From contig NZ_CP011025.1 of assembly GCF_000238395.3 (NCBI RefSeq), positions 558,001 through 622,000 of the forward strand: DNA of 64,000 nt, written 5' to 3'. The DNA is from Pseudoalteromonas arctica A 37-1-2 (GTDB lineage: Bacteria; Pseudomonadota; Gammaproteobacteria; Enterobacterales; Alteromonadaceae). Under the pieces are notes generated by a model. It saw nothing but the letters and a program-made list of their open reading frames with translations, did not search any database and was not told the origin of the DNA. This document shows positions 1-64,000 of this stretch, one piece after another (position 1 is the first letter of the stretch; each line of letters opens with the position of its first letter). The position numbers and the translations under genes are program-made.

Positions 1-3000
1 CCAATATCAGCTGAGGCTGAAGAGATCACCAAGCTGTCTCCATCAGAGTCAGTATCATTTGCTAATACGTTTATCAGTATTGGTGCTGCATCTTCAGCCA
101 TGGTCGCGGTATCGTTATTGGCAACAGGTGCATCATTCACTGCAGTTATCGTAATAGCGAGCGTGGCAGTATTCGTTCCACCATTATTATCACTAACAGT
201 ATAAGTAACTGCTGCTAAGCCGTTGCTATCGGCTGCCGGTGTGTATTGAATTTGATTGCCAACTACTGAGACTGAGCCAATATCAGCTGAGGCTGCACTG
301 ATCGCCAGGCTGTCGCCATCTACATCTGAGTCATTTTCTAATACGTTTATCAGTATTGGCGCTGCATTTTCAGCTATGGTGGCCGAATCGGCGTTTGCTA
401 TTGGAGCATCGTTTACGGGGGTAATAGTGATAGTTAACGTTGTTGTACTGGCACCACCGCTGCTATCGCTTACAGTATAAGTAACTGTTGCTACGCCGTT
501 GTCGTCGGCTGCCGGTGTATATTGAATTTGATTGCCAACCACTGCGACCGAACCAGTACCTGCCGAGGCAGCACTGATAGTGAGGCTATCACCATCCACG
601 TCGGAGTCATTTGCCAATACGTTTATCAGTATTGGCGCTGCATCTTCATCTATTGTAGCTGAGTCTGCGTTTGCAATAGGAGTATCGTTTACGGGAGTAA
701 TAATTATTGATAAGTTTGTAGTTGCAGTACCACCATTACCATCACTTATTGTGTAGCTAATAATTGCTGTTCCATTTGTATTCGCAGCAGGCGTGTATTG
801 GATTTTATTATCAACAACAGATGCAGAACCTATATCTGCAGTAGCAGCTGTTATTGTAAGAGTATCGCCATCAATGTCGGAGTCGTTAGCTAGTACGTTA
901 ACTAATAACGCAGGAGCATCTTCGTTCATCGTTGCTGAATCAGCATTTGCAGTAGGGTCATCATTAACGGATGTAACGGTAATAGTCACACTTGCTGTTC
1001 TGTCGTTTATACCTTCATTACCAGTGCTATAGCCATCAGTAATAGTGTAAGTTAGTACTATCTCACCTGAAAAGTTTGCTGGTGGAGTAAACTGTATTTT
1101 TCCGGCGACAATAGTCGCTTCTCCAACGATATTTTCTATGTTCGAAATACTAATCGTATCGCCATCTGCATCAGTGTCGTTAGCTAGCACGTCTAATAAA
1201 GATGCAGAGCTGTCTTCGTCTAACGTAAATTGATCGTTATTGGCTTCTGGAAAAGTATTAACGCCGCTTTCACTTAATGTTACTTGAGCTGTAGCAGTTA
1301 AGCCTTGCTCATTTGAAATTGAATAAGTAAAGCTATCTACACCAATAAAACCTAAGTCTGGTTGGTAGGTAAATGAGCCATCAACTTTTAATGTAAGCTC
1401 GCCATTTTGAGTTGTATTGATTGCCGTGGTGTTAACTGATAAATCGCCAGCCTCAATATTAAAATCGTTAATTAATAAGCCATTTTGTACTGTTACTTCA
1501 AATAATTTATTTTTGCTAAATTGATAGGCATCATTTTGTGCAACAGGGTTATCGGGTTCGCTGTTTATTACTAAAGTTACTGTGGCTGTAGAGGTTGCAC
1601 CTAATGAGTCTATAGCTTGATATTGAAATTGATCAACACCATTAAAATTAGCATCCGGCACATAACTAAAGCTGCCATCAATTGCTAATAATAGTTGGCC
1701 ATGTGTTGGTGCCACAATAAATGTTTCATCAACTGAAAAACTGTCATTATTTGGGTCAGTATCGTTACTAAGCAAACCATTGGCTGCTGTAACCACAAGT
1801 GTTTCATCTTCGCTTAAACTATAGCTATCATTTTTTGTTACAGGGGCTACGTTAGTGTTTGAGCTTACAATAGTTACATTTGCAATAGCCTGAGCACCTT
1901 GTGCATCAACAACTCTATACTGAAAGCTGTCTTCACCTTGCATGTTCTGCTCGCCTTGGTATTCAAAGCTACCATTATCAAAAAGGGTTAATTGTCCTCT
2001 TGTTGGTTCGTTAACAGGCGTTGTATCAACAGTTAAGTCATCTAAATCAATATCGCTATCGTTAATAAGTAAGCCAGGCGATAGGACAACTAAGGTTCCA
2101 TTGTTTGTGATGTTATAAGTATTATCAAGCGCAATAGGGGCGTCGTTAACAGCTAAAATGGTTATCTCTACAACTGCGGTATCTGTCATACCTAGCTCGT
2201 TAGCAACTTGATAGCTAAAGGCATCTTCACCATTAAAGTTTGCAATAGGGATATAAGTAAAATCCCCATTTTCATTTATATTAATGGTGCCATGCTGCGG
2301 TAGAATTAATGCATCTGCATTTACACGTAAATCGCCACTGTATTGATTCGTATCATTTGTTAGAACGTTGCCTTGCAGAGTTTGATCTTCATTTATCTGA
2401 AACTGATCGGCATTAGCTTCTGGTGCAAATGCAAGCTCTCCACCCACTGGTGCTATGTTTATTATATTAGCAAAGCCACTTTCACCACTGCCATCAATAC
2501 CGGTAATAAGTACTTGATAACTTTTATCTGTAAGTGACTCGGTAATGCTTAATGCAGTATCTTGAATACTTAAAAATTGTTGCCCGTTTTCTAATTCATT
2601 AATATTAGTAGATGAAACTCCAGCTTGAGTTGCAATATAAACGTTATAACGATTAAGTTCGGGGTTAGCCTGCCACGAAAGATTAATATTATCTTCGTCT
2701 CGCTGAGCTGTAACACCTTCAATTTGATATGGTTGCCAGTTAAAAGTAATTGCATCAGCAAGGACTTGATTATTTAAAGTGTCAGTTATCCATATTTCTA
2801 GGCGTATCTCTCCTGGAGTTACACCATAAAGTGCAGGGCTGAGGCCTATAATTGATTTTTCGTAGTCAAAACCACAATCAGAAGAACACAGTGATATGCT
2901 TTTATTGACACTAGGGAGCACTAAATTAACTTCAGCAATGCCATCAGTATCCGAAGCTTCAAGTAAAAAAGAAACGTTGCCTTGCACAGTTTCGTTTGTT

Positions 3001-3266
3001 TGTGAAAAAACAATATTAGCGCGTGTATTAGCTATGCTTGATCCAACTACTCCTCTACTTGAAGTGACAGCACCTAAAACTTTTGTATTCTTGGTTTTAT
3101 TGCTCGCTATAACACCAGCCAAATTTATATAGCTAGTCACCGTTGGCGATACTACTTCAGCCGTAGGTGATTGTATTGCCTCTTGAGCAGGGCTTTCTTC
3201 TGAGCCTCCACAGGCACTTAACAAAAACACCATAGAACCAAGCAAAAATATATTTTTTGCTGTCAT
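1..3266 (-). CDS. Giant tandem-repeat lipoprotein (FN3 plus cadherin/VCBS-like repeats), partial
   Basis: The reading frame opens with ATG at 3266 and stays open to the window edge, giving at least 1088 codons with the C-terminus missing. The N-terminus is a lipoprotein signal with lipobox LLSAC and a following GGSEES, with no Asp at +2, so outer-membrane sorting is expected. An FN3-like segment (around NLSWQANPELNRYNVY) follows. Then come Ig/cadherin-like modules with motifs such as NDTDSDGDSL and ITAVNDAPVANNDT, typical of tandem-95/VCBS repeat proteins. The last four visible modules repeat with an exact 276-bp (92-residue) period. Large repeat proteins of this type usually act as adhesins or matrix proteins at the cell surface; that role is inferred. 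It is last in an operon with a FecR-domain protein and a Slam-like barrel protein. No full-length frame exists on the opposite strand. Confidence 0.85.
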   Translation of the reverse strand, partial: MTAKNIFLLGSMVFLLSACGGSEESPAQEAIQSPTAEVVSPTVTSYINLAGVIASNKTKNTKVLGAVTSSRGVVGSSIANTRANIVFSQTNETVQGNVSFLLEASDTDGIAEVNLVLPSVNKSISLCSSDCGFDYEKSIIGLSPALYGVTPGEIRLEIWITDTLNNQVLADAITFNWQPYQIEGVTAQRDEDNINLSWQANPELNRYNVYIATQAGVSSTNINELENGQQFLSIQDTALSITESLTDKSYQVLITGIDGSGESGFANIINIAPVGGELAFAPEANADQFQINEDQTLQGNVLTNDTNQYSGDLRVNADALILPQHGTININENGDFTYIPIANFNGEDAFSYQVANELGMTDTAVVEITILAVNDAPIALDNTYNITNNGTLVVLSPGLLINDSDIDLDDLTVDTTPVNEPTRGQLTLFDNGSFEYQGEQNMQGEDSFQYRVVDAQGAQAIANVTIVSSNTNVAPVTKNDSYSLSEDETLVVTAANGLLSNDTDPNNDSFSVDETFIVAPTHGQLLLAIDGSFSYVPDANFNGVDQFQYQAIDSLGATSTATVTLVINSEPDNPVAQNDAYQFSKNKLFEVTVQNGLLINDFNIEAGDLSVNTTAINTTQNGELTLKVDGSFTYQPDLGFIGVDSFTYSISNEQGLTATAQVTLSESGVNTFPEANNDQFTLDEDSSASLLDVLANDTDADGDTISISNIENIVGEATIVAGKIQFTPPANFSGEIVLTYTITDGYSTGNEGINDRTASVTITVTSVNDDPTANADSATMNEDAPALLVNVLANDSDIDGDTLTITAATADIGSASVVDNKIQYTPAANTNGTAIISYTISDGNGGTATTNLSIIITPVNDTPIANADSATIDEDAAPILINVLANDSDVDGDSLTISAASAGTGSVAVVGNQIQYTPAADDNGVATVTYTVSDSSGGASTTTLTITITPVNDAPIANADSATIAENAAPILINVLENDSDVDGDSLAISAASADIGSVSVVGNQIQYTPAADSNGLAAVTYTVSDNNGGTNTATLAITITAVNDAPVANNDTATMAEDAAPILINVLANDTDSDGDSLVISSASADI

Positions 3267-3305
3267 TTTAAATACTCCATAATAAAAGCTTTGTATCCAA
3301 TGTGT

Positions 3306-4427
3306 TTATGGTTCTAATTTAAAAGAACCGCTAGCATTTACATCAGGATTATTTATTTCGTTAAGATTAAAGTTGCCAGTAATATTGTCTAAGTCATTCA
3401 AAAATATTGCATCAACATCGCCCTCGGCTTTATTGTTGCCATGGGATGCAAATGTAACGGCTAGGTCAAGTTCGCTTAAATTTATTAAGCCGCTGTAAGC
3501 CGCATACCAATTTCCGCCCGCGTCATTAAAACTAATTTCGCCATCAGGTACCGTGCCATTATCAAAATCAACAGCCATAGTCATAGCAAAGTCAGTAACA
3601 GCACCCACACTCGAATTTACATTAAAGCTTGATGCTTCATAGTTAAATACACCTTGGCGCTGAGCTATTTGATCGACTAAAGATGCGCTGCTAACTGTTT
3701 GAAATTGTTGTTCAGAATATATATCCATAGTATCTGTATCTGCTTCAAAAGCATTTACTTCAACTTCAGTTACAGATGCTTGTTCAGTCTCTTCTTCGTT
3801 GTCATCTTTAGGGTCGATCGTTACTATATTTTGATCAAACACACGTGCCGCACGCGTCATTTTTAATACTTCACCAGAGGCTGTAATTTGTGCAAACGAA
3901 AATGCCTCGTTATCACCCAAAGAAACCACGCTATTATTTTCTAAAGTTAAATCTATTGCGCCATCCCATACAGCTAAAAACACATTGCCTTCAACGAGCT
4001 GAACTTCAAAATGTGTTCCACGTATACCAATAGAGCCAACGGGGGTTTTTACATTATAAGAGCCGCCATTTTTTTTAATCACACCCGAAATAGAGCGTAA
4101 ACCACCTTTAAGTAACTCAATAGAAGCAGAACCTTGTTGGGTATTATCATCAAATTCGTAGTTAGCAATATTTAGTTCTGAATTTTCTTTTAAAGCGATT
4201 AAACCACCATCCGACATTGAAAATTGCGCTTTGCTTTTCTCTCCGGTCGTAATGCGATCTACACCAAAAACGGTATCTCTGCGCTGCAACTGCCGTTGTT
4301 GTTCAGAGCTTCCATCAACCGCTAGTACAGAGCCTCGCGCTAAAATAGTTTTACCAGCAGGGGAGTTTGCTTGTGTATAAAAACTTACACAAAGTAAAGT
4401 GGTAATTACAGGGAGTAAATGTTTCAT
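3306..4427 (-). CDS. FecR-domain protein with C-terminal barrel-like region
   Basis: 373 residues. A Sec signal peptide (MKHLLPVITTLLCVSFYTQA) is followed by a FecR domain at about 25-190, with the pattern GGLRSISGVIKK, then TPVGSIGIRGTHFEV, then VWDGAIDL. After an acidic linker (about 205-240) the last ~120 residues are rich in short beta strands and glycine: DFDNGTVPDGEISF, YSGLINLSELDL, GDVDAIFLND, ASGSFKLEP. That pattern resembles the TbpB/hemophilin-type C-terminal barrel of Slam clients. Stand-alone FecR-domain proteins without an adjacent sigma factor or TonB receptor are common in marine bacteria and are not classical iron-citrate regulators. It lies 12 bp downstream of the Slam-like gene and 39 bp upstream of the giant lipoprotein. 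The FecR domain is firm. The barrel assignment is an inference from pattern. Confidence 0.8.
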   Translation of the reverse strand: MKHLLPVITTLLCVSFYTQANSPAGKTILARGSVLAVDGSSEQQRQLQRRDTVFGVDRITTGEKSKAQFSMSDGGLIALKENSELNIANYEFDDNTQQGSASIELLKGGLRSISGVIKKNGGSYNVKTPVGSIGIRGTHFEVQLVEGNVFLAVWDGAIDLTLENNSVVSLGDNEAFSFAQITASGEVLKMTRAARVFDQNIVTIDPKDDNEEETEQASVTEVEVNAFEADTDTMDIYSEQQFQTVSSASLVDQIAQRQGVFNYEASSFNVNSSVGAVTDFAMTMAVDFDNGTVPDGEISFNDAGGNWYAAYSGLINLSELDLAVTFASHGNNKAEGDVDAIFLNDLDNITGNFNLNEINNPDVNASGSFKLEP

Positions 4428-4439
4428 AAATACCTTAAA

Positions 4440-5765
4440 TTAAAATGAGTAAGAAGCGCTTAAATTGATATCTAAACGGTCATATTCGAATAAAGAAATA
4501 TTACTGGATTTATCTTGATAGTTGGCAGCCAACTGTATTGCTAAATCACGATTAACTAAGTAGCGAACAGAAGTTGAGAGCATAAAGAGGTTATCGGCAC
4601 GTTCTTGTAAAAATAAAGGGTGATCATCTTTATAATTAATCCATTGGTATCCAGCAAGAGATAACAACTGCCAATGTTGAGCTAGTTGAGTGTTCACTTG
4701 GTAGTACAAACTCGTAATATTACGGCTATTAAATTCACCTTCAGTAATATCGGCTTCTTCATTTTTAGCGTTAACACTTAAACTTTGAAACCATTGCTTA
4801 GTTGCATAGCTAGCTCCTGCGTTTATTGCATAAAACGAATTATTGAGCTTTTCATCAAATCTATTATTTAAAACACCCGCAGTCGCAGAGCTAAATAAAT
4901 TAACTTGTTTATTCAGCTTATAACTAGCACCTGCTGTTAAAGCTGATTCAGTACGATAAAGATCGCCATCAAGCATTAATGGAGTCGTCGATACTTGTGC
5001 AAACCAACTTATGTCATTTTGTTTATATTGATAGGCAGCATTAATATGCGCATTTATACGATCGTATTGGCTGAGTTCTGCAAACTTGTACCACCCGGTA
5101 TTAACACTCAAAGTGATTAAACTTTTCTGATCTATAGGGTGAGAGTACTTTCCTCTGTAATTTAGTCGCGCATAGTTGTCTTGCGTACTTTTACTTTCTG
5201 GCGATAATAAAAATTCACCAATATTAGGGATTATAATCGTATTTTCTGCCGTACCCGCATTTACGTTGCCATCAACGCCAAGTGCAAGCTCAATATTTTG
5301 CTTATAAGAACGCCCAGCTTCTTGCTTTTTAAGTGTGGTTGTATCAAGTAACGACTGTGCCGAAGATTTTATGTTATTAGGTGTGTTAGGTGAGTTAATC
5401 AGTATTAAAGCTTGAGTATCGGCAGCAGGTAAATTATTAACGGTTAAATAAGCACGAACTAAGTACAAGCGAGCTTCATACCATCTAGGGTTATTTTCAA
5501 CCACGCGTTCAAAAGCAAATACAGCAGGTGCCGCATTTCCTGTTTTAAGCGCAGAAACCCCAAGTAAAAAATCATAAACAGGCTCACCTAAGTATTGAAA
5601 TTCACTGTTACTTTTTTCGTAAGCCTGAGTATATTTCTTTTCAGAAACTAATTTTTGCAGTTCAATCAATAGATTATCATATTCATCATTGCTTTGAGCC
5701 AATGAGCTAAAGCTTATTAAGGCCAAATAACTACATAGTAAATTTCTTAAAAGCTGTTTAATCAT
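4440..5765 (-). CDS. TPR plus beta-barrel outer-membrane protein, Slam/DUF560-like
   Basis: 441 residues. A signal peptide ends near SSLAQS at residue 24. Residues about 30-150 form helical TPR-like repeats (AAPAVFAFERVVENNPRWYEARLYLVRAYL). From about 160 to the end there are alternating amphipathic strands, finishing in the terminal Phe expected of BAM-inserted barrels (LDINLSASYSF). An N-terminal TPR and a ~280-residue barrel are the architecture of DUF560, the surface lipoprotein assembly modifier (Slam) family, which moves lipoproteins and some soluble proteins across the outer membrane. It is first in an operon whose next two genes encode a FecR/barrel-like protein and a large lipoprotein, which are plausible clients. 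A general TPR-barrel OMP of unknown role is the alternative. Confidence 0.72.
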   Translation of the reverse strand: MIKQLLRNLLCSYLALISFSSLAQSNDEYDNLLIELQKLVSEKKYTQAYEKSNSEFQYLGEPVYDFLLGVSALKTGNAAPAVFAFERVVENNPRWYEARLYLVRAYLTVNNLPAADTQALILINSPNTPNNIKSSAQSLLDTTTLKKQEAGRSYKQNIELALGVDGNVNAGTAENTIIIPNIGEFLLSPESKSTQDNYARLNYRGKYSHPIDQKSLITLSVNTGWYKFAELSQYDRINAHINAAYQYKQNDISWFAQVSTTPLMLDGDLYRTESALTAGASYKLNKQVNLFSSATAGVLNNRFDEKLNNSFYAINAGASYATKQWFQSLSVNAKNEEADITEGEFNSRNITSLYYQVNTQLAQHWQLLSLAGYQWINYKDDHPLFLQERADNLFMLSTSVRYLVNRDLAIQLAANYQDKSSNISLFEYDRLDINLSASYSF

Positions 5766-5817
5766 GCTTAATTTTATATCCCATAGGAAGTTTGATGTTT
5801 TGTAATAAAGTGATGTT

Positions 5818-5977
5818 ATACCAATCTGCTTATGTGTGAGGTCTATTTAACGTTAAGAAAATCACGCTAGAACTAGGCGGAAATTTTTGTATCTAGTTGT
5901 TCTAAATAAAAAATTTTAACAACGTTTTAGTGAAATTTAATTCGTTAAGTTGCTCAAATATTTATGCAGGTTGGTAT
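5818..5977. repeat. MITE-like element with terminal inverted repeats
   Basis: A 160-bp non-coding segment is bounded by near-identical inverted ends: ataccaatctgc on the left, and the reverse complement ataccaacctgc on the right. Similarity continues a few bases further in. The interior is AT-rich and carries no open frame. It lies in the promoter-proximal region of the Slam-like operon. The TIRs and lack of coding capacity fit a miniature inverted-repeat element. No second copy is visible in the window. Confidence 0.55.
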
Positions 5978-6240
5978 TAGTACTAAAAATCTAGCACTTT
6001 TTGTACTTAAGTACAGCCAATGTAATCACATTGGTTAAATAAATGTTATTTAATTGCAGGCTAAATACTTGCTAATAAATCTTCAAGTTAAACTAATTAA
6101 AGGGGAGAGGTTGCTGATAAACTAATTTAGCTTAAAATATTAATTTGGGTAACAAAGCTTAGGTATGCTGTATAGAATATTAAAAAAGATAATTTAGGGG
6201 AATTATTAAAATATAAATAAGGGATTACTAGGAGAAAAAG

Positions 6241-6317
6241 TGGGGCGATTGACGGGGCTTGAACCCGCGACAACCGGAATCACAATCCGGGGCTCTACCA
6301 ACTGAGCTACAACCGCC
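6241..6317 (-). tRNA. tRNA-His (anticodon GTG)
   Basis: The minus strand folds into a full cloverleaf. The acceptor stem has the extra G at -1 paired to C73, which is diagnostic for tRNA-His. The D-arm is GCTCAGTTGGTAGAGC and the anticodon arm CCGGATTGTGATTCCGG carries GTG. The T-arm is GCGGGTTCAAGCCCCGT-like, and the 3' CCA is encoded. No integrase or attachment duplication is visible next to it. Confidence 0.97.
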
Positions 6318-6600
6318 ACTACACACACCTTGTTTGGTGTGGCGCGCATAATACATAAAATAATAAATGTTGTGAAGTCTAAAAGTGAAATAAATTAAAA
6401 TAATTTAAATAAACAAATTTAATCAGTGTTAGACAGCTAATATTTACGGGGATTAAGTAACATATTTGTCGCATAACCTTCGCGAAAAATCGAATATAGG
6501 CGACTTTAATAGTATTAATTCATTATTCTATGAGAATAAATTGTAAATTAATGTATAATAATGCTCGGAAAACGCTTAATAAAAAACATTTGGAGTAAAT
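6318..6600. other. Intergenic region, tRNA-His to mscS
   Basis: AT-rich stretch holding divergent promoters for tRNA-His and mscS. A TATAAT box at 6554-6559 lies about 40 bp before the mscS start, without a convincing -35. No open frame or repeat is seen. Confidence 0.4.
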
Positions 6601-7419
6601 ATGGATTCAGTACTTAATTGGCTTAACGATAACTCAGGCCTAATCTTACACTACGGTATACAAGCTGTTGTTGCGCTTGTTATCTTTTTGCTTGGTAGTC
6701 GTATCGCTAAGTTTTGTTCTAACTTAACTGAAAAAGGTTTTGCTAAAAAGAAAGTAGATAAAGCTGTAGGGTCGTTTGTTTCAAGCATTGTGTACACACT
6801 TGTATTTGCTGTTACTATTTTAATGGCACTTTCGCAAATTGGTATTGAAACAACTTCGTTCATTGCTATTTTAGGTGCTGCAGGCTTAGCTGTTGGCTTA
6901 GCATTACAAGGTTCATTATCTAACTTCGCATCAGGCGTACTTATTATTTTACTTCGCCCATTCAAGTCTGGTGACTTTGTTGAAGCAGGTAATAAAATGG
7001 GTACTGTTAAGAAAATCGAAATATTCTCAACTGAACTTCGTACTCCAGATAATAAAGTAATCATCGTACCAAACTCTCAAATAATGTCTGGCGCTATTAC
7101 TAACTTCTCGCGAGAGTCTACTCGTCGTATCGACTTAGTTATTGGCGTTGGTTACGATGCTGATTTACGTCAAGCTAAAGAAGTATTGAAGTCTGTATTA
7201 GATGCAGAAACACGCATACTTAAAGATCCAGCTTATACCGTAGCTGTAAACGAGTTAGGGGATTCTAGCGTAAACTTTGTTGTTCGTCCTTGGGTTAACG
7301 CTGCTGATTACTGGCCTACTTACTGGTCATTAATGGAAAATATTAAAATTGCATTAGATGATGCAAATATTGCAATCCCATTTCCACAAATGGATGTTCA
7401 TTTTCACAAGCAAGACTAA
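6601..7419 (+). CDS. mscS: Small-conductance mechanosensitive channel MscS
   Basis: 272 residues, close to the family's usual ~280. Three N-terminal membrane segments lie at about 15-37, 60-82 and 86-113. The pore-lining TM3 contains the hallmark Gly/Ala-rich run GAAGLAVGLALQGSLSNFAS. The cytoplasmic beta domain begins RPFKSGDFVE and is followed by the C-terminal vestibule (VPNSQIMSGAITNFS). The protein is a homoheptameric inner-membrane channel that releases solutes on hypo-osmotic shock. The ATG has a GGAG Shine-Dalgarno (ttggagtaaat). It is monocistronic, with a strong hairpin after it. Confidence 0.95.
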   Translation: MDSVLNWLNDNSGLILHYGIQAVVALVIFLLGSRIAKFCSNLTEKGFAKKKVDKAVGSFVSSIVYTLVFAVTILMALSQIGIETTSFIAILGAAGLAVGLALQGSLSNFASGVLIILLRPFKSGDFVEAGNKMGTVKKIEIFSTELRTPDNKVIIVPNSQIMSGAITNFSRESTRRIDLVIGVGYDADLRQAKEVLKSVLDAETRILKDPAYTVAVNELGDSSVNFVVRPWVNAADYWPTYWSLMENIKIALDDANIAIPFPQMDVHFHKQD

Positions 7420-7484
7420 TTTTAAATACCTATTTAATTAAAGCTCGTCTTAATTGTTGCAGTAGTAAAGCAACTCAAAAATAT

Positions 7485-7521
7485 AAAATTTTCATGTGGA
7501 GTTCTCTGCATGAAAATTTTT
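7485..7521 (+). terminator. Hairpin after mscS
   Basis: A perfect 12-bp stem, aaaattttcatg (7485-7496) and catgaaaatttt (7509-7520), with a 12-nt loop, 65 bp after the mscS stop. The T-rich 3' arm is compatible with intrinsic termination. Confidence 0.65.
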
Positions 7522-7607
7522 AACGTAATTAATGAGTTGTTTTGCTTGCTCTTACAAGTAGCGGTTTAATAAAATAGATACACATTTTATACAAAGGTTA
7601 TTTTTTA

Positions 7608-8396
7608 ATGAAATTAAAGCTTTTATCAATTTTAGTTGCAGCCTCTGCTGCAACTAACGCATTTGCTGCAGACGTAGACACAGAACAAAAAACGTGGGAA
7701 GTTACCAGTGAGCTTGGCGCTATTATCACAAGCGGTAATACAGAAACAACCACGCTTAAAGGTGGTATTAAGGTTCAGCACAACCTTGAACAATGGAACA
7801 ATGAATATAAACTAGATGGCATTTACAAAGAAGATGAAGTTGAAGATGCTAACGGCGACAAAAACAAGCAGCGTACTAATGAAAAGTACTCTATTTCTGC
7901 GCAAGGTAATTACAAATTAAATGAAGATCATTCTCATCTATTCATTTATGGTTCACACGTTTCAGATTATTTTGGAGCATATAGAAGTGAGTCAGTAATT
8001 TCTGCAGGTTATGGTCTACGTTTATTAAACGAAAAAACAATGTGGTTAAGTGCCGAAGTTGGTCCTGGTTATAAATATTTTGAATACCCAGATGACAGCA
8101 CTGAAATAGATGATAACGGTAACTCTCTTGCTGGTGAATTTGAAGGTGAAGTAATTGCCTTAGGTAAATTAGATTACAACTGGCAAATTTCTGAAAATGC
8201 ACGTTTTACGCAATTAGTTGCTGTTGAATATGGTGAAACAAACACTAAAACTCGCTCTGAAACTGCATTACTTGCAAAAATAAACGGCTCATTACAAATG
8301 AAAGTCGCTTTTAATGTCACTAACAACTCAGATGTTGCTGACGACAAAGAAAGCACTGACACAGAAACATCATTTACTCTGGTTTACAGTTTTTAA
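7608..8396 (+). CDS. DUF481 family outer-membrane protein (YdiY-like)
   Basis: 262 residues. A signal peptide is cleaved after NAFA (residue 20). The mature protein opens WEVTSELGAIITSGNTETTTLKG, the DUF481 signature, and continues as alternating beta strands to a terminal Phe (TSFTLVYSF), as expected of a barrel inserted by BAM. The family is a small salt-associated outer-membrane barrel with no defined biochemical role. It is flanked by hairpins on both sides, so it is probably a single-gene unit. Confidence 0.85.
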   Translation: MKLKLLSILVAASAATNAFAADVDTEQKTWEVTSELGAIITSGNTETTTLKGGIKVQHNLEQWNNEYKLDGIYKEDEVEDANGDKNKQRTNEKYSISAQGNYKLNEDHSHLFIYGSHVSDYFGAYRSESVISAGYGLRLLNEKTMWLSAEVGPGYKYFEYPDDSTEIDDNGNSLAGEFEGEVIALGKLDYNWQISENARFTQLVAVEYGETNTKTRSETALLAKINGSLQMKVAFNVTNNSDVADDKESTDTETSFTLVYSF

Positions 8397-8428
8397 CCAA
8401 TGTAACTAAGTTAATGACACTAAAGTGA

Positions 8429-8454
8429 CAAAAGGGACGAAAGTCCCTTTTTTA
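8429..8454 (+). terminator. Intrinsic terminator after the DUF481 gene
   Basis: An 8-bp GC-containing stem, aaagggac/gtcccttt, with a GAAA tetraloop is followed by a T-run, 33 bp after the stop codon. Confidence 0.9.
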
Positions 8455-8518
8455 TTTGCTCAAAATTAATGTATTATAGCCATCAATTTTGGTTGTAGAC
8501 CTAGGGATATACCTACTC

Positions 8519-11197
8519 GTGAAAGTTTTTACGCAATTTATTAGTGCTTTTATTCTACTTTGTAGTTTTAGTACTTTGGCTTTTACGCCAACACCTTCTC
8601 AAATAGAGCAATTTAAAAAGTTACCCAAAGCTCAACAAGAAGCTCTAGCTGAGCAGTATGGTGTTGATATATCTACGATCACTGGAACAAATCAATCTAA
8701 CAATCAAAATAGTACGCAGCAGCAAAATAGTATTGGTGAGCGCACAGAGCCAGAAAAAGAAGAGCTTACAGACGAAGAACGTTTTAAGCCTAAAACAGAT
8801 GAATTAAAACCATTTGGTTACGAGCTGTTTGCTGGTGAACCAACAACATTTATGCCAAACGAAAACGCGGCAGTTCCCGACACATATATTGTAGGTTCAG
8901 GCGATCAGTTAAAAATCAACTTATATGGGAAAGAAAGCAATAGCTATGAAGTAATAGTTGATCGTGAAGGGCGATTAAGTATCCCTGATTTAAGCCCTGT
9001 TGAGATCGCGGGTTTAACTTTTGCAGAAATTAAAGAGTTAGTGAAAGCAAAAGTAGAACAAGAAGTGATAGGGGTAAAAGCCTTCGTATCGCTTGGGCAG
9101 CTTCGTAGTATGCGTATATTGGTATTAGGTGAAGCATACAAACCTGGTAGTTATAGCGTGTCTTCTTTAACAACTGTGTCGCACGCATTATTTGTAAGTG
9201 GTGGTGTTTCTGATATTGCATCGTTACGTAATATTCAAGTTAAGCGAGCAGGAAAAGTAATTGCAAACTTCGATCTATACGACCTACTTATTAATGGCGA
9301 TAGCAGCAACGACATAGTACTAAAGCCTGGTGATGCTGTATTTATACCATCGGTTGGTGCTCAAGTCAGAGTTGAAGGCGCGGTTAAACGCCCTGCTATA
9401 TTTGAACTTAAAAAAGGTGAGTCTGCCAAGCAATTACTAGCTATGGCTGGGGGTCTTAAACCAAATGCGTACGCTAAGAGCGCAATTGTAGAGCGCTTTA
9501 ATTTCGATCGTAAAGAAGTGCTGTCGGTAGATTTCTCAAAACCACAAATTAACTATACTCCACAAGATGGCGATCGCATTCGTTTTAATTCAGTTAGCTC
9601 TCAATACCAAAATTCGATTAGCTTAATCGGTGCTGCTGCTCGCCCTGGTAATTATCAATGGCATGAAGGTAAGCGTATTTCAGATATCCTTAAATCAGTG
9701 CGAGGTGACTTACTACCGCAAGCCGATTTAAGCTACGGACTCGTAATCCGTGAAATCAATATTAATGGCGATATTGAAGCGCATCAGTTTGATGTAGCCC
9801 AAGCTATTATTAAAAATCCAGAAAATAACTTACAGCTTCAGAGTAATGATAAAATTGTTATATTTAGTCGTTTTGAAGAAAAAGAAGCTGAGTTATCTGC
9901 ATTAACAAATATGGCTCTCAGCCAAGAGCAGCAAGAGCAGCAACAAAAAGCAGAGCAGTGGCATAAGTTTGAGCAAAAAGAGTTTGAAAAATATATTGGT
10001 ATTAATCAAGAAGACGAAGAACTTGTTCTTGAAGACAACAAAATACTAACGATTGCTGAAATTTCTAAACGCAAAGCAAAAGAAGAAGAAGACCAAGAAC
10101 TCAAACCTGAAGATTATGCATTATTTAGCCGCCATAACTTGTTAGCGCCGATTATTGCTAAATTTAAGCAGCAAGCATCAGTGCAACAAGCTATGCAATT
10201 AGTTGAAATCAGCGGGAATGTAACTTTCCCTGGTATTTATCCACTAATGATTGGTGGTGAGGTAAAAGACTTAATAACAGCAGCGGGTGGATTGCTTGAA
10301 TCTGCCTATGTAAAACAAGCTGAGATCACACGTATAGTAGCAAGTGATGCGTCTAAAATTGAGCACTTACGACTTGACCTTGAAAGTGCAATGAAAGGTG
10401 ATTTACAAAGTAATATCACACTGCAGAGCAAAGACAGCATAAACGTATTTGCAATACCAAATTGGCAAGAAAACGTAAAAGTTGAGCTAAAGGGTGAGCT
10501 TAAATTCCCGGGTACTTACACAATACGCCGAGGAGAAACGCTTACTGAATTGCTAGAGCGTGCGGGTGGCTTTTCAAAATTTGCAGAGCAAAAAGCCGCT
10601 GTATTTACCCGTACGTCGATTAAAGAACAAGAGGAAAAGCAGTTAGCACGTTTATCTACAGAGCTTCGCCGTGATATAGCTTCTAAGAGCTTCCAAAACT
10701 CTGTAAGCAGTAGCACACTTTCATATGAAGAAATGAACAAGCTGTTAAACGACCTCGCGAGTGTTGAAGCCGTAGGACGTTTAGTAATTGATTTACCTTT
10801 AATTGTAAATAACCAACAAAACTTAGTATTACAAGATGGCGATACACTTTATGTACCAAGCAAGCGTGATTCAATTAGCGTAATTGGTGAAGTTAATTAC
10901 TCAACATCGCACCTATACAAAACTGGGGTGAGTGTTGATGATTATCTTGCTTTGAGTGGTGGCCTTAAAGAGCGTGCCGCTGAAGATCGAATTTACATTA
11001 TTAAAGCCAATGGTTCAGTGAAAATACCAAACACAGGTGGCTGGTTTGCAGCAAATAATGCTGATCAGTTAGAACCAGGCGACACAATAGTAATACCAAT
11101 GGACGCAGGACACATGGACAAGCTAACGCTTTGGAGCACTGCAACGCAGATTCTTTATCAGCTAGGCGTAGCAGTCGCAGCAATTGGTAGTCTTTAA
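8519..11197 (+). CDS. Large SLBB-domain outer-membrane polysaccharide export protein (WbfF/OtnA-like)
   Basis: 892 residues from the GTG at 8519. That start gives a clean signal peptide (MKVFTQFISAFILLCSFSTLAF) behind AGGGAT. An upstream in-frame TTG at 8489 would spoil the signal. A Poly_export domain begins at about residue 120 (DTYIVGSGDQLKINLYGKE). It is followed by repeated SLBB beta-grasp units, recognisable at ILVLGEAYKPGSYSV, VRVEGAVKRPAIFEL, ISLIGAAARPGNYQW, VEISGNVTFPGIYPL, VELKGELKFPGTYTI and ISVIGEVNYSTSHLY. A charged Gln/Glu-rich coiled-coil insertion lies near 460-540. This is more than twice the length of Wza and matches the WbfF/OtnA type found with O-antigen or capsule loci in Vibrio. 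It is the first gene of the operon reaching 22 kb, followed by wzz. Confidence 0.88.
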   Translation: MKVFTQFISAFILLCSFSTLAFTPTPSQIEQFKKLPKAQQEALAEQYGVDISTITGTNQSNNQNSTQQQNSIGERTEPEKEELTDEERFKPKTDELKPFGYELFAGEPTTFMPNENAAVPDTYIVGSGDQLKINLYGKESNSYEVIVDREGRLSIPDLSPVEIAGLTFAEIKELVKAKVEQEVIGVKAFVSLGQLRSMRILVLGEAYKPGSYSVSSLTTVSHALFVSGGVSDIASLRNIQVKRAGKVIANFDLYDLLINGDSSNDIVLKPGDAVFIPSVGAQVRVEGAVKRPAIFELKKGESAKQLLAMAGGLKPNAYAKSAIVERFNFDRKEVLSVDFSKPQINYTPQDGDRIRFNSVSSQYQNSISLIGAAARPGNYQWHEGKRISDILKSVRGDLLPQADLSYGLVIREININGDIEAHQFDVAQAIIKNPENNLQLQSNDKIVIFSRFEEKEAELSALTNMALSQEQQEQQQKAEQWHKFEQKEFEKYIGINQEDEELVLEDNKILTIAEISKRKAKEEEDQELKPEDYALFSRHNLLAPIIAKFKQQASVQQAMQLVEISGNVTFPGIYPLMIGGEVKDLITAAGGLLESAYVKQAEITRIVASDASKIEHLRLDLESAMKGDLQSNITLQSKDSINVFAIPNWQENVKVELKGELKFPGTYTIRRGETLTELLERAGGFSKFAEQKAAVFTRTSIKEQEEKQLARLSTELRRDIASKSFQNSVSSSTLSYEEMNKLLNDLASVEAVGRLVIDLPLIVNNQQNLVLQDGDTLYVPSKRDSISVIGEVNYSTSHLYKTGVSVDDYLALSGGLKERAAEDRIYIIKANGSVKIPNTGGWFAANNADQLEPGDTIVIPMDAGHMDKLTLWSTATQILYQLGVAVAAIGSL

Positions 11198-11268
11198 TAT
11201 AGAGTAGTTTTTATAAATATTTTTTGAGTCGATTCTAATATGATAAGTATAACTAAAAAGGTGATGAA

Positions 11269-12228
11269 GTGAGCGCTGAAAGTTCAGTCAAAAATATTGA
11301 GTCTAATAATCAGTCACATGTATCAAGCGATGTACTTGAATTAGGTGAACTAATTATTATTCTTTGGCGTTGCAAGTGGTTCATTGCTATTTTAAGTGCA
11401 GCTTTTTTACTTTTATCGATATTCTATGCGATTAATCAGCCTAATATTTATCGTTCTGAAGCGCTTATTATTCCTACAGAGCAGGAGAAATCTTCATCAT
11501 TAACATCACAATTTGGTGGTATAGCTAGTTTAGCCGGTATAAATGTTGGAAGCGCTAATGCTGGGAATAATGTGCAACTAGCGTTAGAAATAATGAAATC
11601 TCGTAAATTTATTGATGCATTCATAAGTAAACATCAAATATTACCAGATTTAATGGCAGCTGAAGGATGGGATTCTAATTCGAGAAGTCTTTTATATAAC
11701 AAAAATTTATATGACGTTGATAATAAGGTCTGGTTAAGGGAGGTTGCTCCACCATTGGAAGCAAGACCTTCAGCGCAAGAGGCATATAAACGTTTTTCGA
11801 AAATACTTAGCATTGAAGAGGATGAAACGACTGGCTTAGTAAGAGTCGCGATTGAACACTACTCAGCTCAAGTCGCTCAGAACTGGGTAACTCAACTTAT
11901 TTTAGATATAAATACAGAGATGAAAAAACGCGATGTAGATGAAGCAATTAAAAGCCAAGATTTTTTAACAAAACAGCTTAACACAACCAAAATCGTAGAT
12001 ATGCGTTCTGTTCTTTACGGCCTTTATGAAGAGCAATCTAAAACAATTATGTTTGCAAACGTGCGTGATGAATATATTTTTAAAACAATCGATCCAGCTT
12101 TCGCTCCTGAGGAGAAAGAGAGTCCTCGTAGAGCATTAATTTGTATTCTAGGGGCTATTGGTGGATTTCTTATTAGTATTTTTTTGGTAGTGGTGCGTCT
12201 ACTGTATACCCGTCCAAGAGTAGCTTAA
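11269..12228 (+). CDS. wzz: Wzz-type chain-length determinant
   Basis: 319 residues, starting at a GTG with a good Shine-Dalgarno (aaaggtgatga). Membrane helices at about 34-55 (WFIAILSAAFLLLSIFYAI) and 285-307 enclose a periplasmic domain with coiled-coil potential. The Pro-rich segment before TM2 (KTIDPAFAPEEKESPRR) is typical of PCP co-polymerases. There is no cytoplasmic kinase domain, so it is the PCP-1 type that sets chain length in Wzx/Wzy pathways. It sits 71 bp after the SLBB exporter. Confidence 0.9.
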   Translation: MSAESSVKNIESNNQSHVSSDVLELGELIIILWRCKWFIAILSAAFLLLSIFYAINQPNIYRSEALIIPTEQEKSSSLTSQFGGIASLAGINVGSANAGNNVQLALEIMKSRKFIDAFISKHQILPDLMAAEGWDSNSRSLLYNKNLYDVDNKVWLREVAPPLEARPSAQEAYKRFSKILSIEEDETTGLVRVAIEHYSAQVAQNWVTQLILDINTEMKKRDVDEAIKSQDFLTKQLNTTKIVDMRSVLYGLYEEQSKTIMFANVRDEYIFKTIDPAFAPEEKESPRRALICILGAIGGFLISIFLVVVRLLYTRPRVA

Positions 12229-12282
12229 TTATGATTTATTTTGATTCCAATAAAATAGATAGTCACAGGGAAGAACGCGCAA

Positions 12283-13326
12283 ATGAGTAATATAATCTCT
12301 CTAATGGTTGCTTTTTTTACTTGTTTTTTCATTATTTGTCTTTGCGAACCTGTAGCTGTAAAAATGGGCTTGGTTGATACGCCAAACAACAGAAAAAAAC
12401 ACGAAGGACAAGTCCCTTTAGTTGGTGGGGTGGCAATATATATTGCTGTATTAATTTCTTCACTAATGCTTTTAGATTACACACATACTTTCCAAGTTTA
12501 CATACTTACATCTTCTATTGTTTTGATGGTAGGTGTACTTGATGATCGCTTTTCACTTAGCGTAAAGCTTAGGGTGGTCGTTCAAATATTATTGGCTTTG
12601 ATAATGTTTTATTGGGCTGATGTATCGTTAAAAAGCCTTGGTAATATTTTTGGTTTTTTTGAGGTGGAATTAAATAGCCTTAGTGTGATTATAACTATTA
12701 TTGCGGTTATTGGAGGAATAAATGCCTTTAACATGGTAGATGGCATTGATGGATTAGCTGGTGTGTTAAGTATGATTAGCTTTGTCGCTTTAGCTATTCT
12801 ATTGGGTACTGCTGGTTCGACATGGTATTTACTTTGTTTGTTATTTATTTCAGCCATCACAGCCTTTTTACTATTTAATCTTCGTTGGCCAAGTAAACAA
12901 ATGAACAAGGTATTTATGGGTGATGCTGGAAGCATGTTAATAGGGTTTACAGTGGTATGGCTTCTGTTAATCGGAACAGATGAAAAAGTTGCAGCATTTA
13001 AGCCAGTAACAGCTTTGTACTTAATTGCAATTCCCCTTATGGATATGGCTGCAATAATGTATCGAAGAGTCAGAAAAGGTAAGTCGCCTTTTGAACCTGA
13101 TCGTGATCATTTGCACCATATATTTGAACGTGCAGGTTGTACCAGAAAACACTCGTTAGTAATTATTGCTCTGATGTCTGTAACATGTGCTCTATTAGGT
13201 AGTGTTTTAGATTATTTAGGAGTATCTGAGTGGATATTATTAACTATCTTTATTTTAATATTTATTCTTTATTGCTACGCCCTATCTCGTGTATGGCGAA
13301 TATTAAGCTGGGTAAGAAAACATTAA
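12283..13326 (+). CDS. wecA: Undecaprenyl-phosphate N-acetylglucosaminyl 1-phosphate transferase
   Basis: 347 residues with about ten membrane helices. Hallmarks of the WecA/MraY superfamily are present: GLVDTPNNRKKHEGQVPLVG near the N-terminus, the Asp-Asp motif VGVLDDRFSL, NAFNMVDGIDGLAG, FMGDAGSMLIGF, and the histidine motif HLHHIFERAG. The enzyme moves GlcNAc-1-P (or a related HexNAc-1-P) from the UDP-sugar to undecaprenyl phosphate on the cytoplasmic face, which starts repeat-unit assembly. Its neighbours are wzz and wecB. Within this locus it is the initiator of the first polysaccharide. The second locus has its own PglC-type initiator. Confidence 0.92.
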   Translation: MSNIISLMVAFFTCFFIICLCEPVAVKMGLVDTPNNRKKHEGQVPLVGGVAIYIAVLISSLMLLDYTHTFQVYILTSSIVLMVGVLDDRFSLSVKLRVVVQILLALIMFYWADVSLKSLGNIFGFFEVELNSLSVIITIIAVIGGINAFNMVDGIDGLAGVLSMISFVALAILLGTAGSTWYLLCLLFISAITAFLLFNLRWPSKQMNKVFMGDAGSMLIGFTVVWLLLIGTDEKVAAFKPVTALYLIAIPLMDMAAIMYRRVRKGKSPFEPDRDHLHHIFERAGCTRKHSLVIIALMSVTCALLGSVLDYLGVSEWILLTIFILIFILYCYALSRVWRILSWVRKH

Positions 13327-13353
13327 TTTAAAAGAATAAATAAAGGTGAATTC

Positions 13354-14487
13354 ATGAGTATTAAAGTATTAACTGTTTTTGGAACAAGACCCGAAGCTAT
13401 AAAAATGGCACCTCTTGTAACTGGATTAATTACAGACGAGCGATTTAATTCAAAAGTTTGCGTCACAGGTCAGCATCGAGAAATGTTAGATCAAGTATTA
13501 GAGTTATTTGAAATCACTCCAGATTATGATCTCAATATAATGAAATCAGGACAAACTTTACCTGAGATAACATCAAAAATACTTGTTAAACTTACTCCAG
13601 TGATAAAATCACTTAAGCCAGATCTAGTTTTAGTTCACGGAGATACTGCAACAACTTTTGCAGCTAGTTTAGCCGCATACTATGAGCAAGTGCCAGTTGC
13701 TCACATAGAAGCAGGTTTAAGGACCGGTGATATATATTCACCGTGGCCAGAAGAAGCGAATAGAAAGCTTACAGGAGCATTAACAAAGCTTCACTTCGCT
13801 CCTACAGAATCATCAAAACAAAACTTGTTAAATGAAGGCTATCCAGAAAAAAACATAATAGTTACTGGTAATACTGTGATTGATGCACTATTTCATATTC
13901 GAAAAATTTTGGAGTTAAATGAACCTCTAAAAGCAGAGCTTAAACAGCAATTTCCTTTTCTAGAAAAAAATAAAAAAATAATTTTAGTAACGGGACATCG
14001 AAGAGAAAGTTTTGGTGAGGGTTTTGAAGATATTTGTAAAGCGCTTGCAAGCATAGCAAGTGCTTATCCAGATGCTCAAATTGTCTATCCTGTTCATCTC
14101 AACCCTAATGTACAAGAACCTGTAAATCGTGTATTAAAAGGTATCGATAATATTTATCTAATCGAGCCTCAGCAATATTTACCATTTACCTACCTAATGG
14201 ATAATGCTTATATTATCTTAACAGACTCAGGCGGAATACAAGAAGAAGCGCCGAGCTTAGGTAAGCCGGTATTGGTAATGCGTAATACAACTGAAAGACC
14301 TGAAGCCTTAGAGGCTGGAACTGTAAAGTTAATTGGAACTGATAAAGATAGAATCATCCGAGAAATAAAATTATTGATGGATGATGACACAGAATATAAA
14401 AAAATGAGTCAGGCGCATAATCCATACGGTGATGGGATGGCTGTTAAGCGTATCCTTGATGAAATCAGTAAGAAAAATTTTAAATAA
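13354..14487 (+). CDS. wecB: UDP-N-acetylglucosamine 2-epimerase (non-hydrolysing)
   Basis: 377 residues, the usual length. Conserved motifs seen: [13 protein letters not shown] at the N-terminus, [34 protein letters not shown], and [19 protein letters not shown]. The GT-B fold enzyme makes UDP-ManNAc from UDP-GlcNAc in the cytoplasm. No wecC (UDP-ManNAc dehydrogenase) follows. ManNAc may be used directly, or oxidised by an enzyme elsewhere. It lies 27 bp after wecA in the same operon. Confidence 0.95.
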
Positions 14488-14526
14488 AAACTCTTTAAAG
14501 TTTTAATAAATTAAAAAGTAATTGCT

Positions 14527-15696
14527 ATGAAACTATACAAAGCGATATTGAGTGTTGGAACGTCTCGTTTAGTTTCTGCGTTTATAGCATTTTTAACTTC
14601 TTTAGTGATAATGAATGAGTTATCAGTAACCGAATATGGGGACTTTTACTTTTATTTATCTATAATCACATTAGCTACTACATTGCCTTCTGTAGGTATC
14701 AATAATAGTTATGTATTTAATTGTGATACATCTTTAGAGCGGAAGTTCATATCAATAAAAATGTTAATCGCGCTTGCTTTGTCAGTTTGTGCATTAATAT
14801 TATATATTTTAAGCTTAATACCAGACCAGTTAATTATTGTTTGCTTAATTACCGGGTTTTGTTTATCTATTTTTGATTCGCATCTATCTAATTTACAATG
14901 TAAAAAAAAGTTCTTTAGCTATGCTATTACGCTTCCTCTTAAAAATATAGTAATTTTAATTACTGCTTTATTTTTCTTATCTTCATTCGATAACCCAGTT
15001 TATATTTATTCGTATTTATCTGTCGTTATTTTAATAATACTATTATTTATCTATTCAAAGCATATTAATTTCAAGCTAAATTTTTCATTATTTAGTAAAA
15101 TGGCCGGAAACTTCTATTTCTTTGAAATATCATCATTAATAATGATTCGCTCAGAAACATGGTGGTTAAAATACTATACTGATGGAGGACAAATAGATGA
15201 TAAACAGTTAGGAATATATGGCGTCGCATTTACTGTTTGTGCGGTCGTTTCGATAGTCTCTACCGCTATAAACTCTGCATTGTTACCTTATGTTAAAAAT
15301 AAACCTTCGTTATTAGAAATTAAAAATATAATTATATTGTTCTTAATATCATCGCTTTTTCTATTTTTGTTTTATTTTGTAACTTATTTAATTGTTCAGT
15401 ATTTTTTCAGTGAAAAATACGGAGAAGTTATATTTTATTTAGGTCCTATCCTACTTGGAATGTTATTTAGCTTTCTCGCTGGGTTTGTTCGTTTAGAACT
15501 GGTTAATAGAAATCTTAATACTTACCTTAATAAGGTATATACGTTTCAATTACTGCTTACAATTATATTAGGAGGGGGACTTATTGCCTTCTTTGGTATT
15601 TTTGGTGCAATAACTGTTTTTGCTATAGTACGTTTTATAGGCTTGATACTGATACTTTTAAAATATGATTATAAAAATGATAAAATCTCTCTTTAA
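14527..15696 (+). CDS. Polysaccharide flippase, Wzx/MATE-like
   Basis: 389 residues, almost entirely hydrophobic, with about 12 predicted membrane helices. The opening (ILSVGTSRLVSAFIAFLTSLVIMNEL, then SVTEYGDFYFYLS) is typical of the polysaccharide-synthesis branch of the MOP superfamily. The role is to flip lipid-linked repeat units across the inner membrane. The last 32 bases overlap the next gene, which implies translational coupling. AT-content is higher than in the export genes, as is usual for serotype-specific cluster cores. Confidence 0.83.
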   Translation: MKLYKAILSVGTSRLVSAFIAFLTSLVIMNELSVTEYGDFYFYLSIITLATTLPSVGINNSYVFNCDTSLERKFISIKMLIALALSVCALILYILSLIPDQLIIVCLITGFCLSIFDSHLSNLQCKKKFFSYAITLPLKNIVILITALFFLSSFDNPVYIYSYLSVVILIILLFIYSKHINFKLNFSLFSKMAGNFYFFEISSLIMIRSETWWLKYYTDGGQIDDKQLGIYGVAFTVCAVVSIVSTAINSALLPYVKNKPSLLEIKNIIILFLISSLFLFLFYFVTYLIVQYFFSEKYGEVIFYLGPILLGMLFSFLAGFVRLELVNRNLNTYLNKVYTFQLLLTIILGGGLIAFFGIFGAITVFAIVRFIGLILILLKYDYKNDKISL

Positions 15697-16174
15697 AAAG
15701 AGTCCAAACTTTAAGTTTGTAGGCAACAAAGCATTGATATCAAAAGGTAAGTTTTTCTTTCCGGAAAAAATTTATATTGGTGATTATTGTTACGTGGGCC
15801 CTGAAGCGTATTGGTATGGGGTTGGTGGAGTAAGCATCGGTCCAGGGACATTAATTGGTCCTCAATCGACTATCTGGACCGCAAATCATAACTATGAATC
15901 ACAAACTTTGGTCCCTTACGATGAAGAGATCATTAAAAAGAAAGTAACAATTGGAAGTGCTTGCTGGCTAGGTTTTGGCGTAAAAATATGCCCAGGAATT
16001 AATATAGGGGATGGAGTAGTTATTGCTATGGGAAGCGTGGTAACTAAAGACATACCTAGTTATTCGATAGTAGGTGGAAATCCTGCAAAAATAATAGGGC
16101 AAAGAAAGAACTTAGATGAATTTAATCAGTTGCTTAAAGAAAAAAAATACTATTTAGAGTCTAAAAATGGATAA
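15665..16174 (+). CDS. Hexapeptide-repeat acyltransferase
   Basis: 169 residues. Left-handed beta-helix repeats run through the middle (IYIGDYCYVGPEAYW, VSIGPGTLIGPQSTI, VTIGSACWLGFGVKI, INIGDGVVIAMGSVV). The chain ends in the standard cap VGGNPAKIIGQRK. It probably O-acetylates a sugar in the repeat unit, with acetyl-CoA as donor. A second in-frame ATG 12 bases downstream could also serve as start. It overlaps both neighbours. Confidence 0.87.
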   Translation: MIIKMIKSLFKKSPNFKFVGNKALISKGKFFFPEKIYIGDYCYVGPEAYWYGVGGVSIGPGTLIGPQSTIWTANHNYESQTLVPYDEEIIKKKVTIGSACWLGFGVKICPGINIGDGVVIAMGSVVTKDIPSYSIVGGNPAKIIGQRKNLDEFNQLLKEKKYYLESKNG

Positions 16175-17234
16175 ATTTAAATGTTTGATTAGAGGAGCCT
16201 ATGGAGCTTCCAACTTTGGTGATGATGCTCTATTAGACGTTATATATACAAAATTACTATCAAAATATTCAGAGCAAGAAATAGCTATTTGGGGAAGTAA
16301 TAATGCTTACATTTCAGAACGATACCCAAATTCAAAAGCGATTGTTAAAAAAGATTTATATAAAACAAAGTGCAAAAATCTAATATATGGTGGTGGGACT
16401 CAGTTCTATGACTTTGGAAAAGCAAGAAACTCTAAACAGTTGTGGGACCTATTATTAAACCCAAGCTATACACTAAATAAATTAAAGAATAAGCTGTTCA
16501 ATAAAGGTATTAACCCCATTGAATATGATAAAGAGTTTTATTTAGCCGTTGGCTTAGGGCCATTCTTACCCGATTCCAAAGTAAAAGAAAATGTACTTAA
16601 AAGAATGAAAATCTCTAACTTTGTTTCACTAAGAGATAATAAAAGCATGGACTTTGCTGAAAAAGGCGATGTTCAGGCAATTAAAACTGTTGATATTTGC
16701 CTATCTAAAACGATAGCTGAAGGAAAAAAAGATAATGGACGTATTGCTGTTGTGCTTAGAGATTGGGAACATACACATAGTGAATATACAGTTGAGTATC
16801 TTTTCGAACAGGTTAAAGGGTTAGAACTTTCAAAAGTAGACTTTATTACGTTTGGCCCCGATATAAAATTAAAAGAGTTCATTAAAGAAAATAACTTGAG
16901 CTCATTTGAATGGGACCCATATTCGATGACCATAAATGAGTTTTTAGATACATTTGGTAATTATAAAATGGTGTTTTCTAGTCGTTATCATGGCGTAATA
17001 TATTCCGTACTTCTAGGTATTCCTGTTATTGCGTTACCAATCGAGCCAAAATTAATCCAAGCTTCTATAGAGCTCAATGGTGTAATTCTTTATAAACCTC
17101 AAATGGGCTTTAAGCATTATAAAAATCAGATTGAAAATAATTATGATAAAATATCTGCTGATTTATTAGAGACTAAAAGACTCAAGTTTATTGAGTCAAA
17201 TAAAACGATAGATACCTTATTAGCGAGTTTATAA
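16167..17234 (+). CDS. Polysaccharide pyruvyl transferase family protein
   Basis: 355 residues. The N-terminal RGAYGASNFGDDALLD and the C-terminal SSRYHGVIYSVLLGIPVIA are the two signature blocks of PF04230 (CsaB/WcaK/EpsO family). The family adds pyruvate ketals to sugars using phosphoenolpyruvate, giving the polymer negative charge. It overlaps the acyltransferase by 8 bases and abuts a glycosyltransferase, so it is likely to act on the same repeat unit. Confidence 0.88.
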   Translation: MDKFKCLIRGAYGASNFGDDALLDVIYTKLLSKYSEQEIAIWGSNNAYISERYPNSKAIVKKDLYKTKCKNLIYGGGTQFYDFGKARNSKQLWDLLLNPSYTLNKLKNKLFNKGINPIEYDKEFYLAVGLGPFLPDSKVKENVLKRMKISNFVSLRDNKSMDFAEKGDVQAIKTVDICLSKTIAEGKKDNGRIAVVLRDWEHTHSEYTVEYLFEQVKGLELSKVDFITFGPDIKLKEFIKENNLSSFEWDPYSMTINEFLDTFGNYKMVFSSRYHGVIYSVLLGIPVIALPIEPKLIQASIELNGVILYKPQMGFKHYKNQIENNYDKISADLLETKRLKFIESNKTIDTLLASL

Positions 17235-17235
17235 C

Positions 17236-18363
17236 ATGCACAATTTTGTAATTTTAATTGATCGTCTTTATACCCTTGATGGTGATCATAAAACGATTGG
17301 GGGCATCCAAACCTATTTAAGTGCATTAGCAAAGGTTATTTTTGATAATTTTAAAGTTAAGCCTGTTATTTATCAAAGTGCCAAGCATTTTTTTGAGATT
17401 GAACAACCACATTATATTGTTAAGGGGGTAGATACTAATGGGGAAATTAATCCTAAAAAAACATTTAAATACCTCAAATCTGAAAACTCTGCAAAAAGTA
17501 CCTTATTAATTTGGGGATCTGATCAATACTCACAGCCGAGCACTAAGTTTGAATCTGTTAGTATCCAACATGGCATCGGTTTTGATACTGAAGCTATGCA
17601 TTCACCTTTAAAAAGAGCATTAGTTAATTACGGTTTAACGTGGGTTTATAAAACATTACAACGGCATAAAGCGATTAAAATTTTTGAAAATTCTAGAGCT
17701 GCGGTTTGTGTTGACTACAACTTTTTAAACTGGTATCGAACCTATCGTTCGAGTGCACAAATTTCAAATAAGATACATGTAATACCTAATTTTACTGATA
17801 TACCAGCAGAACCAATTGAAAAAAATAACGACAAAATAAGTATTGTATTTGCAAGGCGCTTTGTTGACCGACGGGGTGTAGATATTGCGCTTCAGCTAGC
17901 CAGTAAACTAGTTAGTAAGTATGAAAATGTTGAGTTTTATTTTGCTGGAGATGGTCCAAAACTTCCACTAGTCAAAAAGCTTGTAGAGTCTCATGAACGT
18001 ATATTTTTAACTAAATTTGATTCTTCAAAATCAATCGACTTTCATCGTGGTTTCTCAATTGCAATTGTTCCTTCTGTAGGCTCAGAAGGAACTTCATTAT
18101 CGCTACTAGAAGCAATGGCTTCAAACTGCGCAGTTGTTGCATCCAATGTAGGTGGTATGACAAATATTATTCTTAATAATTTTAATGGCTCATTAGTTCC
18201 TCCCACATTTGACGAGTTTTACAAAGAACTATGCGATTTAATCGAAACAAAAGAACGATTAATAACATATCAAAAAAATGCATACATCACGGCTAAGAGT
18301 TCATTCTCTAAGGCTAATTGGGAAAAAGAATGGGTAAAAGTTTTAAACTTAACATTGAAGTAA
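17236..18363 (+). CDS. Glycosyltransferase, GT4 family
   Basis: 375 residues with a GT-B fold. The C-terminal half has the nucleotide-sugar binding region: IVFARRFVDRRGVDIALQLA, YFAGDGPKLP, then the EX7E element in EGTSLSLLEAMASNCAVVAS followed by NVGGMTNII. The N-terminal GGIQTYL loop is typical of the acceptor domain. It is likely a retaining transferase that extends the lipid-linked repeat unit. It starts 1 base after the pyruvyl transferase stop. Confidence 0.87.
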   Translation: MHNFVILIDRLYTLDGDHKTIGGIQTYLSALAKVIFDNFKVKPVIYQSAKHFFEIEQPHYIVKGVDTNGEINPKKTFKYLKSENSAKSTLLIWGSDQYSQPSTKFESVSIQHGIGFDTEAMHSPLKRALVNYGLTWVYKTLQRHKAIKIFENSRAAVCVDYNFLNWYRTYRSSAQISNKIHVIPNFTDIPAEPIEKNNDKISIVFARRFVDRRGVDIALQLASKLVSKYENVEFYFAGDGPKLPLVKKLVESHERIFLTKFDSSKSIDFHRGFSIAIVPSVGSEGTSLSLLEAMASNCAVVASNVGGMTNIILNNFNGSLVPPTFDEFYKELCDLIETKERLITYQKNAYITAKSSFSKANWEKEWVKVLNLTLK

Positions 18364-19463
18364 TCCTTTCTTATTTTTGCTTAGTTTGGATTTGGGTAAC
18401 GATTTTTTTACCTTCAATGAAATTTTTTGTTTTCAGTCCTGCTTTAAATTTAATTTGTTTAGCTTTTGCTCTAGCTATTTTAGCTTTGGGTTACAAGTAT
18501 TTTACTATTAACAGGGAAGGGCTTTTTGCCCTAAGTATCTTAACTTTATTGTTTGGCTATTTAGTACTTTCATTTTGGCAAGGACGTGCAACTCTCAGTT
18601 TCGAGTACGTTTTTAAGTTAATCAATATTATTTGTATTGTAATTTTAGGGGTTGTATTTTCCAGTAAAATAAATTTATCAGGTACGTTTTTGATGAAAAT
18701 CGCGGCTCTGTACGGGCTCGCCTTCTGTAGCTTAAGCTTTTTAGGTATCATTAAGGCCTCGCCTTCGGGGGCGTTAAGTTATCTAAACTTAGGCCTTCCC
18801 ATTGGAATTACGGTCTTGGCTTGCTACCTACTATTTTTAAGAGAAAAAAGAGTTGTATTAAAGGTTTTTCTGCTGCTATGTTTTGCTTTTTCTTTCTTTA
18901 TGGTTTTAAAAACGCCTGCTCGTGGTGTTCTTTTAGGAACTGTACTGCTTTTAATATATATGAGCTTTAAATATAAAAGAAAAAGATATTTACTCTATGT
19001 TTTTCTTATTACAGCGCCTGTTGTTATTACCTACTGGGAAGAAATATACACTCTTTCATCTTTTGTCATTGCAAAAATGGAACGTCTGATTTTTAGTATT
19101 GAAGAAGAAGCTAGGTATACTTATTACATTGAAGTATTTAACTATAGTTCGGAACAGTTTTGGGGTTACGGTTTAAGATCTTACGTACCACTTTTAGGGT
19201 TTTATCCTCATAGTTTAATGTTAGAGTTTTTAATAGTGGGCGGCTTTGTACTTGCTTTATTATTTACTCTAATAATTATTTTTACTTTAGTAAAAATATA
19301 TAAAAACATAGGCAATAAATCTGATCTCGATTTTATATTTTTAATAACAATTTACTTCCTAATACAATGGCACCTGTCGTATGAGCTTAGCTCTGCTTAC
19401 GGACTTTTTTTATGTCTTAGTATTGTTTTAAGTAAAAAATCAAAAGAGTTAAAGTTAGCTTGA
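18330..19463 (+). CDS. O-antigen polymerase/ligase-type membrane protein (Wzy/WaaL)
   Basis: 377 residues from the ATG at 18330. An in-frame TTG 12 bases upstream is less likely. About 11 membrane helices are seen. A large periplasmic loop contains GYGLRSYVPLLGFYPHSLML, which fits the Wzy_C (PF04932) pattern with conserved Gly, Pro-His and Glu. In this operon, with Wzx and Wzz but no other polymerase, it is best read as the Wzy polymerase. A ligase role cannot be excluded. It overlaps the preceding glycosyltransferase by 34 bases in another frame. Confidence 0.78.
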   Translation: MGKSFKLNIEVILSYFCLVWIWVTIFLPSMKFFVFSPALNLICLAFALAILALGYKYFTINREGLFALSILTLLFGYLVLSFWQGRATLSFEYVFKLINIICIVILGVVFSSKINLSGTFLMKIAALYGLAFCSLSFLGIIKASPSGALSYLNLGLPIGITVLACYLLFLREKRVVLKVFLLLCFAFSFFMVLKTPARGVLLGTVLLLIYMSFKYKRKRYLLYVFLITAPVVITYWEEIYTLSSFVIAKMERLIFSIEEEARYTYYIEVFNYSSEQFWGYGLRSYVPLLGFYPHSLMLEFLIVGGFVLALLFTLIIIFTLVKIYKNIGNKSDLDFIFLITIYFLIQWHLSYELSSAYGLFLCLSIVLSKKSKELKLA

Positions 19464-19485
19464 TTGATATATTTAGGAGCCCGTA

Positions 19486-20343
19486 ATGAGAGTGAAATTT
19501 TTTATAGCTAAAGTATTGAGCTTTGTACCAGATAAGCTTTTCTCAATAATTAAGTATTCTTTATATCATAAGAAAATCCCTAATTTAAATGGCAGTAGTT
19601 TTAGTGAGAAGCTGCTTAGTAAAAAATGTGGTTTGATGGGTAGCGAAGAAAAGCAACTCCGTGAAACCGTTACTGACAGGCTGCTAGTTAGAGACTTTGT
19701 AGAAAAGACAACAAGTGGTGTCGATTTAATACCCTTGCTTTGGTCTGGAAAAGTATTCACTAAAAAGGTTTGGGATGGGTTACCAGAATGCTTTGTGATT
19801 AAAGCTCGCCACGGTTCTCAAATGGTAAAAATAGTTGATAAAAATAAGTGTCAGTTTAACGAAGTTTATAATGCGACCGAAGAGTGGAAAAAAACAGATT
19901 ACTACCTACTAGGAAGAGAGTGGGTGTATAAAAACACACCAAGAGAATTAGTGGTCGAAGAGTTTATCAGCTTTAACTCTGACGTACCGCCTGACTATAA
20001 GTTTTTTTGTCTCAATGGCAAGGTCGAGCTAGTACAAATAGATCTAGAGCGATTTAAAGATCATAAAAGAAATCTTTATAGTAGAGACTTTGAGCAATTA
20101 GATGTGAAGCTTATTTACCCTTCTGGTGAGCCAACCAAAAAGCCGCGTTTATTTGAATCAGCTTTAGGTATAGCTGAAAAATTATCGCAAGAATTTGATT
20201 TTATCAGAGTTGATTTATATATACTGGATGAGAAAATTTACTTTGGTGAATTAACTAACTTTCCTGAAAATGGCCTTGGAGCCTTCGAACCTCAAAGTTA
20301 CGATCAGGCACTAGGTGCTAAAATGAGATCAAATAATGCCTGA
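19486..20343 (+). CDS. TupA-like ATP-grasp protein
   Basis: 285 residues. The sequence fits the ATPgrasp_TupA family (PF14305): FVIKARHGSQMVKIVDK, then an acidic metal-binding stretch LVVEEFISF, YKFFCLNGKVELVQIDLERF, and the C-terminal FDFIRVDLYILDEKIYFGELT-type block. TupA was named for teichuronopeptide synthesis, where an amino acid is amide-linked to the polymer. In Gram-negative polysaccharide loci the substrate is usually unknown. Amino-acyl decoration of a uronic acid is a reasonable guess. It overlaps the next gene by 8 bases. Confidence 0.8.
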   Translation: MRVKFFIAKVLSFVPDKLFSIIKYSLYHKKIPNLNGSSFSEKLLSKKCGLMGSEEKQLRETVTDRLLVRDFVEKTTSGVDLIPLLWSGKVFTKKVWDGLPECFVIKARHGSQMVKIVDKNKCQFNEVYNATEEWKKTDYYLLGREWVYKNTPRELVVEEFISFNSDVPPDYKFFCLNGKVELVQIDLERFKDHKRNLYSRDFEQLDVKLIYPSGEPTKKPRLFESALGIAEKLSQEFDFIRVDLYILDEKIYFGELTNFPENGLGAFEPQSYDQALGAKMRSNNA

Positions 20344-21148
20344 TAAAATAGCCGTATTAATGTCTGTTTATAAAGCAGATTCACTTGTTTACTTAATTGA
20401 ATCAGTGGAGAGTATTCTAAATCAGACATATCAACAATTTCATTTTTTCATAGCTGTAGATGGAGTTGTCGATAATGATTTAAATGACTTTCTAACGGTA
20501 CTTAATACCAACAATAAAGTAAGTGTATATTTTAATCAGTACAACGAAGGCCTAGCTACTAGATTAAACGAGCTACTAAACATAGTCCAGCAAGAGGATT
20601 ATAATTATATTGCAAGAATGGACGCGGATGATATTTCGCACGTAGATCGCTTTAAAAAGCAGCTTGAATTTATAAAAAAAAATAACCTAGATATCATAGG
20701 TAGCGATTTAATAGAAATAGATGAGAACGGTACTCATCAGCAAGAAAAAAAGATGTTTAGTGAGCCCTCCGAAATTTTAAAAAATATTGTACGAAGGTGC
20801 CCTGTTAACCATCCAACGGTATTTATGAAATCTGAAGTGTTTACTAAAGATAACTTTAGATACGATGCAACATTATTAAATACTCAAGATTACGATTTAT
20901 GGATCAGGTTATTAGAGCAAGGCTATAAGTTTGGGAACCTAAACGAACCATTATTGTTTTTTAGGGTAGGTAATAATTTCTTTGAAAGACGGAGTAAAAA
21001 AAAGGTACTTAACGAAGTTAAACTCAAGTTTTTTGCATGGCAAAAGTTATCAAAAAAACCTTTAGATTTAGCCTTTATAGTTGTGTTTTTTTTAATGAGA
21101 GTTTCACCAACATGGGTCAAAAAGTTTGCTTATAAGAGGTTCAGATAA
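20336..21148 (+). CDS. Glycosyltransferase, GT2 family
   Basis: 270 residues with a GT-A fold. The N-terminal block MSVYKADSLVYLIESVESIL is followed by the DXD-type metal site RMDADDISHVDRF. HPTVFMKSEVF and TQDYDLWIRLLEQGYKF mark the acceptor half. It is an inverting transferase of the repeat-unit pathway with unknown sugar. The start overlaps tupA-like DNA, and its stop overlaps the next GT2 start. Confidence 0.88.
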   Translation: MPDKIAVLMSVYKADSLVYLIESVESILNQTYQQFHFFIAVDGVVDNDLNDFLTVLNTNNKVSVYFNQYNEGLATRLNELLNIVQQEDYNYIARMDADDISHVDRFKKQLEFIKKNNLDIIGSDLIEIDENGTHQQEKKMFSEPSEILKNIVRRCPVNHPTVFMKSEVFTKDNFRYDATLLNTQDYDLWIRLLEQGYKFGNLNEPLLFFRVGNNFFERRSKKKVLNEVKLKFFAWQKLSKKPLDLAFIVVFFLMRVSPTWVKKFAYKRFR

Positions 21149-22026
21149 TGGATAGCGCAGTTGTAATAACAACTAAAGATAGAATTGACTACTTAGAAAG
21201 AGCTGTTGAATCTGTTTTTTCTCAAACCGTGCTTCCTGCAGAGTTGGTTATTATAGATGATTGTTCAGTTCATCAACTTCCAGATAATCTTTTAAAAAGG
21301 TTTCAAGAATTAGCCATACTACTAAACATAAAATTTAATTACATTTATAACTCTGAATCAAAAGGAGGCAATTATTCTCGTAACTTAGGAATTAAAATAA
21401 CCTCTAGCTCTATTGTTCATTTTTTAGATGATGATGATTATTGGCTTAATGGTAAAATTAAAGATCAATTAGAACAGTTTGAAAGTAATGAAAAAGTAGG
21501 CTTAGTTTTTACAGGGAAATGTTTCGTACAAGATACAGATCTTGATATTATAAAAAGAAAAAGTAGACATAAAAAATTAGAAGGTTCTATCTGGAACGGA
21601 AACTATGTTGGCTCTACTTCAGGGGTTGCAGTTAAAAGAGAGTTTCTTGAGCGAACGAAGGGCTTTGATAATAACTTACAATCATTACAAGACTATGATC
21701 TGTGGATTAGAGTATTAGAACTAACCCAGGGTATTTGGGACACTAAACATAACCTAATTTATACAGTGCATTCTAATGTAAGTAAACAAATTACAGGTAA
21801 TGTTGATAAGCATTTAAATACGGTAGCTTATTTAAAAGAAAAATATAAAAAAAAGCTCAAAACAATACCCAACAAAGATAAAAAAGTTTTTGAATCAAGA
21901 TTAGAGCATGTTTTAGCTAGGGCTTATCGAAGCCAAAAAAGTAATCGTTATATAAAGCATGCGCTTGCTTCTTTGTGGCTACATCCATCAATAAGAACGT
22001 TCCTTTTGTTCTTTAATATCAAATAG
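21148..22026 (+). CDS. Glycosyltransferase, GT2 family
   Basis: 292 residues. It opens AVVITTKDRIDYLERAVESV, has the metal motif HFLDDDDYWLNGK, and a QDYDLWIRVLEL block as in the preceding GT2. The C-terminal ~60 residues are Lys/Arg-rich and may touch the membrane. It is the last intact gene of the first polysaccharide operon and is followed within 65 bp by the epimerase pseudogene. Confidence 0.88.
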   Translation: MDSAVVITTKDRIDYLERAVESVFSQTVLPAELVIIDDCSVHQLPDNLLKRFQELAILLNIKFNYIYNSESKGGNYSRNLGIKITSSSIVHFLDDDDYWLNGKIKDQLEQFESNEKVGLVFTGKCFVQDTDLDIIKRKSRHKKLEGSIWNGNYVGSTSGVAVKREFLERTKGFDNNLQSLQDYDLWIRVLELTQGIWDTKHNLIYTVHSNVSKQITGNVDKHLNTVAYLKEKYKKKLKTIPNKDKKVFESRLEHVLARAYRSQKSNRYIKHALASLWLHPSIRTFLLFFNIK

Positions 22027-22088
22027 TATTAAATGCATAGTTGTAATTAGTCAACTTTATGGTTAATAAAATAAAACTTAAGTTCTTT

Positions 22089-23095
22089 ATGAAATATTTG
22101 GTTACGGGTGTTGAAGGTTTTTATTGGTGCAGCTATAAGTCAAAAGTTATTAGCTGCAGGAGATCAAGCTGTAGGCATGGATAACCTCAATGATTATTAC
22201 GATGTAAACCTAAAGCTAGCCCGTTTAGTTTTATTTGAACGCCATAAAAACGTTACCTTTATTTAATTAGATATAAGCGAACGTGCATTAATGCGCGAGC
22301 TTTTAAAGCCGAGCAGTTTGATAAAGCAATTCATTTAGCGGTACAAGCAGGGGTACGCTACTTAATTGAAAACCCCGACGCGTACGCCGATTCAAATTTA
22401 GTAGGGCATTTAAACGTACTTGAAGGATCCCGTAACCAAAAAGTTAAACACCTAATTTACGCATTATCTAGTTCGGTATATGGTTTAAACGAAAAAACAG
22501 CGTTTGAAACCGCAGACAGTGTCGATCACCCTGTATCATTTTATGCTGCGAATAAAAAAGCAAATGAATTAATAGCGCACAGCTATTCACACTTATATGG
22601 TTTACCAACAACAGGGCTGCGTTATTTCACAGTTTACGGCCCATGGAGTCGCCCGAATATGGTGCCGTATACATTTACTAAAAAATACTCGCAGGCGAAA
22701 TAATAGATATAAATAATAATGGTGATATGGAGCGTGATTTTACTTATATAGATGATATTGTAAAAGGAGTTGTGCAAATAGCCGATATAATTCCTCCAGC
22801 AAATTCAAATTGGAAAGTAGAAGCAGGCTCTCCAGCAACAAGTTCAGCACCTTATGCTGTTTATAACATAGGCCACGACAGCCCAATTAACTTAATGAAA
22901 TTTATAGAAGCGATTGAAGCCGAGCTGGGTATTGAAGTTAAAGAGAGTTTCCGTGAAATGCAAGCGGGTGATGTTTACAAAACCTATGCTGACACACAAG
23001 ATTTAACTACCGCAACAGACCACAAAACTAAAGTGGGTATTAAAGTAGGCGTGAGTGAGTTTAATGGTATAAGAGGTTTTATTCTTAAATATTGA
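22089..23095 (+). pseudogene. Decayed UDP-glucuronate 4-epimerase copy
   Basis: From ATGAAATATTTGGTTACGGG to 23095 the DNA is clearly homologous along its full length to the intact epimerase at 60848-61852, but it has multiple lesions. A frameshift occurs in the first GxxGxxG region (ggtttttattgg). In-frame TAA and TAG arise at about 22263-22270, where the intact gene has Lys-Leu. Further indels lie near 22285-22330 and 22680, and a late frameshift changes the C-terminus. The SSSVYG and YxxxK regions remain recognisable but Thr of the YAATK site reads Asn. The only sizeable open piece (22727-23095) is a C-terminal fragment. It cannot make a working enzyme. Confidence 0.93.
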
Positions 23096-23145
23096 GTTTA
23101 TTTTAATACAATCTTTTTACCAAATTGCGAGGGGAAGCTTCTCGC

Positions 23146-24519
23146 CTACGATTTACCTATCTCAACTTCAACATCATTACCTAAAACCTCTTTGTACTTA
23201 TTTGCTAATGCGCGCTTTGCATCATCATCCCCATGCACAATTTTTATATGGCTTGGCTTTTTATGCATACCCGTTACAAACTTAATTAATCCGTTTTGAT
23301 CGGCATGGGCGCTGTACCCGCTAATTGTATGTACTTTTGCGTTTATAGTAATACGAGCATTATTTATAAAAACATACCCATTACGTGGGCCATATTTTTG
23401 AATTTCGCGGCCTAAAGTTTTATTACCTTGGTAACCTACAAACAATACATCGGTGGTTTTATCATTTAAAAATCGCTCAAGGTAATTAACTATCCTGCCA
23501 CCAGTGCACATACCGCTTGCTGCTAATATTATTACTGGTGTTTGCCGCGAACTTAAATAGTTAATAATAGCCAAATGCTCTTTATGTGAATCAACAGTAG
23601 TTAGGCTTTTAAAATCGAGCGGGTGCCTACCATTTGTAACTTTACGTTTGGCTTCATTATCCCATAAGTGCTTGAAATTTATGTATTGCTCAGTGAAATT
23701 GGCTGCCATAGGGGAGTCGAGTATTACGTGAATGTCTCGCCACTTAGACTTTTTAGATGAGCTATGTATGAGTTGCTCAAGCTCATATAGCAGCTCTTGT
23801 GTGCGCCCAATACTAAAAGCAGGTACTAAAACAACACCGTTGTCGGCTACGGCGCGTTCAATAATACTTTTTAGCGTTTTAGTACGCTCTTTACGGCCTT
23901 GATGATTTTTATCACCGTAGGTTGATTCAATAACTAGAGTATCGGCTTTATAGGGCGGTTTAGGTGAAGGGAGTAGCGGGGTGTATGGTGCGCCTAAGTC
24001 TCCTGAAAATACAACGCGATGTTTGTTGTTATCATTATTTGTAACATCAATTTCTACGTAAGCAGAACCTAATATATGGCCCGCACGCTGAAATCTCGCT
24101 TTAGCTTTATTGAGCCCTTTGCAAGGTAGTTCAAACCACGTTTTATAATCTACAGCAACTATACGTTTATTTAATAAGCTTAAGCAGGCAGCTATAATTT
24201 TAGGGTCGCGGGTTACACCCACTTTTAAAGCATCTTCAATTACTAAAGGTAATAAGCTGGCCGATGCAATACTTGTAAAAATAGGGCCCTTAAAACCGGC
24301 TGCTAATAAGTAAGGAATTCTACCAACATGGTCAATATGGCAATGGGTAACAATAAGGGCAGTAACATGGGTAATATTAAACTCAATTGAAAGGTCGGCT
24401 TTAGAGTCTTCGCCTTGAAATAACCCGCAATCAATAAGGACACTTGTTTGTTCGTTAACTACCAGCTCGTGGCACGAACCAGTAACTCCATTAACGGCTC
24501 CGTGATGAAGTATTTGCAT
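23146..24519 (-). CDS. MBL-fold beta-CASP ribonuclease-type protein
   Basis: 457 residues. The metallo-beta-lactamase zinc motif HCHIDHVGR lies at about 59-67, followed by HILGSAYVEID and FSGDLGAPYTPLLP. The beta-CASP domain has VIESTYGDKNHQGR and VLVPAFSIGRTQELLYEL, and the RNA-specificity C-terminal motif reads ISGYSAHADQNGL. This is the CPSF/RNase J-like bacterial YSH1 type, expected to cut RNA in the cytoplasm. It is transcribed opposite to both flanking polysaccharide loci. A link to them is not evident. Confidence 0.9.
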   Translation of the reverse strand: MQILHHGAVNGVTGSCHELVVNEQTSVLIDCGLFQGEDSKADLSIEFNITHVTALIVTHCHIDHVGRIPYLLAAGFKGPIFTSIASASLLPLVIEDALKVGVTRDPKIIAACLSLLNKRIVAVDYKTWFELPCKGLNKAKARFQRAGHILGSAYVEIDVTNNDNNKHRVVFSGDLGAPYTPLLPSPKPPYKADTLVIESTYGDKNHQGRKERTKTLKSIIERAVADNGVVLVPAFSIGRTQELLYELEQLIHSSSKKSKWRDIHVILDSPMAANFTEQYINFKHLWDNEAKRKVTNGRHPLDFKSLTTVDSHKEHLAIINYLSSRQTPVIILAASGMCTGGRIVNYLERFLNDKTTDVLFVGYQGNKTLGREIQKYGPRNGYVFINNARITINAKVHTISGYSAHADQNGLIKFVTGMHKKPSHIKIVHGDDDAKRALANKYKEVLGNDVEVEIGKS

Positions 24520-24610
24520 TGTGCTTCCTTGTCATCAATTTGTTACATTGAATTTTAAGGTAGAAGTAAAGCCATAATTATTCAAGGTTCTAACGCTTGG
24601 GCTAAATTAA

Positions 24611-24660
24611 TAACCTCACCTTCAACATATCACCTGTAGGTGCGAATTTACTTCGCGCTC
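24611..24660 (-). repeat. Solitary copy of the 84-bp hairpin repeat family
   Basis: The minus strand reads gagcgcgaagtaaattcgca then cctacaggtg, then a spacer and aggtgaggtta. This matches the units at 61871-62190. It contains the GCGAA/TTCGC stem and the CACCTACAG block. Confidence 0.75.
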
Positions 24661-24839
24661 TTACTTATATATTTTTAAAGAATATTAATTAAAGTTTTTA
24701 GTAAATTTTCGCGGCTAAACTTTTGTTTAGCTCAATCTAAACATGCCTTTAGGTACTAAACTAGCGTTAAAGACTTTACTCCTCTTAAACTAAATAAAAA
24801 TAATTACCCAAGTGAGTAGCTATTTACCACTAAGGCTTA

Positions 24840-24869
24840 TTTACATAGACGCTCTATGCTGGTTATAAT
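24840..24869 (+). promoter_or_regulatory. Sigma70-type promoter for rfaH
   Basis: TTTACA at 24840-24845 and TATAAT at 24864-24869 are separated by 18 bp, and the ATG of the rfaH-like gene lies about 60 bp downstream. Confidence 0.6.
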
Positions 24870-24931
24870 GCAGCGCGTAAATAGTTTAGTGTTGTATTTA
24901 TTGCAATTTTAGTGATGTATTAAGGACTACT

Positions 24932-25417
24932 ATGGAAAGTTGGTATTTAGTCGTATGCAAACCTAAGCAAGAAGAGAGAGCTAAAACTAATTTGCAAAAT
25001 CAAGGGATTGAAGCGTTTTACCCCAAATTAACTACCGAAAGGTTAGTTAAAGGTCGTCGTACCGTCAAACAAACTGCTTTATTCCCTAATTATTTATTTG
25101 TATGCCTTGATTCAAAAAATGGTAGCTTTTTTGCTGTAAAAAATACACGTGGAATAGGCGGTTTTGTTTCTTATGGATCAAATTATCAGGTGGTTTCTAA
25201 GCACATAATTGACCAACTAAAAAATGAACGTTCGCACACCACAGAATCAAAAACACCAAAAATAGGCGATGCAGTAAGTGTTAATAACGATTCATTTAAT
25301 AATATACAAGCAATATACAAAGAGCCAGATGGCGACTTGCGCAGTATTTTATTAATTAACTTACTTAATCAAAAAATTGAAGTAAGTGTAGATAATAAAG
25401 ATATTAAACAACAATAA
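24932..25417 (+). CDS. rfaH: RfaH-like transcription antitermination protein (NusG paralogue)
   Basis: 161 residues. The NGN domain opens WYLVVCKPKQEERAKTNLQN and includes GIEAFYPKLT and ALFPNYLFVCLD. A linker leads to a KOW-type C-terminal domain (GDAVSVNNDSFNNIQAIYKE). Length and motifs match RfaH rather than NusG (~180 residues, with a different KOW). RfaH is recruited to RNA polymerase paused at an ops site and suppresses Rho-dependent and intrinsic termination over long operons. A near-consensus JUMPStart/ops lies 48-85 bp after its stop, ahead of the wza operon, which supports local control. It may also share a transcript with that operon. Confidence 0.92.
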   Translation: MESWYLVVCKPKQEERAKTNLQNQGIEAFYPKLTTERLVKGRRTVKQTALFPNYLFVCLDSKNGSFFAVKNTRGIGGFVSYGSNYQVVSKHIIDQLKNERSHTTESKTPKIGDAVSVNNDSFNNIQAIYKEPDGDLRSILLINLLNQKIEVSVDNKDIKQQ

Positions 25418-25870
25418 CTAAAAAGCGTAGCAGCGGCTTTATGCCGCGTAAAATAGCTTTATATCAGTAAGTAGGAACTGTAACCTAAGGGCGGAAGCGT
25501 GCCCAAAGCACTTAAAGCTCCGTGGTTAAAATTACTTGTAGACACACAGCTTGCTGGCGTGACGAGTAAAGCTCGTAATCTTTATATTTTAGTGATCTTT
25601 CATTTACCCTAGTTCACTTTATTTTATGCAATTAGATATTAATGAGCCTGGTGTTTTACTAAAAACTACATCCAATTGAATTTATTCATAAATACCTTAT
25701 GAAAATGCTGATATAATTTCAGTGCCAATTAAAACTAAGTAACAAAGATTTTACAAATCATAGCCTATTGCTTCACAATAGGGCTCATGCTTTAATTAGC
25801 CGGCTAAAATACAAGTGCTCACCAAGGTTGGTGGGCAAGTGCAATATTTAAATAATTTTGGGATTCTACA
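25418..25870. other. Leader of the second polysaccharide operon
   Basis: A 453-bp untranslated leader. It contains the JUMPStart (25465-25502), a gcggc/gccgc hairpin around 25433-25446, and a cctattg/caatagg hairpin at 25764-25781. Further short inverted repeats precede wza (accaaggttggt). No open frame of note is seen. The length fits a long RfaH-dependent leader. Confidence 0.55.
25465..25502 (+). promoter_or_regulatory. JUMPStart sequence with ops element
   Basis: The segment starts cagtaagtaggaactgtaac and ends ggcggaagcgtgc (25490-25502). The ops consensus known from E. coli is GGCGGTAGCGTGC, so there is a single mismatch. The upstream part also parallels the JUMPStart order (CAGT, GGTAGCTGT, AGGGGCGG). 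It lies just after the rfaH-like gene and 369 bp before wza. Confidence 0.85.
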
Positions 25871-26986
25871 ATGGCGTTAAGCTGTAAATCACTCGCATCA
25901 ATACTCGCAATACTAAGCATGACCGGCTGTACAATAGTACCAGGCAGTCACTTTGAAGGTATAGACTCAGGCGAGCAAACACAAAACCTCGAACAAGATC
26001 TCGAAAAAGTAAACATTCAAATAATCGACTCGCTACTAATAAATAAACAAAATCAAGCGCGTATAGCAGCTAAACCAATTTCAAGCACCGATGGTTTAAA
26101 TGTAAGTAACTACGAATACAAACTAGGTGTTGGCGACGTACTAACCATAGGCGTGTGGGATCACCCAGAGCTAACAATACCGGCAGCAGTACAACGTACC
26201 GCAGAATTTGACGGCTTTAGAGTACAACGAGACGGCACCATTACTTACGCCTACGCACCAAATATACCCGCAGCAGGTAAAACAATAAGCCAAGTACGTA
26301 ATGAGCTTGTTAAACGCCTAAGCCGAGTAATAGAAGACCCTCAAGTAGACGTAAAAGTAGTTGGCTTTAGAAGTCAAAAAACCTACGTTACCGGCGAAGT
26401 AAAGCAACCTGGTGTATACCCAGTAACCGAAATTCCACTTACATTAATAGATGCCCTAAACCAAGCAGGTGGTTTAACAGATGCAGCCGATTGGCGCACA
26501 GTTACATTTACCCGTGGCAACAAAACAGAAGTTATAAAACTTGATGACTTTTATGCCCATGGTGATATTTCGCAAAACCGCTTATTGCAGCATGGCGACA
26601 TAGTGCACGTGAACCGTAACGATGCACAAAAAATATTTGTATTAGGTGACGTTAAAAAAGCAGGTTCAGTAACGCTTAACCGTTATGGTTTAAACTTGGC
26701 CGAAGCGCTAAGCGACTCGGGCGGCTTGAATGAGGCAACAGCAGACGCTAACGGTGTATTTGTACTGCGAAAAAGTGACGTAGAGCAAACCGGTATTATT
26801 GCAAACGTATACCAATTACATGCTAAAAATATAGCGGCAATGGTGTTAGCTGAGCAGTTTGAGTTACAACCGCGCGATATTGTATATGTAACATCGGCAC
26901 CACTTGCCCGTTGGAACCGTGTAATTAGCTTACTATTACCGTCAATTGCTACTGTAGATAGTGTTGACGATATAACTGCAAACTAA
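25871..26986 (+). CDS. wza: Wza-type outer-membrane polysaccharide export lipoprotein
   Basis: 371 residues, the standard Wza length. The lipobox LSMTGC puts Cys at about residue 20. The Poly_export domain (YKLGVGDVLTIGVWDHPEL) is followed by two SLBB units (KTYVTGEVKQPGVYPV and IFVLGDVKKAGSVTL). The C-terminal helix RWNRVISLLLPSI forms the octameric outer-membrane alpha-barrel in the family. It heads the wza-wzb-wzc cassette downstream of the JUMPStart leader. Confidence 0.95.
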   Translation: MALSCKSLASILAILSMTGCTIVPGSHFEGIDSGEQTQNLEQDLEKVNIQIIDSLLINKQNQARIAAKPISSTDGLNVSNYEYKLGVGDVLTIGVWDHPELTIPAAVQRTAEFDGFRVQRDGTITYAYAPNIPAAGKTISQVRNELVKRLSRVIEDPQVDVKVVGFRSQKTYVTGEVKQPGVYPVTEIPLTLIDALNQAGGLTDAADWRTVTFTRGNKTEVIKLDDFYAHGDISQNRLLQHGDIVHVNRNDAQKIFVLGDVKKAGSVTLNRYGLNLAEALSDSGGLNEATADANGVFVLRKSDVEQTGIIANVYQLHAKNIAAMVLAEQFELQPRDIVYVTSAPLARWNRVISLLLPSIATVDSVDDITAN

Positions 26987-26998
26987 GGGTTTTTAAAA

Positions 26999-27433
26999 AT
27001 GTTTGATTCAGTTTTAGTGGTGTGTGCAGGTAATATTTGCCGCAGCCCAACGGGTGAGTATGTTTTAAAGCAAAAGCTTGAAGGCAAAAATATTAAAGTA
27101 TCGTCTGCTGGGCTAACAGCACTTGAAGGCAAACCAGCAGATGCAAAAGCAAAACAAATAGCACTCACTCATGGCATTAATATGGACGCCCACCAAGGGC
27201 AACAGCTTACATCAAGCTTAGTTGCGCAAAACAGCGTAATACTAGTAATGGAAGAGCGCCATTTAAACGACGTACACGCTCGCTACCCAGAGGCGCGCGG
27301 TAAAACGTTTTTACTCGGTAAATGGATTAATAACGCTGAAATACCAGACCCTTACCGCCAAAGCCAAGAGGCTTTTGAACACGTTTATACATTAATCGAC
27401 AGCGCATGTAGCGCTTGGCAAAAGTATTTATAA
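26999..27433 (+). CDS. wzb: Low-molecular-weight protein tyrosine phosphatase Wzb
   Basis: 144 residues. The P-loop CAGNICRSPTGEY (CX5RS) lies near residues 9-21 and the general-acid Asp sits in IPDPYRQSQEAFEHVY. The enzyme removes phosphate from the tyrosine cluster of Wzc and so controls polymer assembly. It lies 12 bp after wza and 3 bp before wzc, the classic gene order. Confidence 0.95.
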   Translation: MFDSVLVVCAGNICRSPTGEYVLKQKLEGKNIKVSSAGLTALEGKPADAKAKQIALTHGINMDAHQGQQLTSSLVAQNSVILVMEERHLNDVHARYPEARGKTFLLGKWINNAEIPDPYRQSQEAFEHVYTLIDSACSAWQKYL

Positions 27434-27436
27434 GGA

Positions 27437-29698
27437 ATGGCTAATTTAATGAATACCCAGCCGAATAACAGCGCTAGTAACGCTAATAATAAAAACACTA
27501 ATAACACACAACCAACGCAAGAAATTGATTTAATGGCGCTACTAGGCGCATTGCTAGATCGCAAATATTTTATAGTAGCCGTAACTGCGGTGTTTATGTT
27601 TGTAGGTGTTATTTATGCTGTATTAAGTACCCCAGTTTACCAAGCAACAGCCATGATACAAGTTGAAGACGGCGGCGCATCAGTCCCTGGTTTTGACGAT
27701 ATGGCAGGCATGTTCGAAAGTACATCAGCTGCAGTAACCGAAATAGAGTTACTAAAGTCGCGCAGTATAATAGGCGAGGCAGTAGACACTTTAAAGCTTG
27801 ATGTAATAGCAGAGCCTAAGCTATTTCCGTTTATAGGTAGCCGAGCTTACCGCACTTTTACCCCAATGGAAGATGGCAATTTAGCCGAGCCAAGTTTTGG
27901 CGCAAGTAGCTACGCATGGGGCGGCGAGAGTATAAATGTATTTAGGTTTGATGTACCACGCACTGCAGTAAATCAGGAATTTACTTTGGTAGCGCAAGCT
28001 AACAATGGTCTTACACTTTTAAATGGTGACGGTGAGCAAATATTATCGGGTAAAGTAGGCGAGGAGCTTACAAACGGTAAGTTTAACTTAACCATTCGTA
28101 CTTTAAAGGCACGCCCTGGTACAGAGTTTACAATTACCCGTAAAGATCGCTTAAATACTATTTTAGATTTGCAAACTGCAATTGGTGCAAGTGAAAAAGG
28201 CAAAGACTCAGGCATAATCAACTTAAGCTTACAAAGCATTAAACCAAGCTACGCCGAAAAAGTGCTTGATAAAGTAGCGGCTATTTATGTACGCCGTAAT
28301 GTTGAACGTAACAGCGCTGAAGCACAAAAGTCGCTGGAGTTTTTAGAAGTACAACTGCCTGAAATTAAAAAACAGCTTGAATACGCAGAGCAACGCTTTA
28401 ACGACTACCAAATTAAACGCCAATCAATAAACATAACACTCGAAACACAAGGTGTGCTTGAACAAGTTGTAAAGCTTGAAACCAAGTTACAAGAGCTAAA
28501 CCTAAAACGGTTAGAGCTTGGCCGTAAATTCAAAAAAGATCACCCAACATACCAAGGTATTCTGGAGCAAATAGAGGCGGTTGAAAGCCAAAAGCAAGAG
28601 CTTGTAGGTGAGGTAGGTAATCTGCCAGAAACTCAACAAGAGCTACTTCGCTTAAGACGCGATGTTGAGGTAAGCAACCAAATTTACACATTGTTACTTA
28701 GTAAAACGCAAGAGCTTGATATAGTTCGCGCAGGCACTGTAGGTAACGTACGTATAATTGACTACGCCGAGGTAAACACCAGCAAGCCAGTTAAACCTAA
28801 AAAAGCATTAATAGTCGTAATGGCGACTATGCTAGGCGGTATGTTAGCTGTGGCTATAGTGCTTATACAAAAGGCAATGCACAAAGGCGTTGAAGACCCT
28901 GCAGAAATTGAAGCGCTAGGCCTACCTGTATACGCAAGTGTACCGCACTCAGATTACCAAGATAAACTAAGTGGCTTTGCTGAACGAGCCCGTAAAAACA
29001 AAACAAATAAGCCTAGAAGCATATTGGCTCTTGATAACCCAGCTGACCTAGCAATAGAGGCACTGCGTAGCTTACGTACAAGTTTGCACTTTGCGATGAT
29101 GGAAGCTAAAAATAATATTATTGCTATATCGGGCCCAAGCCCAAGTGTGGGTAAATCGTTTATATCGGTTAACTTAGCAAGTGTGCTTGCGCAAAGCGGT
29201 AAAAAAGTACTGATTATTGATGCCGATATGCGTAAAGGCTACTTACAAACGCAGTTTGGGTTAAAGTGGGACGATGGATTAAGTGATTACTTATCTGGCC
29301 GTTTAAACCTAGAGCAAGTTACTAAACCAACCAAAGTTGAAGGTTTAAGTGTTATTACGCGTGGACAAATACCGCCAAACCCTTCAGAGCTATTAATGCA
29401 TAGCAACTTTAGTAAGTTAGTTGAAGAAGTAAGCGCCGCTTACGACATTATAATTATCGACACCCCTCCAATACTTGCAGTAACTGACCCCGCAATTGTA
29501 AGTGCGCATACAGGCACTACGTTACTAGTAACCCGTTTTGGACAAAATCATGTACGAGAGATAGAATTAACTCGAAATCGTTTTGAACAAAATGGCATAG
29601 ACGTAAAAGGCGTTGTATTTAACGGCGTAGTTAAAAAAGCCAGTAATGCATACGGCTATTACGGGTATTACAACTACGAATACAAAAGTGATAAATAA
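27437..29698 (+). CDS. wzc: Wzc-type polysaccharide co-polymerase / BY-kinase
   Basis: 753 residues. The N-terminal Wzz domain is bounded by membrane helices at about 42-62 and 455-478, with a long periplasmic coiled coil between them (around 285-400). The cytoplasmic kinase has Walker A GPSPSVGKSFISVNLAS, Walker A' VLIIDADMRKGY, Walker B DIIIIDTPP, and a C-terminal tyrosine cluster YGYYGYYNYEYKSDK. It is a PCP-2a protein that couples autophosphorylation cycles to high-molecular-weight polymer export with Wza. An Asn-rich N-terminal tail precedes TM1. A second Met five codons in could be the start. Confidence 0.95.
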   Translation: MANLMNTQPNNSASNANNKNTNNTQPTQEIDLMALLGALLDRKYFIVAVTAVFMFVGVIYAVLSTPVYQATAMIQVEDGGASVPGFDDMAGMFESTSAAVTEIELLKSRSIIGEAVDTLKLDVIAEPKLFPFIGSRAYRTFTPMEDGNLAEPSFGASSYAWGGESINVFRFDVPRTAVNQEFTLVAQANNGLTLLNGDGEQILSGKVGEELTNGKFNLTIRTLKARPGTEFTITRKDRLNTILDLQTAIGASEKGKDSGIINLSLQSIKPSYAEKVLDKVAAIYVRRNVERNSAEAQKSLEFLEVQLPEIKKQLEYAEQRFNDYQIKRQSINITLETQGVLEQVVKLETKLQELNLKRLELGRKFKKDHPTYQGILEQIEAVESQKQELVGEVGNLPETQQELLRLRRDVEVSNQIYTLLLSKTQELDIVRAGTVGNVRIIDYAEVNTSKPVKPKKALIVVMATMLGGMLAVAIVLIQKAMHKGVEDPAEIEALGLPVYASVPHSDYQDKLSGFAERARKNKTNKPRSILALDNPADLAIEALRSLRTSLHFAMMEAKNNIIAISGPSPSVGKSFISVNLASVLAQSGKKVLIIDADMRKGYLQTQFGLKWDDGLSDYLSGRLNLEQVTKPTKVEGLSVITRGQIPPNPSELLMHSNFSKLVEEVSAAYDIIIIDTPPILAVTDPAIVSAHTGTTLLVTRFGQNHVREIELTRNRFEQNGIDVKGVVFNGVVKKASNAYGYYGYYNYEYKSDK

Positions 29699-30084
29699 TT
29701 TATAAAAATGGGGGCCTATTGGGCACTTTTAAATAAAAGTACAAAAACAAGCAATTACAAAGAGATAGTCTAAATTGACTGTCTCAATATGGAAAAAAGT
29801 GTCTCAGTGGGTTGTAATATCACTGAGATATAAAATTGCTAAAATGCAATTTAGTGGTGAGCCATTGCGTACTGATTTAGTAAATGCAAAGTGTTTTCGT
29901 TGTTAAAAATGAATGGTAAGCCACCAAAAATAGATTGTAAAACGTGCTTTTTACCCACGAGTATACCTCTAAATACTCGTTTTTTTACTGCACGTTTTAA
30001 TATGAAACCAATTTTAAATTTAACTTTTACGAAGCTCGCAGTCCAAAGCTCGAAGCTCTACAACCAAACAAAGAGAGTACAATT
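29699..30084. other. Intergenic spacer, wzc to the tviB-like gene
   Basis: 386 bp holding a terminator-like hairpin (29957-29986) and otherwise no supported gene. A 69-codon frame at 29891-30100 lacks a ribosome site and recognisable sequence. The next gene has a weak GA-rich Shine-Dalgarno (aagagag). Confidence 0.45.
29957..29986 (+). terminator. Hairpin plus T-run inside the operon
   Basis: The stem acgagtat/atactcgt (8 bp) with an 8-nt loop is followed by seven T. It lies between wzc and the sugar genes, so it would stop most transcripts unless RfaH-modified polymerase reads through. Confidence 0.75.
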
Positions 30085-31365
30085 ATGCACGATTCATTAA
30101 CGGACCTAAAAATTGGCATTATAGGATTAGGTTATGTAGGCCTCCCATTAGCAGTTGAGTTTGGCAAGAAATTTCCAGTAACAGGCTTTGATATTAACCA
30201 AGGTCGAATTGCACAATTACAAGCAGGCCACGACTCTACACTTGAAGTAAGTGATGATGAACTTAAAGAGTCTCCAGAACTTAATTTCTCTTATACAGTG
30301 TCAGACCTTGAAAGCTGTAATGTATATATTGTTACCGTACCAACTCCTATTGACGCACATAAACAGCCAGACTTAACACCACTAATCAAAGCCAGTGAAA
30401 TGTTAGGTAAAGTGGTTAAAAAAGGCGACATAATCATTTATGAGTCAACGGTATACCCAGGCGCAACAGAAGAAGCGTGCTTGCCAGTAGTTGAGCGTGT
30501 ATCAGGCCTTGTATTTAATAAAGACTTTTTTGCCGGCTACTCACCAGAGCGTATAAACCCAGGCGATAAAGAGCACCGCGTAACTAACATATTAAAAGTT
30601 ACGAGTGGATCGAATCCAGAAATAGCTGAAAAAGTTGATCAACTTTATAAATCAGTAATTACGGCCGGCACACATAAAGCGAGCTCTATTAGAGTGGCTG
30701 AAGCTGCAAAAGTAATTGAGAACACGCAACGCGATGTAAATATAGCTTTAATTAATGAGTTATCAATTATTTTTAATAAGTTAGGTATCGACACGCTTGA
30801 AGTGTTAGAAGCGGCTGGCACTAAATGGAACTTTTTACCATTTCGTCCAGGATTAGTTGGCGGACATTGTATTGGTGTTGATCCGTATTACTTAACTCAT
30901 AAAGCACAAAGCGTAGGTTACCACCCAGAAATGATTTTAGCCGGCCGTCGCTTAAATGATGGTATGGGTAAACATGTGGTGTCGGAACTAGTTAAAAATA
31001 TGCTTAAAAAGCGTATCCATGTAGATGGCGCAAATGTACTGATAATGGGTTTAACCTTTAAAGAAAACTGCCCAGACTTACGTAATACAAAAGTGGTCGA
31101 TATTGTTAGCGAGCTTAAAGAATACAATATTAATGTGGATATAGTCGATCCATGGTGCTCAAACGATGAAGCACAGCGCGAATACGGTTTAAGCCTAACC
31201 ATAGAGCGCAAAAAAAATAACTACGATGCAATTATTCTTGCTGTCGGCCATAACGAATTTAAAGAAATGGGCGCAGAGCAAATTCGTGCATTAGGCAAAG
31301 CAGAACACGTACTTTACGACTTAAAGTACGTACTACCAAAACAGAGCGTAGATATACGTTTGTAA
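30085..31365 (+). CDS. UDP-N-acetylhexosamine 6-dehydrogenase (TviB/WbpO-like)
   Basis: 426 residues. The NAD-binding start [20 protein letters not shown] is followed by [17 protein letters not shown] and [16 protein letters not shown]. The catalytic Cys lies in [16 protein letters not shown] and the C-terminal domain has [17 protein letters not shown]. These are signatures of the VipA/TviB/WbpO branch, which oxidises UDP-GlcNAc or UDP-GalNAc to the uronic acid, not of UDP-glucose dehydrogenase. The next gene is the epimerase that normally pairs with it, which suggests UDP-GalNAcA or a related acidic precursor. Confidence 0.9.
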
Positions 31366-31464
31366 TCATTGTAAGCGTGGGTTCAAGCTCGCGCTTTTAA
31401 GATCAGCATTACAAACTAATAATGCTTTGAATTTTAGCAAGTTTTAGCTCAAACAAGGAATATC

Positions 31465-32499
31465 ATGACTCGTTACGAACAAATTAAAGTAGAACTACTT
31501 TCTTCTCCTAAAACCTGGTTAGTGACAGGTGTTGCTGGTTTTATTGGCTCAAACCTTTTAGAGCATTTATTAAAATTAAATCAAAAAGTAGTGGGGCTTG
31601 ATAACTTTGCAACGGGTCATCAGCATAACCTTGATGAAGTAAAAGGTTTAGTAACTGCAGAGCAGTGGCAAGGTTTTAATTTTATCGAAGGTGATATTCG
31701 TAATTACCAAGATTGCGAAACAGCATTAGCTAATAACGGTGAAGATGTCGATTACGTATTACATCAAGCGGCTCTTGGCTCAGTACCACGCTCAATAGCA
31801 GATCCCGTAACAACTAATGCTGCGAATATCACTGGTTTTTTAAATATGCTACAAGCAGCTAAAGAAGCTAACGTTAAAAGCTTTACTTATGCTGCAAGTA
31901 GCTCCACATACGGTGATCACCCTGCACTGCCAAAAGTAGAAGAAAATATAGGTAATCCACTATCGCCTTATGCCGTAACTAAATACGTAAATGAGCTATA
32001 TGCGGGGGTCTATGCAAAAACCTACGGCTTTAAAACAATTGGCTTACGTTATTTTAATGTGTTTGGTCAACGTCAAGATCCTAACGGAGCTTATGCAGCA
32101 GTAATTCCTAAATGGACTGCTGACATGATCAAAGGTGAAGATGTATTCATTAATGGTGATGGTGAAACAAGCCGTGATTTCTGTTTCATTGAAAATACAG
32201 TACAAATGAATATACTTGCTGCAACTGCAACTGATCAAGCTAAGAACCAAGTCTACAATGTTGCGGTAGGAGGTAGGACCTCACTCAATCAATTGTTCCA
32301 TGCAATAAAAGCTGGACTTAATGATAACGGTATTAGCTACCCTCAAGAGCCAACCTATCGTGACTTTAGAGCTGGTGATGTACGGCATTCTCAGGCGGAT
32401 GTAAGTAAAGCCGTTAATAAATTAGGTTACGCACCAGAATACAAAATATTACAGGGCATTAGTAAAGCAATGCCTTGGTATAAGAAGTTATTAGGTTGA
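31465..32499 (+). CDS. UDP-N-acetylglucosamine(-uronate) 4-epimerase (TviC/WbpP-like)
   Basis: 344 residues, an extended SDR. Visible motifs are [51 protein letters not shown] and the catalytic YAVTKYVNE. The ~20-residue N-terminal extension before the Rossmann fold and the SVPRS loop are typical of WbpP/TviC group 3 epimerases acting on N-acetylated substrates. It follows the TviB-like dehydrogenase by 99 bp. The intervening spacer carries a weak hairpin (aagcg...cgctt). Confidence 0.9.
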
Positions 32500-32530
32500 T
32501 TAAGTGTTCATTGGCAAATAAAACTCAGCT

Positions 32531-33766
32531 ATGAGATTAATATCACTGCTTAAAACAAAAGATGGGAAGGTTTTAATAGAAAATTTCTTATCTTTATCTG
32601 TATTGCAAATTGTAACGATGTTGTTGCCATTAATTACTTTACCTTATGTCTTATGTGTTTTAGGTTATGAAAACTATGGCCTTATAGCTTTAGCTACAGC
32701 ATTAATTATTTATTTTCAGGCAATCGTTGATTATAGCTTTAAGGTCACTGCGGTTAGGGATGTAGCTACTCACAGGAATAGTCCTAATAAACTTAACCTA
32801 ATTTATAGTCGGGTTATGATTATTAAGCTTGCTTTTTTATTGTTATCGTTGGCTACGATAATGCTTATTGTCAGCTTATATCCTCCTTTTTATAAAGAGA
32901 AAGAGCTTTTTTTATATGCTTCGCTTTCTTTGGTAGGCTTTGCTTTGTTCCCTGAGTGGTTTTTTCAGGGAATTGAAAAAATGAAATACATCACACTCAT
33001 TAATGTCGTTATAAAAATATTCTTTACCTTAAGTATATTTATCTTTATTAAAGAAAAAGGTGATTATGCTTTTTATTCACTTTTAGCAAGTGCGGGAGTT
33101 TTATTTTCAGGAGTTATTGGGCAATGGATTTTATATAAAAAATATAAAATTAAGTTTATAGCGCCGCCTTTAAAAAGTATAAAAAAAATTATTATTAAAA
33201 ACTTCCCTATTTTTATTAATCAATTTGTGCCTAATTTATATAATAATAGCACATCATTGTTACTTGGGTTATTCGTTAATATAGAAACTTTAGGTATTTA
33301 TAGCGCGATAAGAATAATAATAGATCTGTGTGTAATGTTATTAAGTATAGTATCTCGGGTTTTTTTTCCATTTATAAATCGTAAAAAAGATGCATTTAAG
33401 ATGTACCGAAATTTAATGTTTATTTTAGTTACTTTTGGTTTATTAATATTGTTTGCGTCAAGCAATTTAATTTTTTGGTATTTAAACCTGAATCACCCTC
33501 TGGCTTTACCTACATTTTTATTAATGGGGTTAAGTATTCTTGGCTTTGTTGCTTATGATATCTATGGGCTTAATTACTTTATTATTAAGAGACAAGACAA
33601 ACTGGTGATGAAAAATACTATTTTTTGCTCATTGATTGCTTTTGCTTTTTCGCTGCCATTAATTTATTTCTATGGGATTATTGGGGCATCATTAACGCTA
33701 GTTATTGGGCGATTTTTAATGGGGGGGACTTTGATGTACCAGTATGTAAAGGTTAAAAAATATTAA
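32531..33766 (+). CDS. wzx: Polysaccharide flippase Wzx-like
   Basis: 411 residues, about 12 membrane helices. The start FLSLSVLQIVTMLLPLITLPYVLCVLGYE, together with GLIALATALIIYFQAIVDYSF, is characteristic of RfbX/Wzx O-unit flippases. It is distinct in sequence from the flippase of the first cluster and is very AT-rich. It is followed directly by a pseudogene remnant. Confidence 0.88.
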   Translation: MRLISLLKTKDGKVLIENFLSLSVLQIVTMLLPLITLPYVLCVLGYENYGLIALATALIIYFQAIVDYSFKVTAVRDVATHRNSPNKLNLIYSRVMIIKLAFLLLSLATIMLIVSLYPPFYKEKELFLYASLSLVGFALFPEWFFQGIEKMKYITLINVVIKIFFTLSIFIFIKEKGDYAFYSLLASAGVLFSGVIGQWILYKKYKIKFIAPPLKSIKKIIIKNFPIFINQFVPNLYNNSTSLLLGLFVNIETLGIYSAIRIIIDLCVMLLSIVSRVFFPFINRKKDAFKMYRNLMFILVTFGLLILFASSNLIFWYLNLNHPLALPTFLLMGLSILGFVAYDIYGLNYFIIKRQDKLVMKNTIFCSLIAFAFSLPLIYFYGIIGASLTLVIGRFLMGGTLMYQYVKVKKY

Positions 33767-33779
33767 TTAGTATTAAAAT

Positions 33780-34308
33780 GTTATTCATAAAGAAAAACAA
33801 TCCGAATGCGAAGTTTGGAAATAGCTTTACATTAGAGCTGCATATAAAAATAAAGACCAGTCAAAACAAATTGACGATAGGGTAACAATGTTTATCTGCG
33901 CTCTAATAGTAATGGCTGCCATGCAGGAGTGCCATTTCCTACCACTATTTTAGTTGATAAGGCAGGTGCAGAATGTGTGACTGGCGATAACTGTAGTATC
34001 AATGGTACTTATATTAATGCGCAAAAAAATCGTAATAGGTGGAAACTCAGTTATTACAGCTTGTGTTAGCATTATCGATTGTAGTGACATATATTAAATT
34101 CAAAAAATCGGACTTAAGGAAGAGATAAAAGCAAAAAATAATAATTGGCGATAATTGCTGGATTGGTTTAAATGCAATAACTTTAAAGATACAGTTATAG
34201 GTGACAACTCGGTTATAGCTGCAGGTTTTGTTGTTAAAGGAGTCTTTACAAATAATGTATTAATTCAGCGGAACCCTGCAAAAATAATTAGAACACTGGA
34301 TATATAAA
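33780..34308 (+). pseudogene. Decayed hexapeptide acetyltransferase
   Basis: No frame is open throughout. Reading in pieces gives acetyltransferase-like segments: an early part near 33850-34080 (including VTGDNCSINGTYIN-like text) and a clear C-terminal stretch from about 34145: IGDNCWIGLNAITLK, then DTVIGDNSVIAAG, then NPAKIIRTLDI and a stop at 34308. The segments lie in different frames with several indels and stops. The gene probably acetylated a repeat-unit sugar before inactivation. The intact ATP-grasp gene begins at once after it. Confidence 0.82.
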
Positions 34309-35328
34309 ATGAAAATAGCAATACACCATAGAGAGAATAGCTTTTCTAAGCCTTGGATCTCTTTTTGTAAAAATAATAGTATTGATTATAAGATTGTTAA
34401 TGCTTATGACGATAATATTATTGAACAATTGCAAGGCTGCGATGCTTTTATGTGGCATCACCATCACGGTCAATTTAAGGATGTGATCACAGCAAAAAGA
34501 ATATTATTTTCTTTAGAGCAGACCGGCATTAAGGTTTTCCCTAATTTCAATACAGGTTGGCATTTTGATGACAAAGTTGCACAGAAATACTTGCTTGAAG
34601 CTATCGGCGCACCATTAGTTCCTAGTTATGTTTTCTATGATAAGAAAGAGGCAACGACTTGGGCTAAGGCTGTTTCTTATCCTAAAGTTTTTAAATTGAA
34701 AGGCGGTGCAGGGGCTACCAATGTTAAATTGGTTAGAAATGAAAAGGAGTCGATTAAATTAATTAACAAAGCCTTTGGTAAAGGGTTCGAGCAGTTTGAC
34801 CGTATTGGAAACTTAAAAGACCGCTTCAATAAATTTAGGGACGGTAAAGATACTTTCGCAGGCATCTTAAAAGGAGTTGCTAGATTATTTGTGTTGACAG
34901 AATATGCTAGGCTCCAAGGCCCTGAAAAAGAGTATGTATATTTTCAAGAATTTATACCAAATAATAGCTTCGATATTCGAGTGATTGTCATCGGAGATAA
35001 AGCATTTGCCATAAAACGACTAGTCAGGCCTGATGATTTCAGAGCGTCAGGCAGTGGTAGTATTGAATATGATCATTCAACAATAGATCTACGCTGCTTG
35101 GAAGTCGCTTTTGATGTGAATAAAAAATTAAATGCACAGTGCTTAGCTTATGATTTTATTTTTGATTACGACAATAAACCTCTGATAGTGGAAATCAGTT
35201 ATGGCTTTGCTATGAATGGCTACATTGACTGCCCAGGTTACTGGAGTAGAGATTTAAATTGGCATAAGTCAGAAATCCAACCTTATGCGTGGATGGTTGA
35301 AGAATTAGTTAATAAAGATGAAGGTTAG
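34309..35328 (+). CDS. RimK-like ATP-grasp protein
   Basis: 339 residues. After an N-terminal ~90-residue domain (HHHHGQFKDV), the ATP-grasp core starts at FPNFNTGWHFDDKVAQKYLL. It has the phosphate-binding FKLKGGAGATNVKLV and a YFQEFIPNNSFDIRVIVIGD hinge. The metal-binding C-terminal FDYDNKPLIVEISYG carries the expected acidic residues. Such ligases join a carboxylate to an amine and in polysaccharide loci can attach amino acids to uronic acids. The upstream TviB/TviC pair would supply a uronic acid substrate. The exact substrate is not known. Confidence 0.8.
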   Translation: MKIAIHHRENSFSKPWISFCKNNSIDYKIVNAYDDNIIEQLQGCDAFMWHHHHGQFKDVITAKRILFSLEQTGIKVFPNFNTGWHFDDKVAQKYLLEAIGAPLVPSYVFYDKKEATTWAKAVSYPKVFKLKGGAGATNVKLVRNEKESIKLINKAFGKGFEQFDRIGNLKDRFNKFRDGKDTFAGILKGVARLFVLTEYARLQGPEKEYVYFQEFIPNNSFDIRVIVIGDKAFAIKRLVRPDDFRASGSGSIEYDHSTIDLRCLEVAFDVNKKLNAQCLAYDFIFDYDNKPLIVEISYGFAMNGYIDCPGYWSRDLNWHKSEIQPYAWMVEELVNKDEG

Positions 35329-35337
35329 AGGTCATTT

Positions 35338-36399
35338 TTGAATAAAAAGAAATTATGCATAATCGTTCCTACCTTAAAGATGGGAGGCATGGAAAGAGTC
35401 GTTTGCTTATTATCAAATTATTCGGTTGCAAATGGCTTTCATGTATCAATTATTTGTCTTTTAAAAAGTAAGGTTGCATATGAATTAGACGATAGAGTTG
35501 ATGTGATTCAACCTAAATTTGACTATAAAGCAGGCTTGATGGGAAAGGCTAAGGTTTTTTTCTATTTAACTTCTGCTCTTTTAAAAATAAAACCAACGGT
35601 GGCACTCTCTTTTAGTGAAGTTTTCAACCCCTTGTCTATAATTAGTTCTAGAATATCAAATGTTCCAATATATATATCTGATAGAAGTAATCCACATGTA
35701 AATCTTCGGTCTATCATACAGTTATTGCGTAAGTTCATATATCCATTTGCTGCTGGTATGATCGCTCAAACTCAAACAGCTAAAAGTGTTGCTTTAGAAA
35801 AAAAATATAATAAAAATATTGCGGTAATAGCCAACCCATTAAGGCAAATAGAAGAAAGCAATATTCCTGTGAATAAAAATATAATTATTTCTGTTGGAAG
35901 GTTGATAGCAACAAAAAATTTCTCCGAACTTATTGATATTTTCTCTGAAGTAGATTCGATGAAATCATGGGAATTATGGATATTAGGTGATGGCCCTGAA
36001 AAAAATGTTTTACAAGGTCAGATCAATAGTAATGGTCTTGGTGACCATGTTAAACTCATAGGTGCAGTTAAAAATGTTGATGATTACTTGTCACAAGCAA
36101 CTATATTCGCTTTTACGTCAGTCTCAGAAGGTTTTCCAAATGCTTTAAGTGAAGCAATAGCATACCCCCTCGCTTGTATTGCTTATAACTGTCCTGCAGG
36201 ACCAAGTGATTTAATTCGTGATAACGAGAATGGCTTTTTAATTCCGCTTGGTGACAAAGAATGCTATAAAATTCATTTGAACACTTTAATGATAAATGCT
36301 TCAACAAGGAAAAGAATTATAAGTGACTATGAACTTCACCGTGAAAAATACCATATAGATAATATATCAATTAAATATTTATCATTTCTATTTGATTGA
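35338..36399 (+). CDS. Glycosyltransferase, GT4 family
   Basis: 353 residues, with a TTG start behind a GAGG Shine-Dalgarno and no better alternative before the conserved IIVPTLKMGGMERVV. The C-terminal half has ISVGRLIATKNFSELI, LWILGDGPEKNVL and the EX7E region SEGFPNALSEAIAYPLACIA. It is similar in layout to the PglH/PglJ and WfgS group that adds HexNAc residues. It likely extends the undecaprenyl-linked unit of the second polysaccharide. Confidence 0.88.
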   Translation: MNKKKLCIIVPTLKMGGMERVVCLLSNYSVANGFHVSIICLLKSKVAYELDDRVDVIQPKFDYKAGLMGKAKVFFYLTSALLKIKPTVALSFSEVFNPLSIISSRISNVPIYISDRSNPHVNLRSIIQLLRKFIYPFAAGMIAQTQTAKSVALEKKYNKNIAVIANPLRQIEESNIPVNKNIIISVGRLIATKNFSELIDIFSEVDSMKSWELWILGDGPEKNVLQGQINSNGLGDHVKLIGAVKNVDDYLSQATIFAFTSVSEGFPNALSEAIAYPLACIAYNCPAGPSDLIRDNENGFLIPLGDKECYKIHLNTLMINASTRKRIISDYELHREKYHIDNISIKYLSFLFD

Positions 36400-36483
36400 T
36401 TTCTCTGGTTTCGCTTTGAGTAACTGATTTTTATACATATGAAGTGGTAACTATACATGCAACTTGATGACGGTTTTTACTAA

Positions 36484-37548
36484 ATGGCTCCTTATTTTAT
36501 CGTACTTTTTTTCGTAGTTGTTATTGCCTATTTTGGCAATAAATATGGCAGTAGAGGTGTAGAGTATATATGTGTAGGACTAATACTTTCAGTTCTGACA
36601 CTTTTTGGAGGTTTACGTAATTATACTGTTGGAACTGATACTGGTACTTACTTAAAACACCTTGGAAGAATGGGGTCTTTTGATGATGTATGGAAATCGA
36701 CTGAGATTGGTTATAATTTTCTTATGTTCTTGTCAAAAAGTCTATCTGATAATTTCGCAAGCCTATTATTACTGATTGCGGCAATTGTTGTGCTTTGTTA
36801 TGTTTTGACTATTGTACGAATGACTCAACGCTATGAAACTGCCATATTTCTATTCATAACGCTTGGTACCTATACTTTCTTTTTTAATGGTGCTAGACAG
36901 GGGATTGCCGCAGGAATTTGTTTTTTGGCCATTCCATGGCTACTAGAGAGAAAGCCGAAAGTATACTTTACTTTAATAGTTTTAGCTTTTACGTTTCACC
37001 ATACCGCATTAATAGCTGCTCCAATTTATTTTTTAGCCAGACCTTACATCGGACGAACACAAATATTAACTGTTATAGGTGGAACAGTTATTATGACGCT
37101 ATTTTTAGCTACTTTTGTTAGATTCGCTACGGTTTATTTAGGTGATCAATATTCTACTTATGCGGTTGTTACATCTGGCGGTGGGCACTTAACTGTTGCT
37201 TTTCTTGTTACTCAAGGTTGTTTACTTTATATGGCTAGGAGTATAGCAATAAGTCCTAATGGTTACTATTCTCGATTACTCAATATATACTTGTTAGGGT
37301 TGATACCAGTTGTTGCCGGCGTAGTATCAAATGTAAATCCATCAGGAATCATTCGGTTACATTTATATTTCAGCACAACTGCTATCTTACTCTGGCCAAT
37401 GGTTTTTCTGGGACTTAGTAAGTTTAAAATACGAAGTCTTATATCGTATGTATTTTTTATTGTTTGTTTGTTGTACTTCTTTATGAATACATCAACATTC
37501 AGTAATTTAACACCTTACCAACTGAACTCAACTCTATTTGATTGGTAA
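36484..37548 (+). CDS. wzy: EpsG-family polysaccharide polymerase (Wzy)
   Basis: 354 residues with about ten membrane helices. Markers of the EpsG family (PF14897) are the early RNYTVGTDTGTYL motif, TEIGYNFLMFLSKSL, then FNGARQGIAAGICFLAI and LAFTFHHTALIAAPIYFLA. These proteins act as Wzy polymerases on the periplasmic side. It lies within the second cluster, which contains a matching Wzx and Wzc. Confidence 0.87.
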   Translation: MAPYFIVLFFVVVIAYFGNKYGSRGVEYICVGLILSVLTLFGGLRNYTVGTDTGTYLKHLGRMGSFDDVWKSTEIGYNFLMFLSKSLSDNFASLLLLIAAIVVLCYVLTIVRMTQRYETAIFLFITLGTYTFFFNGARQGIAAGICFLAIPWLLERKPKVYFTLIVLAFTFHHTALIAAPIYFLARPYIGRTQILTVIGGTVIMTLFLATFVRFATVYLGDQYSTYAVVTSGGGHLTVAFLVTQGCLLYMARSIAISPNGYYSRLLNIYLLGLIPVVAGVVSNVNPSGIIRLHLYFSTTAILLWPMVFLGLSKFKIRSLISYVFFIVCLLYFFMNTSTFSNLTPYQLNSTLFDW

Positions 37549-37658
37549 ATAATTTTAATTCATTCCAATTTCACTCACTTTTTCTAAATTATTGTTATCA
37601 GGTGAAAATAAGTTCTAGGGTGGGTTAAATTGATATATACGTATTGTAAGGTGACAAC

Positions 37659-38450
37659 ATGGTGAGAATAACTGTGATTATGGGAATTTATAATTGCGAG
37701 ACTACTTTGTCTGAGGCAATCGATTCATTATTAGAACAAACAATTCCAGACTGGCAATTAATAATGTGTGATGATGGTTCGATAGATGGTACGTTCATGA
37801 TCGCAGAAGAATATGCTAAAGCCCATTCTAATATCTCGTTAATAACAAATGATAAAAATAAGGGGTTGGCTGCTACTCTTAATCATTGTTTAGAGTTTGT
37901 AAATACTCAGTTTACTGCAAGAATGGATGGTGATGATGTTTGTAGTCCCGATAGGTTTGAGAAACAGTTAAACTTTTTAAATAAAAACCCAGACTACGCA
38001 TTAGTCAGTACAGCTATGAACTTATTTAATGAAAGTGGTGTGTTTGGAAAGGTTAATCCTAAATTTAAGCCAACTAAAATCGATTTTATTTATGGCACAC
38101 CACATTGTCACGCTCCAATGATGATGCATACATCTGTACTGCGAGAAATTGGGGGGTATGACAGTTCACTTAAACGGGCTCAAGATTATGATCTTTGGTC
38201 GAAATTTTATCAAGCTGGCTATTTGGGAGTTAACTTAAAAGAGCCGTTGTACTCTATGAGAGATGATCAGGCTGCTACTACTAGAAGAAGTTTTAAAGTA
38301 AGATTATTAGAAGTGAAATTAAGGTATAGAGTTTTTAAAAGACTGGATATCCCTTTGCGTTATAGAGTATTAATTTTTCAGCCTTTAGTAAAAGCTCTGA
38401 TACCAAGCTATCTTATAACTAAAGCAAGAAAAATCATCTATAAAGTGTAA
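37659..38450 (+). CDS. Glycosyltransferase, GT2 family
   Basis: 263 residues, GT-A fold. Motifs: VIMGIYNCETTLSEAIDSLL, CDDGSIDGT, metal site RMDGDDVCSPDRF, GTPHCHAPMMM and RAQDYDLWSKFYQAGY. It sits 110 bp after the wzy-like gene with a good Shine-Dalgarno (aaggtgac). Confidence 0.9.
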   Translation: MVRITVIMGIYNCETTLSEAIDSLLEQTIPDWQLIMCDDGSIDGTFMIAEEYAKAHSNISLITNDKNKGLAATLNHCLEFVNTQFTARMDGDDVCSPDRFEKQLNFLNKNPDYALVSTAMNLFNESGVFGKVNPKFKPTKIDFIYGTPHCHAPMMMHTSVLREIGGYDSSLKRAQDYDLWSKFYQAGYLGVNLKEPLYSMRDDQAATTRRSFKVRLLEVKLRYRVFKRLDIPLRYRVLIFQPLVKALIPSYLITKARKIIYKV

Positions 38451-38616
38451 GCTTATTAACAGAATTTATCTATTTTACTTTTTATATCAATATTGGCGAA
38501 GTACTAAGTAGATATTATATAATGAACTATTAATTTGAATTTAGAAAAAGCCTAGTAGTTTTAATTTTTATAACTAGAGTCTAAAAGGCTTTTTGTAATA
38601 TTTCTGAAGGTAATAA

Positions 38617-39744
38617 ATGAAAAAATCAATCGCAATTTTAGTTACAACTCCCCTAACTGTTAATAGCTTTATGCTCGACCATATACGTGAGCTAACTAAG
38701 TTATATCAAGTTACTATAATTGCGAACAAGAATCTTGGAATTTTATCTGATGATATTGATGTGAGTTTTATTCATTTGCCAATGAAGCGTGAAATCTCGT
38801 TAGTTAATGATTTAGTATGTATTGCAAGGCTTATACTTATTATTAATAACAGCAACTTTTCTGCTGTTCATACTATTACACCTAAAGCCGCTTTGTGTGG
38901 GATGGTATCATCCTTTATTTGTCGTACCAAAAATAGGTTTCATACCTATACAGGCCAAGTGTGGGTAACAAGAACAGGATTGTTCAGACAACTCTTGATT
39001 CTTATTGATAAATTAGTCTTCAAGTTGTCTACTCATGTATTAGTCGATAGTCCATCTCAAAAGAGCTTTCTATTAACTCATAATATTATTACTAATAAAG
39101 GAGCTACTGTTCTTGGTAAGGGCTCTATTTCAGGTGTAAATATATCTAAATTTGAATTTAGCCAAACGGATAAAAAAGAAATTAGGAGTAAGTTTGATAT
39201 ACCACAAGATGCTTTCGTGTTGCTTTTTCTTGGGCGTTTATGTAAAGACAAAGGTATAGATGAATTATTAGAAGCTTATACTAAAAATAATAAAGCAGGT
39301 TCTGATGCTTATTTATTATTAGTTGGCCCTAATGAGAGTGAATATAATGAACAATTTTTTAATGAGTTTAAAAATAATAAGATTAAAGTTGTAGGTTTGA
39401 CAAATAACCCAAATCAATATTTCAGCGCTGCAGATGTATTAGTGCTACCTAGTTATCGTGAGGGTTTTGGTACAACTATTCTTGAAGCTGCTGCAAATGG
39501 TATCCCTGCGATAGCGAGTAACATATATGGTTTATCTGATGCTGTTGTTGATAATGAAACGGGGTTATTGCATGAGCTTAAACATAAAGGTGAACTCGCA
39601 GAACATATGGCAAAATTAGAAGCAGATAGAGCATTGACAAAAAGACTAGGACAACAAGCTAATGAACGAGTTAATAATAGTTTTTCATCAGAATATTTAA
39701 CTTCTGAACTAGTAAGCTTTTACAAGGAGAATGTTGGTGTTTAA
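38617..39744 (+). CDS. Glycosyltransferase, GT4 family (PglA-like)
   Basis: 375 residues. The N-terminal half has VHTITPKAALCGMV and FHTYTGQVW. The C-terminal half has LLFLGRLCKDKGIDELLEAY and the EX7E region YREGFGTTILEAAANGIPAIAS. The position directly before the PglC-type initiator is typical of the enzyme adding the second sugar to undecaprenyl-diphospho-bacillosamine (PglA in Campylobacter). That assignment is by context. Confidence 0.87.
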   Translation: MKKSIAILVTTPLTVNSFMLDHIRELTKLYQVTIIANKNLGILSDDIDVSFIHLPMKREISLVNDLVCIARLILIINNSNFSAVHTITPKAALCGMVSSFICRTKNRFHTYTGQVWVTRTGLFRQLLILIDKLVFKLSTHVLVDSPSQKSFLLTHNIITNKGATVLGKGSISGVNISKFEFSQTDKKEIRSKFDIPQDAFVLLFLGRLCKDKGIDELLEAYTKNNKAGSDAYLLLVGPNESEYNEQFFNEFKNNKIKVVGLTNNPNQYFSAADVLVLPSYREGFGTTILEAAANGIPAIASNIYGLSDAVVDNETGLLHELKHKGELAEHMAKLEADRALTKRLGQQANERVNNSFSSEYLTSELVSFYKENVGV

Positions 39745-39801
39745 GTGTACTTTATTTTCTGCCGCTGGTTTTTATTTGAGCATTATGGGGCTTGATAAAT
39801 A

Positions 39802-40398
39802 ATGAAGAGGCTTTTTGATGTATTCGTCAGCTTATTTACACTAATCACTTTAACTCCAGTACTTATGGTTATTGCGTTTTTAGTTAGAGTTAAACTTGGC
39901 TCTCCAATATTATTCACTCAAGATCGTCCCGGTCTTAAGGGGGAGATCTTCAAGATGATGAAATTCCGTACTATGCTTGATGCCGTTGACACAAACGGTA
40001 GCCAACTACCAGATGAACAGCGAATGACCTCTTTTGGCAGTTTTTTACGTTCATCTAGCTTAGATGAGCTACCAGGACTTTTTAATGTTATTAAAGGCGA
40101 TATGAGCTTAGTTGGGCCTAGGCCATTGTTAGTCCAATACCTGCCTTTATATAATGAAGTACAAGCATGTCGTCACAATGTGCGGCCAGGTATTACTGGT
40201 TGGGCGCAAGTAAATGGTCGCAATGCCATTAGCTGGGATCAAAAGTTTAAGCTTGATGTTTGGTATGTAGATAACCAAAGCTTTTTACTCGACATGAAAA
40301 TATTATTATTAACAGTAAAAAAGGTGTTTGTGCGTGAAGGCATAAGTGCTGATGGGCACGTCACTATTGAGCCATTTAAAGGTTCTAATAATGACTAA
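39802..40398 (+). CDS. PglC-type undecaprenyl-phosphate sugar-1-phosphate transferase
   Basis: 198 residues, the minimal monotopic phosphoglycosyl transferase. A single N-terminal re-entrant hydrophobic helix precedes the cytoplasmic catalytic block with RPGLKGEIFKMMKFRTM, SSLDELPGLFNVIKGDMSLV, GPRPLL and RPGITGWAQVNGRN. The Asp-Glu catalytic dyad is in LDELP. Gene order PglC-PglD-PglE-PglF suggests that the donor is UDP-N,N'-diacetylbacillosamine or an isomer. Overlaps the next gene by 8 bases (ATGACTAA). Confidence 0.93.
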   Translation: MKRLFDVFVSLFTLITLTPVLMVIAFLVRVKLGSPILFTQDRPGLKGEIFKMMKFRTMLDAVDTNGSQLPDEQRMTSFGSFLRSSSLDELPGLFNVIKGDMSLVGPRPLLVQYLPLYNEVQACRHNVRPGITGWAQVNGRNAISWDQKFKLDVWYVDNQSFLLDMKILLLTVKKVFVREGISADGHVTIEPFKGSNND

Positions 40399-41029
40399 AA
40401 ATTTGGCTATAGTTGGTGCTAGCGGTCATGGTAAAGTCATTGGAGATATTGCCGAGCAGTTAGGTTATACCGTTATATTTTTTGATGATGCTTACCCAAG
40501 TAAAAAAAACATTGAGCATTGGACTATACACGGTACATGCGCTGATTTAATTGCCCCAAATAATGCTAATACAACATTTGGTAATGATGTGGTCGTTGCT
40601 ATTGGTAATAACGAAATTCGCCAGGAAAAAATACTGTTATTACAACAGCATAGCTTTAACCTTATTACTTTAATTCACCCAACCGCAGTAATAAGCCCAT
40701 ATGCAGCAATAGCACAGGGCACCGTGGTTTTTGCTGGGGCTGTTATTAATGCTTTTGCCAAAGTTGGTGTTGGTTGTATTATCAATACTGCTGCTGTAGT
40801 TGAGCATGATTGCACCATTGATAATTTCACCCATATTTGCCCTAATGTTGCTTTAGCCGGTGGCGTGTCTGTTGGTACTAAAAGCTGGGTTGGTATTGGT
40901 AGCCAAGTAAAACAATTAATTACGATTGGTAGTAATTGTATAGTTGGTGCTGGTAGTACAGTTGTAAAAAATACACCTGATAATGTAACAGCGTTTGGCT
41001 CTCCCGCTGTTGTAATAAAAAGCCACTAA
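40391..41029 (+). CDS. PglD-like sugar N-acetyltransferase
   Basis: 212 residues from the ATG at 40391, which starts exactly at the family's N-terminal MTKNLAIVGASGHGKVIGDI. An upstream frame extension to 40346 lies inside the previous gene and is not used here. The N-terminal Rossmann-like UDP-sugar domain is followed by left-handed beta-helix repeats (VVEHDCTIDNFTHICPNVAL, then VSVGTKSWVGIGSQV), with the catalytic His in VVEHDC. The enzyme uses acetyl-CoA to acetylate the 4-amino group made by the neighbouring aminotransferase. Confidence 0.92.
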   Translation: MTKNLAIVGASGHGKVIGDIAEQLGYTVIFFDDAYPSKKNIEHWTIHGTCADLIAPNNANTTFGNDVVVAIGNNEIRQEKILLLQQHSFNLITLIHPTAVISPYAAIAQGTVVFAGAVINAFAKVGVGCIINTAAVVEHDCTIDNFTHICPNVALAGGVSVGTKSWVGIGSQVKQLITIGSNCIVGAGSTVVKNTPDNVTAFGSPAVVIKSH

Positions 41030-41074
41030 AAATACTTTTTATGATCTTTTCTATACAGAATAAATAGGAATACC

Positions 41075-42250
41075 ATGTTAAACACCCCATTTTCTCCTTG
41101 GCCTAGCTTTACATCTGATGAAGCCGATGCAGTAAGTCGCGTTGTTCTTTCAAATAAAGTTAATTACTGGACCGGCACTGAAGGACGTGAGTTTGAAAAA
41201 GAATTCGCAACTTGGGCTGATAGTGAATACGCCATTGCTTTAGGTAATGGCACGCTAGCACTTGATTTAGCACTTAAAGCCTTAAATGTAGGCGCTGACG
41301 ATGAAGTAATAACCACACCACGTACATTTTTAGCGTCTGCTTCAAGCATTGTTACCGCTGGTGCTACACCTGTATTTGCTGATGTTGATTTAAATAGTCA
41401 AGCGATTACAGCCGAAAGTATTAAAGCAGTGCTTACACCAAAAACTAAAGCGGTGATCGTGGTGCATTTAGCAGGTATGCCTGCTGAAATGGACGACATA
41501 ATGGCATTGAGTAAAGAGCATGGCTTTTATGTAATTGAAGACTGTGCCCAAGCGCATGGTGCTAAATATAAAGGTAGCTCTGTGGGTAGTATTGGTCATG
41601 TGGGCGCATGGAGTTTTTGCCAAGATAAAATAATGACCACCGGCGGCGAAGGCGGCATGGTAACTACAAATTCAAAAAAGTTATGGTCTACTATGTGGAG
41701 CTATAAAGACCACGGTAAAAGCTATGATGCTATTTATAATCGTCAACACCCACCAGGGTTTAGATGGTTACACGAAAGCTTTGGCACAAATTGGCGTATG
41801 ACTGAAATGCAAGCTGTACTTGGCCGTATTCAATTAACACGTATGAGTGATTGGACTGCAAAACGCCAAGCGTACGGTGCTGAGCTAGATAAAGCTGCAA
41901 GTGAATTTGACTGTATTCGTTTAGTATCAGTGCCAAGCTACATTGAGCATGCTGAATACAAACATTATATGTTTGTTAATTCTGAGCAATTAGCTGATGG
42001 TTGGACTCGTGACCGTATACTTAACGAAATAGTTCAACGTGGTGTACCCTGTTTTCAAGGTGGTTGTTCGGAAGTGTATTTAGAAAAAGCCTTTGATAAC
42101 ACTGAATTTAGACCTGAGAAACGATTAGAGAATGCCGTTGAGCTTGGAGAAACTGCATTGATGTTTTTAGTTCACCCTACGTTAACACAAGCTGAAATAG
42201 CTAAAACAAAACGAGTGATGAAAGAAGTATTTGAGTTAGCATCAAAGTAA
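41075..42250 (+). CDS. PLP-dependent sugar aminotransferase (PglE-like, DegT/DnrJ/EryC1)
   Basis: 391 residues, fold type I. Motifs: GNGTLALDLALKAL, the conserved EDCAQAHGA, and the Schiff-base region WSFCQDKIMTTGGEGGM with catalytic Lys. The C-terminal part carries CFQGGCSEVYLE. The enzyme is expected to convert the UDP-4-keto-6-deoxy-HexNAc from the PglF-type dehydratase to the 4-amino sugar, with glutamate as donor. It sits between the matching acetyltransferase and dehydratase genes. Confidence 0.92.
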   Translation: MLNTPFSPWPSFTSDEADAVSRVVLSNKVNYWTGTEGREFEKEFATWADSEYAIALGNGTLALDLALKALNVGADDEVITTPRTFLASASSIVTAGATPVFADVDLNSQAITAESIKAVLTPKTKAVIVVHLAGMPAEMDDIMALSKEHGFYVIEDCAQAHGAKYKGSSVGSIGHVGAWSFCQDKIMTTGGEGGMVTTNSKKLWSTMWSYKDHGKSYDAIYNRQHPPGFRWLHESFGTNWRMTEMQAVLGRIQLTRMSDWTAKRQAYGAELDKAASEFDCIRLVSVPSYIEHAEYKHYMFVNSEQLADGWTRDRILNEIVQRGVPCFQGGCSEVYLEKAFDNTEFRPEKRLENAVELGETALMFLVHPTLTQAEIAKTKRVMKEVFELASK

Positions 42251-42449
42251 AGCTAGTAAAGTTAATTATTCACAAAGAAGTTAAGAGGATGATTCACTTT
42301 AGATATGTTGATGGCTGAAGTAAAATAAATTTTGTTTATGCTATCAGAGTTAATAAAATCAATAGAGTCTTGGTAGCATCTAGTTATTGGGCTTTGCTTT
42401 TAATCTTGAAACTAGATTAAATCTACAATCTATTATCAAAAGGATTTTT

Positions 42450-44411
42450 ATGGACAGTTTTATCCGCTCAATTATTAATGCCCCGCGTGCAAAAAAGCGT
42501 GTTATTACGCTTTTTATTGACTCACTTTTTATAGCAGCCGCTTTTTGGCTAGCGTTAATAGTGAGGCTTGACAGCTTAGAGCCATTAAGTGTTTCTGGTA
42601 ATTGGTTATTATTAGCACTCTTAATTCCCATTAGTTTATATGCATTTATTAGTTTAGGTTTATACCGCGCTGTTTTGCGGTATATGAACTCACAAGCAGT
42701 ATGGGCCATTATACTCGGTACGCTTATCACTACGGTAAGCTTGGTGTTGCTAGCATTTTTTGTTGGTATAGATATACCACGTACTATGCCATTTATTTTT
42801 GCTTGGCTATGTTTATTAACCGTAGGTGGTTCACGTATTATAGTGCGCGCACTGATAGGAAGAATGACCACCAGCAACAAAGATGCGGTTATTATTTATG
42901 GTGCAGGCTCGTCGGGGCGTCAATTAGCGACTGCTTTAAATGCAGGCCCTGAGTATTTTGTCAGTGCGTTTATTGACGACGACGTGACAAAACATGGCTC
43001 TATAATACAAGGCATACCGGTACGTGCGTTTAATGACATACATGAATTAATAAAAAAACGTAAGGCAACCAAAGTGCTGCTTGCTATGCCTAGTGAAACA
43101 CGTGCAAGGCGCAAAGAAGTACTCGCACAACTTGAGCCATTAACCATTAAAGTACTTTCGATCCCGGGCATGGCCGATATTGTTGAAGGTAAAGCGAAGC
43201 TTTCTGAATTTAGAGATGTTGAAATTGAAGATTTACTAGGGCGCGACCCAGTAACTCCTAAAGATGATTTAATGACCGCCAATATAACAGAGAAAGTAGT
43301 CATGGTTACTGGTGCGGGTGGCTCAATCGGTTCAGAACTGTGTAGACAAATAGTTAAACTCAAACCAACTAAATTAGTGTTGTTTGAGCGCAGTGAAATT
43401 GCTCTTTATTCAATTGAAAAAGAGCTGGGTGAATACATATCTAATAATAAGCTTAACATTGAACTCATCCCTATCATGGGCTCAGTACAACGTGTAAATC
43501 GCCTTGAAACGGTAATGAGAACCTTTGGTGTGCAAACCATCTACCATGCCGCTGCTTATAAGCATGTGCCATTGGTTGAGCACAATGTAGTAGAAGGTGT
43601 ACGTAATAATGTATTTGGTACCTACTACGCCGCAAAGGCCGCTGTTGAGGCTAAGGTAGATACCTTTGTACTCATTTCTACCGATAAAGCAGTACGGCCA
43701 ACAAATGTAATGGGTGCAACTAAGCGCATGGCTGAGCTAGTATTACAAGGTTTAGCACAAGAACAGGGGGCTAAACACCAAACACGCTTTTGTATGGTGC
43801 GCTTTGGTAATGTGCTTGGTTCAAGTGGCTCTGTTGTACCGCTATTTCGCCGCCAAATAAAAGAAGGTGGCCCAATAACACTTACTCACCCAGATATAAC
43901 CCGTTACTTTATGACTATTCCAGAAGCTGCACAGCTAGTAATACAAGCAGGCGCTATGGGCAAGGGCGGTGATGTATTCGTACTTGATATGGGCGACTCG
44001 GTAAAAATAAGTGATTTGGCAACTAAAATGGTTAGATTGTCGGGCCTCGAAATTAAAACAGATGATACCCCGCATGGTGATATTGAAATTAAATGTACCG
44101 GTTTACGCCCAGGTGAAAAGCTGTATGAAGAGCTATTAATAGGCGATAACGTAGAGCAAACACCGCATGAGCGTATAATGACCGCACATGAAGTAATGCT
44201 GCCGCTCATTGAGCTTAATGTATTTATTGATGCGCTTGATATTGCCTGCCATAACTTTGAGCATGAAAAAATACGTCAGCTACTACTCGATGCACCAACC
44301 GGCTTTAACCCCACTGATGGTATTTGTGATTTAGTATGGAATGCCAGACTTGAAAATGAATCTAAAGATAATACTAAAAGCGTAAATAATGTAGTTAACC
44401 TTCAAAGCTAG
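42450..44411 (+). CDS. Membrane-bound UDP-GlcNAc 4,6-dehydratase (PglF/WbpM type)
   Basis: 653 residues from the ATG at 42450, which follows AAAGGA. An in-frame TTG 63 bases earlier lacks support. Four N-terminal membrane helices (about 15-110) precede a CoA-binding-like Rossmann domain (VIIYGAGSSGRQLATAL) and the catalytic SDR domain with VTGAGGSIGSELCRQI. The active site STDKAVRPTNVMGATKRMAE has Met in place of the usual Tyr in MxxxK, as in WbpM and PglF. The enzyme makes UDP-2-acetamido-2,6-dideoxy-4-keto-hexose, the substrate for the adjacent aminotransferase. Confidence 0.94.
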   Translation: MDSFIRSIINAPRAKKRVITLFIDSLFIAAAFWLALIVRLDSLEPLSVSGNWLLLALLIPISLYAFISLGLYRAVLRYMNSQAVWAIILGTLITTVSLVLLAFFVGIDIPRTMPFIFAWLCLLTVGGSRIIVRALIGRMTTSNKDAVIIYGAGSSGRQLATALNAGPEYFVSAFIDDDVTKHGSIIQGIPVRAFNDIHELIKKRKATKVLLAMPSETRARRKEVLAQLEPLTIKVLSIPGMADIVEGKAKLSEFRDVEIEDLLGRDPVTPKDDLMTANITEKVVMVTGAGGSIGSELCRQIVKLKPTKLVLFERSEIALYSIEKELGEYISNNKLNIELIPIMGSVQRVNRLETVMRTFGVQTIYHAAAYKHVPLVEHNVVEGVRNNVFGTYYAAKAAVEAKVDTFVLISTDKAVRPTNVMGATKRMAELVLQGLAQEQGAKHQTRFCMVRFGNVLGSSGSVVPLFRRQIKEGGPITLTHPDITRYFMTIPEAAQLVIQAGAMGKGGDVFVLDMGDSVKISDLATKMVRLSGLEIKTDDTPHGDIEIKCTGLRPGEKLYEELLIGDNVEQTPHERIMTAHEVMLPLIELNVFIDALDIACHNFEHEKIRQLLLDAPTGFNPTDGICDLVWNARLENESKDNTKSVNNVVNLQS

Positions 44412-44466
44412 GGTTAAAGTTAGCAACGAATTTCTTAGTTGATTCTAATTTTTAAAAGTATAAAAA

Positions 44467-44491
44467 GCGTGAGTTACACTCGCGTTTTTTG
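44467..44491 (+). terminator. Hairpin plus T-run after the dehydratase gene
   Basis: The stem cgtgagt/actcgcg (7 bp with one G-T pair) and a 3-nt loop are followed by six T. It separates the dehydratase gene from the GlmM-family gene by termination or attenuation. Confidence 0.75.
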
Positions 44492-44538
44492 CTTTTTAAA
44501 GCTCTTCTTAAGATTTTTTAATTTATAAGGGAATAATT

Positions 44539-45894
44539 ATGTCTCGTAAGTATTTTGGTACCGATGGAGTAAGAGGTAAAGTAGGGACTTTTCCTATTAC
44601 GCCTGATTTTGCAATGAAGTTAGGCTGGGCCGCGGGTACAGTCTTAGCATCGAGTGGTACAAAAGAGATATTAATAGGTAAAGATACACGTAATAGCGGT
44701 TATATGTTTGAGTCAGCTATTGAAGCAGGTCTTTCTGCTGCGGGTGTTAATGTAGCATTTGTTGGCCCAATGCCAACGCCTGCTGTTGCTTATTTAGCAT
44801 CCACTTTTAGAGCGGATGCCGGTGTTGTTATTAGCGCATCACATAATCCATATTACGATAATGGTATTAAATTTTTTAATAATTCTGGTACGAAGTTAAA
44901 CGATGAACAAGAACTTGAAATTGAAGCTTTACTTGAGCAAGCATTAAATAATGACGCTATGCAGTGTGTTAGCTCAAAACGCTTGGGTAAAGCAAGACGC
45001 ATTAACGATGCTGCTGGACGATACATTGAGTTTTGCAAAGGCATATTTGCTAAAGATTTAACACTTGAAGGTTTAAAAATTGTTGTCGATAGTGCAAATG
45101 GGGCTGCGTATCACATAGCACCAAATGTTTATGCAGAGTTGGGTGCTGATGTTATTAGCATTAACGATAAACCAAACGGGTTAAATATAAATGAGCAATG
45201 TGGTGCCACGCATCTAGATAGCCTTCAAGCCGCTGTACTTGAACATAAAGCAGACTTAGGTATTGCGCTTGATGGTGATGCTGACAGATTAATGCTTGTT
45301 GATGATAGTGGCGCTGTGATTGACGGTGACCAAATACTTTATATTTTAGCTAAAGCAGCAAAGCTGCAGGGCAAAATGCAGGGTGGTGTTGTTGGTACAC
45401 TAATGTCTAACCTCGGGTTAGAGCTAGCGCTTAAGGAAATGGATATACCATTCAAGCGCGCTAAAGTAGGTGACCGCTATGTTGTTGAGCAGCTTAAAAA
45501 TACGGGTTGGAAGCTTGGTGGTGAAGGTTCAGGCCATATTCTACACTTAGATTATGCAACCACAGGTGATGGTATTGTCGCTTCTTTATTGGTATTAACA
45601 GCGCTTATTCAGCAAAAGCAATCATTAAAAGATTACGTAGCAGGTATGCAAAAATTACCGCAAGTACTCTTAAATGTGCGTTTATCACAAAATAATGCGA
45701 ATGAAATCTTAAATACTGATTCAGTGAAGCAAGCAGTAGTAGAAGCTGAAACACTATTGGCAGATACAGGCCGTGTTTTACTACGAAAATCAGGCACTGA
45801 ACCACTCATCCGTGTTATGGTCGAGTCAACTGATTCTGTCGCATCTCAAGTGCAAGCTGAGGATATTGCTACGGCAATAAAAGCGTTATTGTAG
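44539..45894 (+). CDS. glmM: Phosphoglucosamine mutase family protein (GlmM-like)
   Basis: 451 residues, slightly longer than the usual ~445. Motifs: [12 protein letters not shown], the phosphoserine loop [18 protein letters not shown], the Mg-binding [13 protein letters not shown], sugar-binding GGEGSGHI and C-terminal phosphate loop [12 protein letters not shown]. It interconverts GlcN-6-P and GlcN-1-P for UDP-GlcNAc, the precursor of most sugars made by this locus. In many gammaproteobacteria the housekeeping glmM sits beside folP and ftsH. That context is absent here, so this could be a second, cluster-dedicated copy. Confidence 0.9.
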
Positions 45895-45914
45895 AAATAT
45901 ATATAGGTTATATA

Positions 45915-45938
45915 AGGTGAGATTCCTATCTCACCTTC
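45915..45938 (+). terminator. Hairpin after the glmM-like gene
   Basis: A perfect 9-bp stem aaggtgaga/tctcacctt with a 6-nt loop lies 20 bp after the stop. The usual T-run is missing, so termination is likely but not certain. Confidence 0.6.
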
Positions 45939-46059
45939 AAAAATATCTATGGGCTACGTATATAATTGGGGTTCAAATTACTGGCTATATGGCACTATTA
46001 ATTCCTGAGTTAGCAAGCTCAAATGTAGCTAATTTTATTTAGCATTTTAATCAAACGCT

Positions 46060-47214
46060 TCATGCAATCCCACGCTCAACCATCATCTCATTGAACGCAA
46101 ATCCATCCTGCCTTGACGCATTAGCAACATAAGGCGCATATACTTCAAACAGTAAACGTGTATCGCTATGCCCTAACATATGTGAAATATAAAGCGGGTT
46201 TTCGTGCGCAGCAATATGCAGCACAGCCGCAGTGTGGCGTGTTTCGTAAGGACGTCTGCGTGCCAGACCCGCTTTTTTTAGAGTGGGAAACCAAAGCTGC
46301 TTACTCACAAAGTGATTATCAAGTGGATTGGCCTTATGAGTAAATACAAATTCATTACTCGCTTGGTTTTTTAAGCGGTTGAACAATGCATAGAGTGTAT
46401 CGCACATTTTTAATTCACGGCGTGACTTAGGTGTTTTTACATCACACAACTCACCATTGACCCAGTTATGGCGAATTCGAATCAACCTATGGTTGAAATC
46501 TATATCTCCCCAACGCAAACCGTGAACCTCACAGCTTCGCATCCCTGTCCAAAAACGTACTTTAAAGTAATCTTTCCACTCAATAGGTGCCGCCTCTAAA
46601 AAGCATTGCACTTCATCAGCCGTTAGCGGGTTAGAATCAGCTCGCTCTTCTTTAAGTGTTTTGTATCGACGCATAGGGTAAGCAAAGTCATGTTCTTCAG
46701 CTGCCAAACTTAAAATCGCAATAAGTGGCCACAAGATGCCATTAATACGTTTATTTGTGAGCTTTCGTCGACCATTCTTTTTTATCATCGTTAGGCTTTC
46801 ACGAAAATAATCCACATTGGCGAGTGTAATTTCACTCACGAGTATATTGCCAAACTCAGCGATTAAATACGTATCGAGAGTATTGCGCATAACGCTTTGA
46901 TAGCTCTTCTTCCATTTTGCTTTTTGGCGGTCAAACCACTCATTGGCGTAATCGTTAAAAAATGGGTAGAGGCGATCGGGGTCTTTAGTGCGTTGCAGTG
47001 TTTCAAACTTAGCGACTTTTTTGCTATCAGGAAAATAATCACGGTATTGAAACGTTTCTAAGTCAATTTCCGCGTTCATTTTTTTGAGTGTAGCATTGGC
47101 TTTTTTTAAGTTAGCCGGTGTAGCCATGAGCTTAGTGCCTTCACGAAAGCGTTGCCCATAGAGGTGTAAATCAAATTGAATACGCCCGTTAGGACGAATG
47201 CGAATGTGAGCCAT
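46060..47214 (-). CDS. Phage-type tyrosine recombinase/integrase
   Basis: 384 residues if started at the ATG at 47214, which has a strong GGAGG Shine-Dalgarno 5 nt upstream. An in-frame ATG at 47226 would add four residues. The N-terminus (MAHIRIRPNGRIQFDLHLYG) matches the small arm-type DNA-binding domain of the DUF3596 group. A SAM-like core-binding domain spans about 90-190. The catalytic residues are visible: Arg in GMRSCEVHGLRW, His-Arg in YETRHTAAVLH, His in MLGHSDTR and the Tyr nucleophile in FEVYAPYV. It faces away from the recombinase operon and lies 165 bp after glmM, so it probably marks the left end of an integrated element. No tRNA or obvious attachment duplication is visible. 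Confidence 0.9.
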   Translation of the reverse strand: MAHIRIRPNGRIQFDLHLYGQRFREGTKLMATPANLKKANATLKKMNAEIDLETFQYRDYFPDSKKVAKFETLQRTKDPDRLYPFFNDYANEWFDRQKAKWKKSYQSVMRNTLDTYLIAEFGNILVSEITLANVDYFRESLTMIKKNGRRKLTNKRINGILWPLIAILSLAAEEHDFAYPMRRYKTLKEERADSNPLTADEVQCFLEAAPIEWKDYFKVRFWTGMRSCEVHGLRWGDIDFNHRLIRIRHNWVNGELCDVKTPKSRRELKMCDTLYALFNRLKNQASNEFVFTHKANPLDNHFVSKQLWFPTLKKAGLARRRPYETRHTAAVLHIAAHENPLYISHMLGHSDTRLLFEVYAPYVANASRQDGFAFNEMMVERGIA

Positions 47215-47635
47215 AATGGCCTCCATTAGTTAGTCGATCTATAAATAGATCTATCCCTCACCAATGGAATTCGTTAGAATTGGATCATCGGCTGGGTCGA
47301 GTTAAAGTCAGCGCAGCCGGTACGGGGTAGGGAGGTTGCCGCCTCTTTACCCCAACTGCTTATAAGATACTAACCCGCAATAATACGTAATCAATCTGAA
47401 GTATTAAACCTGACGCTAACAGCGTTAAAAATTTCTGATTTAGAACCACTAAATAACAAAATTTTTGCCTTGTTTTCGACATGGTTTTCTTGCTTCACAA
47501 TAGCTTACTTAATTAAGCGAATTGGTATTGTTTCCAATCATGCTAATACCATACACTAGGTACGAAATCGCACAACTGATTAAAAATACACTAATAAATA
47601 TAACAGTAACTGTTTATTTGTCCAGTATTTTTGTG
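47215..47635. other. Intergenic region, integrase to recombinase operon
   Basis: About 420 bp. Holds the dyad at 47236-47251 close to the integrase start, and a GC-richer patch (about 47290-47360, cggctgggtcgagttaaagt and gtacggggtagggaggttgc) unlike the surrounding AT-rich DNA. No gene is seen. The GC-rich patch could be an attachment or regulatory site. Confidence 0.4.
47236..47251. promoter_or_regulatory. Dyad at the integrase promoter
   Basis: gatctat-aa-atagatc, two perfect 7-bp arms around 2 bp, lies 10-25 bp upstream of the integrase start codons. The position fits an operator or recombinase-binding site. Function is inferred. Confidence 0.4.
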
Positions 47636-48916
47636 TTAATACTCTTCCCCTTCATCAGCATAAAAAGCAAATAAATCCTCTTGTACTTCTTGTTTCTCAT
47701 TCTGCGTATTACCTTGGTTTTTATTAAAACTTTCAAGCATTGCTAACACACTCGGTAGCTCGCTTTCGTTTTTTTCTATCGCAATGCTACGATAAGGTAG
47801 TTTATCTTCTAGTGAGTAATACACCCCTAGCTTAAGTTCACCATTTTGATATTTAATAATTTCTAGCCGCGTACTTGTAGCACCAATTAAATCTTTGATT
47901 TTTATACTTAGTAAGTCTCTGGGTGAAAAGCGATACAGAGAACCATTATTACTCTTTTCACTACTTACTTTTGATACCGTTACACGGTAAACAAATTTAT
48001 ATGGGCCTGTAAATACAGCAATTGCGGCTTCTTCATGGCTCAAATACAACAATGCGTCATTTGCTTTTTTGATGACTCCATACGCTATAAAACAATGTCT
48101 AAGTTCTTTTTTAAATGCATGAAAGTCTAACTCAGCGTACTGTAGAGTCTGTGTTTTTTCTGGCGTTTTTGTATGAAACTCGTTGAGCCCAGCTACAGAG
48201 CTGGTTACTGAACCTTCATTTACTTTAAATATGAGTAATTCCCCTTGTTGGGCTATTTCAATTTCATTACTATTTGTGCTGTAACACAAGTCAGTTAATT
48301 GTTTAGTAATTTCAGGTGTCATAACCATAGAGATAGGCAGTTCTATGTCGTTGGGTAAATGCTTGTCTTCAACTTTTCCATCGCGTTGTACTCGAATACG
48401 CTGGTGTTTCTTATCGAGTTCACAAAGTTCAAAAGGCATATGCTCTGTAGATTCAAAAACTATACGTTCAATAACTGATTTGGAGACGATAGTGGTTGGG
48501 AGCTTCTTATTATCTTCAAGGTAAGTTAAATGTTCTTTAAAAGTATCACTGCATTCACATCGACGTAATGTTGCTTGATTGTCTTTGAGGCCAATTTGAA
48601 ACAACTCTATGAAAGAGGAGTTAGTTGACGAAGTTTGAAAGCCTAATTCAATATCTTGGTTTGATGCAAAGTAGTAAGGTAGCTGTTTTGCGTAGCTGCC
48701 ATCAATAGAAAACGTCGTGTCTTTTAGGTTGGTCGATCGTTTATCAAGTATAAAAACACAATGCGCAAACAGCGGTTTTTGACCGGTGACTAACGTTAAA
48801 GAACGTTCTTTCTTGTTTATTAATACTGTTGCTGAGCTATCAGCATAACGAGTATCAATATTTTCAGTTATGTTTTTAAGTAGCTCTTTTTTATTACGGG
48901 GAATAATCATTTTCAT
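47636..48916 (-). CDS. Unknown protein of the recombinase operon, possible clamp-binding tail
   Basis: 426 residues, not recognised. It has no signal peptide or membrane segment. The chain is dominated by predicted beta-rich stretches (ATVLINKKERSLTLVTGQ, DLLSIKIKDLIGA, STRLEIIKYQNGELKLGVYY), which vaguely recall DNA-clamp-like domains. The acidic C-terminus contains QEDLF, which fits the QxxLF-type pentapeptide used to bind the DnaN sliding clamp. The start ATGA overlaps the stop of the recombinase gene by 4 bases, so it is translationally coupled and should work in the same process. The fold and clamp-binding ideas are inference only. Confidence 0.75.
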   Translation of the reverse strand: MKMIIPRNKKELLKNITENIDTRYADSSATVLINKKERSLTLVTGQKPLFAHCVFILDKRSTNLKDTTFSIDGSYAKQLPYYFASNQDIELGFQTSSTNSSFIELFQIGLKDNQATLRRCECSDTFKEHLTYLEDNKKLPTTIVSKSVIERIVFESTEHMPFELCELDKKHQRIRVQRDGKVEDKHLPNDIELPISMVMTPEITKQLTDLCYSTNSNEIEIAQQGELLIFKVNEGSVTSSVAGLNEFHTKTPEKTQTLQYAELDFHAFKKELRHCFIAYGVIKKANDALLYLSHEEAAIAVFTGPYKFVYRVTVSKVSSEKSNNGSLYRFSPRDLLSIKIKDLIGATSTRLEIIKYQNGELKLGVYYSLEDKLPYRSIAIEKNESELPSVLAMLESFNKNQGNTQNEKQEVQEDLFAFYADEGEEY

Positions 48917-50703
48917 TGTTGAACCTCATGAGGTTGGAAAGACTGAATAAAATTTTGTGCAAATTTGAGCACATTGGGGGGAAGTGATGTTTTGGGACTT
49001 AAATAAATAGTCAGCTGAGTTTTTCCTGCTGATTGTTTATAGATTTGAACAACTTCGTTTTTCTGAATAAACAGTTTCTTTAGTAACTGTAGTTGTCGGT
49101 CGCTGTTGATTTTTCGATTGACTGATAATACAAATTTACTCGTTAACCAACCCCAATCGCTATGTCTAAAAGCGGTGGTAAATGCACGAGCGTTTTTGCT
49201 ATTGCAGGCCAGCGTGATTTGTAATGATTGGCCATCATCAGAAAGTGCAACGGGAGGTAGATTGCTTAGAGCTGTATGCTGCTTTTTAGAAACCGGTTGA
49301 ATATGATGCTTACTGCCATTACCCCATATAAAGCTCAGTGAATATAAGTCGAGGGCTTTATTTTTTAGCATGGCTTTAAATATGAAGCCGAGTAACGTGC
49401 GTTTACTGTTATTAATTGATTTTTGCCAAGCTAAAGCATAATCAACAGTTGATAGCGTTTTTTTTGTTTGGACCCCTTGGCCAAATATGACCTCTCTGAG
49501 CTTGTTATCGCACAGTCTTACAGGTTGACTACGTTTTTGTCCCAGTGTTTTATTGGCATAATCAGGACTCAGCTTAAGTAATATACGGGATAGGTCGTTA
49601 GAATTAGGCTTTAGCCCAAATAAATAGCGCAGTTCACTGTGAGTATATTCACGAGATATATACGGTGAATGAGTACGGCTAACGATAGGTAGCAACCATT
49701 CAATATCGTGTAAGTATGACCAACGTGTCGTGCTGTAGTGAATATGGCCAATTTGCAGACCCATTTCATCTAAAAGTGCGGCATCATTAATCTCACACAC
49801 GGATCTGCCTTCAAACCAATAATCAAAGCGTATACTCACTGCCTTACTAGATAGGAATTCACACTCAAGTATTGTTTCCCCTCGTAGCTCATCAGGTGTA
49901 TTACTTACGCAATGAAGTGTTTGCAGCATAAAAATATGTACCCCACTGTGTCTTAAATGATGAAAGTTAAAGTGCGAACCAAACAAACAGCGCAATGCTC
50001 GTGACACGGGTAATAAGTAATAAAGCTGCCGCGAATGATATTTTTCACCTTCAAATCCAAGCAAAGGTTGATCGCGATCAGAGTGTTTCTTAATTTCAAA
50101 TAGATAAATAAGCAATTGACGATACTGTTTAGGGATTGTGGTGTATATCTCTCGTGAAGTATTACCTTTTGTTTTGCCTTCAGGGGTATTAGCAACGGTA
50201 ACGGTTAAAAGCCCAGTACGTGGTTTAAATCGAATATCTTTACGGCGTAATCTCAGAACTTCACCGCGGCGAAGCATAGCGTAAAATCCCAATAGCGCAG
50301 CGATCGTACAAAACAGACTACGAAAAGGGTATTTAGATTTATTATCTATAAGCGTTTTAATTAGGTGATCAAGTTCGTCTATGTTTAATCGAGCAGGACT
50401 CACCGAAGGCGGTACTAGAGGCGAACTAAAGTTGGATAAATCAAGCGTATCCGTTTGTTCCTGGTAGCTTAAAAAGCGTAAAAAGTTATAGAAGGTTACT
50501 TTTACATTGTCGGAGTCTATCGAGTCATAGACAGTTTTGGCCCATGCATTAATAACCTCTTCACTAATAGCATCGGCGTAGCATAGCGGGTAGGGCTCAA
50601 GTTTACTTTTAAGCGAGGTATAACTTTTAATAGACCCGAGTGCAAGGATCGCTTTCTTAACTCCTCCATACACGAGTTGTAGTGGTACAGTGATTTTGGC
50701 CAC
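48913..50703 (-). pseudogene. C-terminal fragment of an IS-split 932-residue tyrosine recombinase
   Basis: This 596-codon frame now starts with an ATG supplied by the left end of the inserted IS, so its first nine residues (MAKITVPLQ) are IS-derived. The rest is the downstream part of a recombinase. The catalytic Arg lies in MLRRGEVLRLRRKDI. A Lys-bearing beta hairpin follows (TPEGKTKGNTSREIY). Further on are HHLRHSGVHIF (HxxR), QIGHIHYSTTRWSYLHD with the conserved His and the Tyr nucleophile 10 residues later. A C-terminal extension of ~250 residues follows. All catalytic residues are in this piece, so a truncated product could in principle still be active if translated. Confidence 0.88.
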
Positions 50704-50754
50704 CCATTAAGAAAGAAATGTTATGCTATTTGCATACAAATTTGGGTGAAAAAA

Positions 50755-52972
<2,218 letters not shown>

Positions 52973-52980
<8 letters not shown>

Positions 52981-54559
52981 ATGTTAAAGCCTTCAGTCCT
53001 AGACGCTCTGGTAGAGAATTTAGATAGCTTTTCATTGCATCGAATCGAGCTGGAAACAACATATCGCTTCCGAGTCGCTCTCCAAGGTTTTCATGCCCCA
53101 TGAGACGGTCAATATCCTGATCGAATAGCTTTTCTGAAAATGTATGGCTATTAGCGCAATGACAAAAGAAATGACGTAGTTGATAAGGCACAATACCAGG
53201 CCAAACCTTTGCCATGAATAAGCGTAATTCGCGACTAGTCAGTGGTGTTGGTGTGTTTTGTTCATCACACTTATACCAAAGCTCATCTAACTCTTTATGT
53301 ATATTAAGTTGCGAACGAACAACTGATTGTAATAATAAGTACTGGTTAATTTCTTGCTGCAAGTAATCACAGAGTAAGAGTTGTCTAAGGCGTCCTTTAT
53401 CTTTAATAAAGGTAATATCAGAATCTGAATAGTAGACAGATAAAATACTGATGCTATGTGTAGGCCTTGCGCCTGTAAGAGCAATAAATAGCAGTGCAAT
53501 GCGATAGGTCGCATAATTGTAGTAGTCACGTAACGCTGATTTATTTACGTTTTGAGTATTTTTACTGCCGGCTTTTACAAACGTACTTTGGTGAGCGCTT
53601 TCGACTAATGTATGTAGTTCGTGGAAAAACTGACTGACGTGGTTATCTTCAAGTGAGCGAAGGCTACCTATTAAAGTTGCTGGAATACGTTTTTTATTAA
53701 TGCCATTTTGTGCGGTATCAAGTTCAAACTGACTTATCTCCCCCGGTTGCGATAAATAGCCAGCCTTTTTTATCGACGCTTTAATAAGGTTTATAGAAAT
53801 CCCTTTTAGAAAAAGTTCAAAATGCGCGAAAAGTTGAGCGTTCCTTGCTTCGTCTATGAGTCGTGATAAGTAGCGGTTATGCGCATCAAATAACTTATAG
53901 CGGATACGATCACTATTGAGCTGCTGGTAATACATCGCGCTAGTATGATGTGCTTTATCAGGTTCAATAAGCTGTAGTCGAACAATCGCACCCAGTGTAT
54001 TGTCGGCTCGAGCACAATTAATAAAGTAATGCTGGAACGTATCTTTGTGCATTCGCGGATGCTTTGTTAATGTGCTTGGTGTTTTCCAAGTAGACTTCAT
54101 CAGCTCAAACAAATGTACTTTGCCAGTTGGGCTTAAAAAAGGCGTATCGTAAGATTGAACACTAATAAACTTTTGAAAAAATGTATTTAAGTACGTAGGC
54201 ATAGGCTGCCATAAATACATAATATGTTTTTTGTACTTACAAGGTCGCGCATACTCAGCCCACGATAGTGTGCCATCAAAGTAAGTTCTAAAGGTATTTT
54301 CCTGACAGGGAGTCGCGCCAGATATTTTAACAAAATCAGGAATATCTTTTGGCATACTAATCTGTTTCCAGTCTTGTGTTAGCCACATAAACATTGCCAC
54401 CGCGGTCATCGCCGGGCGAGTTTTAGCATCAACCTTAGCCAGCTTCTTCAACATAATGGCTAAGGTTGTGGCATGCGCTAATGCATTAGGGTAACAACCA
54501 CCGGAATTATTTAAACGGTTACTTCTTGCAATATGGTCAGTTAAACTCACGCTTGGCAC
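52973..54559 (-). CDS. Tyrosine-recombinase-like protein with altered active site
   Basis: 528 residues from a GTG start 1 base after the upstream stop, implying translational coupling. The C-terminal ~200 residues have a recombinase layout: Arg in ALTGARPTHSISIL, a Lys hairpin at DITFIKDKGRLRQLLL, QLRHFFCHCAN and RLMGHENLGERLGSDML. The first His of HxxR is Tyr (YQLR), and no Tyr is found at the usual 9-10 residues after the GH. The nearest is 23 residues on, in MKSYLNSL. It may be a structural partner rather than a catalytic enzyme, or may use a shifted nucleophile. The N-terminal ~300 residues match nothing I recognise. Confidence 0.8.
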
Positions 54560-54560
54560 C

Positions 54561-55037
54561 TCATTTTCGAAAAGCAGAAGGCGAGGTATTGGCTAAATTA
54601 GCCAATACCTGTTGTTTAGATATTGGTATACATTGTTCTTCGAAACAACTAAGCCGGCGTTTCAGGTTTGTGCTTAAGTTAGCTTTCAAAGACAGTGTTA
54701 GTGCGTGGTCGTATAGCAATGTAGTTGCAAGTACATACTCGACGGCTTCTTGGGGATAAATCTGTAATTTTATATTTAATTCCGCTTTTAGCGGGTGTGC
54801 TTTAAAGCGCTCAAACATACCACTTGATGCAAGCGTTAAGTAACTATCGTCGTGAGTATTGGTAGTGACAGCTAAAGGGCGCAAATCTAGCAACAATTGC
54901 ACGACTTTAATTGGCAATGCATGAATACTTTGATTGGCTTTTAGCTGTACCACATCATTTTTTGTCAGTTCAATTAACAGCGGGTGAGCTTTTAGCTCAG
55001 CCTTTGAAAGTGGGATCGATTTCTGTCTGTATTTCAT
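54561..55037 (-). CDS. Small unknown protein, first gene of the recombinase operon
   Basis: 158 residues, not recognised. There is no signal or membrane helix. The last ~25 residues (PISKQQVLANLANTSPSAFRK) look like a helix-turn-helix, so DNA binding is possible. As the promoter-proximal gene of a multi-recombinase operon it could be a directionality or regulatory factor, like small third proteins in other multi-recombinase transposons. It faces the palindromic array 545 bp upstream. Role is inferred from position. Confidence 0.7.
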   Translation of the reverse strand: MKYRQKSIPLSKAELKAHPLLIELTKNDVVQLKANQSIHALPIKVVQLLLDLRPLAVTTNTHDDSYLTLASSGMFERFKAHPLKAELNIKLQIYPQEAVEYVLATTLLYDHALTLSLKANLSTNLKRRLSCFEEQCIPISKQQVLANLANTSPSAFRK

Positions 55038-55581
55038 AAATTCGTTTTTCCATACGCTTTAATTATTAAAGGATCATAAAACTTTAATTTTACTGCTATG
55101 ACGATTAAGTCATGCTAATAAGGCCTACATAATCGAAGCAGAATTAAAAAAGTTACCTTGTTAGAAATACAGAAAAGGAATAATTAGCTTCATAAATACA
55201 GAGCTAATCGCAAATTGATTTTAAATAAATTACTTTTATTTCAATTTTTAGTGATTATTCTGTTTTTATGCTTAAAGCGGATTTGAAGATGGTGAATAAG
55301 ATTCTTTATATATTTTATACATATGAAGGGGGAAAAGTTACTGATGAAGTATCATTGATTTGTCACCTTTTTGAAGTTTGTCGATTTACCCCAAAAACGT
55401 AAATAGTGTCATTAAATCGTTCATTTTAGACACGCTATTATTCATTTTAAGAAAGGCGTAGACAATATGGCTATAACGCTTAAAGTGTTGCAAGTTATAA
55501 AATAGCTAAAGTATTTTGACTGCTATAAATGCAATTGGGCTATTGAATACGTTAAATTAAATACTGCGTAACTTGTAAATA

Positions 55582-55980
55582 GAGTTCGCTGCCGAACCAC
55601 TTATGAGTTTTCGACTCAGCTTTATACTATTCAATTTGTAAAAAAGAGTTCGCCGCCGAACCATTTATGAGTTTTCGACTTGGTTTTATATTATTCAATT
55701 TGAAAAAAAAGAGTTCGGCGCCGAAGCATTTATGGGTTTTCGGCTTGGTTTTATACTATTCAACTTGAAAAAAGAGTTCGGCGCCGAACGGTTTATGGGT
55801 TTTCGACTTGGTTTTATACTATTCAATTTGTAAAAAAGAGTTCGGCGCCGAAGCATTTATGGGTTTTCGGCTTGGTTTTATACTATTCAATTTGGAAAAA
55901 GAGTTCGGCGACGAACTGTTTATGGTTTTTTGGCCCAGCTTCATACTATTTAATTTGTAGAAAAGAGTTCTAACGTGAAC
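55582..55980. repeat. Seven-unit tandem array with 14-bp palindromic cores
   Basis: Palindromic cores based on GTTCGGCGCCGAAC start at 55584, 55648, 55713, 55776, 55840, 55903 and 55967, with spacings of 64, 65, 63, 64, 63 and 64 bp. The linkers repeat tttatgggttttcg, cttggttttatactattcaa and tttg. The third to fifth cores are best conserved (gttcggcgccgaa). The outer ones vary (gctgcc, gccgcc, gcgacg, ctaacgt). The period is close to six DNA turns. It lies just upstream of the recombinase operon and points to an array of protein-binding sites. Confidence 0.92.
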
Positions 55981-56161
55981 CAAAGCTCGCAAAAAATAAG
56001 AGCTTTACTCATGCTGTCTCCCGCTGGAACTTTGATATAGCTTAATAAGTATTAATAGAGCTTCTTTGATATATACTTAAAGAGTGATTCATAGGTATTT
56101 AATCGATGGCTTCGCATTCTAGCTGATAAGTAGAGTGGATCAGACCATATCGCTATAAAAA

Positions 56162-56176
56162 ATGGATTAAATCCAT
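56162..56176. repeat. Perfect 15-bp palindrome
   Basis: atggatt-a-aatccat has two exact 7-bp arms. A partial echo (gtggattaaatgtag) occurs at about 56201. It could be an operator. Confidence 0.45.
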
Positions 56177-56682
56177 GAATGCATACGACGTTAGGAATGT
56201 GGATTAAATGTAGCTTAAAATAAATCTATGAATTTTTAACTTCTTTTGGAACTGCGAAAAAATTAGCCTGCTTGAATAACGTATATCATCAAAATAAGCA
56301 TTAATATGCTCAACCATGTTATCACCTCAGAGTTTGGGTGGATCTCACGGCACAATCCGAATTGCCTTCTCTTATAAGTGAAGCATGATAGTTATAAATA
56401 TTTCTATTTAGTGCTGTAAGTTAGGGGACTTTGCATTTACTCCGTGTTTAACGTAATAGGTCATAAGCTCAGCTTTGTGTTAAGTCAGGTGTCAACGAGC
56501 TTATTTTGGTAAGGGCCAGCAGGGTTAATTAGTTATTTTTTCTAGCAAGCTTCAAGTACCGAATTTTACCAGTATCACTATAAGTTGTTTTATTTATAGC
56601 CCATACTTTGGCTAGTGGTCTTTGTTAAGTGGTTAAGCTAAGATTAAATTAATATTAATCAGCTTAAGTAAGGTTTTTTTAT

Positions 56683-57132
56683 ATGCATACTTCTTTTAGG
56701 CCTCATTATAATCCCGACCTTTTAGATGTGCTGAGCAATAGACGAATTAATCTTAATTCAAATCCTTTAGACGAAATCGATTTTTTAAGCCAGCGTTTGG
56801 ATATCAGTAGCATTGAAAGATTGCGATGTGAATTAAACTGGGATAGAGAAACATTCCTTAAAGTGATCGGTATAAATACGCGGGACATTGGCAATTATAA
56901 AAAAGGTGGTCAACTTTTAAATATTACAGTCGTTGAAAATATTGTTGAGCTGGCCAAAGTAGCCACTGTGTGTCTTCATTACTTTGGAAGTGTTGAACGT
57001 TGGAATAGATGGTTAAATCAAGAGAGCATACAATTTAATAACGCACCGCCGCTTGCTGTTATTCATACAATCCGTGGTCGTGAATTAATAAAAAAAATGA
57101 TTGTTAGTCTGCAAAATGGCTACGCAGCTTAA
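56683..57132 (+). CDS. Orphan Xre/ParS (DUF2384) antitoxin-like protein
   Basis: 149 residues. The N-terminal half has a helix-turn-helix-like region (LRCELNWDRETFLKVIGINTRDIGNYKKGG). The C-terminal half (FGSVERWNRWLNQESIQFNN, then PPLAVIHTIRGRELIKKMI) matches the toxin-binding DUF2384/MbcA-ParS domain of RES-Xre and related toxin-antitoxin systems. A RES or similar toxin gene normally follows. None does within the next 325 bp or on the other strand. It could be a solitary antitoxin or a regulator kept after loss of the toxin. Confidence 0.78.
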   Translation: MHTSFRPHYNPDLLDVLSNRRINLNSNPLDEIDFLSQRLDISSIERLRCELNWDRETFLKVIGINTRDIGNYKKGGQLLNITVVENIVELAKVATVCLHYFGSVERWNRWLNQESIQFNNAPPLAVIHTIRGRELIKKMIVSLQNGYAA

Positions 57133-57457
57133 ATGAAATACGGCCCAATTGATTGTACTCGCCAAACATAAGTGTTGTTAGTTTAAGCCCGATGTCCATA
57201 TCGAAAACCTGCAAGTATTTTTAATTGATTAAATTAAATCGGCTAGGGGTGCTGCTAGGATGCTTACACTTTATCCTTCCGAACGGCGCGTTAAAAAATG
57301 CAACAAGGCTATTTTAAACTTTTTTATAAGAGGAGAGAGAGTTTGTCACTGCTTGAGTAGTTTCAGAAATACTAAAGAGGGTCACATTTAATGTAGACCC
57401 TCTTCTTACATCTAAAATTATTTTAATAAACATATCATTGATATATAACTCTTCTAA
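57133..57457. other. Intergenic region between convergent genes
   Basis: No gene is seen. Ends with the terminator hairpin at 57375-57408. There is no trace of a RES-type toxin frame. Confidence 0.5.
57375..57408. terminator. Convergent terminator hairpin
   Basis: Stem aagagggtc/gaccctctt (9 bp) with an inner acat/atgt, between the convergent antitoxin-like and lipoprotein genes. Confidence 0.7.
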
Positions 57458-58462
57458 TCAAATAGCCTCGTATTGTTTTATATTGTACAAGAGATCAGCT
57501 AAACGTGAGTTAAGCAGTGAACTTCTGTAACCTGCTTTTTGCAGAGTCTTTAATTTTTCCAAATATAATTTAATTTCAGCTAAGTTATCTGAAAGACCCT
57601 TATATACCAGTATTTCAGGAAGGCTTAATAAAAGCATGTCGTATGGAAAATCTTTCTTTATTATCTGAAGGAATTTAGCTTCTTTTTCATTACACTGAAT
57701 GGGGAACTCTATGCCGTCTCCTCTACAAAGGTCATTTGTCAGCATACCTCCCCAATTGTTAGCATCAGGGTTTTCCTGAACATATTTAATGTGTGCATCA
57801 ATGAACTGAACATATAATTTACCTACATCATTGGTTATTTGTATTTGTTCAAGCTGCTCTTTTTCGATTCGGTACACGTCTGGAATATAAGGATATTTGA
57901 TTTTTTTTACAAATGAGTCTTTATCAATAAGCTTTAAATTAAGTGATAATTTCATAGCTAAAGCGATAGGATCTTTCTCTGAAAATAGGTACTCATCGAA
58001 TTGAACCAATTTTCCAGCTAATTGATTGCTTTGCGAATATCTAAGAGAGCAAAACCCGGCAGCAAGAGAGTACAATCTATCTTTTAATACTTTGCGAGAT
58101 TCATAACCCACTGAAAAATTATATTGTGTAGCTGGATATATATAATTTCTACACCCCCAATCATTTTGATCATCATGGCTATAATATGCATAAAAATAAT
58201 AAGTAGCGTGTGGATAACCTTCATCTCTTAATTTACGTGCTATTTTATCGGCTTCTTCACTGGCCCCAGCTAAATTTCCCAATTTATGCGCCCTGATTAG
58301 TTGGGCTTGCTCTGGGCTTTTCATTATTTCAGGAGAATAAGGTTTACCGTATTTATTAATATTTGGTGGAGGGGTAGATTTACATCCAGTAAACAATAAT
58401 ACTAACAAATAAGTTATTACTATCTTTTTCAATTGTTTATTCCTTAACGTTAAGATATTCAT
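57458..58462 (-). CDS. Lipoprotein of unknown function
   Basis: 334 residues from the ATG at 58462. An in-frame TTG one codon upstream is disfavoured. The N-terminus is basic then hydrophobic with lipobox LLFTGC and a KSTPPPN tether. The mature chain is helical with Sel1/TPR-like spacing (AQLIRAHKLGNLAGASEEAD, HATYYFYAYYSHDDQNDWG) and contains four to five cysteines. No named family is recognised. It may be anchored to a cell membrane as a scaffold. It is convergent with the antitoxin-like gene and probably part of the accessory cargo. Confidence 0.75.
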   Translation of the reverse strand: MNILTLRNKQLKKIVITYLLVLLFTGCKSTPPPNINKYGKPYSPEIMKSPEQAQLIRAHKLGNLAGASEEADKIARKLRDEGYPHATYYFYAYYSHDDQNDWGCRNYIYPATQYNFSVGYESRKVLKDRLYSLAAGFCSLRYSQSNQLAGKLVQFDEYLFSEKDPIALAMKLSLNLKLIDKDSFVKKIKYPYIPDVYRIEKEQLEQIQITNDVGKLYVQFIDAHIKYVQENPDANNWGGMLTNDLCRGDGIEFPIQCNEKEAKFLQIIKKDFPYDMLLLSLPEILVYKGLSDNLAEIKLYLEKLKTLQKAGYRSSLLNSRLADLLYNIKQYEAI

Positions 58463-59376
58463 CAAATCTAATGATACCTAAATTTTATTTTTTGTATTAC
58501 TTTTTCTGCATTTAATAGGAGTATAGTGCTACCTTTATTGTCCGCTAGTTAGGGTGAAGTAGGGAGCTCGATTTGTAATGAGTTCACCTAAACTTAGCTT
58601 AGGCGCCCGTAAAAAGCCTCAGTGTTAATCCTAGAGTCGAGTAACATAATTAGTAGCGTAACCGTGCACGCTTATTTGCTTTTGCTTTAGATATCAGTTG
58701 CCTTTACTTACTTAATAGCTACATTTTACTATAAAAAGCGTTGAGGTCTTTCAGGCCTTTTAAAAGTGATTTTTCCTAAAATTCTAGATGTTATGCGCCC
58801 CTTTTCATTCACCTGTTTTATTTGGTTATCTGCGTTTATTCACAGGTTTTAGCTGGTCAATACTGTCTCAAATGCTTAAGTCGGCGCGTATTTGTGTCTC
58901 ATGGGTAAAATGGGGCGGGTGCAAAGCTAAGCGGTAAAAGGGCTGTCGGGGAGGGGAGTGTTTTCTTCTAATAGCGGGAACTATTAGATAAAGAACTTAC
59001 ATAACGAAATTGAGGTATTGACTTCATGAGGAATGGCTTTTTTTTTCACTTTGACTAATTTAGGTGCTTTTACAGCCTCTTATATTTAGACCGATATTTA
59101 TAAAATTTTGAAGTTGGTAACTTGTTTTCCCTACAAAACGCGTCAATAAATAAGCTGCTGGTTTGTTACTGCCCAATCAATTTTTGCCAGTCATTAAGGG
59201 GTCTTTGTGTGCATAATATCTACAGTAAAGAACTGAGAGCATTTTCACTTGATTGAATTCACTCTGCTAGGTGTGGTTGCTCGGATATTTACGAAAATAA
59301 TAAACTTTTTGCTTGTTCGTTTTCTCTGCTCGCTCTGGTAAAATAATAAAAATATTTTTAAATATAAAGGATTAAT
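58463..59376. other. Non-coding stretch before ugd
   Basis: About 0.9 kb without a supported gene. A hairpin tctaatag/ctattaga lies at 58967-58988. Base composition is uneven, with GC-richer patches near 58560-58620 and 58905-58955 that may be gene or element remnants. The right boundary of the mobile region probably falls here, but no duplication matching the left boundary is seen. Confidence 0.4.
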
Positions 59377-60543
59377 ATGAAAATTGCTGTGGTCGGTACG
59401 GGCTATGTAGGCCTTTCTAACGCAATGCTTTTGGCGCAGAATAATGAAGTAGTTGCATTAGATATAGATGAGCAAAAAATAGCACTTTTAAATGATAAAA
59501 AGTCACCTATTGTTGATATCGAAATTAGTGAGTTTTTAACACGAAGCGACTTAAACTTTACAGCCACTGCAGACAAAATGGTAGCCTATAAAAATGCTGA
59601 TTTTGTCATTATAGCTACACCCACTGATTACGATGTAGAAAACAATTACTTTAATACAAGTTCTGTAGAAGCGGTAATTAAAGATGCGATAGCGCATAAC
59701 CCAAATGCAGTTATGGTCATTAAATCGACGGTACCTGTTGGTTTTACGCAAAGTATTAAAGAAAAACTTGGCATTAATAACTTAATATTTTCGCCAGAGT
59801 TTTTACGTGAAGGTAAAGCGCTGCACGATAACTTATACCCATCGCGTATTGTTGTTGGTGAGCAAAGCGAGCGTGCAGGTGTGTTTGCCAACTTACTTAA
59901 ACAAGGCGCTATAAAAGAAGATATTGAAGTTCTTTTTACTGACTCAACAGAAGCTGAAGCGATTAAGCTTTTCTCAAATACTTATTTAGCAATGCGCGTC
60001 GCTTATTTTAATGAGCTCGATAGCTACGCAGAAACCCATGGTTTAAATAGTAAACAAATTATACAAGGTGTTAGCTTAGATCCGCGTATTGGTAGCCATT
60101 ACAATAACCCATCATTTGGTTACGGTGGTTATTGTTTACCAAAAGATACTAAGCAGTTACGTGCAAACTATGCAACTGTACCTAATAACATTATTGGTGC
60201 GATAGTTGACGCCAATACCACACGTAAGGACTTTATTGCTGACTCAATAATTAAACGTAACCCCAAAGTGGTTGGTGTTTATCGCTTAGTAATGAAAACA
60301 GGATCTGATAACTTTAGAGCCTCTGCTATTCAAGGCATAATGAAGCGTATTAAAGCCAAAGGTATTGAGGTTGTAGTTTACGAACCAGTACTTGAAGAGG
60401 ATGAATTCTATCATTCTCGTGTCATTAAAGATTTAAATGAGTTTAAGCAAATATCGGACGTTGTTGTATCTAATCGTATGGTTGATGAGCTTAGCGATAT
60501 TGCAGATAAAGTTTATACGCGTGATTTGTTTGGTAGTGATTGA
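59377..60543 (+). CDS. ugd: UDP-glucose 6-dehydrogenase
   Basis: 388 residues, the short class. Motifs: [68 protein letters not shown], and the catalytic Cys in [14 protein letters not shown]. It oxidises UDP-Glc to UDP-GlcA with two NAD+. The UDP-GlcA feeds the epimerase encoded 0.3 kb downstream. The two genes likely supply a polysaccharide of this region from across the mobile island. Confidence 0.96.
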
Positions 60544-60847
60544 TTAAAATAATAGCAACTAGCTGAAAGGCTTACAGTTAAAAACTAGGTTTTTTGTGCG
60601 TGAGTAAGCTTCACGCCTTGTATCTACGACTCCGCCGTATAATTCAGTATTATTGTTGTAGGCGCCTTGCTAGCGCGTTGGCGTTAGCAAACAAGCATAG
60701 CTTTAAAAGTTAAAGACATTTAGGTAAAAATACGGGCTAGGATAGAAGAGTCTAGGCAGTTATCAAAAATGATATCTGCCTTAATGAAAACTATTGAAAC
60801 TTGGGATTAGGCTTTTTGACCTTTGACCTAAAAAAATTAAGGTGTTT
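60544..60847. other. Intergenic region, ugd to the epimerase gene
   Basis: About 300 bp. A hairpin-forming stretch around 60655-60695 (gctagcgcgttggcgttagc) and a taggcgcct palindrome are present. No gene is seen. Confidence 0.4.
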
Positions 60848-61852
60848 ATGAAATATTTAGTAACGGGTGCTGCTGGTTTTATTGGTGCGGCAACATGCCA
60901 AAAGTTGTTAGCGACCGGCCATGTAGTAGTCGGTATTGATAATCTTAACGACTATTACGATGTAAATTTAAAACTAGCTCGTTTAGCGCAGTTTGAAAGC
61001 CATGAAGCGTTTACATTTATTAAGCTTGATATAAGTGAACGCCCAGCAATGAGCGAGTTATTTAAAGCACAGCAGTTTGATAAAGTAATACATTTAGCAG
61101 CGCAAGCAGGTGTTAGGTATTCAATAGAAAACCCCGATGCTTATGCCGATTCTAATTTAGTAGGGCACTTAAACGTGCTTGAAGGGTGTCGTAATAATAA
61201 AGTTAAACACTTAGTTTATGCTTCATCTAGCTCCGTATATGGCTTAAACGAGAAAACACCGTTTGAAACAACTGATAGTGTTGACCACCCAGTGTCGTTT
61301 TATGCTGCAACTAAAAAAGCAAATGAGCTAATGGCGCATAGCTATTCTCACTTATATAGCTTACCTACAACAGGACTGCGCTTTTTTACTGTTTATGGTC
61401 CATGGGGTCGCCCAGATATGGCACCGTATATTTTTACTAAAAAAATACTTGCTGGCGACACAATTGATATAAATAACAACGGCGATATGTGGCGTGATTT
61501 CACTTACATAGACGACATAGTTGAAGGCGTGGTACGTGCAGCCGATATTATACCTGTTGCAAACCCAGATTGGAGAGTTGAAACCGGTTCGCCAGCATCT
61601 AGTTCTGCTCCGTATGCCGTTTATAACATTGGTCACGGTAGCCCAATAAATTTAATGGAGTTTATTGAAGCTATTGAGGCTGAGTTAGGTACTGAAGCTA
61701 AAAAGAACTTCCGTGAAATGCAAGCGGGTGATGTTTATAAAACTTATGCTGATACTACAGATTTATTTAATGCGACAGGTTATAAAGCGCAAGTTGGTGT
61801 CAAGCAAGGCGTTAGTGAGCTTATTAAGTGGTATAAAGGTTTTTATAAATAA
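60848..61852 (+). CDS. UDP-glucuronate 4-epimerase (GAE/CapI type)
   Basis: 334 residues from the ATG at 60848, which matches the start of the decayed copy at 22089. An in-frame GTG 6 bases earlier is less likely. Motifs: GAAGFIGAATCQKLL, DNLNDYYDVNLKLARL, AAQAGVRYSIENPDAYADSN (the GAE hallmark), SSSSVYGLNEKTPF, YAATKKANELM and LRFFTVYGPWGRPDMA. It converts UDP-GlcA to UDP-GalA in the cytoplasm, using the product of the adjacent ugd. Confidence 0.94.
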   Translation: MKYLVTGAAGFIGAATCQKLLATGHVVVGIDNLNDYYDVNLKLARLAQFESHEAFTFIKLDISERPAMSELFKAQQFDKVIHLAAQAGVRYSIENPDAYADSNLVGHLNVLEGCRNNKVKHLVYASSSSVYGLNEKTPFETTDSVDHPVSFYAATKKANELMAHSYSHLYSLPTTGLRFFTVYGPWGRPDMAPYIFTKKILAGDTIDINNNGDMWRDFTYIDDIVEGVVRAADIIPVANPDWRVETGSPASSSAPYAVYNIGHGSPINLMEFIEAIEAELGTEAKKNFREMQAGDVYKTYADTTDLFNATGYKAQVGVKQGVSELIKWYKGFYK

Positions 61853-61870
61853 AAGCTAGTATTTTCAGTT

Positions 61871-62190
61871 GCATAAGCGTGAAGTAAATTCGCACCTACA
61901 GGTGGGCATATGTTGTAGGTGAGGTTTTATACCTCGCTTTTGGTAAGGTTAAGTCGCATAAGCGCGAAGTAAATTCGCACCTACAGGGTGTGTATATTAT
62001 AGGTGAGGTTTTATACCTCGCTTTTGGTAAAGTTAAATTACATTAGCGCGAAGTAAATTCGCACCTACAGGATCCATATATTGTAGGTGAGGTTTTATAC
62101 CTCGCTTTGGTGAAGTTAAATTAGATGAGCGCGAAGTAAATTCGCACCTACAGGGTGTGTATATTGTAGGTGAGGTTTTATACCTCGCTT
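61871..62190. repeat. Four-unit, 83-85-bp hairpin-rich tandem array
   Basis: Units start at 61871, 61956, 62040 and 62123. Each contains three consecutive hairpins: gcgaagtaaattcgc, cacctaca...tgtaggtg and gaggt-ttat-acctc, followed by a spacer (cttttggtaaagttaa). Sequence between the second pair of arms varies most. A solitary inverted copy lies at 24611-24660. Symmetrical hairpins and dispersed copies suggest a REP/BIME-like family. Confidence 0.92.
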
Positions 62191-62207
62191 CTAAAGTACA
62201 GATAAAC

Positions 62208-62245
62208 AAAAACCCCGATGATACACCGTATCATCGGGGTTTTTT
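62208..62245. terminator. Bidirectional intrinsic terminator
   Basis: A 17-bp uninterrupted stem from aaaaaccccgatgatac to gtatcatcggggttttt around a 3-nt loop, with A-run and T-run on either side. It serves both the epimerase transcript and the convergent chemotaxis gene. Confidence 0.95.
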
Positions 62246-62261
62246 AATCGTTTTAGTAAAG

Positions 62262-64000
62262 TTAAACTTTAAATTCATCTACCGATAGACGAAGTTCTTC
62301 AGCAAGTTTTGCTACTTCTGAGCTTGAAATATTAGTTTGGTTTGCACCTTCGGCTGTTTGCTCCGCAATGGCTACAATCGACTCAAGGCGTTCGCTAATT
62401 TCTTGCGCTACTTGTTGTTGCTCAAGTGCCGCAGTCGAAATCTCCTCACTTACATCGTGAGCTTGCGAAACGGCAAATGTAATTGAATCAAGTGCGCTAC
62501 TTGCCAGGTCGGTTTGCTCAACACACGATACCGCACGTTGCTTACCTTTACTCATTGCCGTTACTGCAGCTTCAGCGCCTGTTTGTAGCGACTCAATCAT
62601 TGCTTGTATCTCTTGGGTCGACTCTTGAGTTTTACTCGCTAGAGAGCGTACTTCGTCTGCTACAACCGCAAAGCCTCGTCCATACTCACCTGCACGTGCA
62701 GCTTCAATTGCGGCATTTAGTGCAAGTAGATTAGTTTGATCCGCTATGCCACGTATTACATCTAATATGCTGCCAATTGATGCGCTATCTTGATGTAGTT
62801 TGTTAATAACTTGTGAGGCGTCATCTACTTCACGCGCTAATTGCTCAATCGTTGCTTTGTTGTTATTCGAAATACCTTTCACACGTTCAGCTTCTTTGTC
62901 TGCGTTTTTAATTTCGCTAAGTGCTTGTTGAGCGCTGTTGCTAACCGTTTGCGATGTACTGCTCATTTCGGTCGTTGCAGTTGCGGCTTGCTCAACTTGT
63001 GCTTGTTGGTTACGAATTGCTTGGCTTGATTCGGCGGTAATGGCCGATGTTTGCTCTGATGCTGCTGCAAGCTGAGTCGAGCGTGAAATAATGCCTTTAA
63101 TTAAGCTGCGTAAGCTATCAATTAATGTATTACAACTTTTAGATAGTTCGCCAAACTCGTCTTTAGCGCTGTCGTCTAATCGTTGTGTCATGTCGCCACT
63201 GGCAACAATATCTAAAATACGGTTAACTTCAGCAAGAGGCTTAGTAATGCGGCTAACAGTAATAATAGCAATCGCGATAGCTAATAAAGTGGCTATGATC
63301 ATACCAACCCAAGTCCATAAATTAGCTGAGTCTACGTCGCTACGTACACCTTGCTGTAATTTGAACGCAACGTCACTTGCTTGATTAACTAACTCATCAA
63401 TTTGGTTAAGTGCCATTTTGGTGGCTTGCTCTGACTGTGCAAGCTCTGATTGCGTAAGCGTAATAGAATCAATTAAACGCTTTTTGTTTGCAGCTAAGCC
63501 ATTACTCCCCTTGATATTACTTTCTAAAATATCAACATACTCTTTTAGACTTGAATATAAGTCGCTGTGCGTTTGTTCTATTGCGGGCTGAATTAACGCA
63601 ACGGTACGTATTACTTCTTCTAAGTAATACGTTTGCTCGTTTTTAACGATGTCGAGTGTATTAAGCGTTTTAACGGTTAGCATGTCGGTGCTGTTACTAA
63701 CTACCGACATAAAGTTGTTTTCTAAATTATTTGCAGCTTGATAAGCACGTGGATAGTTCTGCTCAAACCCATCTATATCAATAATATCAAGTACAACTGA
63801 ATTGGCATCCTCAGCTGTAAGCTCAATGCTTTCGAGTTGTGCATTCAAAGATTTATTAAGCGCAAGTTGTTTGCTTTTGTCTTCTAATAAATTTTCAACA
63901 GTACTTAAAAAGCTTAAATAGGTTTTTTCTACGTTTTGGCTACTTTGATTAAGTGCCGTATCGTTTTTTACTACGTCTTGAAGTTCACGATGAAGGGTAT
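62262..64000 (-). CDS. Methyl-accepting chemotaxis protein, partial
   Basis: The frame stays open to the right edge. A TTG at 63848 is only an internal codon, since 50 more codons upstream are open ([20 protein letters not shown]), so the N-terminus is missing. A helical periplasmic sensor region is followed by a membrane helix ([20 protein letters not shown]), a HAMP domain and the signalling domain. The tip motif is split here as [20 protein letters not shown] and [14 protein letters not shown]. Glu/Gln methylation helices flank it. The C-terminus has no CheR-binding NWETF-like pentapeptide. The protein reports to CheA/CheW. The ligand is unknown. Confidence 0.93.

Follow-up and report, generated by a model that had tools for sequence, protein, structure and literature searches.

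RIT elements consist of three adjacent active tyrosine recombinases. In the sections of its description cited here, the GInt operon ginABCD, with ginA first and ginD last, lies at the 5′ end of an island with variable cargo and encodes three recombinase-type proteins and a small protein (PMC5385486), and the strand-biased circularizing integrative elements (SEs) of marine Gammaproteobacteria have the gene order intA-tfp-intB-srap, a strand-biased circle, a 6-bp footprint and no empty site, with a model of replication-linked copy-out (PMC10214605). Mobile DNA is tied to the sliding clamp in another way by transposases, some of which are described as binding the host beta clamp (PMC4549789).

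The module examined here lies in a window of 64,000 nucleotides, the whole stretch of DNA analysed, from Pseudoalteromonas arctica A 37-1-2. It resembles the GInts in joining recombinase-type proteins and a small protein in an operon beside variable cargo, but its order, X-Y-Z-W and then an integrase gene (Int), is that of neither GInts nor SEs, and the cited sections mention no clamp-like protein for either and no structured leader for SEs (PMC5385486, PMC10214605). Whereas the transposases bind a clamp of the host, this module encodes a predicted clamp-fold protein of its own (PMC4549789). It also differs from RIT elements in that Y has no conserved nucleophile and W has a predicted clamp fold. 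Because we have found no described mobile element with recombinases and a clamp-like protein, the module may be of a new type.

Gene content of the module

The four closely packed minus-strand genes of the preliminary description were borne out. X (158 aa, 54561-55037), the operon's first gene and conserved in position among relatives, lies 1 base from Y (528 aa, 52973-54559), Y overlaps Z by 8 bases (52973-52980), and Z overlaps W (426 aa, 47636-48916) by 4 bases (48913-48916). Z is indeed split by an insertion sequence, an IS3-family element with inverted ends and a transposase on the plus strand (about 50677-51944; NF033516) that has six further full-length matches elsewhere in the genome. 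It separates an N-terminal piece (51910-52980), recognised by phmmer and BLAST against intact homologs and with its last codons inside the element, from a C-terminal piece (48913-50703) that holds the catalytic part, begins a few codons inside the element, and matches PF00589 below cut-off as well as PHROG integrases. The length of 932 aa proposed for rebuilt Z is plausible because intact homologs are mostly of 886-982 aa. The label HTH-like for X did not hold up: no family match was obtained, and a PDB sequence search gave a single, non-significant match (E 0.22).

Judged by its residues, Z is a tyrosine recombinase with the full R-K-HxxR-H-Y active site, R482, K515, H584, R587, H656 and Y666 being invariant in 14 of 14 intact homologs. 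Y also scores as having the tyrosine-recombinase catalytic-domain fold; among 47 sequences no invariant Tyr follows the GH motif (there is one at 512 in 26), and the HxxR His is missing, with Tyr at that place in 46.

The DnaN sliding clamp, the beta subunit of DNA polymerase III, is a ring that holds the replication machinery on DNA, and there is a good prediction that W has its three-domain fold. The prediction comes from an AlphaFold model (pLDDT 86.6) compared by Foldseek, with whole-chain TM-scores of 0.40-0.54 and rmsd mostly 7-12, and by VIA-align. W nonetheless differs from DnaN in having no detectable sequence similarity to it (no sequence profile link; hhalign 5.5%), in having an added tail at the C-terminus with a clamp-binding-like motif that is missing from 9 of 35 W tails, and in being encoded within a recombinase operon. 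In 12 genomes TIGR00663 found one chromosomal-type dnaN each and never W, and a PDB profile search with W returned only an unrelated protease (E 0.77).

Just downstream of W and on the same strand is a promoter predicted from sequence only (TGGACA-N16-TATATT, 47597-47624). Beyond it come a dispersed repeat of about 160 bp (47367-47528) and then, on the strand of W, a 118-nt leader with two hairpins (47243-47359) and Int (46060-47226), a 388-aa tyrosine integrase with an arm-type DNA-binding domain (PF12167, PF00589). The span 47636..55037 first given to the module is too narrow, since Int and its leader belong with them; these two, the predicted clamp fold of W and the link to polysaccharide loci had all been missed. 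Upstream of X are six tandem 64-bp repeats (55561-55970) that hold a TTCGGCGCCGAA-like palindrome and have no copy among the other loci compared, followed by a cargo gene on the plus strand for an Xre/MbcA/ParS-type antitoxin-like protein (56683-57132). The whole sits between two plus-strand genes, a phosphohexomutase (glmM-like) gene of a polysaccharide locus (44539-45894) and one that we take to be a nucleotide-sugar dehydrogenase-like gene (59377-60543).

Occurrence and exchange of the module

This set of genes is found again, in unchanged order, at loci in several genera, so the grouping is more than chance. We refer to the order X-Y-Z-W, usually with the 388-aa Int adjoining W, as V1, and find it in 19 genomes (G000, G086, G015, G101, G036, G701, G785, G748, G705, G724, G588, G480, G708, G660, G538, G678, G797, G690 and the more distant G279), counted as one genome per species, many of which share ancestry. 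Fourteen of the 19 have Int directly adjoining W. In G748 a broken Int lies some 12 kb off, in G279 the distance is about 3 kb, G705 and G588 have it on a different contig, and none was found in G690, where the contig ends.

There is strong evidence that module and integrase occur together. In a sample of 394 genomes of the order, 14 have Int (at least 58% identity) and 14 a strong Y match, with 13 common to both; the exceptions are G665, which has Int and a divergent block, and G690. In the genus sample Y is found in 5 genomes out of 108, and Int (at least 84%) in the same 5 out of 107. Over both samples 19 genomes have Y or Int (at least 58%) and 17 of them have both, again with G665, whose block is of the V3 type below, and G690 as exceptions. 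Int matches were listed at E 1e-80 or better for the order and 1e-60 or better for the genus; these counts leave out a weak Y match in G808 (E 9.9e-4, 54 residues) and Int matches of 36-40% in G151, G169 and G117 (order) and in G059, G057 and second copies in G015, G036 and G101 (genus).

Two variants were also recovered. V2 (L130, L131, L135, L136, L137, L051) encodes, besides a related integrase and an HD-domain protein, large proteins of roughly 845 and 1040 aa, and lies elsewhere in the chromosome, with no PF02719 gene nearby in six genomes (G015, G036, G101, G057, G059, G137). In the V3 module of G665 (L132 9582-18687) the block faces away from Int. We note that a 433-aa protein of V3 contains an internal QGDLF sequence.

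The site in the window is variable. G000 and G015 carry different cargo there, and G084 has no module: its homology with the window ends at 45899 and resumes at about 58827 (58827-60543 on the plus strand is flanking sequence also alike in G015 and G101), with about 2 kb of other DNA in G084 and no clean empty site. The longest direct match between the borders compared is 10 bp in G000, and G015 has none. A conserved stretch with two GTCTCA words occurs where homology resumes in four Pseudoalteromonas genomes (window 58827-58985, L033 18584-18743, L034 19240-19304, L094 13518-13655). Fixation at one chromosomal site in all relatives, with no sign of mobility, had been named beforehand as the outcome that would count against a mobile module; the kind of site does recur, but Y is confined to the few genomes of the genus noted above, the cargo differs and one block has been swapped.

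This swap is seen in G036. Its X, Y, Z and W share 65, 74, 70 and 63% identity with their counterparts in the Shewanella G538 but 24-29, 35-38, 33 (G015 only) and 19-23% with those in its own genus, whereas for its Int the identity within the genus is 84-95%. DnaN provides a yardstick for vertical descent: four Pseudoalteromonas are 96-99% identical to one another in this protein and 52-58% identical to the other genomes compared. At the nucleotide level G036 and G538 share 5.9 kb of the block at 74%, while G101 matches G036 in both flanks (2241 bp at 85.6% and 1056 bp at 81%) and inside the block only in two stretches of about 65 bp. Because the block matches G538 while Int and the flanks match its own genus, the sequences argue strongly that X-Y-Z-W was exchanged as a unit, for which its own recombinases and homologous recombination are both possible agents.

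Other loci contain possible traces of movement. The same HipBA-type pair is found inverted on opposite sides of the module in two Shewanella (L045 11957-13785, L046 853-2682), as if the module had flipped. L043 has a second Int gene remnant (2783-3171) across the cargo, with downstream DNA like that of L042, which would be traces of successive elements. A 12.6-kb contig (L040/L103, G724:C81) has both of its ends within Z, a layout that may reflect a circular or tandem form.

Polysaccharide loci and described element families

Twelve V1 genomes out of 19 (G000, G086, G015, G101, G036, G785, G748, G480, G708, G660, G538, G279) have a gene of the PF02719 family (wbpM/capD type) no more than about 15 kb from Int or from the block, where by arithmetic chance would give about 1% for one genome; in G748 the distance is 3.6 kb to Int and about 19 kb to W. 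Glycosyltransferase operons adjoin the module in G678 and G797 and a ugd-type gene adjoins Int in G724, such that polysaccharide genes are near the block in 15 of 19, with G705, G588, G701 and G690 outside this count. Even in G705 and G588, with the block on a different contig, the separate Int adjoins a phosphohexomutase gene. In all 11 genomes in which the first polysaccharide gene 3′ of Int is of the phosphohexomutase or ugd type (G000, G015, G086, G036, G660, G538, G705, G588, G748, G708, G724), this gene and Int are convergent; the gene is a remnant in G086 and G538 and is separated from Int by other small genes in some genomes. In G480 a ugd-type gene is on the X side instead.

We tentatively propose that these are integrative elements with a sliding clamp of their own, in which the large recombinase and its non-catalytic partner would be coupled to DNA replication through this clamp, which would also dock on the host clamp, the integrase would be gated by a leader RNA, and surface-polysaccharide loci would be home, Int targeting the ends of polysaccharide operons. 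For multi-recombinase elements such as SEs, copy-out through replication has been proposed, and a predicted clamp-fold protein beside recombinases would be a direct link to the replication machinery. A module residing near O-antigen and capsule genes would also bear on how bacteria exchange surface sugars.

It is possible instead, and we hold this reading with similar reserve, that the module resides in polysaccharide loci and does not move itself, helping to rearrange or exchange sugar clusters or carried as a passenger, and spreads by homologous recombination in its flanks. The frequency of nearby polysaccharide genes, the consistent convergence with Int and the failure to find element ends all suit a resident; the cargo, which among the proteins scanned includes HipA, Fic, GNAT and TnpB, is on the other hand typical of mobile islands, related V2 modules are found elsewhere in the chromosome, and the block of G036 differs from that of its genus where Int and the flanks do not, although flank recombination could do this too.

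The proposal of a distinct integrative element has also to be set against the described families. The preliminary description left recombinases and small partners in an arrangement assigned to no named family, which stands, but membership of the Gamma-Mobile-Trio, one of the options it listed, finds no support from family models. X, Y, both Z pieces and W match zero NCBIfam families at E≤10 (hmmscan), including NF040693 (GmtY) and NF040692 ('recomb_assoc'), which we take to be GmtX and which has no match at the module in 9 genomes; Int matches only general Xer/integron models, below their cut-offs. A Gamma-Mobile-Trio-like locus is present in another Pseudoalteromonas (L092 10008-14769, GmtY above cut-off), and the likeness is one of a recombinase, a large partner of about 880 aa, a small partner and marine genera. 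With hhalign the V1 proteins gave less than 1% against GmtY, GmtZ and GmtX of L092/L093, represented by one or two sequences, V2 Z gave 2.4% against GmtY, and comparison with Tfp, IntB and Srap of SE-6945 from pSEA1 gave at most 1.2%, these being single sequences and the method an insensitive one. Y had no tblastn match in plasmids including pSEA1, and none in plasmid records, phage records or viral contigs.

That the module is nevertheless a very divergent GInt, SE, Gamma-Mobile-Trio, RIT or Tn554 member, working as these do, seems unlikely to us. The ingredients, as far as the cited descriptions go, are the same, namely an ordinary and a large recombinase, a non-catalytic protein of recombinase fold and a small protein (PMC10214605, PMC5385486), and the profile comparison also missed Z-Int (9.0%), Y-Int (1.2%) and Z-Y (0.2%). 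But the same method found single distant sequences for Z (L050 at 100%, V3 at 97.4%) where X, Y and Z against Gamma-Mobile-Trio and SE proteins never exceeded 1.2%, and gene order, the empty NCBIfam result and the want of a counterpart to W or the leader in those descriptions (PMC10214605, PMC5385486) speak the same way.

The integrase leader

Upstream of Int, 118 nt are conserved in 18 loci (17 V1 and G665), and their alignment and folds make a strong case for a structured RNA, which would probably have a regulatory function. Of the cells in its 26 pairs 95.1% pair, and 8 pairs and 32 cells are changed on both sides; these values were reached by 12 and 0 of 500 shuffles respectively, while the further pair types, 14, are not above shuffles (455/500). 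Folding z-scores of five single sequences range from -1.3 to -4.0, and there is no Rfam match at E≤1. The leader is thus a candidate for a new structured RNA that goes with a single integrase family. A covariance model (R1) searched against 394 genomes gave a single match in each of the 14 that have Int. These matches are expected by construction, since every one of them belongs to the 18 loci on which the model was trained; what is informative is that the other 380 genomes gave none, with filters under which weak matches are lost. A promoter-like ACTGGACA-N16-TATAnT, a pattern picked after inspecting the sequences, lies at the same spacing upstream of the leader in 14 of 14 loci, with TGTATA in one locus and a variable -10 box.

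We considered whether the 118-bp element is rather a DNA recombination site of the attI kind, folding when single-stranded, which we regard as improbable. It is 74-94% identical across genera, and G036 and G101 cease to be homologous no more than 4 bp from its outer edge, with a further 66 bp of homology at the promoter, much as a site of exchange might show. There are, however, G-U pairs on the Int-sense strand (5-43, 6-37 and 74-101, two of them invariant), and RNA is therefore favoured over folded DNA; the promoter-like sequence upstream and the presence of one copy per locus, with no second copy at the far end, also count against a DNA site. That X-Y-Z-W is only cargo with another job, such as defence or clamp interference, on an island moved by Int alone is quite improbable. 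In its favour, conservation is much higher in Int and its leader than in the four genes, some genomes have Int away from the block, the block that accompanies a related Int in V2 and V3 is of another kind or turned the other way, and PADLOC finds 2 of 10 cargo proteins defence-like (IetA-like and NERD-UvrD-like). Against it, PADLOC has no match for X, Y, the Z pieces or W, Z retains its active site and Y the company of Int.

The dispersed repeat of about 160 bp between promoter and leader is absent in L032 and L033, is found at the same place in L034, and has similar copies in L002, in L095 and at 5855-5977 of the window.
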